Source of the DNA: Bifidobacterium mizhiense
Lineage (GTDB): Bacteria; Actinomycetota; Actinomycetes; Actinomycetales; Bifidobacteriaceae
NCBI RefSeq assembly: GCF_020884755.1
Contig: NZ_BPWE01000001.1
Span: forward strand, 558,001-622,000
Direction: 5' to 3'
DNA length: 64,000 nt
Shown here: positions 1 through 64,000 of the stretch, piece after piece
Layout of the letters: every line of letters begins with the position of its first letter
Position numbering within the stretch: the first letter of the stretch is position 1
Notes under the pieces: generated by a model
What the model was told of the DNA's origin: nothing
Database searches by the model: none
What the model saw: only the letters and a program-made list of their open reading frames with translations
Position numbers and translations under genes: made by a program

Positions 1-53
1 TAGACACCGGCCTCTGACTTGGTGCTCTCTTTGGTGCTTTCCTGCTGGCTCAT
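1..53 (-). CDS. Start of next nrd operon gene, probably nrdE (partial)
   Basis: Only the first 17 codons lie in the window, reading [17 protein letters not shown], and the gene continues past the left edge. Its ATG overlaps the nrdI stop codon in an ATGA, so the two are translationally coupled. In class Ib ribonucleotide reductase operons nrdI is normally followed by nrdE, the large catalytic subunit, which is why that is the best guess. The visible Ser/Thr/Glu-rich leader is not diagnostic, so the identity rests on operon context alone. Confidence 0.5.
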
Positions 54-538
54 GACAAAACCGCCTTTCGTGAATCAGTCGACTGCTGCTGGAGCTGCAC
101 TCCCATTCCGGCCAGAATGGCTCTGACCGCCTGAACATCCTCCGAGGTGCCCAGCAGCTCGAAGCGATAGAGCTCAGGGACACCGCACCGGCGGGCTATC
201 AGCGGGCCGGCCGCACAATAGGCGCTGCCAAAATTCCGGTTACCCGAGGTGACGACCCCGCGAATCAGTCCGCGGTTGACCGGATTGTTCAGGAAGTGGA
301 TGACCTGCTTGGGCACGGCCCCCTTGGCTGACCCACCACCATAGGTGGGCACCAGCAGAAGGTAGGGCGCATCCATAACGGGCATGGGCTGGCGCCGCTC
401 GTACAAGGGGATGCGGATGGGCTCCTCCACGCCCAGCCGCTGCACAAAGCGGTGGGTGTTGTTGGAGACGCTGGAGAAATACACCAGCCTGGAGGCACCA
501 TCGGGAGGATCGTGCCGATCCATATCTGCTGAAGACAT
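50..538 (-). CDS. nrdI: NrdI, flavodoxin-like activator of class Ib ribonucleotide reductase
   Basis: NrdI is the small FMN protein that helps assemble the dimanganese-tyrosyl radical cofactor of the NrdF subunit. The protein starts its fold with [18 protein letters not shown], the NrdI phosphate-binding loop, followed by [10 protein letters not shown] and the [13 protein letters not shown] segment that are hallmarks of the family. I chose the ATG at 538 because an AAGGAG ribosome site lies about 12 bases upstream. A longer open frame to 598 would run through the NrdR boxes. The length of 162 residues is usual. It is the first gene after the regulatory boxes; no nrdH precedes it here, although nrdH-nrdI-nrdE-nrdF is a common order. 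Confidence 0.93.
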
Positions 539-560
539 AGGGACTGCTGCTCCTTGGTAA

Positions 561-608
561 ACACTATATATTGGATTGACTTGGCCAGCCAACCACAATA
601 TATAGGTT
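561..608 (-). promoter_or_regulatory. Pair of NrdR boxes upstream of nrdI
   Basis: Two 16-bp near-palindromes, at 561-576 (ACACTATATATTGGAT) and 593-608 (CCACAATATATAGGTT), fit the NrdR consensus ACACWATATATWGTGT with only a few mismatches each. Their centres are 32 bp apart, three helical turns, the arrangement known for the ATP/dATP-sensing repressor NrdR. They sit 23-70 bp upstream of the nrdI start, so the operon is most likely repressed by NrdR. Confidence 0.88.
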
Positions 609-716
609 TATCCAAGACGACACAAGTTCACAGAAGCAAAACCACCTCCGCTGTGAGATTCCATACAAGGACAGAGACGGCAAGCATTTGCCTTTACACT
701 CGCACCATGGCGGCCG

Positions 717-1841
717 TCAGTCAGAGATTGGCCCCTGTGGCAGACCCTGTCGCCGCAGGTCGGCGCAAACCTCCAGGACACGGTCGTTGGCCTCCCGCTC
801 CCCCACAGTGATGCGGATGCCCTCACCAGGGAAGGTTCTGACCGACAGGCCTGCATCACGGAAACGCTGATCAGCCTGCGTGGCGGCCTGGCCCAGAGGC
901 AGCCAGTAGTAGTTGGCTCGAGGTTGGGGGATATTCCACCCCTGCTCCTGCAAACCAGCCAGGATTCTAGCCCGCTCCTGCTTGAGTGCCTGGACCCGTT
1001 CGGCCAGGCGGTCCTGTGCGTCCAGGCTGGCCATTGCCGCCGTCTGGGCCACATCGGAGACGCCGAAGGGCAGGGCCACCTTGTTCATGCCGGCAATGAT
1101 CGGCTCGGCAGCCACGGCGTATCCGATCCGCAGCCCCGCCAGTCCGTAGGCCTTGGAGAAGGTCCGGGCCACTATCACATTGGGATGCTCGCGCATGAGC
1201 GACAATCCGTCGGCGCGGTCAGGGTCGTCGTTGAACTGTATATAGGCCTCGTCAAAGAGCACCGGCAGGTCGGCGGGCAGAGCCTGCAGCAGACGTTCGG
1301 CCTGGTCGCGGTCGACGTTGGTCGCAGTCGGATTGTTGGGATTGTTGACGATGACCAGTCTGGTGTGGTCGTTGACCGCGGCGATCATGGCATCGATGTC
1401 ATGCCGCCCCTCTTTATCCAAGGGCACGGGCACACCTGTGGCTCCAGCCGAGGTGACGATGATGGGATAGGCTTCGAAACTGCGCCAGGGATAGACCACC
1501 TGGTCGCCATGGCCGGCCACCAGGTCAACCAGCTGGGTAATGACCTCAGTGGACCCGCATCCCAGCTGGATGCATGCGGGATCCACCCCGTGCAGCTGGG
1601 CCAGCCGCTCTACCAGAGAGGTGCCACGCATATCCGGATAACGGTTCAGATGGCCCAAGGCCTGTTCGGAGACGGTCTGGACCACGCCGGGCAGGGGCGG
1701 ATAGGGGTTCTCGTTGCTGGAGATCTTGTAGCTGGTCAACCCGGGAACGGCTGGTGCCGGACTGCCCTGCCGGTATCCGGGAAGGGAATCAATGCTGGCG
1801 CGATGACGATAGTACATGGGCACCATGCTAGTGGCCGCCAT
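717..1841 (-). CDS. Class I/II aminotransferase, HisC/aromatic (Pat) type
   Basis: A PLP-dependent fold-type I aminotransferase of 374 residues, close to histidinol-phosphate and aromatic amino acid aminotransferases. Visible family marks are SSNENPYPP near residue 41, the NNPNNPT loop at 166-172, FDEAY near 196-200, the PLP-binding lysine in TFSKAYGLAGLRIGY at about residue 230, and the conserved arginine of that segment. The neighbours are not histidine genes, so the substrate could be phenylpyruvate or a related keto acid rather than imidazole acetol phosphate. Two later DAHP synthase genes in the window give weak support for an aromatic role. The start is uncertain: Met1, Met6 and Met9 are all possible. 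Confidence 0.85.
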   Translation of the reverse strand: MAATSMVPMYYRHRASIDSLPGYRQGSPAPAVPGLTSYKISSNENPYPPLPGVVQTVSEQALGHLNRYPDMRGTSLVERLAQLHGVDPACIQLGCGSTEVITQLVDLVAGHGDQVVYPWRSFEAYPIIVTSAGATGVPVPLDKEGRHDIDAMIAAVNDHTRLVIVNNPNNPTATNVDRDQAERLLQALPADLPVLFDEAYIQFNDDPDRADGLSLMREHPNVIVARTFSKAYGLAGLRIGYAVAAEPIIAGMNKVALPFGVSDVAQTAAMASLDAQDRLAERVQALKQERARILAGLQEQGWNIPQPRANYYWLPLGQAATQADQRFRDAGLSVRTFPGEGIRITVGEREANDRVLEVCADLRRQGLPQGPISD

Positions 1842-1890
1842 ATGCTCCTGCAGTGTCTGTTCCGCTGCACGGTCCTCCCGAGACGCGAAT

Positions 1891-1921
1891 GGCCCCCGGT
1901 CCTTACGCAGGACCAGGGGCC
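1891..1921 (-). terminator. Hairpin downstream of groES
   Basis: A GGCCCC...GGGGCC stem continues into GGTCC/GGACC with one mismatch and a seven-base loop, right after the groES stop codon. No clear U-tract follows, so it may act as a weak terminator or as a 3' stabilising hairpin. Confidence 0.6.
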
Positions 1922-1936
1922 AATATCACCGCCTCT

Positions 1937-2230
1937 TTACTTGAGGATGGCCAGAACGTCGCGCGCGGACACGATCAGGTAGTCCTCGCCGCCGTAGTTG
2001 ACCTCGGTGCCGCCGTACTTGGAGTACAGAACCTTGTCGCCAACCTTGACATCCATAGGGATGCGCTCGCCCTTGTCGTCACGACGGCCGGGGCCTGCCG
2101 CCAGCACCTCGCCCTGCTGGGGCTTCTCCTTGGCGGTATCGGGAATGACCAGCCCGGAAGCGGTCTTGGTCTCCGCCTCAGCCTGCTTGATGACGATCTT
2201 GTCTTCCAACGGTGTGAGTGAAATCGACAC
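1937..2230 (-). CDS. groES: Co-chaperonin GroES
   Basis: The 10-kDa lid of the GroEL folding chamber, 97 residues, the standard length. The sequence shows [11 protein letters not shown] at the N-terminus, [20 protein letters not shown] over the mobile loop, the [14 protein letters not shown] strand and a [14 protein letters not shown]-terminus. I chose the GTG at 2228-2230 because TAGGAGGT lies just upstream; the longer open frame to 2314 would add residues foreign to the family. groEL is not adjacent, which is usual in bifidobacteria. A CIRCE operator lies about 120 bp upstream. Confidence 0.97.
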
Positions 2231-2332
2231 TGTGGACCTCCTACATCTTGTGAGAACAGCCAATGAACCCACGCCGGAACGTCGATGAGAGGCTGACGAA
2301 CACTCACCACGCATTCCTTTGCGCTACAAGTC

Positions 2333-2361
2333 ATAGTAGCGCGAAATTAGCACTCTGCCAA
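2333..2361 (-). promoter_or_regulatory. Probable groES promoter
   Basis: On the minus strand TTGGCA (2356-2361) and TACTAT (2333-2338) are separated by 17 bp and form a good sigma-A-type promoter. The -35 hexamer falls inside the loop of the CIRCE inverted repeat, so HrcA binding would directly block RNA polymerase. Confidence 0.75.
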
Positions 2362-2373
2362 CTTGAGTGCTAA
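2347..2373. promoter_or_regulatory. CIRCE operator (HrcA-binding site)
   Basis: A perfect TTAGCACTC-N9-GAGTGCTAA inverted repeat lies upstream of groES. It matches the canonical CIRCE element bound by the heat-shock repressor HrcA, and it overlaps the -35 region of the predicted groES promoter. Confidence 0.97.
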
Positions 2374-2408
2374 CGCTGGTGGTGAAAGAATGATCGCCGA
2401 TTGGTCCC

Positions 2409-3839
2409 TCAGGACTTGTCCGCCGGACGACGCCGAGCCAATATGGCCTCCACGCCGATGGACAGGGAGTCCTCGCTGCGGTCGGGCACCTCGACCTGAG
2501 CCTGCATCTCCCTCTTGTGAAAGTCGTCGGGCTGCCCATCGGCCTTCTTCTTCTCGGGGGGACGGGCCACGGAGACCTGCCGGGTGGACTTGATCTCCAG
2601 GCTGTGAGGACCCTCGTCTTCGTTATTCTTGCCGCCCTTGTCCGATCCCTCACCACGGGCTGAACCCAGGGAGAAGGAGATCAGATCCTGGCCCGCCGCC
2701 ATACCGAAGGCGTCCAAGGCCGGAGAGGGATTGATGCGCTTGAGTTCATTGGTGGCATCGTCCTGAGCCTTTGCCGAGGACGATGATCCCCCGGATGTGG
2801 AGGACTGAGCCGACGAAGCTGGGCGCTCTTTGCCGGCAGACACAGAGACCGATCCAGACTTACCTGCCCGTGTGGTAGCGGATTGCACGGATGCCGACTG
2901 CGGAGAGGCGGCGGACTTGTCCACTGACGACTTGGGCGCTGCTGGCTTGGAGGCAGCCTCTTGGGCCCTTGAAGATTTGGTAGTTACCGGTTTCGAAGCC
3001 TCCAGTCGAGAAGCCGTTTGTTTGGCTGGGATCCGTGCAGAGGCTTTCTTGGCGGCGGACGGCTTGTTCGACGTATGTGCGGTCTGTGCAGCAGTCTTTT
3101 CGCTCGACTTGGCGGACCCGGCTGAACTCTTGGCCTTGTTGCTATTGACTGTAGACTTTGCAGGCTTGGCCGAGTTGTGCTGCCTGGCTTTGAGGGCTGC
3201 CTGCTGATCAGCCTTGGCCTGGGCCAGTGTTTGACGAATCTCACCCTGATCAAGCACATCCGTGGCAGTTTCCGTGCCGCCCTCATTCTTGGCCTGCCCA
3301 GGTTTGCTGGGGGTCCTGCTCTTAGTCAGAATGGCTGCCTGCTGACGACGCTGCCGGGCACGCCGCTGGGCTAAATTGCGCTCCCAGGCCCGGGCCTGGG
3401 CCGAAGCATGCGCGCCAGCGACCAACACCACCACCACCAGCGCCAGGGGAATCAGAGTAAACCATGGGCTGTAGTCCATAAGGAAGGAGCAACCAGCCAC
3501 CAGCGGGGTGACGACCAAGAGGGCAAGGACCAGGATGCGACGACGACGTATGGCCGCGCGGCGCAACTGTCTGATCTGCTTGATGCGCTGGGCTTGACTG
3601 CGCCGGTTGCCATCCTGCTGCCCTTGCTGCATGACCAACCCTTTCACCGTCCTCGACTGCCTGTCGCAGAACCTCATGCCGTCTTCCCGACCCACCATAT
3701 GCAGGGAGGTGGAAAGCCTGTCCTGGCGATGCTCCGAGGCCCGCTTCATGCCCTTGACGGTGCGAAACGGCAACCAACCCAGCACCAGAATCACTGCAAT
3801 CACCAAAACCACGATGCTGCTGAGTGATTCATAAACCAT
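2409..3839 (-). CDS. Membrane protein with Ala/Lys/Ser-rich cytoplasmic tail, function unknown
   Basis: A 476-residue protein with a hydrophobic segment at residues 7-25 (SSIVVLVIAVILVLGWL) and two more at about 102-146. The latter two are preceded by an Arg-rich patch (RRAAIRRRRI). From about residue 170 to the end it is low complexity: Ala, Lys, Ser and Thr in AAKKA/KSS runs, then an acidic tail. This composition suggests a disordered, cell-wall- or DNA-facing region, but no domain is recognisable. It lies tail-to-head upstream of the groES promoter with its own gene boundaries. A cell-envelope role is only a guess. Confidence 0.75.
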   Translation of the reverse strand: MVYESLSSIVVLVIAVILVLGWLPFRTVKGMKRASEHRQDRLSTSLHMVGREDGMRFCDRQSRTVKGLVMQQGQQDGNRRSQAQRIKQIRQLRRAAIRRRRILVLALLVVTPLVAGCSFLMDYSPWFTLIPLALVVVVLVAGAHASAQARAWERNLAQRRARQRRQQAAILTKSRTPSKPGQAKNEGGTETATDVLDQGEIRQTLAQAKADQQAALKARQHNSAKPAKSTVNSNKAKSSAGSAKSSEKTAAQTAHTSNKPSAAKKASARIPAKQTASRLEASKPVTTKSSRAQEAASKPAAPKSSVDKSAASPQSASVQSATTRAGKSGSVSVSAGKERPASSAQSSTSGGSSSSAKAQDDATNELKRINPSPALDAFGMAAGQDLISFSLGSARGEGSDKGGKNNEDEGPHSLEIKSTRQVSVARPPEKKKADGQPDDFHKREMQAQVEVPDRSEDSLSIGVEAILARRRPADKS

Positions 3840-3915
3840 AGGTACTACGTTAGTTGACGGTATGCCCCAAGCGGCAAGTCAAACTCAGCGTGTCGACCAT
3901 GTCCGTCCCAGGGGC

Positions 3916-4569
3916 TCATAGACGAGCCAGCAAATCCGGATCGAATTGGTCGCTGATCCAGGCAAAGGTCAGGTGGTCCCGCCACTGTCCGTTGACATAC
4001 ATGTAACTGCGGCGCAGCCCCTCCGGCTCCATGCCCAGCTTCTGGACTACGCGCAGGGATCGTTCGTTTTCAGGCAGAATCGCCACCTCAAGCCGGTGCA
4101 GATGGGGTCCCCTCCTGTCTCTGAATGCCCAGTCAGCCAGCATGTCCAGAGCCAGGGGTGCGAACCCATGACCAATCCAATCCTGATCCACCCAGTAGCC
4201 CGCTGTCGCTGTACGCATGGATCCGTAGCGGATGGCGCCCAGGGAAATCTGCCCCACGATGCTCTGATGAAACTCCATCAGAAAGACCGCGGTAGTGCCC
4301 TCCTGCCGGGCACGTTCCAGCTCCTGCATCCACTGGGCATAGGTCATGCCAGGCCCGTGGCGGGGATCCCCTGACTCCCACGGGGCCAGCCAATCGCGAT
4401 TTCTCCATCGGACCGCGTTCCAGGCTGCTTGGTCGCCCTCGCGGATGGGCCTCAGTAGGAAGTCCCCATGACCCGGGGGCGCAGTCAGACCGTCAGGCAA
4501 ATCCAGGGCATGGTCCGAACGGGCTCGGGAACCCTGCCAGACCTGGCGGAAGGTATGCAGAACCGACAT
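3916..4569 (-). CDS. GNAT family N-acetyltransferase (RimJ/RimL-like)
   Basis: A 217-residue GNAT protein. The fold is seen from FLLRPIREGDQAAWNAVR (about residue 37) through the beta-4 segment IVGQISLGAIRYGSMRTATAGYWVDQDWIGHGFA, which binds acetyl-CoA, to NERSLRVVQKLGMEPEGLRRSYMYVNGQWRDH. The last segment is the classic C-terminal pattern of RimJ-like alpha-amino acetyltransferases of ribosomal proteins. Substrate specificity cannot be read from sequence; drug or amino acid acetylation are alternatives. It is divergent from the cyclo-ligase gene with an 80-bp shared promoter region. Confidence 0.85.
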   Translation of the reverse strand: MSVLHTFRQVWQGSRARSDHALDLPDGLTAPPGHGDFLLRPIREGDQAAWNAVRWRNRDWLAPWESGDPRHGPGMTYAQWMQELERARQEGTTAVFLMEFHQSIVGQISLGAIRYGSMRTATAGYWVDQDWIGHGFAPLALDMLADWAFRDRRGPHLHRLEVAILPENERSLRVVQKLGMEPEGLRRSYMYVNGQWRDHLTFAWISDQFDPDLLARL

Positions 4570-4649
4570 GACTCCATGTTCTCACCGAACGGCAGCTGAG
4601 GCAGACATGCGTCCACCAGGGAGAACCCCCTGCTGGTAGAACTGAGGAC

Positions 4650-5327
4650 ATGAACGAGCAGGAACGCATCGATAGGGACAAGCAGGATCGACGCAGCCGG
4701 CTGCTTGAAGCCCGACGACGTATCGACCTGACCCAGTGCCTGGACGCAGGGCGCAAGCTTGCCGATCTGCTGGCAGGCCAGGTACTTGCCAGGGTCGAAC
4801 GCTCCCGAGGCGGCCAAAGCCTGACCGTAGCTGCTTTTGCCTCCATTCGCGGGGAGATAGCCATGGACCCCAGCCTGGACCTGCTACTGGGCCGGGGCGA
4901 CCAGGTGCTCATCCCCATGCTGGGAACAGGCACCCAGGTAGGTTGGGGTCGATTGCAATCCCGGCAGGATCTGGATGACATGAAGCGGATTCCAGGTTGG
5001 CGGCCTGACGAACCCGATATGCCTGCCCTGCCGGCACGGGTCTTGGGTAAGGCCGATCTGATTCTGGTGCCAGCGCTGGCCATCGACCATGCCGGCATTC
5101 GTCTGGGTCGGGGCGGCGGCTGGTATGACCGGGCTCTAGGCCTGCGTGCCGAACAGTCCCCAGTGGTGGGCATCTGCTGGCCCGGCGAATTCGTGGAAGC
5201 CCCCCTGCCCCATCTGGACCATGATCTCCCCGTGGATGCAGTCCTGACGCCTGAAGGTTTCACGCCCACAGCCACAGGTCTGTCACGAAGGCCCGGCACA
5301 GACCATAATAGTGATGAACAAGGCTGA
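4650..5327 (+). CDS. 5-formyltetrahydrofolate cyclo-ligase
   Basis: Converts 5-formyl-THF to 5,10-methenyl-THF with ATP, salvaging a folate storage form. At 225 residues it has the family size. It carries the N-terminal basic KQDRRSRLLEARRRI helix, the LIPMLGTG strand, the ILVPALAIDHAGIRLGRGGG-type substrate loop followed by WYDRAL (about residues 143-168) and the C-terminal LPVDAVLTPEG motif. It is the first gene of a plus-strand group with the FmdB-like zinc ribbon and SAF genes, an order often seen in actinobacteria together with mscL. Confidence 0.93.
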   Translation: MNEQERIDRDKQDRRSRLLEARRRIDLTQCLDAGRKLADLLAGQVLARVERSRGGQSLTVAAFASIRGEIAMDPSLDLLLGRGDQVLIPMLGTGTQVGWGRLQSRQDLDDMKRIPGWRPDEPDMPALPARVLGKADLILVPALAIDHAGIRLGRGGGWYDRALGLRAEQSPVVGICWPGEFVEAPLPHLDHDLPVDAVLTPEGFTPTATGLSRRPGTDHNSDEQG

Positions 5328-5428
5328 CGAGAGGCCCGGTACCGATTCTTCTGGTCGAAGCCACCACTAGGATATTGGGTGTTGAACCAATCGTCGCGCG
5401 AACCGACCATCAGCGGAGGGAAAGAACG

Positions 5429-5641
5429 GTGCCCACCTATCATTATCGCTGCAAGAACTGCGGATACGACTTCACCAAGGAGCAGTCCTTCAACGACGAA
5501 CCCATCACCATCTGCCCCAAGTGCGGGCAACAGCAGGTCCGTAAGATCTTCTCCGCAGTGCCCATCGAGTTCAAGGGCCATGGCTTCTACCGGACCGACG
5601 GAGCCTCATCCTCCTCTTCGAGCTCTACAAGCAGCAAGTAG
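5429..5641 (+). CDS. FmdB-family zinc ribbon protein
   Basis: A 70-residue protein with a single zinc ribbon: PTYHYRCKNCGYDF supplies CxxC and ITICPKCGQQQVRKIF supplies the second CxxC. The C-terminus is a poly-Ser tail. I chose the GTG at 5429 because GGAGGG lies nine bases upstream and the family always begins MPTYxYRC; the frame is open further upstream but without family residues. The role is unknown; the family is described as a putative regulatory or rubredoxin-like metal-binding protein. Confidence 0.9.
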   Translation: MPTYHYRCKNCGYDFTKEQSFNDEPITICPKCGQQQVRKIFSAVPIEFKGHGFYRTDGASSSSSSSTSSK

Positions 5642-5713
5642 ACCAAGAGGCACATTCGACCACATCGACCATGCAGACCCTGACGCCGGCCAAGCTTCTG
5701 GCAGGCTGGGGAC

Positions 5714-6525
5714 ATGGTCGATTTTTCCATCTTCAGCAACAAGGGTAAGCCCTCAACGGCAGCCGGATCCCTGACCCGCCGACGGCGACTTTTTCGGCTG
5801 AGGCGCCTGGGGACCGCCCTGGCATTGGGGCTGGCAGTTTTCTGCACCTTGCAGATCCTGATCCAGGCCCAAGGCCACCTGTCTATATTGGTCGCCGCAC
5901 GACCCATTGCACGCGGATCAGCCATCGAACCTGCCATGGTCGAAACGCGGATCATGCATGATAGGGAAGGTCTGCCCGGCCTGATCTCCTCGTTTGCACA
6001 AGTCCGCGGACGGCGGCTGATGATCAGCGTCCATTCGGGGCAACCGCTGACCACGGCCATGATCAGTAGCAGACCGGCACAGCCACCCGGAACGACCCCG
6101 GTGACGGTCCGCCTTGCCGACGATCCGGGCAACCTGCAGGCTGGCGACCAGGTGAGTTTGCTGGCTTCGGGGAACTGCCCATCCGCCGCCAGCCCGCATC
6201 CCGCCCAAGACCGACCAGGTTCTGATAGGACACCAGGGCTTCCCCATAGCCAGCAAACCAGCGACCTGCAGACACCTACTTCCGGGCAGGCCTCAGGCAG
6301 CGGAAACTGCATGATAGCCGAGAAAGCTCTGGCGCTACAACCGGCGCAGACAATTCCCAGGGACCGATCCGACCCGGAAGGACGGGAGGGCGACCAAGTC
6401 CGGCAAGCGTCCCAGGCCGTCTTCGCTCTGAACGCTGGTCAGGCTCTGCTCTTGCTGTCGCTGGATCCATCAACCCCCGTCATCGCCATCCGCCCCGACA
6501 GCACTCCCGCACCAACACCCTCTAA
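5714..6525 (+). CDS. SAF-domain (CpaB/FlgA-like) membrane protein with lost stop codon
   Basis: Begins with a basic cytoplasmic stretch, a transmembrane helix (LGTALALGLAVFCTLQILI, about residues 34-52) and a SAF domain (VAARPIARGSAIEPAMVETRIM...GRRLMISVHSGQPLTTAMI). It then has an extracellular Pro/Ser-rich linker and a final QALLLLSLDPSTPVIAIRP segment typical of the end of CpaB-like proteins. The expected stop is missing: this frame stays open to 8386, through mscL and antisense to the next gene. A TAA at 6523-6525 sits one frame away, just before mscL, so a single-base indel near the 3' end (natural or sequencing error) is likely. I mark that TAA as the probable original end. The family usually acts in pilus or flagellar assembly, but no such genes are nearby. 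Confidence 0.6.
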
Positions 6526-6623
6526 TCATGTCGGAAAACCGAAACCATTCTGGGCCCACGATAATGGAGGAAGAAGCAGGTATGGGCACTCCATGCCTGA
6601 CATCAGCTACGGAAGGATGCAGG

Positions 6624-7151
6624 ATGGCCTCGATCAATCAAGTGGCGGCCAAGGATACCGCCGAAGCAGTCCACAAAATCTCACAGATCAGCAACAAGGG
6701 CGTGCTGGGCGAGTTCAAGCAGTTCATCTCGCGCGGATCCATGGTGGATATGGCCGTGGGCGTGGTCATGGGTTCTGCGGTGACCAGCGTGGTCAACGCC
6801 ATCGTCAACAATCTGATCAGCCCGCTGATCGCCATGATCTTCGGCAAACCGGACCTGTCAGGACTCCTGACCATCAGCTACCGGAACGCCACTATTTCCT
6901 TTGGCGCCATTCTGACGGCCCTGCTCAACTTCCTCTTGATCGCCATCGCCGTCTACTTCTGCATCATCATGCCCATCAACAAGCTGCGGCAACTGAGCCG
7001 GGCGGCCTCGGGCATCAAGGACCAGCCCAATGCACCCAGCCCGCAAGACCAGAGCCTGCAGTTGCTTCGCCAGATCGCCGACGATATCCACCGGTCAACA
7101 GGTACAGACAGGCAACAGGACGGAACCGAACTGCCCAAGGGTCAGGATTAG
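6624..7151 (+). CDS. mscL: Large-conductance mechanosensitive channel MscL
   Basis: Releases osmolytes during hypo-osmotic shock. The core FKQFISRGSMVDMAVGVVMG with the first membrane helix (MAVGVVMGSAVTSVVNAIVNNLISPLI) and the second helix (FGAILTALLNFLLIAIAVYFCIIMPINKL) are unmistakable. The N-terminus before FKQF is about 25 residues longer than in E. coli, and a basic/acidic C-terminal helix follows (LLRQIADDIH). I chose the ATG at 6624 with GGAAGG seven bases upstream. An ATG at 6582 with GGAGG about eleven bases upstream is a real alternative. Confidence 0.93.
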   Translation: MASINQVAAKDTAEAVHKISQISNKGVLGEFKQFISRGSMVDMAVGVVMGSAVTSVVNAIVNNLISPLIAMIFGKPDLSGLLTISYRNATISFGAILTALLNFLLIAIAVYFCIIMPINKLRQLSRAASGIKDQPNAPSPQDQSLQLLRQIADDIHRSTGTDRQQDGTELPKGQD

Positions 7152-7405
7152 GATCAGCGGTCAGTCGCCACGCTCATTGGGGAAGAGCCCCCAATGCGGA
7201 GGCAGCTCGCCCAGGATCCTCCGGTCATCCCCGTCAAGACGATCCTGCGGGCAGACCCGGTCCTGAGGATCTTCCTCGATGCCATCAACATCGAACCGTT
7301 CCCTGCCTGGGCGAACCACCCGGTGATGCCGGCGCGGGCGCGAAGTTGCAGGCTCACCAGGCTCACCGGTCTGCTTCCCGCGTTCTGGCTGATCATCCTT
7401 CGCCA

Positions 7406-10400
7406 TTAACGCGCCTGCTGGTAGATATCGGCAAGGCGGGCGACGATCCTGTCGGCTTCTTTGTCAGGGTTGACAAAGGCCGAAACGCTCCAGACGGTCA
7501 TGACCGACCATCCGAGATACTGCAGGTCCTCGGTGGTGAACCGGTGACGTTCCCGGGTGGACTGGGTATGCATGAACTCGGCGTCGTCTGTCAGCACCGC
7601 CAAAGCATAGGGCTTGTTCTTGAGCCCGACCACCAGCGGAATTCTGGGCGCCTGGTCGTATCCGTAATCCAGAGCTACATCCAGCCCCCGGGTCCGCAGC
7701 CGCTGGGCCAGATCCCGGAAGAGCACATTGGTGGACTGCTCGGCCTGCTCGGGTCGGACCGGTTCCGCATCAGGGTGCTCAGCCCAGGTCAGCAGATCCT
7801 TGAGCAGACGCGGCCCGGGCTGGTGAAGGCGGTCGTCCTCCAGATCCTCCGCGGAAAATGCCGCGACGATGTCCAGATTCCGATCCGGCAGAACAAGCGC
7901 ATCCAGCAGCATACCCTTGCCCCCTTCGCCTTCCAGATCGCCGAACTGCTGCAGGAGACGGCCGTGAGTGGTCTTGGCGAAGCCCAGAGTGAGGATTACA
8001 TCCGTGGCTCGAGCACCACAGACCTCGTCAATGCCGACGATGCGTACATGCCGCAGGAACTTGGCAAAAACCCTGTCCTTGGCTGCTGCCGATTTGAGTT
8101 CGGCGCCCAGCCGGGAGCGATGGGTTGCCGACAGGGTGACCACAGTCAGCAGATAACTATTCGGCACCAGGGAGAAGGATCCTGCCCTGCGCTTGAGCAT
8201 GTCGACAACGGCAGCGACCTCCTGTTGACTGGACTCGACCAGACCGGTGGCCATGACCGGGACGCCAGCGCCCTCCACCCTGGTCAGCGTCACCCTGCCA
8301 GGTTCCCGACAATCGGGGACAGGTGCCGACAGATCCCCATAGCCGTGATCCTTCAGGAAGGCGTCCAACCGAGTCGAGCGGCGTGAGGGGCGGGCTTTGA
8401 CGGTGACTGGGACCAGATGGTCGATCAATTGCAAAAGGCCATCCGAAGTGATGGTAGGCCGGTGGGCGATGACCGCCACCTGCCGGGCCCGAGCCAGCAC
8501 AGTCAGCACCTGGATGGAGGGCATATGGGCCCCGGCATCGATGATGACCGTGTCGGCCAGCTGTGTCGGATTGGTCCTCGTTGCCAGCGTGGCCGGAGTC
8601 GCGATGATGATGGGCTTGGCCGCCGACAGTATGCCAGGGTGGGCCTGTTGGAAGACCGCAAGGGAGGCACCGGGGTTTCCGGCCAGCATGGTGTGCAGCT
8701 GATTGGCCTCCTGGGTGCGCGAGAAGAGCAGCTCGGAAAGACGCTTTTCGCTCTCCTGGGCAACCATGGGCCCTACGCTGGCCACATGCTGGGCATCCAC
8801 CTGGCTGAAACGGTCGGCTGCGTTGGACAGGGCGGAACCATCCTGGTTGGAGATGATCTGCGAGGAGCGCATGATGTCGTCGAAGACCGTGGTCCACCAG
8901 GCCAGTTGCAGCTCGGCCCGTACCGCCTTGCCTTCAACCTGACGGTTGCGCAGGTCCTGGACCAGGTCCTGCAGCCCTGCCTCGCTGAATTCACCCTCCA
9001 AAGCGCAGCGCTCAGGCAAGGTATCCAAGGCTGTATGGTCGTCAAAGAGCGCCTTGAGCCGCTCCTCCACCTTGTTGAAGTCCATGGTCTCCAGATCGCC
9101 GCCTGCCGGAGTCGAGTCCAGGACGGTGTCAAGAGCTGTCATGTCGCGGATCAGGGATTCCTGCGTGTCGATGATGACGTCCAGTTTGGGCGGCAGGACC
9201 GGCCAGCCGCCGTGGGGGACGAAGGTCCGCCACTGCTCGGCCTGCTTGGAGACCACCACCAGCGACTCATGCAGATCCTCGACCTGGGCGCCGGGCCTGA
9301 GCAGGCTCTTGGCCTCCTTGACCAGACGTCTACGTTCCCAGAATCCCAGATTGGTGCCATTGGCCTTGCGATCGGCCTTGGACTTGGTGGCCTCGATCAT
9401 GGCGGGGATGTCACGCTCGAAGATGGAAGGCTGGAAGACATCCAGAACCCGTCGCAGGTTCTTGAGGACCACCACCTGCCGCCCCCAATCCTTGACGGTA
9501 GCCGGCACAGGGAATCCACAGGTCTCTACAGTGGATTTGACCTGCTCACGGGTGTCCGGCAGAAGCCGCTGCAGAAGACGGACCACGCGGGAGTAAGCGT
9601 CCACAGCCTCGTTCTCGCTGACCAGGGTGGCGCCGTACCAGGGGGTGTCCTGGGGGCCGATGACGAATTCGCCCAGCTCAGCAGCCCTCTCCAGCTTGTC
9701 CGCCCACGTATCCAACTCGGGCTGCAGGTTGTGGGCCGTGGCCGCGCCCAGACGGACACGGGTGGCAGGATGCGTAGGCATATTGGCGATGTTGGCCAGA
9801 TTCTGAATGGTCTGGTAGGCCGAAACCCCCCAGCTGGAATCCACCCCATGCAGATCGCCCAGGTAGCGGGTCAGTCGGGAGCGGACACCCACAAGCTCGT
9901 CAGCCACCTGATCAAAATGCTCGCTGGACTTGCCGGGTTTGAACCCCACTGCATCGATCAATCGTTGGTCCAGGATCCTGCCCAGTTGGTCGTCAGTCAG
10001 ATCAAGGGCCATGTCAGCCATCCCAGCGGCATCCAAACGATGCTGGAAACGCCGCTTCTCCTCCACCACGCAGGGCACATAGAGCACGGTCCTGCCGGCG
10101 GTGACGCAGCGCGAGGCGATGGCCAGGGCATCATCGGCGCTGTGACGGCCGGTCTGCTCATCCACAAGCACGCTGTGCCCGGTCGCCACCAGCTGGGCGG
10201 CATAACGGACCCGGTTGTCCACATCTCCAGCCTCAAACTCGCTGTGAGGGTCAGCATCGAAGGGGCTGTAGTCGGGCACTGGTCCGCCCTTGAGCCGCTC
10301 GGAGGCCGCCTGGTCGCCAGCTAGGGCATCGAGCAAATCGTTGCCGGTGGATCCAGCGGTCATCCGGTCCAGAATCCGCAGGCTTTCGCCCAGCAGCTGG

Positions 10401-11125
10401 GCCGATGGCTCGATAAAGCACCCCAGAACAATTTTCCGCTCAATGGTGAAGTCGCTGATATGCGGCGTGATCAGGGCCGTCATGTCCTTGAAAAGCGACG
10501 AGGTTTCAGGGGTGCCGCCCTGATAATGGGAGGCGGAAAACAGACGATCCGGATCCAGGGTGATACCCCGCTCGCGCATGGCCGAGATCAAAGCAGGATT
10601 AAGATCCACCTTGCCTGTGAATCTGATGGAGGCCCTGGAGGCCCCCTGTGTGCTCTCATCGATGCGCACGGGATAGAGCAGTACGGGCATGTCACGCCCC
10701 TGCCAGGCAGCCACCCCCACCACCATGGAGAGCTGGGCGAAACCGCTGGCACGCTCCTTGGCGGCCTGATCATCCAGAACCCGCTCCATGCGACGGTGGG
10801 CCGCACGCAGCATGCCGCGATCCCGGAAAAGCGCATCCAGATGAACCTGGCCGCTGGCGAAAAGCTGGGCAATCCCGGAAGGATGCGCGTGCGTCAGATC
10901 CATCTGAGCGGCCAGCTGCGACACATTCTCCAAGGGAGTCAGTCCCACCTGGTTCTGATAGTCCTGGCGCCATCCCCGGATTCGCTCCAGGGGAGTCAAC
11001 GGAGCCTTGACCTCTTCTGCCGCACGCTCGGAGGAGGACCCAGCCGTTGATGCCTGTGCATCAGCCCGTTTGTCCTCTTCCGATCCACCGGTGCTCATTA
11101 CCGTCTCGCTCATCCGTCCACTCAC
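7406..11125 (-). CDS. Degenerate SF1 helicase/nuclease-like protein (pseudo-helicase)
   Basis: A 1239-residue protein laid out like DUF4011-type superfamily 1 helicases with a C-terminal REase-like domain. The ATP-binding loop position (about residue 318) reads SVLVDEQTGRHSADDA instead of GPPGTGKS/T. The Walker B position (about residue 860) reads TVIIDAGAHMPS instead of DEAS. The C-terminal nuclease-like fold (GLDVALDYGY...LQYLGWSVMTVWS, last 100 residues) lacks the usual acidic Asp...Glu-x-Asp signature. The long open frame, free of stops, argues for selection on a non-catalytic role. It starts at a GTG overlapping the FHA gene stop (GTGA), so the two are co-translated and may form one complex. 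The family assignment is by pattern, not search. Confidence 0.7.
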   Translation of the reverse strand: MSGRMSETVMSTGGSEEDKRADAQASTAGSSSERAAEEVKAPLTPLERIRGWRQDYQNQVGLTPLENVSQLAAQMDLTHAHPSGIAQLFASGQVHLDALFRDRGMLRAAHRRMERVLDDQAAKERASGFAQLSMVVGVAAWQGRDMPVLLYPVRIDESTQGASRASIRFTGKVDLNPALISAMRERGITLDPDRLFSASHYQGGTPETSSLFKDMTALITPHISDFTIERKIVLGCFIEPSAQLLGESLRILDRMTAGSTGNDLLDALAGDQAASERLKGGPVPDYSPFDADPHSEFEAGDVDNRVRYAAQLVATGHSVLVDEQTGRHSADDALAIASRCVTAGRTVLYVPCVVEEKRRFQHRLDAAGMADMALDLTDDQLGRILDQRLIDAVGFKPGKSSEHFDQVADELVGVRSRLTRYLGDLHGVDSSWGVSAYQTIQNLANIANMPTHPATRVRLGAATAHNLQPELDTWADKLERAAELGEFVIGPQDTPWYGATLVSENEAVDAYSRVVRLLQRLLPDTREQVKSTVETCGFPVPATVKDWGRQVVVLKNLRRVLDVFQPSIFERDIPAMIEATKSKADRKANGTNLGFWERRRLVKEAKSLLRPGAQVEDLHESLVVVSKQAEQWRTFVPHGGWPVLPPKLDVIIDTQESLIRDMTALDTVLDSTPAGGDLETMDFNKVEERLKALFDDHTALDTLPERCALEGEFSEAGLQDLVQDLRNRQVEGKAVRAELQLAWWTTVFDDIMRSSQIISNQDGSALSNAADRFSQVDAQHVASVGPMVAQESEKRLSELLFSRTQEANQLHTMLAGNPGASLAVFQQAHPGILSAAKPIIIATPATLATRTNPTQLADTVIIDAGAHMPSIQVLTVLARARQVAVIAHRPTITSDGLLQLIDHLVPVTVKARPSRRSTRLDAFLKDHGYGDLSAPVPDCREPGRVTLTRVEGAGVPVMATGLVESSQQEVAAVVDMLKRRAGSFSLVPNSYLLTVVTLSATHRSRLGAELKSAAAKDRVFAKFLRHVRIVGIDEVCGARATDVILTLGFAKTTHGRLLQQFGDLEGEGGKGMLLDALVLPDRNLDIVAAFSAEDLEDDRLHQPGPRLLKDLLTWAEHPDAEPVRPEQAEQSTNVLFRDLAQRLRTRGLDVALDYGYDQAPRIPLVVGLKNKPYALAVLTDDAEFMHTQSTRERHRFTTEDLQYLGWSVMTVWSVSAFVNPDKEADRIVARLADIYQQAR

Positions 11126-12696
11126 TTCCGCACGGCGTTCAGATATTCGTGATACCCGTCATTGTTGCGCAGGGCCGCGTCGATGTCCTGGTCACCCTGA
11201 GCCTCCAACCAGGCGTACAGATCATCATAAAGGGCCGGATTCATCGCCAGGAAGGGCAGCAACTGGCGATGCTTGGCCATGGCGAACTGCAGGGCGAAAT
11301 CCCCGGTGCGTTTGGCATCATCGGAGCTCATCCCATCCACCTCGATGGCCTCCTGACCACGGTCATAGTCACCCTTGGAAACCCGCTCAAAAACGGATCC
11401 AGGCTCGAAAGCCGGCTGATACCGCTGGTCATCATCCGGCTGATCCGCTGGCTGAGGACGCCGATCCTGATCTGATTCCTTCTTGGAAAGGCGGGCCAGC
11501 TCTACGGCTCCCAGCGGAGTGAATCCCTGGCCCGTGTCCGCTTGGCTCACCCGGCCTTGCCGAGATTGACCATCTGCATGACCCCTGCGGCCAGAAGCTG
11601 CGCGATCATCGCGATGACGACGATCATCACGGGCATCGCGAGCATCCTGGTCATAGCGATCCTGATCGGGGGCCGATTCAGCGGAACGGGAACGACGAGC
11701 ATCAGCGAAAAGATCGCGATCGACCGGCTGGCTATCCTCCTCCCGAGTGCCGACCAAGGGCAGACTCTGCTCGGATTCGCGTTCCTGCCATGGCAGAGGC
11801 TGGCGGGCTTCGCCACCACGCCGGTCACCTTCGCGATCCTCGAATACTCCATCATCCGGCTGGTCGGAATAGGCTCCGCGAGGGTATGATTCCTGGCCCT
11901 CAGCCGAGCCGACATCGGCCGGCCTCCTGTCGGTCTGGCCATGCTCGGCTGAATCAGCATTGTCAGAATAACGAACTTGCTGGCCTCGGGAATCTGCTGG
12001 CTCCGGTCTTCCTGAGAAAGGTGACGACGGATTGCCCTCTGAACCGCGAGCGGCTGGGGCATTCCTGGGACGATCTGGTGAAGCGCCGCCGGCCTCTGGG
12101 GAAGAATCGGCTGTCTTGGCAGCGCCCAAGGCCATATCGTGAAGGGCAGTGACCCGGTTGCGAACCCCGTCGGCCTTGAAGATGCCAGTGGGCTCGCCGG
12201 CGCGCATGTCCAGAATGTCGTCGACGGACATTTCAGCCGCATCAGGCTCCACCATGCCCCGGGGCTGTGTGGAGTATGAGAAGAGGTCAGGCACCCGGGG
12301 CGAGGGATTGGTCGTATCCTCTTCGGGATTGTTGATGCGCACGAAGTCGACCGGGACATCACCGAACTGGAAGCGAGCCGAGCTGCTGGACAGGGGGAAG
12401 GCGGCGTCCACAGGCAGCCTGACCAGGGAGCCGTCGGACTGGATCAGATAGGAGCCGTTGGTGGAACCCATATCGCGCAGGGTGGCCAGACCGTCCTGGT
12501 CGACGGAAAAAATGGCATGTCGTTTGGACATGGATTTAGTCTGATCGGGCACCTCCAGACGGCGCCGACCGTCATCGGCCAGCGGACGCAGGGGTTTGCG
12601 GCCAATCTCGACGGTCTCGCCAGGCTTGAGCCGGGTCTCTTCCGCCCCATTGAACTTGATTATCCACACCTGCCCCGGTCGCCGATCGTCACTCAC
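11122..12696 (-). CDS. FHA-domain protein
   Basis: A 524-residue protein with an N-terminal forkhead-associated domain (about residues 25-105). The motifs VEIGRKP, SMSKRHAIFSV and LRDMGSTNGSYL give the GR, SxxH and NG phosphothreonine-binding residues. The middle (about 200-410) is charged, Asp/Arg/Ser-rich and probably disordered. The C-terminal about 90 residues (from RGQEAIEVDGMSSDDAKR through AMAKHRQLLPFLAMNPALYDDLYAWLEAQG) form a helical module with VxHPALyxDLyxWL-like wording. It likely recruits phosphorylated partners of a Ser/Thr kinase to the coupled pseudo-helicase. Confidence 0.85.
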   Translation of the reverse strand: MSDDRRPGQVWIIKFNGAEETRLKPGETVEIGRKPLRPLADDGRRRLEVPDQTKSMSKRHAIFSVDQDGLATLRDMGSTNGSYLIQSDGSLVRLPVDAAFPLSSSSARFQFGDVPVDFVRINNPEEDTTNPSPRVPDLFSYSTQPRGMVEPDAAEMSVDDILDMRAGEPTGIFKADGVRNRVTALHDMALGAAKTADSSPEAGGASPDRPRNAPAARGSEGNPSSPFSGRPEPADSRGQQVRYSDNADSAEHGQTDRRPADVGSAEGQESYPRGAYSDQPDDGVFEDREGDRRGGEARQPLPWQERESEQSLPLVGTREEDSQPVDRDLFADARRSRSAESAPDQDRYDQDARDARDDRRHRDDRAASGRRGHADGQSRQGRVSQADTGQGFTPLGAVELARLSKKESDQDRRPQPADQPDDDQRYQPAFEPGSVFERVSKGDYDRGQEAIEVDGMSSDDAKRTGDFALQFAMAKHRQLLPFLAMNPALYDDLYAWLEAQGDQDIDAALRNNDGYHEYLNAVRK

Positions 12697-13090
12697 GTTT
12701 TCGACCTCCCAAATCTGCAGCCGCCTTCACTCGGTACTACCGCCTATTCTGTCATGAAACCCAGAGATAGGATTGATTGCGTGCCGAATTACCTGATAAA
12801 GGACACATGAGAGGCTCGCAGGCATAGCGCACCTCTTGGAGCCGTCCGGATCGGGAGTATCTGCAGGTCTGATTGTGGTAAACGGCAGGCGGTTCATTGC
12901 CTGCCATGAATCAATTCAGACACTTCGATCCACTCTTGTGCGGAAAGCAAACGACTCATAATCGTTTGGTCCAAGGCCGACCCAACAGGCATACCCATCC
13001 CCCAGGGTATGGCCGGGTATGGGAAAGCCCCGGGCCGTCGGTGACGACACAGGGCTTTCCAGCATGCAAGGGCTCGGAAAGAGCCGATGA
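12697..13090. other. Intergenic region between FHA gene and rplL
   Basis: 394 bp without a credible gene. It contains a hairpin at 12884-12905 (GGCAGGC/GCCTGCC) of unknown role and the rplL-distal hairpin at 13022-13060. The promoter of the FHA gene should also lie here; I see no clear -10/-35 pair. Confidence 0.6.
13022..13060 (-). terminator. Hairpin downstream of rplL
   Basis: A 9-bp perfect stem (GGAAAGCCC with GGGCTTTCC) encloses a 21-base loop with further pairing, 31 bp after the rplL stop codon. No U-tract follows, so termination may depend on Rho or the stem may mainly protect the 3' end. Confidence 0.6.
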
Positions 13091-13471
13091 CTACTTGAGC
13101 TCGACGGTGGCGCCGGCCTCTTCCAGCTGAGCCTTGGCCTTGTCGGCGTCCTCCTTCTTGGCACCTTCCAGGACGGCCTTGGGGGCACCGTCAACCAGAG
13201 CCTTGGCGTCGGCAAGGCCCAGGTTGGTGATGGCCTTGACGGCCTTAATGACCTGGATCTTCTTGTCGCCGATGGCGGAGAGCACGACGTCGAACTCGGT
13301 CTTCTCCTCCTCAGCAGGAGCAGCAGCACCGGGGGCGGCAGCGGCCACGGCCACGGGGGCGGAGGCCTCGACGTCGAACTCGTCCTCGAACTTCTTGACG
13401 AAGTCGGACAGCTCGACCAGAGTCATTTCCTTGAACGCGTCGATGAGCTCGTCAGCGGAGAGCTTGGCCAT
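13091..13471 (-). CDS. rplL: 50S ribosomal protein L7/L12
   Basis: The dimeric stalk protein that recruits translation GTPases. 126 residues: an N-terminal dimerisation helix ([29 protein letters not shown]), an Ala-rich hinge ([17 protein letters not shown]) and the C-terminal domain ([36 protein letters not shown]...). The start is supported by GAAAGGAAG upstream. It follows rplJ by 103 bp in the conserved L10-L12 order. Confidence 0.98.
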
Positions 13472-13574
13472 AATGGCTTCCTTTCATTTGTGGCGACCGG
13501 CATTGACTGGTAGGCCGATCACCGAACATCTTTTTTTGTGTTTACCGTATGGATCCGGGCCAGTGGCCGTGGAC

Positions 13575-14096
13575 TCAGGCGGCCTTTTCCTGCTTCTCGC
13601 GCAGGGCATCGAACGTGCGCACAGCCTTGGTAGGCACAGCGACGAACAGGTTGGCGGCCTTGGACATGGTGCCCTTGAGCGCGCCGGCCATACGGGAGAG
13701 CAGAACATCGCGGGATTCCAGATCCGCGATCTTCTTCATGGCATCCGCGTCAGCAACGGCTCCATCGATGAAGCCGCCCTTGACGATCAGTGCCGGGTTG
13801 TCCTTGGCGAAATCACGCAACGTCTTGGCGGCATTGACGTAATCACCCTTGACGAAGGTGATGGCGCAGGGGCCGGCAAGCATCTCATCGAGACCCTCGA
13901 TTCCGGCCTCTTTGGCCGCAATCCGGGCTAGCGTGTTCTTCGCCACGTTGTAGGAAGTATCGCGGCCTAGCTTGTTTCGCAGATCGGCGACCTGCGGAAC
14001 ACTGAGCCCGCGGTACTCGGTGAGGATGATGGCATCGGCGTCACGGAACTTGTCCGTCAGCCTGGCGACAGCCTCTTCCTTTTCGGGCCTTTTCAT
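13575..14096 (-). CDS. rplJ: 50S ribosomal protein L10
   Basis: The stalk base protein that anchors L7/L12 dimers. 173 residues with MKRPEKEEAVARLTDKF, the IILTEYRGLSVPQVADLRNKLG motif and a C-terminal helix that binds L12. I chose the ATG at 14096; the longer open frame to 14216 runs back through the leader and its attenuator hairpin. It is probably autoregulated through that leader by L10-L12 binding. Confidence 0.97.
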   Translation of the reverse strand: MKRPEKEEAVARLTDKFRDADAIILTEYRGLSVPQVADLRNKLGRDTSYNVAKNTLARIAAKEAGIEGLDEMLAGPCAITFVKGDYVNAAKTLRDFAKDNPALIVKGGFIDGAVADADAMKKIADLESRDVLLSRMAGALKGTMSKAANLFVAVPTKAVRTFDALREKQEKAA

Positions 14097-14284
14097 GGCG
14101 TTCCTTCCTAGACAGACCTCTGGAGGGAGCCGGACGACCGAGCATGGCAGGCAAAAAGAAAGCCCTGCCGACAGGCAGAGCGGAAAACAGGCCACGAGGA
14201 CCAATCTAAAACTCAACCTGTGCTGGCTCGATCAACCGAACTTAGGAGACCCAAGGGTCCCGACCAACGGTCTTTGGTATGCAA
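14097..14284 (-). ncRNA. rplJ (L10) leader RNA
   Basis: The 190-base untranslated stretch between the promoter at 14291-14319 and rplJ is where the widespread L10(L12)4-binding leader lies in bacteria. It contains several paired segments and ends in an attenuator hairpin. I identify it by position and structure only; a covariance search was not possible. Confidence 0.6.
14150..14182 (-). terminator. Attenuator hairpin in the rplJ leader
   Basis: On the minus strand GCTCTGCC and GGCAGGGC pair around a TGTC loop (one G-U pair) and are followed directly by TTTCTTTTT. This is a complete intrinsic terminator placed about 55 bp before the rplJ start codon. It implies premature termination as the control switch for rplJ-rplL. 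Confidence 0.8.
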
Positions 14285-14290
14285 AGGGAA

Positions 14291-14319
14291 ATAGTACACA
14301 GGTCAGCTGCAGCCGTCAA
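14291..14319 (-). promoter_or_regulatory. Strong rplJ-rplL promoter
   Basis: Minus-strand TTGACG (14314-14319) and TACTAT (14291-14296) have an ideal 17-bp spacing, about 195 bp upstream of rplJ and just before the leader RNA. Confidence 0.8.
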
Positions 14320-14376
14320 GTTCGCAGGCCCATAGGTGCCAAGTTGCACGGCCGAGGGCTTCTTGCTAACCGGCGC

Positions 14377-15111
14377 TCAGAGCTCGCGCACGATGCCCAG
14401 CACCAGCCTGGCGGCCGTGTCGGCATATTCGGAGATATCGAACTCCCGGAAGACCTCATAGTCGGTGTCGGCATTGTCGCTCAGAGCGCGAATAACCAGG
14501 GCGGGCACCTTGTTGCGGGCCGCCACATGGCAGACAGCTGCCCCCTCCATCTCGACCGCATCGGCCCCGGTCTGCTCCTTGACTTCGGCAATCTTCTCAG
14601 GGCTGTCCACAAAGTAGTCACCTGTCGCAATGGTGCCGACGATGTGCTTGATCCCCATGGAGTCCAGAGTACGGCTTGCCAGATCCAGCAGGTGAGGATC
14701 CGAGTGGAACTCCTCGGTGCCGGGGGCCGACTGGGCCACCAAGCGCATATCAGTGTCCAGATACCGCAGGGTACCTCCAAGGACCACGTCGTTGATGTGC
14801 AGATCCTTGTTCAGGTTGCCCGCAATACCAGAGAAGATAACGGCCCTGGGATGGAAGGCATCGATCAAATACTGTGTGGTGGCGGCGATGTTGACAGTGC
14901 CCATGCCACCCACGGTGGCAGCCAGACGAACCGGGCCGTGTGCCCCATCAAGGGTGCCACATATGACCTTCAGGCCAGCATCACCAGCATGGGGATCCCG
15001 GTCCGCCTGCTTCAGACCTCGGCCGATCAGGGCCACTTCCTCATCCATGGCCCCGATGACGGCAACCGGCCGCCGATCTTCACCCTCCAGGGAAGCATCC
15101 GCTTCGCTCAT
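14377..15111 (-). CDS. mtnN: 5'-methylthioadenosine/S-adenosylhomocysteine nucleosidase
   Basis: Hydrolyses MTA and SAH to adenine plus the thioribosyl product, clearing inhibitors of methyl transfer and feeding autoinducer-2 synthesis. Family marks: VIGAMDEEVALI at the N-terminus (catalytic Glu), VIFSGIAGNLN, VEMEGAAVCHVA (ribose-binding Met-Glu) and IRALSDNAD (catalytic Asp). I chose the ATG at 15111, which has AAGGAG six bases upstream; a TTG at 15129 is also in frame. It is 64 bp downstream of the DAHP synthase pair on the same strand. Confidence 0.93.
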   Translation of the reverse strand: MSEADASLEGEDRRPVAVIGAMDEEVALIGRGLKQADRDPHAGDAGLKVICGTLDGAHGPVRLAATVGGMGTVNIAATTQYLIDAFHPRAVIFSGIAGNLNKDLHINDVVLGGTLRYLDTDMRLVAQSAPGTEEFHSDPHLLDLASRTLDSMGIKHIVGTIATGDYFVDSPEKIAEVKEQTGADAVEMEGAAVCHVAARNKVPALVIRALSDNADTDYEVFREFDISEYADTAARLVLGIVREL

Positions 15112-15175
15112 ACCTGACTCCTTATCCAAGATTTCACCTGCAACTGCAGCCCGACCAGACTACTGCAGGCGCAAG

Positions 15176-16396
15176 TCAACGAGCCGCGCTTCGACGACGG
15201 TCCACTGCTCCTGCCAGCTCCTCCAGCAGGTCCTGGGTATCAGGCCAGGAGATGCAACGGTCGGTGATCGAACACCCGTAGACCAGCTGGTCCAATGGGG
15301 CCGGCTTCTGATTGCCTCCACGTATGAAACTCTCCATCATCAGGCCAGTGACGCCTTCCTCACCGTCGCCTATCCGCCGGGCCAGCTCATGGACAACCTG
15401 GATCTGGCGCCGCTCGTCTTTGCCGGAATTGCCGTGGGAAGCATCGATGAGCAGTCCGTGGGCAGCCGCGCTGTCCTTAGGCATGCGCTTGCGCAGTACG
15501 GCAAGGGCTGCCCGCACTGAATCCTGATCATAGTTGGGGCCGGACTTGGAGCCGCGAAGGACCAGATGGCAGTCTGGGTTGCCCATGGTCGCCACTGCCG
15601 CAGCCTGACCCTCATGGTCTATCCCGAAGAAGGTGTGGCGCTGGGAGGCCGCGTAGCAGGAATCAATGGACACATCCACGCTGCCGTCCGTGGCGTTCTT
15701 GAAGCCGATGGGCATGGACATGCCGCTGGCCAGCTGCCGATGGACCTGGCTTTCCGTGTTCCGGGCACCAATGGCCCCCCAGCTGACCGCGTCAGAAATG
15801 TACTGCGGCGATGTAGGCTCAAGAAATTCCGTGGCCGCCGGAAGTCCGGTTTCCAGCACCCCCAGCAGAATGCGCCGTGCCAGGACCAGGCCCTTCTGGA
15901 TGTTATAGCTGCCATCCAGGTCGGGATCGTTGATCAGACCCTTCCAACCGACCGTGGTCCGAGGTTTCTCGAAGTAGACCCGCATGACGATCAGCAGCCG
16001 ATCCTTCAACCGCTCATTGACGGCCGACAGACGACGAGCATAGTCCAGTGCGGCATCGGGGTCATGGATGGAGCAGGGGCCCACAATGACCAGCAACCGG
16101 TCATCCCGCCCATGCAGGCAATCCACGATCTCCTGCCGGGAGCGGATGACCAGGTCCTTGGCCGGTCCATCCAAGGGATAACGAGTCAGCATCTGCGCGG
16201 GCGAAGGCAAACGGTCAAGCTCAAAAACTCGCCTGTTGACGATCCGGCCTATGCCTACCTCGTCCTCCCACCTGGGCACGTTTCCTGTCTGCAGGGGGTT
16301 GACACCTGCCGCCAGCGCCTTATGCACCAGTTCAACCTCGTAGGCCTTACTGGGTCGGGGCAGAGGCTCCTGCGGCTCATCCTTCATCCGGCTCAT
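15176..16396 (-). CDS. DAHP synthase, class I (second of tandem pair)
   Basis: 3-deoxy-D-arabino-heptulosonate 7-phosphate synthase joins PEP and erythrose 4-phosphate, the first shikimate pathway step. 406 residues with LLVIVGPCSIHDPDAALDYA, VMRVYFEKPRTTVGWKGLINDPDLDGS, ATEFLEPTSPQY, SWGAIGARNTESQVHRQLASG and DASHGNSGKD. These supply the PEP-binding Lys/Arg and metal-binding Cys, His, Glu and Asp residues. The N-terminal 70 residues diverge from the neighbouring paralogue, where class I enzymes carry feedback determinants. The ATG overlaps the upstream gene stop (ATGA). Confidence 0.93.
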   Translation of the reverse strand: MSRMKDEPQEPLPRPSKAYEVELVHKALAAGVNPLQTGNVPRWEDEVGIGRIVNRRVFELDRLPSPAQMLTRYPLDGPAKDLVIRSRQEIVDCLHGRDDRLLVIVGPCSIHDPDAALDYARRLSAVNERLKDRLLIVMRVYFEKPRTTVGWKGLINDPDLDGSYNIQKGLVLARRILLGVLETGLPAATEFLEPTSPQYISDAVSWGAIGARNTESQVHRQLASGMSMPIGFKNATDGSVDVSIDSCYAASQRHTFFGIDHEGQAAAVATMGNPDCHLVLRGSKSGPNYDQDSVRAALAVLRKRMPKDSAAAHGLLIDASHGNSGKDERRQIQVVHELARRIGDGEEGVTGLMMESFIRGGNQKPAPLDQLVYGCSITDRCISWPDTQDLLEELAGAVDRRRSAAR

Positions 16397-17538
16397 GCCT
16401 TCATCCTTTCCCGACGAGCTTGCACAGCATCGGCCAGGATCTGCAGCAGTTCCTCGGTCCTGTCCCAGGAAATGCAGGCGTCGGTGACGGACTGGCCGAA
16501 GACCAGCTGATCCAGTGGGGCCGGTTTCTGGTGGCCGCCCTCAAGAAAGCTCTCCATCATGATGCCTGACAGGCCCTGCTCACCCTTGGCGAGGCGGTCT
16601 GCCAACTCTTCAACCACCTGGGCCTCACGCACTGGATCCTTGCTGCAGTTGCCATGGGCTGCGTCAACGATCAGGCCCCGGCAGGCTCCAGGACCCAGCG
16701 GAGCCTGATGCATGGCTTCCAGGGCGGACCGGACGGATTCCGAATCGTAATTGGGGCCATGGCTGGAACCGCGCAGAATTATGTGGCAGTCAGGGTTGCC
16801 CCTGGTCTCGGCAGCGATGACATGGCCGTCCAGATTGATGGACAGAAAGTGATGCTCGGATGCTGCTGCCAGGCAGGAATCAACCGCTGCCTTTACGCTG
16901 CCCTCGGTCGAATTCTTGAAACCCATGGGCATGGACATGCCGCTGGCCAGTTCCCTGTGGACCTGGCTCTCCGTGTTCCGAGCACCGATGGCCCCCCAGC
17001 TGACCGCGTCAGAGAGATATTGTGGGGTGATGGGATCCAGCCATTCTGTGGCCGCCGGGATCCCCTGTCCCAGAACCTGCCAGAGCACCTGACGTGCCAG
17101 GCGAATCCCCTTGCGAATGTTGAATGTTCCATCCAGATCGGGGTCATTGATCAGCCCCTTCCAGCCCACCGTGGTCCGGGGTTTCTCGAAGTAGACCCGC
17201 ATGACGATCAGCAGCTGATCCTTCAATCGCTCATTGACCGCCGACAGGCGACGGGCGTACTCCAGCGCAGCCTTCGGGTCGTGGACTGAGCAGGGGCCGG
17301 TGATGACCAGCAGCCGGTCGTCCCTGCCATGCAGAACATTGCGAATGGCCTGGCGGGAGTCCCGTACCAGCTCCATACGCTCCGGATCCAGGGGTCGCGA
17401 GCGCAGAAAAACCCTGGGAGCCGGGATGGGATCCAGCTGACGAATGTTGACATCCACTGTTTCGGGAAAGACGGCCGTATCGGCAAAATACTGCCGCTCC
17501 TCTTCCGGGATGATATCCGGTTCCTTGACGAATGCCAC
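16393..17538 (-). CDS. DAHP synthase, class I (first of tandem pair)
   Basis: A paralogue of the next gene: long stretches such as RVYFEKPRTTVGWKGLINDPDLDG and SDAVSWGAIGARNTESQVHR are the same, while the N-termini and the C-terminal QKPAPLDQLVFGQSVTDACISWDRTEELLQ differ moderately. All catalytic motifs are kept (GPCSVHDPKAALEYA, DAAHGNCSKD). I chose the GTG at 17538 with GAGAGGAG upstream; the frame is open to 17598 without family residues. In other bacteria such pairs differ in feedback inhibition by Phe, Tyr or Trp; which applies here cannot be read. Confidence 0.93.
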   Translation of the reverse strand: MAFVKEPDIIPEEERQYFADTAVFPETVDVNIRQLDPIPAPRVFLRSRPLDPERMELVRDSRQAIRNVLHGRDDRLLVITGPCSVHDPKAALEYARRLSAVNERLKDQLLIVMRVYFEKPRTTVGWKGLINDPDLDGTFNIRKGIRLARQVLWQVLGQGIPAATEWLDPITPQYLSDAVSWGAIGARNTESQVHRELASGMSMPMGFKNSTEGSVKAAVDSCLAAASEHHFLSINLDGHVIAAETRGNPDCHIILRGSSHGPNYDSESVRSALEAMHQAPLGPGACRGLIVDAAHGNCSKDPVREAQVVEELADRLAKGEQGLSGIMMESFLEGGHQKPAPLDQLVFGQSVTDACISWDRTEELLQILADAVQARRERMKA

Positions 17539-17684
17539 GGTCGCTCTCCTCTCTGTCGTACTGCGACGATCTTGCCCGAATTCCTTATGACCGCCCACAT
17601 CCGGGCCAATGCGGACGGCTCGTTCCCGCAGCCCATGCAGACCGCGGAAACGAACAATTAGATGGATAAATTAGGTGTGGTTGC

Positions 17685-19049
17685 TCAGGCTAGGGCACCC
17701 ATGGGATCCCAGGCGGGCAGCATGATGGCCTCCTGGTCGAAGGCCTGGCGATACTCCTCGGACAGCATGGACTTGGGCACGGCCACCTCGTAGACATACT
17801 GACTGAACCAGTCGTCGCTCATAGTGAAGTAGCCCTTGTTGGCGATGTCACCGCCCCAGGAGTTCTCCACCCGCCAGCGGTTGGTGGTTCGACCGTCATC
17901 GGCCACATCCACGCCCACGAATGCCATGGCATGGTTCTGGGCCGAATCGCCGAAGCGCACCCGCTGCTCCTTGTCCATGTCGAAGTCCACTCCGTAGACC
18001 CTGCCGTACTCGAACAGGTCAGTCGCCCACTGACCGGCCTTGCGGTCCATCATGGGGTGGCAGTCGGCGCCGAACCAGACCGGCAGGCCCTGCTCGCTCA
18101 TCAGACGACGGGCACAGTCCTTCATGACCTCCACAGGAACGTTCAGGTACTCGGTGGGATCACCACCAGCCACGTTGCCCAGGTGCTCGATGCCAATCTT
18201 GCGGCCCTTGGGGTGCTCGGGGCGTGGATCGTCGACTAGGCAGACATAGTCTTCAAGCCCGGCATTCACGTAGCGCTTCCAGAACTCCTGTGGGGTGATC
18301 CGCCCATCCCGGTGGAAGACACCGTCCTTGTCGGTCCACTCCCAGTCGAAGCTGGTGGGCGGGGTGCCCAGATGAATGGTCAGGATACGATGACCGGCCT
18401 CCAGAGTTCGATCGACGATCTCGTCGATCCCGTCCGGATTGGCCACCATGTGAGCCGTGGCCTGGTGGAGCAGGCGACGCAGCTGATCATTCATCTGGCT
18501 GGTGTTCTGCGAGGAGGCGGTCTCGGGATAGAACTGCTTGGGCACTGCGCCGTACTTCTTATAGATGTTCATGGCCATGATCCACTGGCCGCCATCGCCC
18601 ATGACGTCGCCCATCATGAAGCGCATGAGCTGGGAGTCGACGGGCTCGCCGGCACGCACCAGAGCCGCCACGTCGCGCAGGAAGTAGTTGACACGCTCAA
18701 GCTTGTCATAGTACATGGCGTAGTTCTGGGACAGCTCGAAATCGCCCATAGGATTGGCTGTGCTTTCACCATCGATGTTCAGCGCCTTGCGGGCCACGAA
18801 TCGGGCTACGTTCAGCGAGCTGAAGAGCCAGCAGCGGCCGGAATGCGCCTGCGAAGTGACCGTGCCATTATCGATGCTGACCGAAAATCGGTGCTGGAGC
18901 AGACGGGAGCGGTTATAGTTGTGGGCCACCTCGTCAATGCCTACCTGAGTGACGGCGTTCATGGCGACGTGGTTGGCCTCGCGCTCATCGAAGGCGGTGC
19001 GCAGGCCCTCCAAACGGGTCTGATCCAGTGGTGTCAGTACTGATGTCAT
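17685..19049 (-). CDS. pepC: Aminopeptidase C (bleomycin hydrolase family, C1B)
   Basis: A cytoplasmic hexameric cysteine aminopeptidase that trims peptides. 454 residues, the family size. The papain triad is visible: QAHSGRCWLFSSLN (Cys73), NHAMAFVGV (His373) and VENSWG (Asn396). The C-terminus ends ...PMGALA; the family keeps its C-terminal residues in the active site to enforce aminopeptidase cleavage. It stands as a single gene. Confidence 0.95.
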   Translation of the reverse strand: MTSVLTPLDQTRLEGLRTAFDEREANHVAMNAVTQVGIDEVAHNYNRSRLLQHRFSVSIDNGTVTSQAHSGRCWLFSSLNVARFVARKALNIDGESTANPMGDFELSQNYAMYYDKLERVNYFLRDVAALVRAGEPVDSQLMRFMMGDVMGDGGQWIMAMNIYKKYGAVPKQFYPETASSQNTSQMNDQLRRLLHQATAHMVANPDGIDEIVDRTLEAGHRILTIHLGTPPTSFDWEWTDKDGVFHRDGRITPQEFWKRYVNAGLEDYVCLVDDPRPEHPKGRKIGIEHLGNVAGGDPTEYLNVPVEVMKDCARRLMSEQGLPVWFGADCHPMMDRKAGQWATDLFEYGRVYGVDFDMDKEQRVRFGDSAQNHAMAFVGVDVADDGRTTNRWRVENSWGGDIANKGYFTMSDDWFSQYVYEVAVPKSMLSEEYRQAFDQEAIMLPAWDPMGALA

Positions 19050-19163
19050 ACGGTCTGTCCTTGTTTCCTTTCATGCGGATGTATCTGCATCCCTGCATCC
19101 AGCATAGCGGGAATCGGCCCTCAAGGGTTCGCCTGGCGGAGGATGTGGACAACTGTACCCTTG

Positions 19164-20147
19164 TCAAGCCAGGGAGAAGCGCTGGGCCGCATTGACGACG
19201 GCCAGGGCCACCAGGACGGCCAGCCCGAGGGAGATCCAGCCCTTATAGGTGCCGTGGCGTGAACGATTGGCGCGGAGGTGTTCTGCCAGCTGTCCCCGAA
19301 TCAGCCAAAGGACGACCAGTCCCCCAACCAGGCCCAGAAGGGTCATACCCTGGTTGATCATCATGCCGGTGCGGGCCGGCACCGTCTGCGTCAGCCACAT
19401 CATGGCGTCAGCAAGGACCAGGTTGTTGAAGATATGCAAAGCCATGGACCAGAGGATGGAGTATTCCATGGCGATGACACCCAAAACCAGACCCAGCAGG
19501 AAGGTGAACAGGCTCTGGGTGATGTCTCCGTGCAGGCAGGCGAAGATAAAAGAGGAGGTGACGATGGCGAAGGTTCGTCCGTAGGGCTTAAGTCGCCCCA
19601 TGACCACGCCGCGCAGCAGGAACTCCTCGACGATGGGGACCAGGATGGCCGTGTCCAGGGGCGACAGGAACCCATGCTGGCCCGCTGCGATCTGGGAGGT
19701 GGTGGAGTGGTAGACCAGCCCCAGAGCCTGTGATCCCTGGTTGACCACCCAGGTGAAGCCGGTCTCGATGCTGCTGGCCAGCATGATCAGCAGGATGGCC
19801 CCGATCAGCACGGCCGGACCAGGATTGGTCTGCGCCTTGTACTGCACAGGGTTGGAACCGCGCCCGAGCAGATCCTGACCGCGGGTGCCGAAGAGAAAGA
19901 CCAGCATGACCAGATCGCCCAGCAGATCCCCCAGCCCCGGCTGACGGGCAATGCCCAGGGCCGCAGCCACCGAGGGCAGATTCAGAACCCCTGCGATCAG
20001 GTTGGCCACCACCAGATACACCAGGGCATAGAGGGATTGCAGGTCCACTCCACGGCGCACCTGGGCACTCCATGGGCGTGAGGCCACAGCCGACCCGGAC
20101 GACCCCGTGGCGGACACATGTGATGACGCGTGCCGTGATTGCTGCAT
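19164..20147 (-). CDS. CPBP family intramembrane metalloprotease (Abi/CAAX-like)
   Basis: A 327-residue polytopic membrane protein with about eight hydrophobic segments. The three CPBP motifs are present: VEEFLLRGVVMGRL (EExxxR), FACLHGD (FxxxH) and HIFNNLVLADAM (HxxxN). The first 35 residues are polar and Ser/Ala-rich. Members process prenylated or bacteriocin-related peptides or give self-immunity; the substrate is unknown here. No bacteriocin gene adjoins it. Confidence 0.9.
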   Translation of the reverse strand: MQQSRHASSHVSATGSSGSAVASRPWSAQVRRGVDLQSLYALVYLVVANLIAGVLNLPSVAAALGIARQPGLGDLLGDLVMLVFLFGTRGQDLLGRGSNPVQYKAQTNPGPAVLIGAILLIMLASSIETGFTWVVNQGSQALGLVYHSTTSQIAAGQHGFLSPLDTAILVPIVEEFLLRGVVMGRLKPYGRTFAIVTSSFIFACLHGDITQSLFTFLLGLVLGVIAMEYSILWSMALHIFNNLVLADAMMWLTQTVPARTGMMINQGMTLLGLVGGLVVLWLIRGQLAEHLRANRSRHGTYKGWISLGLAVLVALAVVNAAQRFSLA

Positions 20148-20265
20148 GACGCTCTCCCAACCCCGTGACCCTTGGCCTGCACCTCTTCACTATCGACTCT
20201 AGGCCTCAGCAGGGGTTCTGGCCGAGATTGACAGCCACCCAACTTCCAAGCAAGGCAGAACGACA

Positions 20266-20300
20266 GGGCCGGATCACAGACCATGCCTGCGATCCGGCCC
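20266..20300 (-). terminator. Terminator of the DivIVA-like gene
   Basis: A perfect 10-bp inverted repeat GGGCCGGATC/GATCCGGCCC with a 15-base loop, 24 bp after the stop codon of the gene at 20324-22054. It is followed on the minus strand by TGTCGTTCTG. Confidence 0.75.
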
Positions 20301-20323
20301 CAAGGAACAATGTCCTTTGCTAA

Positions 20324-22054
20324 TCAGTCCCGATCGGTCGGGGCAGCGTCATCGTTGATGGGCGGAATAACCGTAGTTTCCTGATCGGTGACTGCCTTCT
20401 CCATCTGTCCGGCCTCATCCTGGGCCGGCGCGTCATCGGCCTGGGCGGATGCATCGGAAAGGGCGCTCGGCGCCGGAGAGGGCAGAACCTGAGTAGGCAT
20501 ATTGGCTGAGGACCTGACAGCCGCAGTCACGTTGGCTTCATCCTCGGGATTACTGGTGGAATCAGTGGCCACGCCATCGGTCGGTTGGCTGGCTGGAACC
20601 GGATCGACCAGTGTCTGAGGGGTGTCTGCCTGGGCATCGGCAAGGGGCTGATCGACGGCCTGATCCTCACCCTCAGCCTCCGAGGATGTCGCCGAAGCCG
20701 ACGAAGCAGGGGCCGGCAGCGGATCCGCGGCAGGTACAGCGTTGACCACGGGCACGCTGGGCGCCTGCCCCTCGTCCTGGTCATTGATCACAGCCTCATC
20801 ATGGAAGCCGTCGAAGTTGCCGAAGGACTTGGAGAAGATGTTCCGCAGCTCGTCGACCCGAGAGGTAATGGTGGCCTCCCGGTGCTGCAGCTTGGCGATG
20901 TGGTCCTTGAGCCCGTCAAGCTCGGATTGTGCGGCCTTGCGCTGGTCCTCGATCTCGGTTTGGGCGCGCTGCTTGGCCTCCTCCAACAACTGGTTGGCCT
21001 TGCGCTCGGACTCCTCCCGCTTGAAGGAGGCGAACGAATCGGCATCCTTGCGGGTGGCCTTGGCCTGTTCAATCAGCTCCTGGGTCTCCTTCTCGGTCTT
21101 GACCCGCCGATCCTCCAGGTTCTTGAGCAGCTCGCCCACCTTCTTGGTGGCATCCTCCTGCTGGGCGGCAATGTCGGAGCGGACCTGCTCGGCCTCGGCG
21201 TTGACCTTGGCCATGGTCTCGGCGCTGGTGACCTTGGACTCGTCCACGATCTGCTGGGCCTCGGACTTGGCTTTGTCGGTGATTTCCGAAGCCTGCCGAC
21301 GGGCATCATTCAGGCTCTTGGAGACCTGCTCACGCACGTCGGCCAGCTTCTTGTTGGCCTCGGCCAGGGCCTTCTGGATCTGATCGTTGGCCTCTTTCTT
21401 GAGCTTGGCGATCTCCTCGTCGCTCTTGCGCCGCTTGTCGGCAATCTCCTTGGCGGCCTTGGCCTTCTGTTCGGACAGCTCCTTGTCCTGGGTGGCCTTG
21501 CTGGTGGCCAGCCGCTTCTCATGCTCCTCGCGTGAGTTCTGCAGCTCCAGATCCAGAGCCTGACGGCGTTCGGCCACGACCTTATCGGCTGCGGCCTTGT
21601 TCTGTTCGCTCTGCTGCTTGGCGGTGGTGGTGACGGTCCTGGCTTCGTCGTTGGCGGCCTCGACGATGGACTTGGCCTTGGCATTGGCCTCGTCCACGAT
21701 GTGCTTGGCTTCAAGCTGAGCCTTGTTGACCAGGGTCGTCGCCTTCTCCTGGGCGGAGGTCTTGGTGGATGCCGCATCCTGCTTGGCGCGGTTGAGCAGC
21801 TCGGTGCTGGTCTGCTCGGCCGAGGCCAGCAGCTGCTGGGCGTTGGCCCCCAGGGAAGCGAAGGAATTGCGCGGCTGTTCGGGCTTGCGGGACTTGACCT
21901 CCTGGAGTTCCGCCTCCAGCTTCAAAATGCGATCGTCATCGGCCTTGATCTGCTGACGCAGCCGGGCTAGATTGCTCCGCGAGGCCGCCAAGGCCTGGTC
22001 GACCCGCTCCTTGTCATAGCCTCGCAGGACAACGGGAAACTGATCTTCGGCCAT
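20324..22054 (-). CDS. DivIVA-like long coiled-coil protein
   Basis: 576 residues. The N-terminus MAEDQFPVVLRGYDKERVDQALAA resembles the short membrane-targeting module of DivIVA/Wag31 proteins (FPxVxRGYDxxxVD). Residues about 30-400 are a continuous heptad coiled coil rich in Ala, Lys, Glu and Gln with repeated QAKAEAxxIVDEA-like units. The last about 170 residues are acidic, Pro/Ala/Ser-rich and probably disordered. I chose the ATG at 22054 (GAGGAG upstream); a start at 22075 is possible. A role in polar growth or septum scaffolding is inferred from the N-terminus only. It is much longer than typical DivIVA, so it may be a paralogue. Confidence 0.75.
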   Translation of the reverse strand: MAEDQFPVVLRGYDKERVDQALAASRSNLARLRQQIKADDDRILKLEAELQEVKSRKPEQPRNSFASLGANAQQLLASAEQTSTELLNRAKQDAASTKTSAQEKATTLVNKAQLEAKHIVDEANAKAKSIVEAANDEARTVTTTAKQQSEQNKAAADKVVAERRQALDLELQNSREEHEKRLATSKATQDKELSEQKAKAAKEIADKRRKSDEEIAKLKKEANDQIQKALAEANKKLADVREQVSKSLNDARRQASEITDKAKSEAQQIVDESKVTSAETMAKVNAEAEQVRSDIAAQQEDATKKVGELLKNLEDRRVKTEKETQELIEQAKATRKDADSFASFKREESERKANQLLEEAKQRAQTEIEDQRKAAQSELDGLKDHIAKLQHREATITSRVDELRNIFSKSFGNFDGFHDEAVINDQDEGQAPSVPVVNAVPAADPLPAPASSASATSSEAEGEDQAVDQPLADAQADTPQTLVDPVPASQPTDGVATDSTSNPEDEANVTAAVRSSANMPTQVLPSPAPSALSDASAQADDAPAQDEAGQMEKAVTDQETTVIPPINDDAAPTDRD

Positions 22055-22198
22055 GGAAACACTCCTCTTCGCCACCAGGACATGCCGGGCCGTGACAAGG
22101 ATGTCTTCGGTCCGGTGGATTTACCTCGACTCTACCCCATGACCGACCAAAAGTCGCCGTCTGACCTGCCGCCGACACATTGGCCTTACATACGGGTC

Positions 22199-22927
22199 TC
22201 AGGCAATAAGAATGGGACTGGAGGAGGGCCTGCGATAGTAGCGAATGGTCTCATTGACCACCTCGCGCACAGCCTCTATCTGCTGATCCAGGGGCAGACC
22301 GCACTCCTGACCGCCGCTTTCGTTGACCAGGGGAAGGCTGACGAACCCGGCCAGGACATCCTTGTGTCCTGCTGCCCAAGCCAGCAGGTTGTAGAAGAGC
22401 GCGTTGCAGACATAGGTGCCCGCGTCCGAGCTCAGCGTGGCAGGAATGCCGCAGGTGCCGAAGTCGTGCAGGATGGCCCTCAGCGGCAGTCGGGTCCAGT
22501 AGGCGGCCGGGCCCTGGGAGTCGATGGGCTGGCGGTTGGCATGACGGATGGTATCTCGAGACTCCTGCTCCCCCAGATTTTCACGTTCGTCAGCGTCGTC
22601 CTCCTTGAGGTTGACGGCGCAGCGCTCCATGGCGATGCCGCGAGCCCGACGCTTGAGCCCTGTGGCGATGATGATATCCGGACGCACACGCTCTATGGCC
22701 TCATGCAGTATGGGCCAGGCCTTGGCGAAGCTGACAGGCATGGTGACGGAGGAAATGGCCAGATCCACGCCCTCCAGCGGATCCTCCTCGGTGGGGCCGA
22801 CTGGCCGCATGCCTTCCATGCCATGCTCGGCCAGAGCCTGCGAGACCTGATAGGAGGGGTTGACATCAACACCCTCGTAATGATCGTATCCGGCGACGAT
22901 GACCTTGATCTGCTCCATGTGCCCCAT
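22199..22927 (-). CDS. pcp: Pyrrolidone-carboxylate (pyroglutamyl) peptidase
   Basis: Removes N-terminal pyroglutamate from peptides. 242 residues with VIVAGYDHYEGVDVNPS at the N-terminus, RPDIIIATGLKRRARGIAMERCAVNL (contains the catalytic Glu region) and IPATLSSDAGTYVCNALFYNLL with the catalytic Cys; the His is expected near the C-terminus (the segment after FVSLPLVNE). The usual FVHVP near that point reads FVSLP, so the position of the catalytic His needs checking. The start could be the ATG at 22918. Confidence 0.85.
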   Translation of the reverse strand: MGHMEQIKVIVAGYDHYEGVDVNPSYQVSQALAEHGMEGMRPVGPTEEDPLEGVDLAISSVTMPVSFAKAWPILHEAIERVRPDIIIATGLKRRARGIAMERCAVNLKEDDADERENLGEQESRDTIRHANRQPIDSQGPAAYWTRLPLRAILHDFGTCGIPATLSSDAGTYVCNALFYNLLAWAAGHKDVLAGFVSLPLVNESGGQECGLPLDQQIEAVREVVNETIRYYRRPSSSPILIA

Positions 22928-22940
22928 GGTACACAGGGCT

Positions 22941-23750
22941 TCACCCGGCCAGGGAGCGCGCTATCCATTCAGCCATGGGCACGTCCGAGGGCAGGGTGAT
23001 CTTCATGTTGGTCACACTGCCGGCCACGATGGCCACCGGCTCCTCGGGCAGGCGGTCCACCACCACCCGGGTGTCGTCGGTGGGATGGAAGTCGGGGTCT
23101 GCGGCAGCCAGGTCATAGGCCTTGCGGAGGGTGCCGAAGCGGAAGGCCTGCGGGGTCTGGGCCCGGAACATGTTGTCTCGGTCGGGCACCTGACGGACCA
23201 CCTTGCGATCCCCCAGATCCCCGGCCATCAGCATGGTGTCGGTCGAGGCCACGGCCACGGTTGCGGCGTTGAAAGTATCCAGGGCATCGATGCAGCCATT
23301 GATGGACTCCTGGCTGACGAAGGGGCGTACGGCATCGTGGATGAGCAGCTTGGCATCCTGGGGGATCTCCGCTTCGGCCAGGGTCTGCAGGGCCGCCTCG
23401 GTGCTGTCCATGCGCTCGATGCCGCCCTGAATGACCATGCGGACCTTGTCGTAGGTGTCATCGCCCACGATGGCCTCGACAGCCTCCCGCACCCGATCGT
23501 TGACCACGACCAGAATGTCGGTGACCCGGGCATTGAACTGGAAGGCGTCAATTGACCAGGTGATGATGGGTTTGCCGCCCACCTGCACCAGCTGCTTGGG
23601 GTTGCTCTCGTCAAATCGAAGGCCCAGCCCGGCCGCCAGAATTACCGCCACAACTGGCTGAATCTGCTCCTCTGGCTCGGCGTTATCCTGACTGACCTCG
23701 GACGGGGCTGCTGATGCTCTGCTCTCACTCATAAACTCAACGGTACTCAC
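22941..23750 (-). CDS. ispD: 2-C-methyl-D-erythritol 4-phosphate cytidylyltransferase
   Basis: Third step of the MEP isoprenoid pathway, loading CMP on methylerythritol phosphate. Family marks: AVILAAGLGLRFDESNPKQ (CTP-binding loop), LLIHDAVRPFVS, STDTMLMAGD and the FRAQTPQAFRF segment, then FHPTDDTRVVV (D-D-A-like). An N-terminal 30-residue acidic extension precedes the fold. The start is either this GTG or the ATG at 23732. It is 13 bp upstream of pcp. Confidence 0.93.
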   Translation of the reverse strand: MSTVEFMSESRASAAPSEVSQDNAEPEEQIQPVVAVILAAGLGLRFDESNPKQLVQVGGKPIITWSIDAFQFNARVTDILVVVNDRVREAVEAIVGDDTYDKVRMVIQGGIERMDSTEAALQTLAEAEIPQDAKLLIHDAVRPFVSQESINGCIDALDTFNAATVAVASTDTMLMAGDLGDRKVVRQVPDRDNMFRAQTPQAFRFGTLRKAYDLAAADPDFHPTDDTRVVVDRLPEEPVAIVAGSVTNMKITLPSDVPMAEWIARSLAG

Positions 23751-23850
23751 GCCAGGACAGGAAGGGGCGCAGACCCGGTGCTATCTGCACCGAACATCTG
23801 CACCCGAGGCCTGCTCCAGCTGTCAGAAGCCAGTCAATCAACATACTGCA

Positions 23851-24831
23851 TCAGTCGTCGGCCAGGATAAGGGCCAGCATGCGCCCCTCCCCCGCCTTGC
23901 TGGCCAGCGAGGCACGGCGGTGGGAGTACCAGAGCGGATTCTCCAGGGTGCACAAGGGTCGGCGCAGGTCCTCAAGACGCCTCGACAGGGAGGGGCCCTC
24001 ATTGTCATGGCTGCAGAGCTCTTCCAGATCCGGATCCTGGCAAAGGTAACTGGTGGCGGCAGCGACCCGCGGGGTGGAGTCCACGATACGGGTCACTCCT
24101 GCCGCCTTCAGTTCCATCCTGGCTGCAGCGGCGATGTCGATGGCGATTCCGCCGAATCGGCATGGTCCGGATGCGCCGGGGAAGCGCTTCTCGAAGTCAT
24201 CAGCCAGGTTCGAACACACCTGATAGCAGTCTGCGCAGATCCGAGGCCCCAGCGTTGCCACGATCCTGGAGGGGTTGGCGCCCTTGTCGGCCATGGCCTG
24301 GACTGTGGCTGGAATGACGCCAGCCACCAGACCACGACGACCGCAATGTGCCGCACCCGTCACGCCGGCCTGGGGGTCGGTCAGCAGCACAGGAAGGCAA
24401 TCGGCCGCGAAGATGCCCAGGGCCAGGTCACGACGGGTGGTCACCTGCGCATCGGCTTCGCAGCGCCCCTGGGGCTGACCCTGGTCGGCGTCCCAAACCC
24501 TGGCTGAGTGAACCTGATCCACCAGGACCATGGGACGGTCCAGCTGGCGGCCCAGGGCCTGACGGTTGGCAGCCACCGCCTCTGGGTCGTCGCCCCCCTT
24601 ACCGCCGAGATTCAGCTGGGCATAATCGCCCGAGGAGACCCCGCCCAACCTGGTGGTGTAGACCACTTTGATCCCAGGCGCTAAGGCTATGGGAATGGTG
24701 ACTGGGATCGGCCGGCCCTGATCGTCCAGTGACGGCAGGGGACTGCTGTCCAGTAGGGTCCGTTCCCGATCCCAGGCTTGGCCCTGAGCGCTCTGGGTGC
24801 CCTGCTCTCTTGGTTCAGGCTTGTGACTCAT
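23851..24831 (-). CDS. pgeF: Purine nucleoside phosphorylase-like/laccase-domain protein (PgeF/YfiH family)
   Basis: 326 residues of the multicopper polyphenol oxidase fold. Visible: VYTTRLGGVSSGDYAQLNLG at the N-terminus, FAADCLPVLLTDPQAGVTGAAHCGRRGLVAG with the metal-binding Cys and His, and IGPRICADCYQV (here LGPRICADCYQV). Members act as purine nucleoside phosphorylase/adenosine deaminase or correct peptidoglycan errors (PgeF). The ATG overlaps the stop of the upstream aldo/keto reductase gene (ATGA). The second His (SYRRD-type wording) is replaced by YSHRRASLASKAGEGRM, still of family type. Confidence 0.88.
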   Translation of the reverse strand: MSHKPEPREQGTQSAQGQAWDRERTLLDSSPLPSLDDQGRPIPVTIPIALAPGIKVVYTTRLGGVSSGDYAQLNLGGKGGDDPEAVAANRQALGRQLDRPMVLVDQVHSARVWDADQGQPQGRCEADAQVTTRRDLALGIFAADCLPVLLTDPQAGVTGAAHCGRRGLVAGVIPATVQAMADKGANPSRIVATLGPRICADCYQVCSNLADDFEKRFPGASGPCRFGGIAIDIAAAARMELKAAGVTRIVDSTPRVAAATSYLCQDPDLEELCSHDNEGPSLSRRLEDLRRPLCTLENPLWYSHRRASLASKAGEGRMLALILADD

Positions 24832-25709
24832 GCAGTCGCCGCCCGGTTCAGGCGGTCCATCTCGTCCTCGCTCAGTTCCATGTCAGCCGCCTGTAGGGAA
24901 TCCAGAATGGTGGCCGCCCTGTGAGCCCCGGGAACCACAAAGACGTTGCTGTTCTGGGACAGTTCCCAGGCCAGGACCACACGCTGGTGGGAGACACCGC
25001 GCTCTTGAGCCACCTGCCGGAAGGCATCATAACGGGTTTCGTCCTTGGGCGCTCGGAAGCCTCCCAGGGGGCTCCAGCAGACGAAGGCCAGACCCAGTTC
25101 GGCCGCATGGTCCAGCTCCTGGCGGGAGCTGGTGAAGGTGGGTGAGAACTGGTTCTGCACGGCTACGAGATCATCGCCCAGAATCTTGCGAGCCAGGTCC
25201 ATCCGCTCAATATCTACGTTGGAGACACCCAGGGTCCGGGCCACACCCTGCTTAGCCAGCTCAGCCATGGCCTCCAGCGACTCCTGGTAGGGCACCTGCG
25301 GGTCAGGACGGTGCATATAGAGCAAGTCAATGGTGTCCACGCCCAGGGCCTGAGCGGACTCCTTGGCGTGCCGGATCAAGCTCTCCGGCCGACCGTCCAC
25401 AGCCCAAGTGGGTCGCCCATCAGTGAAGTTGCGGTAGTGCCCAACCTTGGTGGCCACCAGCACATCCTGACGGGGGCCCTGCCAGGAGTCCAAAGCCTGG
25501 CGGACCAGTCGCTCGTTGGTCTGTTCGGGGCCGCCCGATTCGTAGTATGACCAGGCGGTATCCAGATGTCGACAACCGGCATCCAGGGCCTGATGGATGA
25601 CGTCGATGGCCGTTGCCTGGTCCGGCTTGCCCTCGATGGACAATCCCATGCAACCCAGTCCGACCGCTGTCGTAGTAAAGGGCCCCAAGGCCCGCATCGA
25701 CGATGTCAT
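24828..25709 (-). CDS. Aldo/keto reductase
   Basis: An NADPH-dependent oxidoreductase of 293 residues. Family marks: VGLGCMGLS, GCRHLDTAWSY (catalytic Asp and Tyr), DLLYMHRPDP (His), GVSNVDIERM, VQNQFSP, CWSPLGGFRAP and the C-terminal VVPGAHR. The substrate is unknown. GGAGG precedes the ATG. Its first 93 codons are duplicated 2.79 kb upstream in the chimeric gene at 28007-28498, so this is the intact member of the duplication. Confidence 0.92.
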   Translation of the reverse strand: MTSSMRALGPFTTTAVGLGCMGLSIEGKPDQATAIDVIHQALDAGCRHLDTAWSYYESGGPEQTNERLVRQALDSWQGPRQDVLVATKVGHYRNFTDGRPTWAVDGRPESLIRHAKESAQALGVDTIDLLYMHRPDPQVPYQESLEAMAELAKQGVARTLGVSNVDIERMDLARKILGDDLVAVQNQFSPTFTSSRQELDHAAELGLAFVCWSPLGGFRAPKDETRYDAFRQVAQERGVSHQRVVLAWELSQNSNVFVVPGAHRAATILDSLQAADMELSEDEMDRLNRAATA

Positions 25710-28219
25710 ACATGTACGCCTCCATCGAGCTTAACTGGCGGCCCGGTCTCAGCGGCCGCCGAAGGATCCGCCACCGGAACCACCGCCGCCACCGTCGAAG
25801 GAGCCACCGCCGTCGCCAAACCCACCAATAACACTGCCAGAGCCGTTGCCGCTGGCCATGCCAATCAGGCCGCCAATCTGGTCGAGTCCCTGGGTCAATT
25901 GAGTACCCAAATCAATCACGGCACCTTGGCCGACCGCTGAATTGACAACCAATGCTTCAGGGTCACTCAGGGAGGAAGCCGCCGCAACATCCTGGCTGTA
26001 AGGCAGGAAGGTCCAGTAGAGCAGGCTGCCGCGCGCATTATTATTCAGCCAGTCGGAGTCGGTCAGGTCAGGGCTGGCCTGTGCCAGCTGAGCGACGACC
26101 CAGCTGCTTATGCCGAAGGCCGCAGCGTAAACCAGGTAACGGTCCCAGAGCACCAGATCCTCCACACCCCGGTGGCTAAAATCGCTGAAGTCCAGCAGAT
26201 AGCGCCGAAGTCCCGACACCTGCCCGGCCATGGGCTGTCCATTCCTGCTCAGCACCCGCCAACAGTTATAGCGCAAGGAGAATGTCACCACAGCCACCAG
26301 AAGCGCGGCCAAGGGCGCACGTACCAGTACGGTGCCCGGAAGAAATCCGGCCAACAGAATGAAAGCAGCCAAGAGCACGGCCAGGAAGGCAAAGACTCCT
26401 ACATTATGACGATAGGCGCGCAGGTCAGCATTGTTGGTCTCATACTCAACAGCCTCGTAAAAAGCCTGCAGGTAGTCCCTGCCATTATCGGTTTCAGTGC
26501 TGGCGAAGAGAGCAATCATCTCATACAGATCGAAGCGTTCATTCTCGGCGCCAATCATAGTGGAGGCACCTTCCAGCATACTCAGGCAGGCTTCCTCGCT
26601 TGAGGACAGGGACAGGGATGCTCGATCCTTGCTGCAGACCGGATTGATGACCACCTCCATGGACTGCTGTTTGTCTTTGAGCAGCAAGCGCTTCACCTGG
26701 GTCACGCGTCCTCCGCCGAAATTCGCCTGGTCCTTATACTCAACGGGAATAAGAGCGATGGCCCGCTTGGAGGCCAGGGAGAGAATGGTTGCTGACAATT
26801 GCCTGCCAATAGGGGATTCTCGGGTCAGCATCACATCGTTGATAACGGCGGCCACGGCGGGTGACAGATCAGGAGGCTGACGGTAGTAGATGATATCGCC
26901 TTGGTACTGGGAGTCTCCATAATTGCGGAAGGCATGACAAAGCATCACTGCAATCAGCGCGATAGCAGCCAAGAGTACCAAGACGCCCGTCAAGAGTCCG
27001 ATCCGCGCCCGGCTGGTCTGCTCAGCATGCCAGCGCTCGTACTGCGGACGCTCCTGCCCAACAATACGGTCACGTGCCGGCTGAGAATCGGTCCTGACCA
27101 CCGAGGAAGTCCTCCCCGCATCGAAGAGCACCACCAAATCCAGATGCTGGCCCGGCTCGATGCGGTCTGCGGAGAATCGGATACGGCTGTCATCCACCAC
27201 CTGGTAGGAACCCCTGCCAGCGAAGTGCAGCCAGGCCTTCGCGTCCTTGCCCTTCTCCGTTCCTGTCTGCTTGGGCAGCTTGACATTGGCGCTCACATGC
27301 TCAACGGGAATCTGGTTGGTGTCGCCCACGGGCTCCCATTGGAATTCGGCCACATCGGGATGGGTAGTGGTGACCCCGTGGAAGGTCATGTCGATGCGGA
27401 AGCGCCGACCTGAATCCTTGGCAGTCTGCGGAATATTCCAGCCCAGCTCCACCTGGCATTGATTCCCCAGATCGCCGCAGGCGGACCCTTGGCCCGCATC
27501 GCCCGGCTTGTAGGATTTCAGCCTTGAACCCGAGACCATGCCCATATACCAGGTGCCAGCCCAGTTCTTGTCCCAGTCGTGAATGTACCTGACTTCATCA
27601 GGATACTTTAGCGGGTTGGTCTGCCTATATGTGGAGCCATTAGTCAGGTCAGTCACGCTTACGTCGCTTATGCCGGTCAGCCGGTCAGGCTTGATCTGAT
27701 AGCGCTGGTAGAGCTCCCGCCAAGGGCGTTTGTTGCCGTGGTTGTCCTCGCGGGAATTCATGGTGACAGTCAGGGTCTGACTGATACGCAAATCCCCATT
27801 ATCCAGGACCTGGACATCATAATCCACCGAATCGTATACCAGGTCGGGACGATTCCTGTTGGACATATACAGGACAGCGAGGCACGTCACCAAGGCTGCC
27901 ACCAGAGCCAGCGCCAAGGCCCCGAGAAAGCGTGAGGTGCTCCAGGAGGGATGGCCCGAGGAGGGATGATTCGAGGCCGCCTTCCCGGAGGAGGCTGCTG
28001 GGGCGTTCACTGTCCGAAGTCCACTACGGGCGCCTGGCGGCTACCCTCGTCAGCCTGGAAATACTGGGCCTGACGGAAGTGGAAAAGAGAAGCGATGATG
28101 TTTGAGGGGACCGTCTCGATGCGGGTGTTGAACTTCTGGACCACATCATTGTAGAACTGCCTGGCGTAGGCGATCTTGTCCTCCAGGTCCTTGAGCTGAC
28201 GCTGCAAGTCCAGGAAGTT
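25425..28219 (-). repeat. Tandem 2.79-kb duplication, copy B
   Basis: Starts and ends in the 6-bp sequence GAAGTT (25425-25430 inside the aldo/keto reductase gene and 28214-28219 at the chimera joint). It contains the first 93 codons of the aldo/keto reductase, a whole DUF2207 gene and the lemA 3' end. Its 2789-bp period matches that of copy A (2791 bp). Divergence is uneven: long identical runs near the reductase 5' end, many changes in the DUF2207 gene. Confidence 0.9.
25749..28010 (-). CDS. DUF2207 membrane protein, copy B
   Basis: 753 residues. An N-terminal transmembrane helix (about 25-48), an extracytoplasmic DUF2207 domain starting at YDSVDYDVQVLDNGDLRISQTLTV, a second helix near residue 335 (GLLTGVLVLLAAIALIAVML), a cytoplasmic region, two more helices near 545-585, and a Gly-rich tail (SFDGGGGGSGGGSFGGR). 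It starts with GTG overlapping the preceding gene stop (GTGA). DUF2207 proteins are typically encoded next to lemA and are taken to be envelope proteins of unknown role. It is the diverged duplicate of the gene at 28549-30801. Confidence 0.9.
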   Translation of the reverse strand: MNAPAASSGKAASNHPSSGHPSWSTSRFLGALALALVAALVTCLAVLYMSNRNRPDLVYDSVDYDVQVLDNGDLRISQTLTVTMNSREDNHGNKRPWRELYQRYQIKPDRLTGISDVSVTDLTNGSTYRQTNPLKYPDEVRYIHDWDKNWAGTWYMGMVSGSRLKSYKPGDAGQGSACGDLGNQCQVELGWNIPQTAKDSGRRFRIDMTFHGVTTTHPDVAEFQWEPVGDTNQIPVEHVSANVKLPKQTGTEKGKDAKAWLHFAGRGSYQVVDDSRIRFSADRIEPGQHLDLVVLFDAGRTSSVVRTDSQPARDRIVGQERPQYERWHAEQTSRARIGLLTGVLVLLAAIALIAVMLCHAFRNYGDSQYQGDIIYYRQPPDLSPAVAAVINDVMLTRESPIGRQLSATILSLASKRAIALIPVEYKDQANFGGGRVTQVKRLLLKDKQQSMEVVINPVCSKDRASLSLSSSEEACLSMLEGASTMIGAENERFDLYEMIALFASTETDNGRDYLQAFYEAVEYETNNADLRAYRHNVGVFAFLAVLLAAFILLAGFLPGTVLVRAPLAALLVAVVTFSLRYNCWRVLSRNGQPMAGQVSGLRRYLLDFSDFSHRGVEDLVLWDRYLVYAAAFGISSWVVAQLAQASPDLTDSDWLNNNARGSLLYWTFLPYSQDVAAASSLSDPEALVVNSAVGQGAVIDLGTQLTQGLDQIGGLIGMASGNGSGSVIGGFGDGGGSFDGGGGGSGGGSFGGR

Positions 28220-28498
28220 GCGGTAGTGCCCAACCTTGGTGGCCACCAGCACATCCTGACGGGGTCCCTTCCAGGAGTCCAAAGCCTGGCGAACCAGTCG
28301 TTCATTGGTCTGCTCAGGACCACCTGACTCGTAGTAGGACCAGGCAGTATCCAGATGCCGACAACCGGCATCCAGGGCCTGATGGATGACGTCGATGGCC
28401 GTTGCCTGGTCCGGCTTGCCCTCGATGGACAATCCCATGCAACCCAGTCCGACCGCTGTCGTAGTAAAGGGCCCCAAGGCCCGCATCGACGATGTCAT
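28007..28498 (-). CDS. Chimeric gene: aldo/keto reductase N-terminus fused to LemA C-terminus
   Basis: 164 codons. The first 93 match the aldo/keto reductase (MTSSMRALGPF to GHYRNF). From LDLQRQLKDLEDKIAYARQF to VVDFGQ it is the LemA C-terminal region. The joint lies at GAAGTT (28214-28219), shared by both parents. The reductase half lacks most of the barrel and the LemA half lacks its membrane helix and coiled-coil start, so the product is unlikely to do either job. The reading frame is nevertheless intact and its GTGA overlap couples it to the downstream DUF2207 gene, so it may persist as a translation relay. Only a weak AGGAAG precedes the start. Confidence 0.85.
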   Translation of the reverse strand: MTSSMRALGPFTTTAVGLGCMGLSIEGKPDQATAIDVIHQALDAGCRHLDTAWSYYESGGPEQTNERLVRQALDSWKGPRQDVLVATKVGHYRNFLDLQRQLKDLEDKIAYARQFYNDVVQKFNTRIETVPSNIIASLFHFRQAQYFQADEGSRQAPVVDFGQ

Positions 28499-31010
28499 AC
28501 ATGTACAATGCCGCCGGCTTCCTATCGAGCTTAGCTTGTGGCCCAATATCAACGACCGCCGAAGGAACCACCACCGGAGCCGCCACCGGAGCCGCCGAAG
28601 GAACCACCACCGGAGCCAAACCCACCAATACCACTGCCGGAACTGTTGCCGCTGGCCTGGCCGATCAGGCCGCCTATCTGTTCGAGTCCCTGGGTCAGCT
28701 GAGTACCCAGATCAACCACCCTGCCTTGGCCAAGCATTGAATTTGCAGCCAATGCTTCAGGACCACTCACGGAGGAAGCGACCGAAACATTCTGGCTGTA
28801 AGGCAGGAAGGTACAGTAGAGCAGGCTCCCGCGCGCATTATTATTCAGCCAGTCGAAGTCGGTCAGTTCAGGGCTGGCCTGTGCCAGCTGAGCGACAACC
28901 CGGTCACTTATACCGAAGGCCGCAGCGTAAACCAGGTAGCGGTCCCAGAGCACCAGATCCTCCACGCCCCGGTGGCTAAAATCGCTGAAGTCCAGCAGAT
29001 AGCGCCGAAGCCCTGACACCTGACCAGCCATGAGCTGTCCATTCCTGCTGAGCACTTGCCAACTACCATAACGAATGGAGAATGCTGCAACAGCCACCAG
29101 AAGCACGGCCAATGGCGCACGTACCAGCACGGTGCCCGGCAGGAATCCAGCCAGCAGGATGAAAGCGGCCAAGAGCACGGCCAGGAAGGGCAAGATCTCT
29201 ATACCATGACGATAGGCACGCAGGTCAGCATTGTTGGTCTCATACTTGACGGCCTTGTCGAAAGCCTCCAGATAGACCTTGCCATGATTAGCTTCGGTGC
29301 TGGAGAAGAGAGCAATCATCTCGTACAGGTCGAAACGTTCATCCTTGGAGCCCATCAGAGCGGAAGCACCTTCCAGCATGGTCAGGCAGGCTTCCTCGCT
29401 TAAGGACAGGGCCAGGGAGGCTCGATCCTGACTACAGACCGGATTAATGACCACCTCCATGGACTGCCGTTTGCCTTTGTGGAGCAGCGAGCGCATCACC
29501 TTAGTCAGGGAACCTCCGCCGGAATTCGCCCGGTCCTCATACTTGACCGGAATCAGAGCGATGGCCCGCTTGGAGGCCAGGGAGAGAATGGTGGCTGACA
29601 ATTGCCTGCCAATAGGGGATTCTCTGGTCAGCATCAAATCGTTGATAACAGCGGCCACGGCCGGTGACAGATCAGGAGGCTGACGGTAGTAGATAATATC
29701 GCCTCGGTACTGGGAGTCTCCATAGGTGCGGAAGGCCTGCCAGAGCATCACTACAATCAGCGCGATAGCAGCTAAGACGGTCAGTACACCAGCCAAAAGT
29801 CCGATCCGCGCCCGTCTGGTCTGCTCGGCGTGCCAGTGCTCATACTGCTGGCGCTCCTGCTTGATGATGCGGTCACGCGCCGGTTGAGAGTCGGTCCTGA
29901 CCACGGAGGAAACCCTCTTCGCATCGAAGAGAACCACCAAATCCAGATGCTGACCTGGCCCGATCTGGTCAGCTGAAAAGTGGATACGGCTGTCATCGCC
30001 CACCTGGTAGGAACCCTTGCCAGCGAAATGGAGCCAGGCCTTGGCATCCTTGTCCTTCTCTGTTCCTATAAGCTTGGGAAGCCTGACATCAGCGCTCATA
30101 TGCTCGACGGAAATCTGGTTGGTGTCGCCCACGGGCTCCCATTGGAATTCAGCCACATCGGGATGGGCAGTAGTGACACCGTGGAAGGTCATGTCGATGC
30201 GGAAGCGCCGACCTGAATCCTCGGCAATCTGCGGAATGTTCCAACCCAGCTCCACCTGACACCGGTCCCCCTGGGCGCCGCAGGCGGATCCTTGGTCCGA
30301 GTCGCCCGGCTTGTAGGATTCCAATCCTGAGTCCGAGACTGTGCCCATATACCAGGTGCCAGCCATGGTCTTATCCCAGTCGGGAACCTGATCGAGGTTA
30401 TCAGGATCCGTCGGCGGATCGGCTTGCCTATATGTAGAGCCATTGGTCAGGTCGCGCACGCTTATGTCACTGATGCCCGTCAGCCGGTCGGGCTTGATCT
30501 GATAACGCTGGTAGAGCTCCCGCCAAGGGCGTTTATCGCCGTTGTCGTCCTCACGGGAGTTCATGGTTACGGTCAGATCCTGACTGATGCGCAAATCGCC
30601 GTTATCCAGGACCTGGACATCATAGTCCACTGAATCGTATACCAGGTCCGGCCAATTCTTGCTGAAGATAAGCAGAGCAGCGACTATGCACGTCACCAAG
30701 GCTGCCACCAAAGCCAGTGCCAAGGCTCGGAAAAAGCGGGAAGTGCTCCAGGAGGGATGGCCTGAGACCGGTTTCCCGGAGGAGGCTGCTGGGGCGTTCA
30801 CTGTCCGAAGTCCACTACGGGCGCCTGGCGGCTACCCTCGTCGGCCTGGAAGTACTGGGCCTGACGGAAGCGGAAAAGGGATGCGATGATGTTTGAGGGG
30901 ACCGTCTCGATGCGGGTGTTGAACTTCTGGACCACATCATTGTAGAACTGCCTTGCGTAGGCGATCTTGTCCTCCAAGTCCTTGAGCTGACGCTGCAAGT
31001 CCAGGAAGTT
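28214..31010 (-). repeat. Tandem 2.79-kb duplication, copy A
   Basis: Bounded by GAAGTT at 28214-28219 and at 31005-31010 inside lemA. It holds the aldo/keto reductase 5' part, the second DUF2207 gene and the lemA 3' part in the same order as copy B. Confidence 0.9.
28549..30801 (-). CDS. DUF2207 membrane protein, copy A
   Basis: 750 residues, the same architecture as the copy at 25749-28010: N-terminal helix, DUF2207 domain (LVYDSVDYDVQVLDNGDLRIS), central and C-terminal helices, Gly-rich tail. Differences are scattered, with small indels in the N-terminus (GKPVSGHPSW) and in the Gly-rich end. It starts with GTG overlapping the lemA stop and so keeps the ancestral lemA-DUF2207 coupling, which suggests this is the original position. 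Confidence 0.9.
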   Translation of the reverse strand: MNAPAASSGKPVSGHPSWSTSRFFRALALALVAALVTCIVAALLIFSKNWPDLVYDSVDYDVQVLDNGDLRISQDLTVTMNSREDDNGDKRPWRELYQRYQIKPDRLTGISDISVRDLTNGSTYRQADPPTDPDNLDQVPDWDKTMAGTWYMGTVSDSGLESYKPGDSDQGSACGAQGDRCQVELGWNIPQIAEDSGRRFRIDMTFHGVTTAHPDVAEFQWEPVGDTNQISVEHMSADVRLPKLIGTEKDKDAKAWLHFAGKGSYQVGDDSRIHFSADQIGPGQHLDLVVLFDAKRVSSVVRTDSQPARDRIIKQERQQYEHWHAEQTRRARIGLLAGVLTVLAAIALIVVMLWQAFRTYGDSQYRGDIIYYRQPPDLSPAVAAVINDLMLTRESPIGRQLSATILSLASKRAIALIPVKYEDRANSGGGSLTKVMRSLLHKGKRQSMEVVINPVCSQDRASLALSLSEEACLTMLEGASALMGSKDERFDLYEMIALFSSTEANHGKVYLEAFDKAVKYETNNADLRAYRHGIEILPFLAVLLAAFILLAGFLPGTVLVRAPLAVLLVAVAAFSIRYGSWQVLSRNGQLMAGQVSGLRRYLLDFSDFSHRGVEDLVLWDRYLVYAAAFGISDRVVAQLAQASPELTDFDWLNNNARGSLLYCTFLPYSQNVSVASSVSGPEALAANSMLGQGRVVDLGTQLTQGLEQIGGLIGQASGNSSGSGIGGFGSGGGSFGGSGGGSGGGSFGGR

Positions 31011-31382
31011 CTGGTTGGCCTTGAGCTCAGGGTAGGCCTCCGCCCGAGCCATCAGAGTGACCAGGGATTGGCCCAGCCGCTGCTCGGCACCGGCACGGGC
31101 CTGTATCTGGTCCCCGCCAGCCGTCTGGGCCTGGGCCACGTCGGCGCGGGCTTTGGTCACCTCCTCCAGGACGGTGGACTCGTGTGAGGCGTAGCCCTTG
31201 ACCGTCTGGACCAGATTGGGCACCAGGTCGGAACGCTGCTTGAGCTGGACGTCAATCTGGGCCCAGCCATTGGCTACTCGGTTGCGCAGATTGACCAAAC
31301 CGTTGTAAGCCCCGATACCCCAGATGACCAGCAACACGACCAGCAAAACGATGATGATGAGCACGATCATTGATACGGACAT
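30798..31382 (-). CDS. lemA: LemA family protein
   Basis: 194 residues with a single N-terminal transmembrane helix (SMIVLIIIVLLVVLLVIWGIGAYNGLV) and the LemA helical domain: NRVANGWAQIDVQLKQRSDLVPNLVQTVKGYA, the hallmark, then LKANQNFLDLQRQLKDLEDKIAYARQFYNDVVQKFNT. An extracytoplasmic four-helix protein of unclear function, usually paired with DUF2207 or TPM-type envelope proteins. It heads the minus-strand group lemA-DUF2207-chimera-DUF2207-aldo/keto reductase-pgeF. Confidence 0.94.
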   Translation of the reverse strand: MSVSMIVLIIIVLLVVLLVIWGIGAYNGLVNLRNRVANGWAQIDVQLKQRSDLVPNLVQTVKGYASHESTVLEEVTKARADVAQAQTAGGDQIQARAGAEQRLGQSLVTLMARAEAYPELKANQNFLDLQRQLKDLEDKIAYARQFYNDVVQKFNTRIETVPSNIIASLFRFRQAQYFQADEGSRQAPVVDFGQ

Positions 31383-31412
31383 GCCCTCATTCTCTCACTA
31401 AATTCAGAGGAG

Positions 31413-31450
31413 ACAAAAACGGGACCCCGTCCAATGGAACGGGGTCCCGG
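31413..31450 (-). terminator. Terminator of pnp
   Basis: A perfect 10-bp stem GGGACCCCGT/ACGGGGTCCC, 8-base loop, followed on the minus strand by GTTTTTGTCTC. A textbook intrinsic terminator 14 bp after the pnp stop codon. Confidence 0.92.
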
Positions 31451-31462
31451 CTTCAGTAGGAA

Positions 31463-34216
31463 TCAGTCCTCACTGTCGAAGGGGTCGAAGTCCCTGCGCA
31501 CCCGGCGACGGGGACGCTCTGAGCGCTCCTCCCGGTCGGCCCGGTACTCGTCGTAGTGCTCGTCGGCAGCGTAGCGCGGATTCTCCCTGCGGCCACGATA
31601 GCCGCTACGTCCGGAAGAGCGACGCTCATGACGACCGCCGCGGTCGCCACGGCCACGACGCTCGCCACGGCCCCGGCCGCCACGATCCTCGTCATCATCG
31701 CGGGAGACCCGACGACGATCGCGACGGGAGCCACGGTCCTCGTCCTCGAACCAGTCTCCGCCATCCTCATAATCACGGTCGCGGCTCTGGCGACGGTGCC
31801 GGGGACGATCCTCCTGGTCCTCGTCGTCGTAGTAGCGATCATCATGCTCTGAACGAGAGCGGCGCGGTGCCTCATACCGATCCTCGCGCTCGGAGGAACG
31901 GCTGCGGCGATCACGACGATCACGGTCACCACGACCACTGCGCTCACGACGATCACCGCCACGGTCACGACGGTCTGTGCGGCCTCCGCGATCACGGCCT
32001 CCTGTGGACTCCTGGTCCTCGAAGCCGGGAATGGCCAGGGAGATCTTGCCGCGGTCATCCACACCCTGGACGATGACCTCGACGGTGTCACCTTCCTTGA
32101 GGACGTCCTCCACGGAGTCGATGCGCTCGCCGTTGGCCAGGTTGCGGATCTGCGAGATGTGCAGAAGCCCGTCGGTGCCAGGGGTCAGGTTGACAAAGGC
32201 GCCAAAGCTGGTGATCTTGACCACCTTGCCGTTGAAGGTCTCTCCCGCCTCGGGCACGTGCGGGTTGGCGATCTGGTCGATGACCTCCTTGGCCTTGGCT
32301 GCAGCCTCGCCGCCCTCGGAGGCGATGTAGACCGTGCCGTCGTCCTCGATCGAGACATCGGCACCGGTGTCCTCCTGGATCTGGTTGATCATCTTGCCCT
32401 TGGGTCCGATAACCTCACCGATCTTGTCGACAGGAACCTGGGTGGTGATGATGCGCGGCGCATAGGGGCTCATCTCAGCAGGCCCATCGATGCACTCGTT
32501 GATCACGTCCAGGATGGTGGCCCGGGCTTCCTTAGCCTGCTGCAGGGCGGCGGCCAGGATGTCGGCGGGGATGCCGTCCAGCTTGGTGTCCAGCTGCAGG
32601 GAGGTGATGAACTCAGATGTGCCGGCCACCTTGAAGTCCATATCGCCGAAGGCATCCTCGGCGCCCAGAATGTCGGTCAGGGTCTTGTAGGTGGGCCGAC
32701 CGTCAACCTCGCCTGTGACCAGACCCATGGCGATGCCCGCCACAGGAGCCTTCAGAGGCACGCCGGCAGCCAGCAGGGACAGAGTGGAGGCGCAAACGGA
32801 GCCCATGGAGGTGGACCCGTTGGAGCCGATGGCCTCGGAGACCTGACGAATGGCGTAGGGGAACTCCTCGCGGCTGGGCAGAACCGGGATCAGCGCGCGC
32901 TCGGCCAGGTTGCCATGGCCTACCTCGCGGCGCTTGGGCGAACCCACGCGGCCGGTCTCGCCGGTCGAATAGGGCGGCATCTCGTAGTTGTGCATGTAGC
33001 GCTTGGTGGTGGGGCCGGACAGGGCGTCGATGGTCTGCTCCATCTTCAGCATGTTCAGGGTGGTGACGCCCAGCACCTGGGTCTCGCCGCGCTGGAAGAG
33101 TGCGGAGCCATGCACGCGGGGCACCACGTCCACCTCGGCGGACAGGGTGCGGATGTCGCGCAGGCCACGGCCGTCAATGCGGTAGTCCTGGGTCAGGATG
33201 CGGCGGCGGACGATCTGGCGCTGGAGCTCCTTGAAGGCGTTGCCCAGCTCCTTGTCCTTCTCGGCCTCGTCCATGTCGGTGAACTCGTCGGCCAGGGCCT
33301 CGCGGACCTTCTCCTTGATCTCGTGGATACGATCCTGGCGGGGCAGCTTCTCCGCGATGGAGAGGGCCTGGTCCAGGTCAGCGTGTGCCACCTGGTCGAT
33401 GCGAGCGTAAAGCTCGTCAGTGTACTCGGGGAAGAGCTGGAAGTCCTTGGTGGGCTTGGCAGCCTTGGCCTTGAGCTCGCTCTGGGCCTCGCACAGAACC
33501 TTGATGAAGGGCTTGGCGGCCTCAAGACCTTGGGCGACCACCTCTTCGTCGGGCTTGATCTGGCCCTCGTCATAGATCAGGCTCCAGGCGTTCTTGCCGG
33601 CGCCTGCCTCGATCATGGCGATGGCGACGTCCCCGCCCTCGACCACACGGCCGGCCACGACCAGCTCGAAGACGGCGCGCTCGCGCTCGCTCCAGCGGGG
33701 GAAGGCCACCCACTGACCATCGATCAGAGCCAGGCGCAGACCCGAGACCGGCCCCTCGAAGGGCAGTCCGGAAATCAGGGTGGAAGCGGAGGCCGCGTTC
33801 AGGGCCAGCACGTCATAGGCATCCTCGGGGTTAACAGCCAGGATGGTCTCCACAACCTGGACCTCGTTGCGCAGGGTGTGCGGGAAGAGGGGACGCAGGG
33901 GGCGGTCAATCAACCGGCAGGCCAGGATGGCCTCGTTGGATGGCCGACCCTCGCGGCGGAAGAAGGAGCCGGGGATCTTGCCCGCGGCGTACATCTTCTC
34001 TTCCACATCGACGGTCAGCGGGAAGAAGTCGTAGTTCTCCTTGGGGCTGGACCCGGCGGTGGTGGTGGACAGCACCATGGAATCGTCATCAAGATAGGCG
34101 GCTACTGCCCCATCCGCCTGCTGGGCGAGACGACCCGTCTCGAAGCGCACCGTGCGCTTGCCATATGATCCGTTATCGATCGTGGCTTCTACAGCCGTGA
34201 TTTCGGGACCCTCCAT
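31463..34216 (-). CDS. pnp: Polyribonucleotide nucleotidyltransferase (PNPase) with Arg-rich tail
   Basis: 3'-to-5' phosphorolytic RNA decay enzyme. 917 residues: RNase PH-like domain 1 (from [16 protein letters not shown]), the helical linker, RNase PH-like domain 2 ([25 protein letters not shown]... with [18 protein letters not shown]), a KH domain ([25 protein letters not shown]) and an S1 domain ([28 protein letters not shown]). After the S1 domain an unusual tail of about 180 residues, rich in Arg, Asp, Gly and Ser with RGGR/RGDR repeats, runs to the end. I chose the ATG at 34216, preceded by AAGGAGG. rpsO lies upstream, the common rpsO-pnp order. Confidence 0.97.
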
Positions 34217-34424
34217 AGGGTTCCTCCTTTTGTTTACTGCTTGTTTACTACCTGATGTCAGGATGCTCGGCATCAATTGACTGCCGGAGATCCTTCTACT
34301 TCGGTCTGGTCCTGCCGAACCCCATGTCCGGCTATCTTCATTCCTTGCGGACCAACCTTGCATTTCAATTCAGCACCATCTTCTACAACCCCATCCCGGG
34401 GTCAACGGTGCCTGGTTCAGTCAT

Positions 34425-34456
34425 GCAAAAGCGCCCGAGCGCTAGGCCCGGGCGAA
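34425..34456 (-). terminator. Hairpin between rpsO and pnp
   Basis: Minus-strand GCCCGGGC and GCTCGGGC pair around a CTAGC loop (one wobble) and are followed by GCTTTTGC. It sits just after the rpsO stop, so pnp probably has a promoter of its own or receives read-through. Confidence 0.75.
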
Positions 34457-34466
34457 AGCATGCATA

Positions 34467-34736
34467 TTAGTGGCGCAGTCCAAGACGCTCCACCAGGGAA
34501 CGGTAGCGGTTGATGTCCACCTTCTTGAGGTAATCCAGCAACCGGCGACGATGGCCGACCATGAGCAGCAGACCGCGACGCGAATGATGGTCGTGCTGAT
34601 GCTGCTTGAGGTGCTCGGTCAGGTCGGAGATGCGCTTGCTCAGCAGAGCCACCTGGACCTCGGGGGAACCGGTGTCACCCTCGTGGGTCGCGTATTCCTT
34701 GACGATTGCCTGCTTCTGCTCACTCGTAAGAGCCAC
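34467..34736 (-). CDS. rpsO: 30S ribosomal protein S15
   Basis: Primary 16S rRNA-binding protein of the small-subunit platform. 89 residues, exact family length, with [52 protein letters not shown] and the C-terminal [11 protein letters not shown]. It starts with GTG after GAGGAGG. Confidence 0.98.
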
Positions 34737-35055
34737 GGCTCCTCCTCTTGCATTCTTCCGTTACGCGGTGCACCAGCCCTATGCTGAAGCGCTCTCGATC
34801 CGCGGGCGAAACACGCCAAAAGTCCATTATACACATTTTGCGGACCAAACAAACAGCGACGGAATCAACAAAATGAAGGAAAGCATAACGAAAATTGGAT
34901 TAGCGCCAATGAGGAATCAGCCATCTCACTCCGATGTAGCGAAGATATCGCACTGTGTTGCACGAACCGACCGTGATTTACCGTGTAGCCCTACCATAGG
35001 TTGTTAGAGAAGTTGAGGGAATGTAGCTTCATTCATCCACCAAAGAGGGCACCTA
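34737..35055. other. Intergenic boundary between core and accessory DNA
   Basis: 319 bp without a credible gene. Base composition changes here from GC-rich core to AT-richer accessory sequence. It should carry the divergent promoters of rpsO and the DUF4176 gene. Confidence 0.5.
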
Positions 35056-35385
35056 ATGAAACAATCCGAGCAGAACTCCATCAAATCAGAAAATACCATT
35101 CTTCCTTTGGGATCCGTGGTGAAAACCAGAAGAGACCCGGGTACCCTGCTGGTTATCATCGCCCGTGCTCCGTTGACAGTCATGCATGGAACAACGGGTT
35201 ACTTTGACTATGGTGCCGTACAATTCCCGTATGGCATGACTGATCCGGCCAAGATCGTTTTCTTCAACCGCCAAGACGTGACGGAAATAGTGTTCATGGG
35301 ATATATCAACGCCGAGGAACGATCCTATGAACGAAGGTTTGATGAAGTCACCAAATCAACCTCCTACCCCCACCTTCATCTCTGA
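35056..35385 (+). CDS. DUF4176 domain protein
   Basis: 109 residues with the DUF4176 pattern: ILPLGSVVKTRRDPGTLLVIIARA, FDYGAVQFPYGMTDPAKIVFFNRQDVTEIVFMGYINAEER. GAGGG lies eight bases before the ATG. In Firmicutes and some actinobacteria such proteins are encoded beside type VII (ESX-like) secretion and LXG toxin genes, and are thought to be accessory or immunity factors. Here the secretion core is absent from the window, so this is an orphan. The following remnant (35560-35829) fits a lost toxin gene. Confidence 0.8.
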   Translation: MKQSEQNSIKSENTILPLGSVVKTRRDPGTLLVIIARAPLTVMHGTTGYFDYGAVQFPYGMTDPAKIVFFNRQDVTEIVFMGYINAEERSYERRFDEVTKSTSYPHLHL

Positions 35386-35559
35386 TTCAGTTACCGGTCA
35401 CATAGGACATACTCGATAAAAGGGATAGAGGGGAGAAGACCAAAAACGACCTTGACGGATGCGTTAATGAAGCAACCGCCTAGGCTATGCAACTGAGCAC
35501 GTTGAACCGCTCTTTCATGGTCGGCGATTTTCTTTCTGGCGGTTTTTAATCAATGAGCG

Positions 35560-35829
35560 GCATTGCTGATTCCTTCGGCACATACTGACAACAGGCAGCT
35601 ACCCAAGATGCTATGGCTCATGGTCTGATCACTGCCTCTGGTGGTGTTATCGGTGCTGCAGCATGAGCTGCCGCTGGAGCAGTTGTGGGATTCAATCGCC
35701 CCTGAACCAAGTACGATTGTAGGAGGTGGAATTGGTTTAGCCGTAGGATACCTCGGTACAGTAGCCGGCAACGCTTTTTACGACGATTCCGTCAATCGCG
35801 GGAATGGAGATGGCAGTGGGGCCACATGA
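35560..35829 (+). pseudogene. Decayed glycine-zipper toxin-like fragment
   Basis: Reading across frames gives HGLITASGGVIGAAA, stop, AAAGAVVGFNRP, stop, and then in another frame GGGIGLAVGYLGTVAGNAFYDD to the TGA at 35827. Alternating Gly/Ala with hydrophobics, then a short polar end, resembles the C-terminal glycine zipper of LXG-type or pore-forming toxins. In-frame stops and a frame change show it is dead. The toxin link is inference from composition and from the DUF4176 neighbour. Confidence 0.45.
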
Positions 35830-35871
35830 AGGACAATCTATGGTAGCTTTCCCGCTGTCTCCCGCATTGCC

Positions 35872-37248
35872 ATGTGCGCGGCTCGGATTGAAACCAGGGA
35901 TGATATTAGTGGGTGCGTACTGATGGTGTACCTATTGATAGATGTCGTATTAGGCTCTCCGGCGATGCTGGTCTGGTTGTTTGTGTTGATGTCGTTCAAT
36001 GCGTGGAGGTCGAGGCGGCTGATGGACCGCGTCCTGGCGCCCTACCTCCTGGCGCGGGGCCTGTGCCTGCAGACCTTCCAGGGGTATGTGTGGCGGCGGC
36101 GCGGCAGGATCGGCCGGCCCCGGCCCGGGCAGGTCCTGCCCCTGGGCTCGCTGGTCGTCCTGGCCGACGGGCCTGCCACCGTATCCGGGGCCTACAGAGG
36201 CACCGGATGGTTCGACGGTCTGGGAGAGGACGGGCTAGTGGTCCGCCTGGTCGGCCAGTATGTGCAGCCACCCGAACAGGCCGCCGGGTCATCCGGTCCA
36301 TGGTACGCGGGCAGGATCTGCTCCGTGGGCGGCCTTGCCTGCGGACCCGGCGTGGTCCCCGGCGACGACGCCCCCCTGCCCGAGGTCGGCGTCGGCCACA
36401 CCCCCGACCCCGACCTGGTCATCTTCACCCAGGACCAGGTCAGCCTTCTGGCCTGGAAGGGGCCCGACAACCCCGTCACCAGGCTCCTGCGCGCCCGCCA
36501 GGTCCGCGCCCTCGCCCGCGACCACCGGCGTGAGGACCAGGTTCGCCGCCGGGCACGGCCGACACCGAGCTGGCACGCCAGCCGCCCCGCATGGTGGCGC
36601 TACGAAGCCATCGGCTTCCTGCCCGACCGGTTCACCCGCGTCTACTGGGACCGCGTCCGCAACCAGCCCGTTAAGGCCCCCATGCGCTACCGGACCCCGG
36701 AAGCCAGGGAATACAACAGAAGACACTACTCCGTCCCCTTATCCATCATCGCGCTGATCGTCATCATCTTCATATCCGCCTTAAAAATAGCCCGCGCATG
36801 GCACCGCTTCGAACCGTACCATCCACTCCAGGGCGGCGATGTCCTCCTGGGCATGCCCCGTCGGACCACAGCGATCGTCAGCTGCGTCCTAGGCCTCGCC
36901 ATCGGCGTCGGCGCATGGGTTTGGGCCACCCACCGGCAATTCCCCCAACACCAAATGACCCCGGCCAGCAGCCGCGAACTCCAAATCGCCCTCGACAATT
37001 ACTGGATCGGCATGCGATACATCACAGGAACTACCATTCCCTACACCATGCATGTCCTCGGCTACAGCGTTTACATCCTGGTGCCGCTCATGCTCCTCAC
37101 TGATTTCTTCACCCTTCCCGAATGGGTCCATACCCTCATGGGCTGGCCCTTCGTCGCTCTGTTTGTGACCTGCGGGAGCCTAGTCATCATAGATACCTCC
37201 TACGCCGAGCGGATAGCCAAACGCCTGGATCGGGAATTAGCCGAGTAA
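35872..37248 (+). CDS. Multi-pass membrane protein of unknown function
   Basis: 458 residues. Transmembrane segments are seen at about residues 18-40 (MVYLLIDVVLGSPAMLVWLFVLM), 292-312, 336-355 and in the last 80 residues. Between them, residues about 60-270 form a soluble, extremely GC-rich segment (GRPRPGQVLPLGSLVVLADGPATVSGAYRGTGWFD...). The TGWFDGLGEDGLVVRL wording suggests a small beta domain. The start may instead be the ATG at 35923; no strong ribosome site is seen for either. GC content jumps sharply inside the gene against AT-rich flanks, which suggests separate acquisition. No family recognised. Confidence 0.7.
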   Translation: MCAARIETRDDISGCVLMVYLLIDVVLGSPAMLVWLFVLMSFNAWRSRRLMDRVLAPYLLARGLCLQTFQGYVWRRRGRIGRPRPGQVLPLGSLVVLADGPATVSGAYRGTGWFDGLGEDGLVVRLVGQYVQPPEQAAGSSGPWYAGRICSVGGLACGPGVVPGDDAPLPEVGVGHTPDPDLVIFTQDQVSLLAWKGPDNPVTRLLRARQVRALARDHRREDQVRRRARPTPSWHASRPAWWRYEAIGFLPDRFTRVYWDRVRNQPVKAPMRYRTPEAREYNRRHYSVPLSIIALIVIIFISALKIARAWHRFEPYHPLQGGDVLLGMPRRTTAIVSCVLGLAIGVGAWVWATHRQFPQHQMTPASSRELQIALDNYWIGMRYITGTTIPYTMHVLGYSVYILVPLMLLTDFFTLPEWVHTLMGWPFVALFVTCGSLVIIDTSYAERIAKRLDRELAE

Positions 37249-37410
37249 AGCCCATATGCATCAGCCCCCCCTCCCCCGTGATCAATTGCGCTTTGGTCTT
37301 ACGTTCGCACCTCTTGACAGCGTGCGGACAGGAATCAACCCAAAACCACAACTGACAGTTACCGACACCCATCGTGCAGCATATTCTGGTAAATTCAGCG
37401 ATCCTATGAT

Positions 37411-38127
37411 TCATGCCGCGGTGATGAGGCCTCCGAAGAGGACGATGGCGATGGCAATCAGTTCAATGATGAAGAACATGGACAGTGCCGACCAGCTGTG
37501 AGTCAGCGTGTTCCAGGGGGAATCCTTGCGCACGCAGACCAGGATAGCCACAAAAATAACGGCAAAGACCGCCACGCCCAGCCCGGCCGCGATGATGCCC
37601 AAGTTGGCCGCGTTGGCCAGGATGGCCTGATGCTGATAGACCACGAAGGTGCTGTACCAGAAGTTCATCTTGAGCAGGCAGAGGCCGGCGATCAGCTGTT
37701 CGGCAGCCAGGCTCAGCACGAAGACCACCCGCCAGAACCAGGAAGACGACTCGATGATGGACATGCCGATGCCCATAAAGGTCAGCACGGTCACCGTCCA
37801 AGCAATCAGGGCAATGCCGCGCGGATCCAGAACCGAGGCATAGTGGAGCACGCCCTGGGTATGGTTGATAGCCAGCGAGCGCCCATATCCATAAGGAATG
37901 ACGATGGCCAGAAGGACCGCCAGTGCGAAGACAACCCAGCGGACCGGGCGAGCACGGCGCTGCTCAATCTCAGCCAGGGAGTATTCAGAGTCCGGAATGG
38001 TCGCCTCAGGATGAGCCGAAACCTTGTTCACTGCGGTCGCCTCATCCGGGTGCGGTTGCACGACTGAGGAACCCGTTGCCTCGCTTCTGCCGGATTCCGC
38101 GCCATCCGCATCGTCGAATTGCTCCAT
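37411..38127 (-). CDS. Five-helix membrane protein of unknown function
   Basis: 238 residues from the ATG at 38127, chosen for the GGAGG upstream. The first 65 residues are polar and acidic (EQFDDADGAESGRSEA). Then come five hydrophobic segments: WVVFALAVLLAIVIPYGYG, IALIAWTVTVLTFMGIGMSII, WRVVFVLSLAAEQLIAGLCLL, ANLGIIAAGLGVAVFAVIF and MFFIIELIAIAIVLFGGLI. No known motif. Convergent with the previous gene. Confidence 0.75.
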   Translation of the reverse strand: MEQFDDADGAESGRSEATGSSVVQPHPDEATAVNKVSAHPEATIPDSEYSLAEIEQRRARPVRWVVFALAVLLAIVIPYGYGRSLAINHTQGVLHYASVLDPRGIALIAWTVTVLTFMGIGMSIIESSSWFWRVVFVLSLAAEQLIAGLCLLKMNFWYSTFVVYQHQAILANAANLGIIAAGLGVAVFAVIFVAILVCVRKDSPWNTLTHSWSALSMFFIIELIAIAIVLFGGLITAA

Positions 38128-38280
38128 CGGCGACCACACCTCCAAGTCCGCTACTCGTGGACACATCGCCTACAAGCTTATACCGGGCGGCGCACCCGCG
38201 CTTAAGAGCAGAAAGTACAATTCGCAAACACTTGGCATACAGGCAATAGCAGATAAATGGAGTCATCCTGAAAGCGACAC

Positions 38281-38370
38281 AGCCCACCCACACAGAAGCG
38301 AGGAACACCTGATTTCGGCGACCAAAAATGCTGCAGGCCCAAAATCATCCCCCATGTGCCCGAGGAGCAC
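38281..38370 (-). repeat. Outermost decayed CRISPR repeat-spacer-repeat
   Basis: Two strongly decayed copies of the CRISPR repeat (38281-38308 and 38342-38370) are separated by exactly 33 bp, the spacer length of the active array. The second keeps TCATCCCCC at one end and GGAGCAC at the other. This lies 1.8 kb beyond the last recognisable array unit and shows the ancestral array once reached at least here. Confidence 0.55.
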
Positions 38371-38615
38371 CCGGGCCGCGTCTTCTGACCAGCCGATCAT
38401 GCGCATCTGAAAACCATGACAATCCGTGTTCAAACACCGTGCTAGTCATATACAAAGCAGACAAAACCCTCAATCAGGGCACACCAATGCGATTACTCCG
38501 GCTGGAGAGAATCAAACACTCATGTTCGAACTATGAAGCGGTTATGGATTCTCCCCGGCGCTCCAATAGTGATTCTTTTACTGATTGCAGCAGCCTGTGG
38601 AGCTTGGTGAGCGAA

Positions 38616-38903
38616 TCAGTCGAACTGCCTGATGCCGATGACATCACGGAAACTCACATACTCGTCACCGGGGCCGCAACCTGTACCGTAATTTGTACCA
38701 TAGTAGACGCGATCCGACTGGATCATTCTCCTATCCTCATCATCCAACGAATCCCAGACCCGGCGCTCGGCTTCATCCATTTTCTCGGTGATGGGATGCC
38801 TCGACGCATAACTGTCGATCAGATCCTGGGGGATGTTGTCATGAGTGGTGCAGGCCTTATCCTTGGTTGCCATTTCTCTCATGAAATCCTCATCCATGGC
38901 CAT
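38616..38903 (-). CDS. Small acidic protein of unknown function, copy 1
   Basis: 95 residues, start MAMDEDFMREMATKDKAC with GAGGAG just upstream; the frame is open further up but copy 2 supports this start. The middle segment KMDEAERRVWDSLDDEDRRMIQSDR, shared almost exactly with copy 2, is helical and acidic; the end is VIGIRQFD. No signal peptide or membrane helix. No family recognised. Its position inside the degenerate trailer of a CRISPR array, its small size and its acidity make an anti-CRISPR- or CRISPR-linked role conceivable, but nothing in the sequence proves it. Confidence 0.65.
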   Translation of the reverse strand: MAMDEDFMREMATKDKACTTHDNIPQDLIDSYASRHPITEKMDEAERRVWDSLDDEDRRMIQSDRVYYGTNYGTGCGPGDEYVSFRDVIGIRQFD

Positions 38904-38955
38904 TCGTCTCCTCTCATCGTTGTGAACCTGTAGGGCATCCATCCCATGCCCCGCA

Positions 38956-39030
38956 GGATTGTCCCCGCATCTGCTAGGGACACAGAGCATTCTCATTTTT
39001 CCATCGAACAGACGGCTGGACCATCCCCAG
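38956..39030 (-). repeat. Decayed CRISPR repeat-spacer-partial repeat
   Basis: A repeat at 38956-38983 (about 19 of 28 positions kept, including GGAT, TCCCCGC and CAC), a 34-bp spacer remnant, and a truncated repeat beginning GGACCATCCCC at 39018. Lies between copies 1 and 2 of the small gene. Confidence 0.7.
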
Positions 39031-39139
39031 AGAATCAAACACTCATGTAAGAACTATGAAGCGGTTATAGACTCTCCCCCAGCGCTCCAGTGGCGATTCT
39101 CTTGCTGATTACAAAAACATACAGGAATCCGGGGATGAA

Positions 39140-39424
39140 TCAGTCGAACTGCCTGATGCCAAGGACATCGTAGAAACTCACCTTGGTGTCGCCGCCGAAG
39201 CCAGCACCATAGTTTGTCCCATAGTATGTACGATCCGACTGGATCATTCGCCTGTCCTCATCATCCAGCGAATCCCAGACTCTGCGCTCTGCATCATCCA
39301 TGTCATCAGTAATGGGATACTTTGACGTATAGTCATCAATCCTCTTCTGGGGAATATGGTCATAAGTGCTACAGGCCTTATCCTTGGTTGCCATTTTTCT
39401 CATGAAATCCTCGTCCATAGCCAT
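39140..39424 (-). CDS. Small acidic protein of unknown function, copy 2
   Basis: 94 residues, clearly homologous over its full length to copy 1 (38616-38903): MAMDEDFMRKMATKDKAC, then DDAERRVWDSLDDEDRRMIQSD and VLGIRQFD. Changes are mostly conservative and the frame is open, so at least one of the two seems to be under selection. GAGGAG precedes the start. A decayed CRISPR repeat pair follows on the right side. Confidence 0.65.
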   Translation of the reverse strand: MAMDEDFMRKMATKDKACSTYDHIPQKRIDDYTSKYPITDDMDDAERRVWDSLDDEDRRMIQSDRTYYGTNYGAGFGGDTKVSFYDVLGIRQFD

Positions 39425-39476
39425 TCATCTCCTCTCATCTTTACGAACATGAGGGTATCCTTCCGATTCCCCTGCA

Positions 39477-39610
39477 GGATTGTCCCCGCGGATGCCAAGG
39501 AGCACTTTCCTACTGCCGCACCAGCCACACCGCCAATGGGATTATCCCCGCATATGCAGGGAGCGCACAGCATTCTCGTCCCTGGCCGAGTAGACAGCCG
39601 GATCATCTCC
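39477..39610 (-). repeat. Decayed CRISPR repeats between small-gene copies 2 and 3
   Basis: Repeats at 39477-39505 (nearly complete, one extra base) and 39539-39566 are separated by exactly 33 bp. A truncated GGATCATCTCC follows at 39600, again one spacer length further on. This is a real remnant of the array. Confidence 0.8.
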
Positions 39611-39739
39611 AGAGAATCAAACAATCCTCTTCAAACCATACTCATGTTCAAACCATGAAGTGGTTATGGATTCTTCGCCGACACTCCTAATAGTGATTCT
39701 TTTACTGATTGAAACAGTATGTCGGAGCCCGGGAATGAA

Positions 39740-40029
39740 CTAGTCGAATCGCCTTATACCGATAACTCCATAGAAATTCACCTCTGCTTTGCCGCCGCCG
39801 CAACCTGTACCGTAGTATATGCGATCCTATTGGATCATTCTCCTGTCCGCATCATCCAGCGAATCCCAGACCAGGCGTTCGGTTTCACCCATTTCTCGAT
39901 GAGGGGATGTCTCGACGGATAGCCATCGATCAGATCCTCATGAATGTTGTCATGACAGGTACAGGCACAATCCCTGGATGCCCTTTCTCTCATGAAATCC
40001 TCAAGTATTTTCTGATCGCCTCCTCTCAT
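39740..40029 (-). pseudogene. Small acidic protein, copy 3 (broken)
   Basis: Homologous to copies 1 and 2 but dead: EDFMRERASRDCACTCHDNIHEDLIDGYPSRHP is followed by a frameshift after LIEK, then ERRVWDSLDDADRRMIQ, an in-frame TAG and DRIYYGTGCG...VIGIRRFD. The start region is also altered (MRGGDQKILEDF). It lies next to the array-proximal decayed repeats. Confidence 0.75.
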
Positions 40030-40066
40030 ATTGGTGAACCTGAGGACATCCATTAGATGTCCTTTA

Positions 40067-41670
40067 AGATCAGCCCCGAGGATGCGGGGGAACACGCTCG
40101 ATGTGGTCGAGCAGCAACTTCTCCGTCAGGATCATCCCCGATGCCCTGCAAGCCGCCTGTAGAATCATCCCCGCGGATGCAGGGAGCACCTCGGCAAGCC
40201 AGAGGATTGGTCCGACGGCAAGGGATCATCCCCGCGGATGCGGGGAGCACCGACTGGAAGACCAACCCACAGACACAGGTGAAGGATCATCCCCGAGGAT
40301 GCGGGGAGCACCAGTGCGTTGACTAGCTGTATCGCCCCTTCAATCAGTGCGCCCACGCTGGGATCATCCCCGCAGATGCGGGGAGCACTCCAGGACCACG
40401 CCTCCGGGACGGCATCCGGCCGGATCATCCCCGCAGATGCGGGGAGCACCGACACCGATATCACGGTGCGCATCTACAACGAGGATCATCCCCGCAGATG
40501 CGGGGAGCACTGCTTGTCTGGCTTGTCCTGGGCGTTGATCCGGGGATCATCCCCGCAGATGCGGGGAGCACAGGGTCAGCTCCGTGTCATTGGGAGACAG
40601 CTTGGGATCATCCCCGCAGATGCGGGGAGCACGAGGCATTGACAACAAGGAGGTTGTCATGAACAGGATCATCCCCGCGGATGCGGGGAGCACGGATACA
40701 TGTACCGCAGGAACGAGTCTACGCCGGGATCATCCCCGCGGATGCGGGGAGCACGGTCCATTTGTTATTGGAAGCGATCTGCTGGAAGGACCATCCCCGC
40801 GGATGCGGGGAGCACAAGGCGCTTCATAAGCCGATACTGCACATCCGAGGATCATCCCCGCGGATGCGGGGAGCACATGAACGAGAACAAGGTGCGGACC
40901 AGGAAGCAGGGGATCATCCCCGCGGATGCGGGGAGCACCGACTGGAAGACCAACCCACAGACACAGGTGAAGGATCATCCCCGCGGATGCGGGGAGCACA
41001 ATATCCTTCATCGTTCTTCCCTTGCTCTCTCGGGATCATCCCCGCGGATGCGGGGAGCACCAGCCTCGTCGGGATTGTCTGGAGCACCCTTAGGGATCAT
41101 CCCCGCGGATGCGGGGAGCACTCTGGGAGACATCATCAGGGATATAGGCCATACGGATCATCCCCGCGGATGCGGGGAGCACATAAAACTCCCATATGTC
41201 GCCCACCCGTGGGACGGATCATCCCCGCGGATGCGGGGAGCACCAGGGCGGCGCATCCAGCCTGGCCAACCTCGCCGGATCATCCCCGCGGATGCGGGGA
41301 GCACCGACGGAATTGGTAGCATGTATACCTACTGAGAGGATCATCCCCGCGGATGCGGGGAGCACATCATAGCAAAGGAGACGAGGTTGAAGCTCACAGG
41401 ATCATCCCCGCGGATGCGGGGAGCACTCGGTCATGAGAGTGACCTCCAAGGGCGTCACGGGATCATCCCCGCGGATGCGGGGAGCACCATCGTGACATGT
41501 CCAGGTAGGTTCGTTTCGCAGGATCATCCCCGCGGATGCGGGGAGCACTCATGCTTTCTCCCTTGGCCCGAGTTCCCAGTGGGATCATCCCCGCGGATGC
41601 GGGGAGCACGGGTCGAACGGCATGTATCCGAACGTCCGCAGGGGATCATCCCCGCGGATGCGGGGAGCAC
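40067..41670 (-). CRISPR. Type I-E CRISPR array, 25 good repeats plus two decayed
   Basis: 28-bp repeats, as read on the plus strand GGATCAT + CCCCGCGGATGCGGGG + AGCAC, with 33-bp spacers and a 61-bp period. Good repeats start at 40162, 40223, 40284, 40361, 40422 and then at 61-bp steps to 40849, at 40911, and on at 61-bp steps to 41643. Decayed ones lie at 40067 and (12 bp only) 40129. The repeat is the actinobacterial I-E type in reverse, so transcription is on the minus strand from the leader at the right. Repeats at 40361-40605 carry G-to-A in the loop. The spacer at 40312-40360 is 49 bp. The spacer at 40251-40283 is identical to that at 40939-40971. Confidence 0.98.
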
Positions 41671-41877
41671 ACTTAGAAATCCTTGCAATCCCAACAATAT
41701 AATAGACAAGATCTCTATTTTTTAATGAGTTTGCATTTCGAGCCCTCTCTATTCCCGTCTCAGCCGCTGCAATTCAAACCATCTACACTGAGCTCCTTAG
41801 CCATGCACTCACCCAGTAATCAGTGCTCAGCACTCATCGGTAAAGCTCGTTTGAAAAGTACACAAGTCCGGTTGCGC
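41671..41877 (-). promoter_or_regulatory. CRISPR leader
   Basis: The 207 bp between the newest repeat and the cas2 stop, AT-rich next to the array (CCCAACAATATAATAGAC). It is at the conserved-repeat end and opposite to the decayed end, so it is the leader that drives pre-crRNA transcription. No promoter hexamers are assigned with confidence. Confidence 0.7.
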
Positions 41878-42260
41878 TCAGCTGGAGCGCGAGCGACGGA
41901 ACCTTGCCGCACGTCTGTACTTGCTGGCATTGCTCCAACCAGTCCGACGGTATCGGTTTCCACCACCTGCGGATCTGCCATCGCCACCATCAGCAGGCTT
42001 CTCCATAAGAGCCAATCCCTCACAGTCTACGGGGTTCCAATCCGAGCGATGCACCTTGAAACTCAGATGCTGCTCATTGCGGGCGGAATAGACCATAATG
42101 GCCTTGCCGGTTCGGATTTGCCCTGTGATGCGTTCCCAAAGCCGGTCCCGGACCCTAGCGGTGACGTGGCCAACGAAAACTCCAGAGGCTATCTCTAGGA
42201 GCCATCGAGTCAAATCCCCGCGCAGACCCACCGGGCATGCCGTTAAAACGACGACCACCA

Positions 42261-42261
<1 letters not shown>
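41878..42261 (-). CDS. cas2: CRISPR-associated protein Cas2, type I-E
   Basis: 127 residues beginning MVVVVLTACPVGLRGDLTRWLLEIASGVFVGHV, the I-E Cas2 signature, then VRDRLWERI, KAIMVYSARNEQHLSFKVH and WNPVDCEGLALM. The last 35 residues are an Arg/Ser/Gly-rich tail. Cas2 is the structural core of the Cas1-Cas2 integrase. It looks intact, but its partner cas1 is broken. Its ATG overlaps the remnant cas1 stop. Confidence 0.93.
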
Positions 42262-43671
<1,410 letters not shown>

Positions 43672-43680
43672 GCCTGCCTC

Positions 43681-44478
43681 CTAAAAGAACGACATCGGAT
43701 CATGATCCAGGACGGCTTCAGCACCTTTCTCGTCAGGATCCGGACCATCCGGGTTGGGAATCTTATAGCGATTGACTGTGCGGACCGCATACTTGCGAGC
43801 GGATCCGAAGCTCACCGGAATGTCGACCTGGGAAGAAATCACCCCGTTGCCTGCATCAGGGGCGCAGTCCTCATCGCAGACCACTTCCAGCTGACGGCCC
43901 TGATGGCGCTTTTTGTACCAATCAGCCGCTATCCATCGGTAAGTACGCAAAGCCTTATCTATACGCTCTTCTTGCACCAAACCAAGCGATACAGGGTAAT
44001 CCGGTGGGCAGGCCCTGCGGCCCAAATACAAAGACCACCGAGGATGACGCAAGGCCTGGTCTAAACCTTCCAGAAGCGCAGAATCTGCACCAAGCGCCAC
44101 TAGGAATTTTGCATCTGATAAGTAGTACCGATGAGTAACTAATCTGTTGCTCTTATTTTTCTTGGGTTTTTTCTTATACCTGAAGCTTCCGTCTTCCTCG
44201 CTCACTTCAATTTTGACAACATGATTATTGGCAGTTTGCTGTTTTTGCTCCGCAGTCTGCATATCATTAACCAACCTTCCCGGCTGATCGATGCGCACCC
44301 CAAAATGCAAACGTAACAAATCTTCGATTTCGTCGCCACGAAGCCGGCCTTGTGCTGAAGCTAGCAAACCAATTATGGCACTTTTTGTAGGCTCTGTACC
44401 GGTATGTCTAGTCTGGAAACGCGATGAGCTCCCCCACGATTGCAATGGCCCGGCCAGACGCAGTAACAACACGCTCAT
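43681..44478 (-). CDS. cas5e: Cas5e (CasD) Cascade subunit
   Basis: 265 residues starting MSVLLLRLAGPLQSWGSSSRFQTRHTGTEPTKSAIIGLLA, the Cas5e signature; binds the 5' handle of the crRNA. The middle has PKKNKSNRLVTHRYYLSDAKFLVALG. It is intact and lies 7 bp after cas7. Confidence 0.95.
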   Translation of the reverse strand: MSVLLLRLAGPLQSWGSSSRFQTRHTGTEPTKSAIIGLLASAQGRLRGDEIEDLLRLHFGVRIDQPGRLVNDMQTAEQKQQTANNHVVKIEVSEEDGSFRYKKKPKKNKSNRLVTHRYYLSDAKFLVALGADSALLEGLDQALRHPRWSLYLGRRACPPDYPVSLGLVQEERIDKALRTYRWIAADWYKKRHQGRQLEVVCDEDCAPDAGNGVISSQVDIPVSFGSARKYAVRTVNRYKIPNPDGPDPDEKGAEAVLDHDPMSFF

Positions 44479-44485
44479 GGCTATC

Positions 44486-45634
44486 CTAACGACTCTGCTC
44501 GTGCTGTTTCAGCTCATTCTTCGTTTCAGCACCGACTTGATTGATCAAAGTCGTCAAACTAACCAAGTTCTCAGTCGACTCCAAATCCTCCGGTGAAACA
44601 ATGGTGCTGGTAACCCAAGTATGTTTAGGCTTCTCATCATAAGCCTTTTCAATCCTATGCAACTCGTCAATCAGTCGGAGACAGGCTATCTGCGTTATTG
44701 ATTTATCTTCGCTAGCTTTCACAGGCTTTTCAAAGGCTTCCACTGCATTGATAGGCTGATTGTCTCGGAATGCAACGATGCATGTCTCAGGCAGAGTCCT
44801 GTTACCGTATGAGTTCTGCTTACCAGTCGGCATCGATCGAATGAAGGCTTCCACAAAAACTGAGGCTGCCTTTGACGTAACTTCTATATTGCCAAGCTGT
44901 TCTCGCAATGCGGTAAGATTCACATTTGCGTAGCGATAAAGAGTAGATGAGTTGAATCCAACTGAATCCATCATGGCTGCTCCCGCGTTATCGTTTTCCG
45001 AGCAATCATCTTTCGCAGTGAAAAAGTCATACTCCGGCCTGATCGCATCCACGGAAATGGCATGGGCAACTTGAGCGCTGGCATCCGTATTCAAATCGGG
45101 AGCATCTGCCAGCATGCGACCGAACAAAGCGATATCCACCGCCTGTTCATTATGAAATATGTCCGCCATCTCCTTTTGCATATCAGTATCGAGTTTCTGC
45201 GTGGGTTTCTTGCCTTGATCCATCCATTCCAAAGCAAGTGCAGCCAATCGCTTTATTTCAGTATTGGCAAGGAAGACCAGGTAATCCGTAACCGGTTTGC
45301 CGCTTGCAGCACCAGCCCTCTTGGAGGGTTTGGTCTTTATACCGATAGCTTTCAATACCGCAGACGCGTATTTTGATGCCTTTTCTGCATCGCACTTAGG
45401 GCGTTGTTCTAGCATGGAGTCCACAATCAACTGAACAGCATTCATAGTCCGCTTCCCTATATGGTCTTTGCCCATACGCACACAAAATGTGTGCCGCATA
45501 GCCCTCTTCCAGGCCTGGCTAGAAACTCGAGAACGCAAAACACCTCCATACAAGGCTGCTTTAGGATTGCCGGTCTCGTCTCGATTAATGTTGCTCGGAG
45601 GAACATTCTGAATTGCATAGATATCCATGTACAT
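44486..45634 (-). CDS. cas7e: Cas7e (CasC/Cse4) Cascade backbone
   Basis: 382 residues. Forms the six-subunit backbone along the crRNA. N-terminus MDIYAIQNVPPSNINRDETGNPKAALYGGVLRSRVSSQAWKRAMR (start at Met1 or Met3) and KQNSYGNRTLPETCIVAFRDNQPINAVEAFEKPV are family-typical. Intact. Confidence 0.95.
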   Translation of the reverse strand: MYMDIYAIQNVPPSNINRDETGNPKAALYGGVLRSRVSSQAWKRAMRHTFCVRMGKDHIGKRTMNAVQLIVDSMLEQRPKCDAEKASKYASAVLKAIGIKTKPSKRAGAASGKPVTDYLVFLANTEIKRLAALALEWMDQGKKPTQKLDTDMQKEMADIFHNEQAVDIALFGRMLADAPDLNTDASAQVAHAISVDAIRPEYDFFTAKDDCSENDNAGAAMMDSVGFNSSTLYRYANVNLTALREQLGNIEVTSKAASVFVEAFIRSMPTGKQNSYGNRTLPETCIVAFRDNQPINAVEAFEKPVKASEDKSITQIACLRLIDELHRIEKAYDEKPKHTWVTSTIVSPEDLESTENLVSLTTLINQVGAETKNELKQHEQSR

Positions 45635-45737
45635 GGCATCTTCTCCTTATTCTTGTTTTATCTATCAGCTTTGCCTTCAGCCCTTGATCTCTTATGTGAG
45701 AACATATAGTTGAACTGTATTTGTTATATGATGGCGA

Positions 45738-46475
45738 TTATTCTTCTGAAGATCGGTCCTTAGCATTTGTCTGATTTACCTGAGCATTGAAATACTCACG
45801 AGCCCACCTATCAAAGGCCGAAGAACTGCTATTAGGAAATTGCAAATCATACAAATCGCGAGCGAAGCTGTTGTAGTCTAACGAAACACTCTGGCCCCGC
45901 ATCATGCGTATCAATGAATATAAATGATGCCTAATATTGTCAAAATCAGGGAAATCCTCCATGGACTGCAATTGTTTGAGGATTGGGGTGACTTTCGACC
46001 CTAAGTCGTCTTGTTTCCCATCTATTTCAAAGCAGGCATGACCAAAACTATGCAAATTTTGCGGCCCAACATTGTTGGCCTGTTCGGACATGGCTCCGGT
46101 TGTATCCATACGGCCGGGCATCCATGCCATGGCTTCAGATTTTGATTGCTGATGCAGTGCATACACCTGCAGTGAAGTAGCGATGGCTCTGATTTCAGGT
46201 TTTATATAATAGTCGCTTTCATCGGTCGGATCACCCAAGGTCTCTCGCGGCCAATCACTGTATAAATCAATACCCACACTTAACCATCGCACCGCTCCAG
46301 TATCCAAGCCTTTCCTCAACAAAGCCATGCGGCCCCTAGCGTCGGAACTGGAACCAGAGATATATGCGGACTGCAGTCTTCTAATTTTCTGATTAACATA
46401 CTTGCCTAATGCCCTCCTCCGATCACTGCGAGTCGGGACAGATGAAGCACTTCTGCTCGTATTCGATTGCATCAT
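45738..46475 (-). CDS. cse2: Cse2 (CasB) Cascade small subunit
   Basis: 245 residues, mostly alpha-helical, with ARGRMALLRKGLDTGAVRW and the C-terminal VSLDYNSFARDLYDLQFP motif of Cse2 (DYxxLaxDLyxwQ). Stabilises the target DNA R-loop. It follows cse1 by 2 bp. A 103-bp gap separates it from cas7. Confidence 0.92.
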   Translation of the reverse strand: MMQSNTSRSASSVPTRSDRRRALGKYVNQKIRRLQSAYISGSSSDARGRMALLRKGLDTGAVRWLSVGIDLYSDWPRETLGDPTDESDYYIKPEIRAIATSLQVYALHQQSKSEAMAWMPGRMDTTGAMSEQANNVGPQNLHSFGHACFEIDGKQDDLGSKVTPILKQLQSMEDFPDFDNIRHHLYSLIRMMRGQSVSLDYNSFARDLYDLQFPNSSSSAFDRWAREYFNAQVNQTNAKDRSSEE

Positions 46476-46477
46476 AA

Positions 46478-48310
46478 TTAGCCCTCCGTATCTTTTTTGA
46501 TGGTGCTATGCCTATCACTTGGAAGAGGCCCCAAATAAACATTCAATTTGTGTTTGAACCGCATGAAAAGAACAGCAGCTGACAAACTTACCGTTTTTTT
46601 CTTCCTGCGTTCACCTTCGGTCGTCTTCGACGAACTCCGGATATATTTCGAGGCAAACGAAGGGGCTGAAGCATTTTTGCGACATTCCCAACCTATTTCG
46701 ATTAAATTACGATGTATTGCGTCATACCATTCTTGTCTGTAATCTTCAATATCCATCACCGGGGTGTAATCGCTGATCCGCTCACGGAATAAGGAATCCA
46801 GTGATTCATATGCTCGTTCTTTAACAGCCTCGGAAGCTATTTTGTATCTTTTTTGCTGAGACTTAGTCACCGAATCTTCATTGGCCTGATTTCCGGACGA
46901 TTCTTCCAAACAACCAGCCATTTTTGCCAATGCATCGACTGACTTCTCAGTTTGCTCAACTGCGTTCACGATTACATCTACTGCTGCAGAGTCTAATCGG
47001 AACAATTGCACACTGGCATCAAGATAATCGTCAACTGAATCGACATAATTTGCTTGATATTGTCCATAGGTCATAGCTTGAGTGTGAATGCGGGCCAACT
47101 TGAGAACGCTACCAGAAGCATCATCGCCGAGACAACCATTCACCAGCAGGTATTCCAACCATTTAATGACCCCAGGGCGAGTATCCTCGCTTTCACCTGC
47201 ACCGTTATTACCGGCACTAATCAATGGTTGCAACTGTCTCCATATAGCTTTGTCGGCTGTAAACGTTACTGGAACACGCGGTAAAGTCGGCAATTGTAAC
47301 TCTTTGCGTTTTTTCTCAGTTCCATATCTCCAAGCTGACATAGGCTCCAGTGAATCCATGTTGTGTGCTTGTATGACATCACCGTAGCAACTGATGACTC
47401 CGATTACATTCCGTCCAGATTGGTCCGGTATCAAGCGAACTCGGCGAGATTGAAGCGTAAGCAAATCAACTATTCCGCTAAGATGATAATGATCATTCAA
47501 GTCGGGACCGGCAGGTTCTCTCTCCCAAGCCGGACGATCTTGAGGATTACCAAACCAGATATCTTCCCTTGTTCTCCTATATGGATTAAACAGGCACCAA
47601 TTCAACATAAGTGTACGAAACAGGGAATCTTGCTCAAGGTAAACACAGCCTAAAGCTCCCAACCACCCTGTTTGAACCCTAGACTTAGGGGCGACTACTT
47701 TCCCACTCGTTACATGCGTCTCCCCTACTACCGGAGATTTGTTGCCCGCTATGTCAAATGCTTGAAAAAACAGCAGCCAGCGCGCCGCTTCCGCTGAAGA
47801 CAGCTTTTTCAAATCGTTTCGATGACGCATAGAAAACACGAATTTATCAGCCTTGGGTACGTCACCCTCAAGCTCACCTACACTATCAAACTCTTTCTTA
47901 GCCGGGTATGATAATTCCGGTGTTTGATAAAAGGGATGTTTTGCGTCAAATAAATTGAAGCGATCATAGAATTGATTAAAATAATCCAGAATTATTTGCG
48001 TGTTAAAATGTCCTGCCTGCCACTCTCTTTTCCACAGTTTTCGAAGATCCGCTATATTAACTTCACCCGATCCAGGACCATAATTTCGGCCATAAGCTCG
48101 ATACAGTATTGCCACAAGCAATCTCAGCAAAGGCAAATCCTGATTAGGCATATCATTCGCGAACTTCTTGATCTTATGAGCATTGACTAAAACATCACGA
48201 AGAGAAACCGCACTAGCACAACCGTCTGTATCAATGACGTTTATCCAAGGTTCTTCCAGGAGATTGTATTTGGGCCTTCCTTCTTCGGCCGCTTCACCGA
48301 TATCGTGCAT
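46478..48310 (-). CDS. cse1: Cse1 (CasA) Cascade large subunit
   Basis: 610 residues. Recognises the PAM and recruits Cas3. N-terminus RPKYNLLEEPWINVIDTDG is the Cse1 hallmark, followed by LLRLLVAILYRAYG and the FYQTPEL, CYGDVIQAHNMDSLEPMSAWRY segments. I chose the ATG at 48310, nine bases after AGGAGG; the frame is open to 48343. Confidence 0.94.
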   Translation of the reverse strand: MHDIGEAAEEGRPKYNLLEEPWINVIDTDGCASAVSLRDVLVNAHKIKKFANDMPNQDLPLLRLLVAILYRAYGRNYGPGSGEVNIADLRKLWKREWQAGHFNTQIILDYFNQFYDRFNLFDAKHPFYQTPELSYPAKKEFDSVGELEGDVPKADKFVFSMRHRNDLKKLSSAEAARWLLFFQAFDIAGNKSPVVGETHVTSGKVVAPKSRVQTGWLGALGCVYLEQDSLFRTLMLNWCLFNPYRRTREDIWFGNPQDRPAWEREPAGPDLNDHYHLSGIVDLLTLQSRRVRLIPDQSGRNVIGVISCYGDVIQAHNMDSLEPMSAWRYGTEKKRKELQLPTLPRVPVTFTADKAIWRQLQPLISAGNNGAGESEDTRPGVIKWLEYLLVNGCLGDDASGSVLKLARIHTQAMTYGQYQANYVDSVDDYLDASVQLFRLDSAAVDVIVNAVEQTEKSVDALAKMAGCLEESSGNQANEDSVTKSQQKRYKIASEAVKERAYESLDSLFRERISDYTPVMDIEDYRQEWYDAIHRNLIEIGWECRKNASAPSFASKYIRSSSKTTEGERRKKKTVSLSAAVLFMRFKHKLNVYLGPLPSDRHSTIKKDTEG

Positions 48311-48388
48311 TGATGCATACCTCCTTTGACAAATTTCACCCATCTCTCAGCCAGCGCAACAACTGCGAACTTCAAAGGTTGACATAAG

Positions 48389-51300
48389 CTAGCTCCTTTC
48401 ACCACTATCAACAGCCGCCGTGGTGAGCCCTTCTTCTCGAGAATATTCGATCTGAAAACCACCTATCGTCGTGGTGTACAACATTTTATCTGAACCATTT
48501 AGACTCACTTCTTTGAGAACCAATGGATGACATCCAAGTAACAAAGTTGAATCACACCAAGCATTAGTTAGGTCTCTTGCACGTTTATCTACTTCTACGA
48601 GTAAATCCCTAGCCTTTTCGCAAACGGATGGTGGAAGTCTGACTGCAGATTGCAGTATTAGTTGTGCCAGAAAACTGCTGGGTTCTTTGTCAGTAGGCAC
48701 CGGAGACCCGCATGGAACATTCTCACTCCCCACCCAAGGCAATAGAGCAACACCATCGGCGCATTGACGTAAAAGAACCACCTCCACAGAATCCTTCATA
48801 TCCCTAACAGCTCGTTGAGCTTCCTCATCAACCTGTGAATCTACAGTTTTGTTAAACAAATCCACCAGTGTCCTCGACTCATCATCAACAGCAAAAGCGG
48901 AATCTGTGATTAGATAGGCGTTAGCCTTATGAATCTCATCTTTTTCATTCTCAGCGCGACGCTTTACACCAAAGCAATACTTTTGTCGCCATTGCTGAGG
49001 TATTCGCCGTGCAACTCTTTTCTGTTCGTAGGCAGTCCGCACCAATGAGGCAATATCACCAGGAAGATTCAACTGACGGTGAGCACCATTCGCATACAAG
49101 CATAGCACAGCGAGGCCTTCGAGTAGAGAAGCAGGCTCATATACGCTATCCACACCGTCTGAGAATGTCGGTCCACCTGCGGCCCAGGAACCAATGCCTC
49201 GCAGATAACAGAAGGCCCTCTGCAGACCGGCTGGGCGGTCGCTCTCTTCTTCTCCACGATGATGTCGATGCAGACGGCCCATACGTTGCAGAAGAATATC
49301 AATGGGAGCCACATCAGTTACCATGAGGTCGAAGTCAATGTCCAAGGATTGTTCCAAGACCTGAGTGCCCACTACGACTAGTCTGCGTCGACGTCTGCCA
49401 TTTGCCAGAGTCGCGTTCGGCCCCAATTCCTCCCGCAATCTCCGTTCGTTATCCATGCGATCCCGATCAATGAAGCGTGAATGCGTCAATCTAACTTCAG
49501 TTGGATCGAATACCTCTGCCAAGGCAGAAGCAGTTAGCTGAGCACGCCTCACAGTGTCACAGATCACGGCCGCACAACCGCCATCGGCTAGCCTCTCCTG
49601 TAGTAAGTTCGTCAGATGCTCAATATCGTCATCTATAACCTGGCAGTCAATGTCGACCGAACGGCCCGAAGGTCGCACCTTACAAGTTCGTCGATTTATC
49701 CCCGACGTATACGTGATGAGCGGATAGGCATCCATATCGGCCGAGTCGACTAATTTGCTAACTGCTAACTTCTGTCCATCGGAAATACGCGCGTTGGCAG
49801 CATCATCCTCATCGGCAACTACGGAATGGTGAAGCGTGCATCCATCCCGCTTTTGGAAACGACCCGATCCGTTGATCACAGACGCATAACCTTCCAGATA
49901 AGCGTCGACCAGCTCTTTACGCAGTGACGTAGGCAGTGTCGCCGATAGAAGAATGACCGGGGCATGGAACCCTCCCAGCCACTCCAGTGTTCGCTTGAGG
50001 TACTCACGCATGTATGTGTCGTAGGCGTGGCATTCATCGATAATCACGACTTTGTTAGCTAGAGCCAGTTGACGTAGACTTACATGCTTCATTTCTAGTG
50101 CTGCCATAAGGACCTGGTCTACGGTGCAAATCAGGAAATTTGCCAGAACGCCTTTCTTCCTCCCATGGAACCAATCATTCACTACCGCCTCAGGGTAAGT
50201 AGGCCGATATGGAGTTCGGTGAGCAGCAGAAGTAGAAACCTGTGGGTTGTCATCGTCAAAAATTGATGAGGTAGCAGTGCTTGCAGCTGAAGTCCCCATC
50301 GACATAAATTCTTTATTGAGAGCTGCCTTGCTATGCCTGAGCGAAGTGGATTTTTCAGAACGACCCGCAGGCTGCGGTAAGTGGTCAATCCAGCTCTTAC
50401 AGCGTGAGAACATGGCATCGGTGGTGGCCATAGTAGGCAGAGCTACACATACACCTCCTCTGCCAGTCCGTTCAGCCAAGATTTCCGCACAGGCCAATGC
50501 AGCCTCGGTCTTTCCCTCGCCCATGGGAGCCTCAATGACCATGATTCCGGGTTGAGAAGTCGTTTCCGCCAGACGTACAGCCTGCTCCTGCACTGGCCGC
50601 GGATGAGCACCGGGCGGCAGCTCGAATCTAGACGCGAACCGCTCTTCGACGCCGATCTGGTCATGAACTGGCTCCCACTTCGGTGTCAGTTTGAGATTTC
50701 GCCAACCTCGCTCCTGTCGAGCCTGCAAACCAGCCTTGGTACGCACTGAATTAGCCAACTCCTGGGCCTGCGCATCATCGTTTCGGGGATTAAGTGGAAC
50801 CAAGGGGAACAGGTCATCTTTGCAGTTGCTGGCAATCCAGTCGGCCATGATGACCAACCCCTCAAGCACAGACTCAGCATAGATTTTTAATCTATGTCCA
50901 GCCAATCTGGCGAAGTCGTCGTCGGTTAGTCCGCACTGATTCGCGATGAACTTGATCAATTCGCGCTGAACTGTCACCCAGTCCTCGTAACCTTTGGCAA
51001 CTCCTATTCGCACATCCTCATCGGACTTGCGCAGAGCCACCAGCTTGGGAGGTTGACCATGGTGACCCCCGACGACACAGGCGTAGGATCTGGCCACGGC
51101 CTGATCCCAATGCTGAACCTTGGTCAAATACGACTCCAAAATCCGTTGGCCTGCTATGGAGTGGGTTGGTCTATTCAGTTCTGTCAGGGGGCGCTTTGGA
51201 AATTTCAGCCCCGCCTGCTGGGGTTTCTGCTGTAACGAGAGACCTCGCATACCCGATGCATGCGTCAGGGGCTTGCTCTGAAAAACCGGAGTCGCCTTGC

Positions 51301-51550
51301 CGATATCATGAACACCGGTGATAAACATACTGGCCTTACGCGCCAGTTCAGGATCACCGATATCACGAATGATGATCTCCTTGGTGCCAGAAGGCACCCA
51401 TTCAAGCCAGAGACGTTCAGCGACCGCCGCAGAGTCACTCAGATGAACGAACAGCTGTAACCAAAAACTATTATCCTGCCGGTTCGTCTTACCCCAAAGC
51501 GACATAGCCTTGACGCTCAAGCCCAAATCCGAAGGTATCAATTCAATCAA
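48389..51550 (-). CDS. cas3: Cas3 helicase-nuclease, type I-E
   Basis: 1053 residues. The HD nuclease domain is N-terminal (LFVHLSDSAAVAERLW and TGVHDIGKATPVFQ). The helicase has motif I APMGEGKTEAAL, the DECH box VIIDECHAYDTYM, SAT in LLSATLP and motif VI QRMGRLHRHH. All catalytic residues appear intact. There is no ATG near the expected N-terminus: TTG codons at 51550 and 51541 are possible, the latter with a better spaced GGGGG; the ATG at 51505 would cut family residues. First gene of the cas operon. Confidence 0.95.
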   Translation of the reverse strand: MIELIPSDLGLSVKAMSLWGKTNRQDNSFWLQLFVHLSDSAAVAERLWLEWVPSGTKEIIIRDIGDPELARKASMFITGVHDIGKATPVFQSKPLTHASGMRGLSLQQKPQQAGLKFPKRPLTELNRPTHSIAGQRILESYLTKVQHWDQAVARSYACVVGGHHGQPPKLVALRKSDEDVRIGVAKGYEDWVTVQRELIKFIANQCGLTDDDFARLAGHRLKIYAESVLEGLVIMADWIASNCKDDLFPLVPLNPRNDDAQAQELANSVRTKAGLQARQERGWRNLKLTPKWEPVHDQIGVEERFASRFELPPGAHPRPVQEQAVRLAETTSQPGIMVIEAPMGEGKTEAALACAEILAERTGRGGVCVALPTMATTDAMFSRCKSWIDHLPQPAGRSEKSTSLRHSKAALNKEFMSMGTSAASTATSSIFDDDNPQVSTSAAHRTPYRPTYPEAVVNDWFHGRKKGVLANFLICTVDQVLMAALEMKHVSLRQLALANKVVIIDECHAYDTYMREYLKRTLEWLGGFHAPVILLSATLPTSLRKELVDAYLEGYASVINGSGRFQKRDGCTLHHSVVADEDDAANARISDGQKLAVSKLVDSADMDAYPLITYTSGINRRTCKVRPSGRSVDIDCQVIDDDIEHLTNLLQERLADGGCAAVICDTVRRAQLTASALAEVFDPTEVRLTHSRFIDRDRMDNERRLREELGPNATLANGRRRRRLVVVGTQVLEQSLDIDFDLMVTDVAPIDILLQRMGRLHRHHRGEEESDRPAGLQRAFCYLRGIGSWAAGGPTFSDGVDSVYEPASLLEGLAVLCLYANGAHRQLNLPGDIASLVRTAYEQKRVARRIPQQWRQKYCFGVKRRAENEKDEIHKANAYLITDSAFAVDDESRTLVDLFNKTVDSQVDEEAQRAVRDMKDSVEVVLLRQCADGVALLPWVGSENVPCGSPVPTDKEPSSFLAQLILQSAVRLPPSVCEKARDLLVEVDKRARDLTNAWCDSTLLLGCHPLVLKEVSLNGSDKMLYTTTIGGFQIEYSREEGLTTAAVDSGERS

Positions 51551-52076
51551 CGCCCCCGCCGTTTATGTTTCAGTGACCTCGTCCATCGAGATACATCATT
51601 GAAGTACCAGTTCAAGTTTACAACCATAAACAAGCGGAGTCCTTAGGGACATATTGTTTTAGATCATCACCCTACAAGTTATATGCTGTCCTTCTATTTA
51701 GGAGATACTTGAAGCCAGCGTGAGTGGATAGGATTGTCCTTAAGTTTGCGGACAGCAACGAACTTAAAGGGCTGCTGCTTCTTTATTTGCATTGTGCATA
51801 TAGAAATACCATTCTCGCCTTTGAGATGAACGCGGATCGAAAAGGTTGTTTAGTAGATCAAACAGCCACTGTGACAAAAAATGTCATTATCACATTTGAA
51901 ATAGAAGGTGTATGGAAGTATATTTCTCAGCCACGATGCTGAATAGCCTAACCGTCATAGTAGGGAACAGCGACTTCACCAAGATCATGGCTTTATGCAT
52001 TGATCGCTTCCGCTTAACCGCTCGTCGGATTCACCGATACATAATTCAATACAGACTCCAGTCACTAGCCTCGGAT
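51551..52076. other. Intergenic region upstream of cas3
   Basis: 526 bp of AT-richer DNA with no credible gene; short open frames at 51724-51942 and 51912-52181 lack ribosome sites and family features. The cas operon promoter should lie here, but I could not assign hexamers with confidence. Confidence 0.5.
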
Positions 52077-52547
52077 TCAAACGCACCTGCACAGAAGCAC
52101 GACAGCCGAAGCAACCGGTCCGTCATGACTGAGAGCGATGTGCCAGCACAACTGCATTTGATCGAACTGACCACCGGTTAGAGGCAAGGAATCATAAAGC
52201 CTGGATTCCACGGAGGACTCTAGGTTGACACTCGGCCGTCCTCGACCGTCATCCAGAATCTCCACACCGCTCCAAGGAAAATCATTCAAACCATAGGGTG
52301 ATGGCTCAGATCCCAACGCCTGCGACCAGGCCTTGAGCACCGACTCCTTGCCGGCCCAGCGCACGGCCAAGTGCGCCGCTGTGTCGTCATGCTTGAGCAG
52401 GGCCCGCTGCTCGGCCTGCCGCCGCTCCCTTGGTGAGAACAAGCTTGTCATGCGCGTGCCCGGCATAGCCAGCTGCCGACCGAACTTCTCCAGATCGACC
52501 AGATCATGTCCCAACCCCAGCACTTGTCCAAACCCGGCATCATCCAT
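52077..52547 (-). CDS. acpS: Holo-[acyl-carrier-protein] synthase
   Basis: Transfers 4'-phosphopantetheine from CoA to a serine of ACP. Family marks: LGLGHDLVDLEKF (metal-binding Asp), FSPRERRQAEQR and HLAVRWAGKESVLKAW (Glu and Lys), then WHIALSHDGPVASAVVLL. I chose the ATG at 52547 as nearest to the usual start; ATG 52568 and TTG 52583 are in frame. The type I FAS at 55174 onward has no own transferase domain at its C-terminus, so this protein is its likely activator. Confidence 0.9.
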   Translation of the reverse strand: MDDAGFGQVLGLGHDLVDLEKFGRQLAMPGTRMTSLFSPRERRQAEQRALLKHDDTAAHLAVRWAGKESVLKAWSQALGSEPSPYGLNDFPWSGVEILDDGRGRPSVNLESSVESRLYDSLPLTGGQFDQMQLCWHIALSHDGPVASAVVLLCRCV

Positions 52548-52841
52548 AGGCCCGAGTATGCCCCCCATCGGCTCCTGCTGCAAATCATCCGATCAGAACT
52601 CGAAGACTCCGCAACGTCCCAACTGCGTCAGTAGCAGGAGTCACAACGCTGGCATAACGCTGTTGACCCGCCTGGCAACCGCCACTATCCAACAGTCCTC
52701 GATGTGTACCCTATCGTGTACCCATTTAGCCCGTAAATTGCCGATTACTGGGGAAAATCTCACTCAGTCAGGCTCGACCCTGCCCACTTCAAGAGGTTAG
52801 GAAACCCGCCAAGAATGTCGGAATACCAACGATTACCGTGG

Positions 52842-52912
52842 AGCGGGCGACGGGAATCGAACCCGCGTAATCAGTTTGGAAGACTGAGGCTCTACCATTG
52901 AGCTACGCCCGC
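52842..52912 (-). tRNA. tRNA-Gly (anticodon TCC)
   Basis: 71 nt that fold into a full cloverleaf: acceptor GCGGGCG/CGCCCGC, D-arm AGCTCAATGGTAGAGC, anticodon loop CTTCCAA (TCC at 52878-52880) and T-arm CGGGTTCGATTCCCG. The discriminator is T; CCA is followed by CGG on the minus strand, so TCCA is encoded. Confidence 0.97.
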
Positions 52913-55057
52913 AAAGCCGTTGGCTCGGTACAGAGCATAGCACATGGGCCGGTCGGAACATGCAGTACCTCGAACATCGCCCGGTTGAACTTGGCAATAA
53001 ACGTACGTATACATCACTGGGGAGAACCCCCTCGGTGGCATGGAAACCGGCGCTGATTACCCCTCCCCTGCGAATAACCATGAAGATTCGTACAGAAATT
53101 CTGATCCCTTGGCGGCTGGACTAGTCCCAGGCGGTTCATCCACCTTGAACAAGAGATCGCGCCATCGCCAGTATCGCTTCTCTGCGTATCCATGGATCAA
53201 TCCCCTGGATCCAAGGAACACCTTACCCGTACCAGCGACTGCCTGAGTACTACGGGATCATCCATGCTCACGCGGTGACCACTCCTTATCGAATGATATG
53301 CATGGAAAGAATAAACGTTCTGCACGGAACTTGGCTGACAGATTTCTGCAAGATTATCCATCTTTACAGAGCAATGAGAATCACACGGATAACGTGCTGC
53401 CATCCGATGTTAGAGAACGAAAATCAGAGGTAATTGGCATTGACAAATTCGCCACGCACAGCAGCCTTATTTTTCGAGAATGGGAATTCCGCTATGTCCG
53501 AACATCGATCACAAAAGTTGAAATCATGCTGGCGATAACAGTATGAGCATCAATTCTTCTGATAGCATTTACAGCAACATCAGTAAATATCTATTACGCG
53601 GTTCTCAAAAACGAGAACGGCGGGAAACAAGCAGTTGGCCACAGTTGGGAAAGGAACTATAGCCAAACATAATTGACGAGAAGTTAGCCAGGTTCTTCTG
53701 CTTTGACTAACGAAGAGATGAAATTTGTTTGCAGATAAGGTCAGATGCTAGCTTGCTGATGCGGAGCTACACCATAACCTATGCAACGACTTGTTCTGCT
53801 TTAGCGTCGACGATTTGACCCTACCTATTTTGACAGTCTTGCATCTTGCAGCTCCTTCTTAAGAAAGGGAATGGAATGATATCGGTGATTAAACATTGTC
53901 TGTCAGCATGTTCGGATGACCTCAAAAACAATTGGGACAAGCCTGATTACATGAAGCAACTCGCTGGGGCTACGATATTCGGGTTGTGCGGTGTCGCTTT
54001 CGGTGTCGCGATGTTCCTTGTATTTCCTTAGACATGAACGATAACTTGCTGCAATATGGCTATGCCCGCGAGCGCAGTGAGCACCGATAAGTGCGGTTCC
54101 TGAGCGGAAACGCTAGGTCAGTGCCAGTTACCCTTATTCACTGGCTGACGCTTCCTATGAGGGACACTTATCCGTGCGGCGTCAATAATTAGTGAGAGCT
54201 GGGCGACAACATCGCGCACACGCGGGGTTTGCCTGCCTTTGTTCCGAATAATAAAACGGTACTCCTTACAAATCACTCCATGCAGCATAGGTGCCTTCCA
54301 TTCCCAGGACCTGGCTGCAGGCATAAGGACTCATGTCCAGAAGACAAATCCGAATAGACCACTAGAAACAGGCAATCCCCTCAATGCAGTCAATCGCTTT
54401 ACCGCCGCAATTCCTTTTCCCTGCAAGTGGTGTGTCCGCTGAGATGCTCCTTGAGCAGAAGCAGAGAACCTGACTGATACGAAACGGCGATGACACTTGG
54501 GATGTCACCCCAACCCCCGCATACATCCAATTATGGTGACAGTGGCCATCCGCTAATCGTTCAATTGATCGACCGATCCGGCGGCATCAACAACCAGCGA
54601 CTCCCCCTGACTGTAGGCGTCCTGCCCACAGCTGAAGGGGAAAATATCGGCGTGGCTATGATAATCGGGCTTCTTGCCATGAGTATTATGGCAGCAAACC
54701 TCAGCAGTAGGAATTCCATTACAGCGATCACGAGCACTAAAACTTCGCACGAGTAAGAGGCCGGACACTCCCCCAAGACGAGTTCGGCCATTTGGGTGGC
54801 CCAGCAATAATCCCAAGTAAAATCTGGGTCACCCATCTACTTTTTATACCTTTTTGTGAAAAGGCTCCAATCGCAGCCTGGCAATAGCACACCGCCGGTT
54901 GAGCAACATGCAGGCAATATTCGGACAAAATCCCTTATGCGCAGCCATTACAACAGCTCCAATGACCAATAAGTCCTGACGACCAGATAGCTCGCATACC
55001 TGCAAGGGAGCCCTTGTACATAAGGCTTGAAGACAAGGGACAGCCGCACCCAATGGC
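52913..55057. other. Gene-poor region between tRNA-Gly and fas
   Basis: 2.1 kb with many stops in all frames. Only the short frame at 53876-54031 has a ribosome site and a sensible sequence. Frames at 53298-53546 and 54490-54756 (plus) and 54561-54836 (minus) lack both. No insertion sequence ends or direct attachment repeats were found next to the tRNA. Its composition is lower in GC than the flanking genes, so it may be decayed foreign DNA. Confidence 0.55.
53876..54031 (+). CDS. Small membrane peptide, possible
   Basis: 51 codons: MISVIKHCLSACSDDLKNNW, then a polar stretch and a C-terminal hydrophobic helix (LAGATIFGLCGVAFGVAMFLVFP). AAGAAAGGG lies upstream (about ten bases). A single-span small protein or bacteriocin-like peptide is conceivable; no family recognised. 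Confidence 0.4.
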   Translation: MISVIKHCLSACSDDLKNNWDKPDYMKQLAGATIFGLCGVAFGVAMFLVFP

Positions 55058-55095
55058 AAGACAATAAGGGAGGCGAGCCGTCTGGCCCACCTCCC
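55058..55095 (-). terminator. Terminator of fas
   Basis: A 12-bp stem (GGGAGGTGGGCC with GGCTCGCCTCCC, including two G-U pairs), 4-base AGAC loop, followed on the minus strand by TTATTGTCTTG, 79 bp after the fas stop codon. Confidence 0.8.
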
Positions 55096-55173
55096 CGATC
55101 ATCGCAATGACTGTTCCCTCACCGGACTCCCGCCTATTGCTTCAGACGGAAGTCCAGCTGGTTCACGCCGCTC

Positions 55174-58100
55174 TCACCCCCGGTCGTAGTAGCCGTCGGC
55201 ACCCAGGCGGGCCTGGGGATCCAGCAGCATGGCCTTCTCAATCTCGTGGCCCACATACCCGTGGCCGTCCTCATGGAAGCGGCGGTTGTCGATGGGCTCA
55301 TAGAGCGGGGCCCGACCCATGCGGCCCTCCTCCAGATGGCGCTGACCAGCGGCCAGACGGTCGTTGGCTCGGCGACGCCACTCGTCCAGAGCCTCCTGGC
55401 CGGAGGTCTGGAGCACGGCTGCCTCGAAGGCTCCAGGGCTGACGATGACCCCGATGCCGGAGACATGGCCGAAGCCCAGGGAGGTGACCAGCCCAGCCTT
55501 GATCCTGCCCACCTTCAGAGGCTGCTCCAGCCAGACCAGATGGTCGTCACGCTTCAGGACCGGATCCACGCAGTCCAGGGAGGCATTGGCCGGGATGACC
55601 CCGGACCGGAAGAGCTGGGTGAGCCCGTTGATCTGGAAGATGCAGGCACCGCCCTTGGCATGGCCGGTCAGGCTCTTCTGGGAGATGACGTAGAGCGGGT
55701 TGCCGTCCGTCCGCCCGATAGCGTGGGCCAGGGTGTTGTGCAACTCGGACTCGTTGGGGTCGTTGGCGTTGGTGGAGGTGTCATGCTTGGAGACCACGGC
55801 GATGTCGTCGGGGCTCACGCCCAGCTTGGCCAGCGAGCGCACCAGATCCGAGTCCTTGCCGCCCATGCCGGCAGCCAGAGCCCCCAGCCCGGGTGCGGGG
55901 ATGGAGGTGTGGGCACCATCCGCGAAGGAGTGGATGTACCCGACCACACCAGCCACAGGCAGACCCATACGCAGGGCGATGTCACCGCGGGTCAGCAGGA
56001 TGGTCCCGCCGCCCTGGGACTCCAGGAAGCCCCCGCGCCGACGATCGTTGGCCCGAGAGAAGAACCTCGGCTGGATGCCCTTGGCGTACATCTCGGCGGA
56101 GTCGGCGGTGGCGTTCATGTTGCCGAAGCCGATGACCGACTCCACACCGATGTCGTCGATGGCGCCCGTGACTACGAAGTCCGCCTTGCCCAGGGCGATC
56201 TTGTCAGCGCCCTCCTCAAGGGAGACCGCAGCCGTGGCGCAGGCCGAGACTGGCTGGACCATGTTGCCGTAGCCGCCGATGTAGGACTGCATGACGTGCG
56301 CGGCCACCACGTTTGGCAGAGCCTCCTGGAGGATGTCCGTGGGAATCTCCTTGCCCAGGAAGCGGTCCAGGTAGAGCTTGCGCATGGAGGCCATGCCGCC
56401 GAAGCCGGTCCCCTGGGTGGAGGCCACCTTGGAGGGATGCACGGCCTGGAGGATCTCGACCGGGGTGAATCCGGCCGACAGGTAGGCATCCACGGTGGTC
56501 ACGATGTTCCAGAGGGCGATCTGATCCACATCCCCGACCATGGAGGCGGGAATGCCCCACTTGACCGGGTCGAAGCCCTTGGGGAACTGGCCGCCCACGG
56601 TCCTGGACATGGTGGCCCGGCGCGGCACGCGGATGCGGGAACCGGGAAGGCGGGTGACGGTCCACTCGCCGGACTCCTCGTCGCGGGCGATGCTGGTGTG
56701 GTCAGGATCCTGGGCCACGTACTCCTCAGCCATGTCCTTGGTGGGCACCGAGAAGGCCACGTCGTGATCCAGGAAGACGTCCACCTCCTCCTCGTTGGTG
56801 CCCTGGCGGTAGTCAGAACCCATGCCGTCGTCGAAGGGACGGATGCCGGAGCGGGCCACTACCTGGTCGTGGTAGCGCTCGGCGATGTCCTGCTCAGGCA
56901 CCAGCTCGCCGTCCGTGTCGTACCAGCCCGGCTTGGGGCTGTCCTGCCACTCGACCAGACCCATGTTCCAGGCCAGCTCGAGGACTGCGGCGGCGCTCAG
57001 GTCAACCTGGCCATCCGAGTGGATGCCCATCTCGGCCTCGAAGCGGGTGCGGCCGGAGCCCCAGGGACCCATCTCACCGATGGAGACGATGACGATCTGA
57101 TCCTCGGGCCGAGCAGTCACGCCCTGCCAATCCTTCAGGTCCACCGGGGCCTGAGCGGGCACCCGGGGTGTGGGCAGGGCCTTGATGACCCGGTCTGGAT
57201 CCTTGTCGGCATCTGCGGGTGCATCCCCGGGCTTTCCGGCTGGAGCCGGTGTCAACGGATCCTCATCCTGGGCAGCCTCAGCCTTCAGGGCCTTGAGGTC
57301 CAGCGGACTGGAGCCCAGACCACCGGTCAGGTCGGCCTTAAGCGGGGCCTGGAGAGCCTGCTGGCGGGCCTGCACAGTGCAGAGCTCCAGCAGGGAATCA
57401 GCCATCTGCTCAGTGGAGTAGGTGCGGATGCCGTGGCGCTCCACCACCTGGACCAGCGGGTCATTGCCGCCCATGAGCCCGGTGCCACGGACCCAGCCGA
57501 TCAGCGGGTGGGCGAAGGTGACCCGGCCGGACCAGTCCTGCTCGGGGCGGGACCGGTTGACGATGGCGTCCAGGGCGGCCTTGACCTCCCCATAGGCCCC
57601 GTCGCCGCCGAACATGCCGCGGTTGGGTGAGCCAGGCAGGACCACATGTAGACGGTGGTCAACGTCGGTATCCGCCCCGATGCCGGCGAACCCGGCGATC
57701 TGGCGTTCCAGACTCCAGAGCATGAGCCGGGCCTGGGACTCGAAGAGCCGGCCCGAGTCGGCCATGGTCCCGTGCATGGCGGGGGCTGCGAAGGGCAGCA
57801 GCAGGGTGGGCTCGTAGGCGGGCTTGAGCACGGTGGTCGTGGCCCCCGTGGTCTTGCGCTGCTCATTGCCGACCCAGTCGACCAGGGCATCCACATCCCG
57901 GTAGCTGGACAGGTTGGCGGGCACGATCCAGAGACGGGCGCCACCCACGGCATGGCGACGGTAGAGGTCGCGGGCCCAGATCACGGTCTGCGGCTTCAGA
58001 GAATGGCAGACGGCGATGACTGTCGCCCCGCCCTCCAGGAGGCCTGCAGTCAGAGATCCTGCGATGGACTTGGGGGCCACGCCGGTGACTACGGCCACAT

Positions 58101-61100
58101 CCTTGGCGAATCGTGCAGCGGTCTGGTTCGAGTCGGCAGGAGTCATGGCCTGGTCAGCTATGCCGGTGAAGACCCGGGCCAGATCCTGCTCGCCACGGTT
58201 GCGCGCCTGTTCGGCGTACCAGACGGCCTGATCATGCACCTCGCGTCCGGCTCCTACGAAGCTCAGGCGACTGCGGTCATCATCGTGCTCGTGGTAGATG
58301 TGAGCCAGATCCTCACGGGCGCTGGCCCAGCGATCGTCGAAGAGGACGGCGCGCGAGGCCTCGAACCGTGGCGCCACCTGCTCGGGCCAGTCGCTGCCCA
58401 GCTCGGCATCGACGGCGGCCACGACGGCAGCGTCCTCATTCTCGCCAGGCTGGACGGTCGGAGGCTTAAGCCCCAGCTTGTCCAGGAGGAATCGTGCAGT
58501 AGAGGCCAGCACACCCTCAGAGCCGGTCACCTGAGCCGCGAAGGCATCCAGGGCAGCAGAGTCGACCACGGCACCGCCGACAGCACCCCCTGCAGAGGGC
58601 ATGGAGACCGTGACGCCGTGACGCTGGGCCACCTGCTGAACGGCCTGATCGATCAGCGCATTGGCCGCAGGCACAGTGGAGACGGATTCAGTGGGCAGGA
58701 GCGCCAGGTCGCCGCCACGCGAGGAAGCACCCTCACGAGTATCCAGGACCAGGCTGGCCACGGTGGCCGAGACCCAGCCAGCACCCAGCTGCCAGACATC
58801 GGAGACCCGCTGCTCGACCTGCTGCAGCTTGAGACCGGAGGGGCCAAAGAGGTCGCGGATGCGCTCACGAACGATGTCGGAGAGCACCGGGCCGAAGGGC
58901 CGATAATTGGGGGCCACCTTGTTGACCAGGGCGCTCAGGTCGGTCATACTGGCCTCGGCGGCGCCGTCCACACTGGCCACGCCCAGCTCGGAACTGATGT
59001 CCATCAGCAGCTGGTTACGTCTGGAGGAGACGCCGTTGGTCAGGGTGTCGGTGGTGTCGGTCTGCCCGATCTGCTCGGGACGGATCTTGGTGGAGTAGGC
59101 CAGCAGGACGGCGATGGCGTCCGAGGCCTTGAAGGGCAGGTCGGCTACATCAGCACCCGATGGACCGCCGGTCGCCGGGGCCGGAGCAGGAACCGAATCC
59201 TCGGATGCTGCAGGGGCCGGAGCCGGAGCTGGAGTCGATGCACGTGCGGGCGCAGCAGCCTGAGCAGGTTCAGGGCTGGAGACCTGAACCGGAGCTGCGG
59301 GCTCATCCTGAACCGGGGCCATGGGATCAGTGTCGGTCAGATAGACCCGGCTCTCGTCCCTGCCCAGGTTGTAGACGCTCACGTGACGCTCGCGGAAGTC
59401 GGGCAGCTTCAGGGTCTTGGTGCCCAGGTTGGCCAGGGTGGGCGAATGGCCCAGCCCTACCTCGATCAGCTGCTCGACGCCCAGGCCGCCCTGCTCGGGG
59501 GCATCGAACATGATTGCCTGGGTCTCGATCCAGCGCACAGGAGAGGCGAACTGCCAGGAGAGCAGCTCGGTCAGCAGCAGACGGCCCAGCTTCTGGTCGT
59601 CGGCCGCATACTGATCCCAGACCTGGGGATCGTCCAGAGCCTGCTTGATGCGTTCGGAAGGAACCACCTCCAGGATGGAGGCCGCGAACTCCTTGGTCAT
59701 CTGGAAGGGCCGTGCAACCAGGTTGGGTATGTAGCGACCCTCCAGGCGGGAGTAGTCGATGTGCTCGGGCAGCAGGGCGTCCAGGGTATCGCGGAACTCG
59801 GGCACCCCCTTGCGCAGCAGAGTGGAGTGGAAGGGCACGTCGATGCCGGGCACGTACATGAAGGCCGGCTTGCCGCCCGCCTCCTTGGCCCGGCGGTTGG
59901 CGTCGGCACGCAGATACTCCAGGCCGGCGATGGTTCCGGCTATGGCGTACTGCTGGCCGGCAAGGTTGTAGTTGACGATCTCCAGGAATTCGCCGCACTC
60001 CTTGGATACGGACTCCACATACTGCTTGACCCCGGAGTCGCCCACGCCGAACTGGTTGGGACGCAAGGCGCCCATCCGGTAGTTGCTGCGCCCCTGCTCG
60101 TCGCGTTCGATCAGGGAGTGCATGGTGGACCCGCGGTGGAAGACCAGCTCCAGAACCGTCTCCAGGGACATGACCCCGGCGAAGGAGCTCAGGGCGTTGT
60201 ACTCGCCCAGGGAGTGGCCGGCGAAGTAGGCGGGCCAGATGTCCATGCCGGACTCACGCAGGCGGGCGGTCTGAGCGAAAGCCACGGTGGCAAGGGCCAC
60301 CTGGGTGAACTGGGTCAGGTTGAGCAGACCCTCCGGATGGTGGTAGGTGACCCCCTTGGCCGTCAGGGTGTGCGGGTTATCGCGTACCACGGCCAGGATG
60401 GAGAACCCCAGCTTGCTGCGGGTCAGGGCATCGGCCCGTTCCCAGGTCTCACGGGCGGCCGGAGACTTGGCCCGCTCGTCCAGGACCATGCCCTGCTGCT
60501 GAATCCCCTGGCCGGGGTAGACGTAGGCGGTCCGTGGTGCGCGGGCAATCGCCGTGCCACGGGAGACCAGCTGGCCGTCGATCCTGCAGGTGACCTCCAG
60601 GACCAGGCCGCCATGGCGGACCTTGCCCACACGCTCCAGGCTGATCTCCACCTTGTCGCCCAGCTGAACCATGCCATACATGTTGTAGGTCCATCCGGCA
60701 ATCTCATAGTGGACGCCCTGTTCATCGGTGGCCTGGGCCGCGTACTGGGCGGTGGCCGACAGCCACATGCCATGCACCAGCGGCGCAGACAGGCCGGAGA
60801 CCGCAGCACCCCGCTTGGAGGTGTGGATGGGGTTGAAGTCCCCGGAGGTGCGTGCGAAGGCGGTCATGTCCTTGGGGGCGGTCACAGTGACGCGGCGCAG
60901 CAGCCTGCGGGGTGTGTCCACCGTGTCAGCGCGGATGCCGCCGTACTCGGGAGCCTCCTGGGGCAGCTGGTCGCTGTAGGCACGGCCACGGATGGCGAAG
61001 CGCTCGACCTCGCGGGCCAGCACAGTCCCGTCCTGGGCGGCGTGGACCACATGGATGGTCACCACCCGGCCGGAGGAGGACTCCTGGTAGGGCTCGGCCC

Positions 61101-63987
61101 AGCTGGTCAGTTCAATCCGCTGGCCGGTATGCTCCAGCAGGCGCTTCTCGCTGACCTCCAGCTCGATCAGATGGTCAAGATGGACCGCGTTGAGCAGGCC
61201 CTCGATGATGGGGAAGCCATCCACATAGACGGATCCCAGGGCTGCATAGATGGCCGGCCAAGCCGGACCCACCAGCGCGTCGGGGGCGAAACCGGAGGGG
61301 ATCAAGGCATCGGGCAGGGCACCTCCGGTGGCCGCCTCATGGTCGAAGCCCAGGTTGGATGCTAGGGTGTAGCCGGTGTGGGCCAGACCGAAGGGGTGGT
61401 CAGGGTCGTCGCCGTCCTTCTTGATGACAGGCATGGCCTCCAGCTTGTCGCCGGTGATGGTGGTGTTGCCGATGCCGGCTGTGTCGGCCAGCATGGCGTA
61501 GACGTCCTTGGGCAGGCGGCTGCGGTCGACCACCGGGAAGAGGCCGACCTGGTCGCTCTTGATGGTCAGCGGCACGACGATGTCGCGCACCGCATGCCGG
61601 TCCAGGCCGCCGTCGGGGTCGTCATCCCAGTAGGTGTCCAGGTGGATGTCCAGGTCGTAGTGCTCGCCCTGGTCGTCCTGGCCGGTGGCGGTGATGGTGT
61701 AGTTGGGGTCGTCCATGGCCGTCCCATAGGCCGGATTGGCCATCAGATGGCCCACCCAGGAGATGTTTGGGCTGCGGCGGATGAACTCCTGCGCGTCAGC
61801 GGCGCCTGCCAGCTGGCTGTAGGCCTTGGCGGGACTGCTGTCCAGGTCGCTCACCCGGTCTATGGCCGCTTGCTCGAACCGTCCCAGAATGGAGGCCACC
61901 GGCTCGTCCACCGTGGTGATGCCCGCCACGGAGATGGGTCCGGGGATGGCCCTGACCGAGTCGGCGCCGTAGCGGGGGTCCTCGGACTGCCAGAGCTGGT
62001 CCTGACCCCACCAACGCAGCAGATCGTTGTCGATGACCGGCACGAAGGGCATGGGCTTGGGGTACTCGCGCACCAGAACGGGGAACCAGGCCACGTCGGT
62101 AGGCACCACCTTGAGCTCGGCCGCCTGTGGATAGGCCTCATGCAGTCGACGAAGCGCCTGCTCGGGCTCGGCCACATCCTGCCTGGAGGCGAAGATGGAG
62201 TCGAACTCGCCGCTCTGACGCTCGCAGACACGGGCCTCGATGCGCCGCAGCAGATGCAGGAAGCGGTCGATGTAGGTGTCGTCGGCCCAGGGGTAGGCCA
62301 GGTCGGCGAAGCGCTGGGCCCAGTCCTGGTAGGTCATGGTCTCCAGATCGCCGAAGTAGGGCTTGGCGGTCTTGTTCAGGGCCTCGATGATCTCCCCGCG
62401 ACGGGTCTCCAGCTCCTCGGGGTGCTTCATGACCCGGACCAGCAGACGGCCGCACTCGGCGGAGGAGTTCTCCATCTCGTAGATGTCGGCATGCAGATGG
62501 CTCAGACCGGAACCCACGCCTCCCACGGACTTGCCGCTGGGCACCCACTTCTCACCCATGGGGGCGAAGGGGTCCGGATCGGGGGTGGAACTGTCGATGC
62601 CGGGAGTGGCTACCAGAGCCCGCTTGATCTCGGGATTGGTGTGGGCCTCCTTGGCGGTCATGGCCGCTGTGCCGATCATGACACCATCCACGGGCATGTC
62701 CGGCAGGTGGTAGGCGCGGGACCACTGGCCGCTGATGTAGTCGGCCGCCCGCTCAGGTGTGCCGATGCCGCCGCCGGCCACCAGAACGATGTTGGGGCAG
62801 GCACGGACCTCGGCGTAGGTGGTCGAGAGCAGATCGTCCAGGGACTCCCAGGAGTGGTGACCGCCGGCGGCTCCGCCTTCGACCTCCATAAGAATATGGG
62901 TGGGGGCGACCTTGCGGGCGATGGCCACGACCTGGCGGATCTGATCCACCGTGCCGGGCTTGAAGGCCACGTAGGGGAAGCCCTCTTCGTTGAGCTGATG
63001 GATCAGGGTCACGGCCTCGTCCAGTTCAGGGATGCCGGCAGAGATGACCACCCCGTCGATGGGGGTGCCGGAGGCGCGCTTCTTGGGCACGATATGCTGG
63101 CTGCCGAACTGGAGGTTCCACAGGTAGCGATCCATGAACATGGCATTGAACTCGACCGTGCGGCCCTCCTGCAGCTGGTCCTCCAGCTGAGACACATGGC
63201 GGTCGAAGACCTCAGCGGTCACCTGGCCGCCGCCGGCCAGCTCGGCCCAGTAGCCGGCGTTGGCGGCTGCGGCCACGATCTCGGGCTCCACGGTGGTCGG
63301 GGTCATGCCGGCCAACATGACCGGGGGCTTGCCGGTCAACCTGCTGAAGGCGGTCTCCACACGGGGACCTGCCGGGGTCTCAAGCAGACGGGGGGCCAGC
63401 TTGGACCAGTCCTGGGTCCGGGCCGGATCCTCCTCCATGGTGGAAAGCTGCGCGCGCCGGGCCTGGTTCGAGGCCTCGACCACGCCCACGCCGGTGCCCT
63501 GGACCAGGTTGTCCACCAGCTTGCCCAGGGTCTCGCCCGGGCCCAGATCCACCAGCCAGAGGAAGGCGGCATCCTGCTGGTCCATGACCTCGGCGATCCG
63601 GCCGGCCCAGTCGGCATGGTTGAGCAGAACCTCTTCAGCCAGAACCCGGGCACGCTCGGTGTCCAGACCGCAGCGTGAAGCCCAGTCCACGCTCAGATCC
63701 ACGGCCTCCTTCATGAGCGGCGAGTGGAAGGGCAGGGTCACATCCAGGTACTCCAGAACCGGCGAGAAGGCGGTTCCGCCACGGACCTTATCCTCGCGCA
63801 GTTGGCGCTGATGCTCGCTCTCCTTGCTCGCCTCGATGGCGAAGGCAGCCAGATCCTCCGGATAGCCGGACAGGACCAGGTTGCGATCCGAGTTGGTCAC
63901 GGCCACGCTGATGGGGCCGCGAGCGCCAGGCACCCGGTCGACCAGGACCTCCACCTGATGGCGGGTGGCGCCGCGCACCGAAAGCAT
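55174..63987 (-). CDS. fas: Type I fatty acid synthase, C-terminal 2937 residues (partial)
   Basis: A giant multifunctional chain; the N-terminus lies past the right edge. In order: end of the acetyl transferase (to about residue 190), FMN-type enoyl reductase (from about 205, RLTGKPPVMLAGMTPTTVEPE), MaoC-like dehydratase (about 1049, GDFNPIHTS), malonyl/palmitoyl transferase (about 1259, FAGHSLGEYNALS), Ala/Pro-rich linker, ACP (about 1654, NGVSSRRNQLL with the phosphopantetheine Ser), ketoreductase (about 1967, VAVVTGVAPKSIAGSL) and ketosynthase (about 2581, VSACATAAVSLEEG; His in SKHDTSTNANDP and KSLTGHAKGGA). No phosphopantetheinyl transferase domain follows. This is the fungal-like layout found in mycobacteria and bifidobacteria. 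Confidence 0.97.
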   Translation of the reverse strand: MLSVRGATRHQVEVLVDRVPGARGPISVAVTNSDRNLVLSGYPEDLAAFAIEASKESEHQRQLREDKVRGGTAFSPVLEYLDVTLPFHSPLMKEAVDLSVDWASRCGLDTERARVLAEEVLLNHADWAGRIAEVMDQQDAAFLWLVDLGPGETLGKLVDNLVQGTGVGVVEASNQARRAQLSTMEEDPARTQDWSKLAPRLLETPAGPRVETAFSRLTGKPPVMLAGMTPTTVEPEIVAAAANAGYWAELAGGGQVTAEVFDRHVSQLEDQLQEGRTVEFNAMFMDRYLWNLQFGSQHIVPKKRASGTPIDGVVISAGIPELDEAVTLIHQLNEEGFPYVAFKPGTVDQIRQVVAIARKVAPTHILMEVEGGAAGGHHSWESLDDLLSTTYAEVRACPNIVLVAGGGIGTPERAADYISGQWSRAYHLPDMPVDGVMIGTAAMTAKEAHTNPEIKRALVATPGIDSSTPDPDPFAPMGEKWVPSGKSVGGVGSGLSHLHADIYEMENSSAECGRLLVRVMKHPEELETRRGEIIEALNKTAKPYFGDLETMTYQDWAQRFADLAYPWADDTYIDRFLHLLRRIEARVCERQSGEFDSIFASRQDVAEPEQALRRLHEAYPQAAELKVVPTDVAWFPVLVREYPKPMPFVPVIDNDLLRWWGQDQLWQSEDPRYGADSVRAIPGPISVAGITTVDEPVASILGRFEQAAIDRVSDLDSSPAKAYSQLAGAADAQEFIRRSPNISWVGHLMANPAYGTAMDDPNYTITATGQDDQGEHYDLDIHLDTYWDDDPDGGLDRHAVRDIVVPLTIKSDQVGLFPVVDRSRLPKDVYAMLADTAGIGNTTITGDKLEAMPVIKKDGDDPDHPFGLAHTGYTLASNLGFDHEAATGGALPDALIPSGFAPDALVGPAWPAIYAALGSVYVDGFPIIEGLLNAVHLDHLIELEVSEKRLLEHTGQRIELTSWAEPYQESSSGRVVTIHVVHAAQDGTVLAREVERFAIRGRAYSDQLPQEAPEYGGIRADTVDTPRRLLRRVTVTAPKDMTAFARTSGDFNPIHTSKRGAAVSGLSAPLVHGMWLSATAQYAAQATDEQGVHYEIAGWTYNMYGMVQLGDKVEISLERVGKVRHGGLVLEVTCRIDGQLVSRGTAIARAPRTAYVYPGQGIQQQGMVLDERAKSPAARETWERADALTRSKLGFSILAVVRDNPHTLTAKGVTYHHPEGLLNLTQFTQVALATVAFAQTARLRESGMDIWPAYFAGHSLGEYNALSSFAGVMSLETVLELVFHRGSTMHSLIERDEQGRSNYRMGALRPNQFGVGDSGVKQYVESVSKECGEFLEIVNYNLAGQQYAIAGTIAGLEYLRADANRRAKEAGGKPAFMYVPGIDVPFHSTLLRKGVPEFRDTLDALLPEHIDYSRLEGRYIPNLVARPFQMTKEFAASILEVVPSERIKQALDDPQVWDQYAADDQKLGRLLLTELLSWQFASPVRWIETQAIMFDAPEQGGLGVEQLIEVGLGHSPTLANLGTKTLKLPDFRERHVSVYNLGRDESRVYLTDTDPMAPVQDEPAAPVQVSSPEPAQAAAPARASTPAPAPAPAASEDSVPAPAPATGGPSGADVADLPFKASDAIAVLLAYSTKIRPEQIGQTDTTDTLTNGVSSRRNQLLMDISSELGVASVDGAAEASMTDLSALVNKVAPNYRPFGPVLSDIVRERIRDLFGPSGLKLQQVEQRVSDVWQLGAGWVSATVASLVLDTREGASSRGGDLALLPTESVSTVPAANALIDQAVQQVAQRHGVTVSMPSAGGAVGGAVVDSAALDAFAAQVTGSEGVLASTARFLLDKLGLKPPTVQPGENEDAAVVAAVDAELGSDWPEQVAPRFEASRAVLFDDRWASAREDLAHIYHEHDDDRSRLSFVGAGREVHDQAVWYAEQARNRGEQDLARVFTGIADQAMTPADSNQTAARFAKDVAVVTGVAPKSIAGSLTAGLLEGGATVIAVCHSLKPQTVIWARDLYRRHAVGGARLWIVPANLSSYRDVDALVDWVGNEQRKTTGATTTVLKPAYEPTLLLPFAAPAMHGTMADSGRLFESQARLMLWSLERQIAGFAGIGADTDVDHRLHVVLPGSPNRGMFGGDGAYGEVKAALDAIVNRSRPEQDWSGRVTFAHPLIGWVRGTGLMGGNDPLVQVVERHGIRTYSTEQMADSLLELCTVQARQQALQAPLKADLTGGLGSSPLDLKALKAEAAQDEDPLTPAPAGKPGDAPADADKDPDRVIKALPTPRVPAQAPVDLKDWQGVTARPEDQIVIVSIGEMGPWGSGRTRFEAEMGIHSDGQVDLSAAAVLELAWNMGLVEWQDSPKPGWYDTDGELVPEQDIAERYHDQVVARSGIRPFDDGMGSDYRQGTNEEEVDVFLDHDVAFSVPTKDMAEEYVAQDPDHTSIARDEESGEWTVTRLPGSRIRVPRRATMSRTVGGQFPKGFDPVKWGIPASMVGDVDQIALWNIVTTVDAYLSAGFTPVEILQAVHPSKVASTQGTGFGGMASMRKLYLDRFLGKEIPTDILQEALPNVVAAHVMQSYIGGYGNMVQPVSACATAAVSLEEGADKIALGKADFVVTGAIDDIGVESVIGFGNMNATADSAEMYAKGIQPRFFSRANDRRRGGFLESQGGGTILLTRGDIALRMGLPVAGVVGYIHSFADGAHTSIPAPGLGALAAGMGGKDSDLVRSLAKLGVSPDDIAVVSKHDTSTNANDPNESELHNTLAHAIGRTDGNPLYVISQKSLTGHAKGGACIFQINGLTQLFRSGVIPANASLDCVDPVLKRDDHLVWLEQPLKVGRIKAGLVTSLGFGHVSGIGVIVSPGAFEAAVLQTSGQEALDEWRRRANDRLAAGQRHLEEGRMGRAPLYEPIDNRRFHEDGHGYVGHEIEKAMLLDPQARLGADGYYDRG

Positions 63988-64000
63988 GGGCGTGGCTTCA

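What the first reader, a model, noticed from the sequence alone, without database searches (positions are those of the whole stretch)
38508..40060. Unknown small-protein cassette triplicated inside a decaying CRISPR trailer
Three tandem units of about 520-600 bp each combine decayed CRISPR repeats with a minus-strand gene for a 94-95-residue acidic protein. Two copies are open with ribosome sites; the third has a frameshift and a stop. Unit borders fall on CRISPR repeat fragments, so recombination between repeats may have amplified a gene that became part of the array. Size, acidity and location invite a test as an anti-CRISPR, a Cas partner or an addiction-type gene. This is the best candidate here for something undescribed.
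Basis: partly seen in the sequence, partly recalled or inferred. Interest (0 to 1): 0.75.

Follow-up and report, generated by a model that had tools for sequence, protein, structure and literature searches.

The report
Small genes carried inside CRISPR arrays
Bee-gut bifidobacteria carry a conserved but undescribed small gene inside the old end of a CRISPR array, sitting between repeats like an oversized spacer, and related bacteria carry other small genes there whose relatives sit in phage head operons, so some CRISPR arrays may hold protein-coding genes as well as short memories.

Summary
Two open genes (A 38616-38903, B 39140-39424, minus strand; 95 and 94 aa, pI about 4.5) and one broken copy (C) lie between decayed type I-E repeats at a CRISPR trailer. 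The family ("fam1") is in 9 of 27 same-genus genomes and was found nowhere else; a codon model gives omega 0.20 (lnL -1218.5) against 1 (lnL -1267.1), so it is a selected protein gene. The copies are old paralogues. Fam1 keeps one chromosomal site whether the array is I-E (4 genomes), I-C (4) or, in one genome, without any I-E or I-C effector found, so it is not tied to one Cas machinery. Two other small acidic families (fam2, fam3) also sit inside or beside arrays of other bifidobacteria; in phage head-gene clusters both lie at the head protease/scaffold boundary. One 1.6-kb "spacer" holds fam2, a scaffold gene and part of a capsid gene. Fam1 shows no significant sequence relation to them. 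Best reading: array-borne cargo, probably of phage origin, kept by selection, more likely acting on phages than on Cas. Function is inferred; structure prediction never ran.

The parts
38616..38903 (-). fam1 gene A, open, 95 aa (exact start codon open)
   Evidence: orthologues in G004, G007, G019 (91.6-97.9% aa identity)
39140..39424 (-). fam1 gene B, open, 94 aa (exact start codon open)
   Evidence: B-type copies in all 9 fam1 genomes
39740..40014 (-). fam1 copy C, decayed (frameshift and in-frame stops); decayed counterpart in G007
40162..41668 (-). regular part of the type I-E CRISPR array (repeat on minus strand GTGCTCCCCGCATCCGCGGGGATGATCC); leader side towards cas genes at 42982 and up; trailer towards lower coordinates (direction inferred)
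38281..38308 (-). decayed I-E repeat beyond gene A (17 of 25)
38342..38370 (-). possible further repeat relic about 61 nt from the last, read by eye; the counterpart 62 nt on in G009 scores 16 of 25
38956..38983 (-). decayed repeat upstream of gene A (19 of 25)
39018..39028 (-). half repeat (GGACCATCCCC on +) at the downstream border of unit B
39477..39504 (-). decayed repeat upstream of gene B (16 of 25)
39539..39566 (-). decayed repeat (22 of 25); the 33-nt spacer between it and 39504 is 30 of 33 identical in G007
39600..39610 (-). half repeat (GGATCATCTCC on +) at the downstream border of unit C
40067..40094 (-). decayed repeat upstream of copy C (18 of 25)
42982..43671 (-). cas6e (TIGR01907, 90.8 bits, over its cut-off)
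37411..38166 (-). 251-aa conserved neighbour (no Pfam match) used as the synteny anchor; present in 27 of 27 genus genomes

Best explanation
Fam1 is a protein-coding gene carried as cargo inside a type I-E CRISPR array. Each unit is a gene-sized interval of about 500 nt between recognisable repeats, with its own ribosome site, at the old trailer end. Inferred history: it entered the array of an ancestor of the bee-gut Bifidobacterium asteroides group, was multiplied to three by recombination between repeats, and was then kept by purifying selection while spacers were added in front and even where an I-C array took the I-E array's place. Shown: anatomy, conservation, selection, old paralogy, persistence with different Cas types. 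Shown for other families: small acidic genes that lie at the head protease/scaffold boundary of Bifidobacterium phage head clusters also sit inside or beside arrays, once as a raw phage head-operon fragment. Inferred for fam1: it is likewise phage-derived cargo, and its product acts on phages (for example as a wrongly dosed head-assembly factor that spoils virion assembly) rather than on Cas proteins. My split: cargo anatomy plus selection about 0.9; phage origin about 0.5; anti-phage action about 0.3.
For: Omega 0.197 free (lnL -1218.50) vs 1 fixed (lnL -1267.12); A vs B in the window dN/dS 0.15. Gene tree groups A with A (support 88/88), B with B (97/96), C with C (100/100) across species. 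9 of 9 fam1 genomes: same place between the 251-aa gene and a CRISPR trailer, I-E in G000, G007, G010, G020, I-C in G003, G004, G009, G012, neither effector found in G019. Repeats or relics on both sides. Independent parallels: fam2 between I-E repeats or relics in G102, G001, G022, G057; fam3 twice in G006, once in a 305-nt spacer between perfect repeats, once before a 22-of-28 repeat. In head clusters fam3 lies between head protease and scaffold genes in G164 and G137; fam2 follows a head protease in G113 and precedes scaffold and capsid genes in G074, and is BBP_0938 of phage Bbif-1, two genes before the capsid gene. The 1637-nt interval in G057 holds fam2 + scaffold + cut capsid gene.
Against: No fam1 relative found in prophages or phages: 189 family genomes, 396 order genomes, viral contigs, 50,697 phage records. 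Profile comparison of fam1 with fam2 or fam3 is not significant. No promoter-like site on the gene's strand. Lost in G008, absent in G022, G011, G025. Not all embedded genes look whole: the first G006 fam3 frame has no stop before the next repeat, and in G049 fam3 lies beside the scaffold on the opposite strand. No structure or expression data. fam2 and fam3 were found by starting from array-embedded genes, which favours array hits for the first member of each family.
Confidence: 0.4

Rival explanations
1. CRISPR modulator: fam1 is a captured anti-CRISPR-like protein, now domesticated as a brake on Cascade or on spacer uptake.
For: Small, acidic, sits in the array on the same strand; anti-CRISPR genes of Pseudomonas Mu-like phages lie between the head protease/scaffold gene and the gpG homologue (PMC4704812, passage), the same neighbourhood as fam2 and fam3; an AcrIC5 homologue sits beside a solitary repeat in a B. 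pseudocatenulatum prophage (PMC10651486, passages).
Against: I-E arrays behind intact fam1 copies are large in three carriers (147, 80 and 80 repeats in G007, G010, G020 at up to 3 mismatches; 26 in the window genome), so immunity was hardly shut off there; fam1 also persists with I-C and in G019 with neither effector found; no PADLOC match and no significant PDB match.
Confidence: 0.25
2. Hitchhiker: fam1 is an ordinary host gene at a shared chromosomal site where CRISPR loci also live; the repeat borders only reflect recombination around it.
For: One inherited locus for all nine genomes; retained when the array type changes and where no effector was found; no significant similarity to fam2 or fam3.
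Against: Repeat relics beyond the units in five of nine genomes, one of them weak, put the genes inside the array; the same is seen with other genes in other arrays.
Confidence: 0.2
3. CreTA-like addiction module: a toxin repressed by Cascade guided by a degenerate repeat-spacer unit.
For: Small gene next to degenerate repeats, as in CreTA (PMC8501985, passages).
Against: Seed scan in seven genomes (positions 1-5 and 7-11): the two 10-of-10 matches are the palindromic gene leader against its own or its paralogue's leader, with flanks CTT and ACC; the best others are 9 of 10 with flanks TCG, ACC, TTC (no chance control was run and the local PAM is not known). Intact copies exist where no I-E cas6e was found; CreT is described as a toxic RNA (abstracts), whereas fam1 is a selected protein.
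Confidence: 0.05
4. Neutral phage debris trapped in an array.
For: G057 shows a raw phage fragment between repeats; copy C and the fam2 copies of G011 and G025 are decaying.
Against: Omega 0.20 over 13 intact copies in 9 genomes.
Confidence: 0.05

Closest known systems
Type I-E CRISPR array (bifidobacterial)
   Same: Repeats, 61-nt period, cas6e on the leader side; trailer repeats decay
   Different: Gene-sized stretches with an intact, selected ORF take the place of 33-nt spacers at the trailer
fam2/fam3 proteins of Bifidobacterium phage head clusters, e.g. BBP_0938 of phage Bbif-1
   Same: About 80-115 aa, acidic, no known domain found, lie between CRISPR repeats in several genomes
   Different: No significant sequence relation to fam1; no phage copy of fam1 found
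Anti-CRISPR slot, and putative decoration protein h, of Pseudomonas Mu-like phages (PMC4704812, PMC4378225, passages)
   Same: Small accessory genes beside the head protease/scaffold gene, as for fam2 and fam3
   Different: No inhibition or virion role shown here; fam1 is fixed in host arrays that hold many spacers
CreTA
   Same: Small element beside degenerate repeats
   Different: CreT is an RNA toxin; no convincing guide match; fam1 is kept in genomes where no I-E cas6e was found

Membership tests
Type I-E CRISPR-Cas locus (host of the units) | Repeat array with 61-nt period and a cas6e gene over the family cut-off | tested here: met
Protein-coding gene under selection | Omega well below 1 and frame kept across species | tested here: met
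Gene-sized spacer (array-embedded gene) | CRISPR repeats on both sides of the gene | tested here: met
   relics beyond gene A in 5 of 9 fam1 genomes (G007 weak), not detectable in 4
fam2/fam3 phage head-cluster protein | Sequence or profile similarity | tested here: not met
fam2/fam3 phage head-cluster protein | Occurs beside head protease and scaffold genes in a phage or prophage | tested here: not met
   no convincing fam1 copy outside the CRISPR locus
Anti-CRISPR protein | Inhibits a CRISPR-Cas system | not testable with these tools
   needs an interference assay
Anti-CRISPR protein | Similarity to a known Acr sequence | tested here: inconclusive
   no PADLOC and no significant PDB match for fam1, but no dedicated Acr library was on hand
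CreTA | Pseudo-spacer seed (1-5, 7-11) matching the toxin promoter with a PAM | tested here: inconclusive
   nothing convincing, but no chance control and the local PAM is unknown
Toxin-antitoxin pair | Two linked genes, toxin and antitoxin | not tested
   one conserved ORF per unit was followed; conservation of a second ORF was not examined

The most novel reading that the evidence does not exclude
Some CRISPR arrays of bifidobacteria are a gene-carrying platform: pieces of phage, up to 1.6 kb and from the head protease-scaffold-capsid region in the cases seen, lodge between repeats, and small acidic phage proteins are kept there as protein-coding 'spacers' that work against phages or tune CRISPR itself. 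Fam1 is a version fixed across a clade.
Probability: 0.3. Interest if true: 0.9.

Novelty: new variant of a known kind. Interest (0 to 1): 0.7.

Why it matters
CRISPR arrays are read as stores of short non-coding spacers, and array callers may skip or split gene-sized intervals. If selected genes sit between repeats in several lineages, arrays also keep and move protein-coding cargo, and these genes are ready-made candidates for new anti-phage or CRISPR-controlling proteins. The phage relatives of fam2 and fam3 at one place in the head cluster make the question testable at once.

Tried and rejected
Known families: no Pfam, PHROG or PADLOC match for fam1; NCBIfam gave only E 0.047 and 0.088 partial matches; PDB sequence search only a 0.025 partial match to QdtB. 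Weak hits in other genera, families and the order are at chance level for the number of genomes searched; two of the three such hits were looked at and lie in unrelated longer frames.

RNA readings: no Rfam match up to E 1; the conserved 3' stretch shows little covariation (3 of 21 pairs with a change on both sides); the 5' leader hairpin has none in the consensus (0 of 7). Promoter and terminator scans at chance level (1 promoter-like site, on the + strand, 2.1 expected; 2 terminator-like sites, 1.3 expected).

Self-targeting: of 928 spacers from the 16 genome regions I had then, none matches the units apart from trailer spacers that belong to them (next best 68% identity; best of 150 shuffled spacers 64%).

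Solitary repeat units carried by the phage as the vehicle: no I-E repeat of 15/21 or more within 900 nt of the six fam2 loci without an array (G113, G074, G079, G155, G153, G159), and none at the thresholds within 1.5 kb of the fam3 loci of G164, G096, G137, G049.

Rows dropped: of the fam2 hits, G050 (no tblastn hit in the fetched stretch), G153:C5 and G155:C15 (no array in 20 kb) were not in the 17 loci.

An earlier idea of mine, that codon 3 is always a usual start codon, is wrong: it is CTG in G007 A.

Structure prediction of fam1 (alignment A1) was asked for; the machine was busy each time and no job ran, so no fold search was made.

Literature: searches. None of the titles and abstract starts that were listed describes genes carried between repeats of an array; the lists were capped (15 of 41, 15 of 704, 8 of 12). 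Passages only were seen of PMC4449606, PMC8501985, PMC12838274, PMC4378225, PMC4704812 and PMC10651486; subscription papers are mostly missing from that library.

Full report
What is there. The window lies in a 2.09-Mb genome. Relatives with the same locus are, by matching contig lengths, B. apousia (G004), B. asteroides (G010, G009), B. choladohabitans (G012), B. mellis (G020) and Bifidobacterium sp. 7101 (G003): the honey-bee gut group. A type I-E array runs from 41668 down to 40162 with cas6e and further I-E genes beyond it. There, three units repeat every 521-600 nt. Reading the minus strand, a unit is: decayed repeat, about 50-60 nt with a GAGGAG ribosome site, ORF, about 105 nt, half repeat, 33-nt spacer, next repeat. 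A and B are open; C is broken. Repeat relics continue past gene A (38281), so the genes lie inside the footprint of an older, longer array.

It is a selected gene. Across 13 intact copies in 9 genomes, 52 of about 95 positions are invariant. A codon model gives omega 0.197 (lnL -1218.50) against 1 (lnL -1267.12). A versus B in the window: dS 0.88, dN 0.13. The gene tree has a C pair (G000, G007; support 100/100), an A group (4 genomes; 88/88) and a B-type group (all 9 genomes; 97/96), so the triplication predates the split of G000 and G007, with later losses elsewhere. A tree of the 251-aa neighbour puts gene-free G011 and G025 first, then a clade of 11 with 9 carriers; G008 and G022 lack the gene. 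The two trees do not agree in detail (for example G010), so the locus has probably recombined between species.

Distribution. 9 of 27 genus genomes; no further convincing hit in 189 family genomes, in 396 order genomes (a sample that includes some carriers), in genome contigs beyond six bee strains, viral contigs, phages or plasmids. In each carrier the gene lies between the 251-aa gene and a CRISPR trailer. That trailer is I-E in G000, G007, G010, G020; I-C in G003, G004, G009, G012, each with cas8c; in G019 six I-C-like repeats were counted in the fetched region, and the genome gave no cas6e match and only a weak 54-residue cas8c match elsewhere. That I-E and I-C systems share one site in bee bifidobacteria was reported before (PMC4449606, passages read); those passages do not mention this gene. 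In G008 the gene is gone while its I-C array and cas8c remain. So fam1 follows the locus, not one Cas system.

The wider pattern: fam2. Looking at gene-free relatives, I found a different 86-aa acidic ORF at the trailer of G022, decayed in G011 and G025. Fam2 is in 16 of 189 family genomes. Of 17 fam2 loci scanned, 7 have I-E repeats of 18/21 or better within 900 nt (G102 twice, G057, G001, G022, G011, G025), background 0.06 per kb at 15/21. Three more genomes have another array about 0.8 to 2 kb away (G110, G052, G160). Six loci have none (G113, G074, G079, G155, G153, G159). In G102 the gene sits in a 376-nt interval between near-perfect repeats; in G057 in a 1637-nt interval between perfect ones; in G001 between a 19/21 repeat and decayed ones; in G022 between relics of 16/21 and 18/21. 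In G113 fam2 directly follows a gene matched to head maturation protease; in G074 it precedes genes matched to scaffold and capsid, and the gene before it resembles the G113 protease by eye. In phage Bbif-1 it is BBP_0938, after 'gp4 phagic protein' and two genes before the capsid gene (34% identity over 71%, E 3e-7). G110 has fam2 with pieces of that protease beside an array with I-C-like repeats, 93% identical over 854 nt to the G113 stretch.

The wider pattern: fam3. In G006 one copy fills a 305-nt spacer between two perfect repeats, though its frame has no stop before the next repeat; a second copy lies between the array's last regular repeat and a 22-of-28 repeat. Fam3 is in 20 of 189 family genomes. 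Seven of its 24 loci have I-E-like repeats within 1.5 kb (G006 twice, G057, G088, G001; G145 and G144 weak). It lies between head protease and scaffold in G164 and G137, upstream of a capsid gene in G096, and beside a scaffold gene but on the other strand in G049; three further neighbouring ORFs gave no PHROG match. Fam2 and fam3 are distantly related (hhalign probability 66%, E 5.5e-5). Fam1 is not significantly related to either.

Array cargo. In eleven stretches of I-E arrays, 18 intervals exceed 150 nt, 6 are 51-150 nt and 558 are of normal size (repeats at 16/21 or better, intervals up to 1700 nt). These stretches were chosen because they carry such genes or their relics, so this is not a rate. 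The 1637-nt interval in G057 holds fam2, a scaffold gene and a capsid gene cut by the repeat: raw phage DNA between repeats. Another in G102 holds a DUF6036 nucleotidyltransferase, and one in G102 and one in G057 hold a head-morphogenesis fragment (E about 1e-4).

Mechanism. Most likely these are cargo units: DNA that entered arrays between repeats and multiplies or moves by recombination between repeats. How gene-sized DNA first gets there is open: oversized capture by Cas1-Cas2, or recombination. Because intact fam1 has been kept under I-E, I-C and with neither found, I favour action on phages over action on Cas. A phage head-assembly factor made at the wrong time or dose would be a simple weapon, but this is inference from the place of fam2 and fam3, not from fam1. 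In Pseudomonas Mu-like phages the protease/scaffold neighbourhood holds both anti-CRISPR genes (PMC4704812) and a putative decoration protein (PMC4378225), so the place alone does not decide. An AcrIC5 homologue beside a solitary repeat is known in a B. pseudocatenulatum prophage (PMC10651486). Yet the I-E arrays of three carriers hold 80-147 repeats, so fam1 hardly shuts immunity off there. CreTA was examined and nothing convincing was found.

Limits. The nine fam1 genomes are one inherited association. The searches for fam2 and fam3 began from array-embedded members. Orientation is not uniform: fam1 and one G006 copy run with the array; the G102, G001 and G022 fam2 copies and the other G006 copy run against it. 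No structure, expression or function data exist here.

Noticed in passing
40218-40311 and 40906-40999: The same spacer occurs twice in the window's array (the two repeat-spacer-repeat stretches are 98% identical), a trace of internal duplication.
   Followed up: no
L024 (G019), L025 (G004), L027 (G010), L030 (G009), L031 (G020), just upstream of the B-type gene: A pseudo-spacer of about 42-44 nt with a conserved AGTAT-NNNN-ATACT inverted repeat precedes the gene in five genomes, longer than a normal 33-nt spacer; a possible promoter or operator.
   Followed up: partly
L140 (G102) 4709-6168: A 1460-nt interval between I-E repeats or relics holds a DUF6036 nucleotidyltransferase gene, a cargo candidate that is not obviously phage.
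   Followed up: partly
25749-31382: Two similar large genes (753 and 750 aa) in tandem, with a LemA-like gene (name recalled) whose 3' end also appears at 28007-28552: a local tandem duplication.
   Followed up: no
35056-35385: A DUF4176 protein (E 8e-18) between rpsO (name recalled) and a 458-aa ORF without a Pfam match over its cut-off.
   Followed up: no
L156 (G022:C7:16439) and L161 (G007:C1:1428150): fam3 copies with no CRISPR repeat nearby and no PHROG match for the one neighbouring ORF tested at each; context unknown.
   Followed up: no
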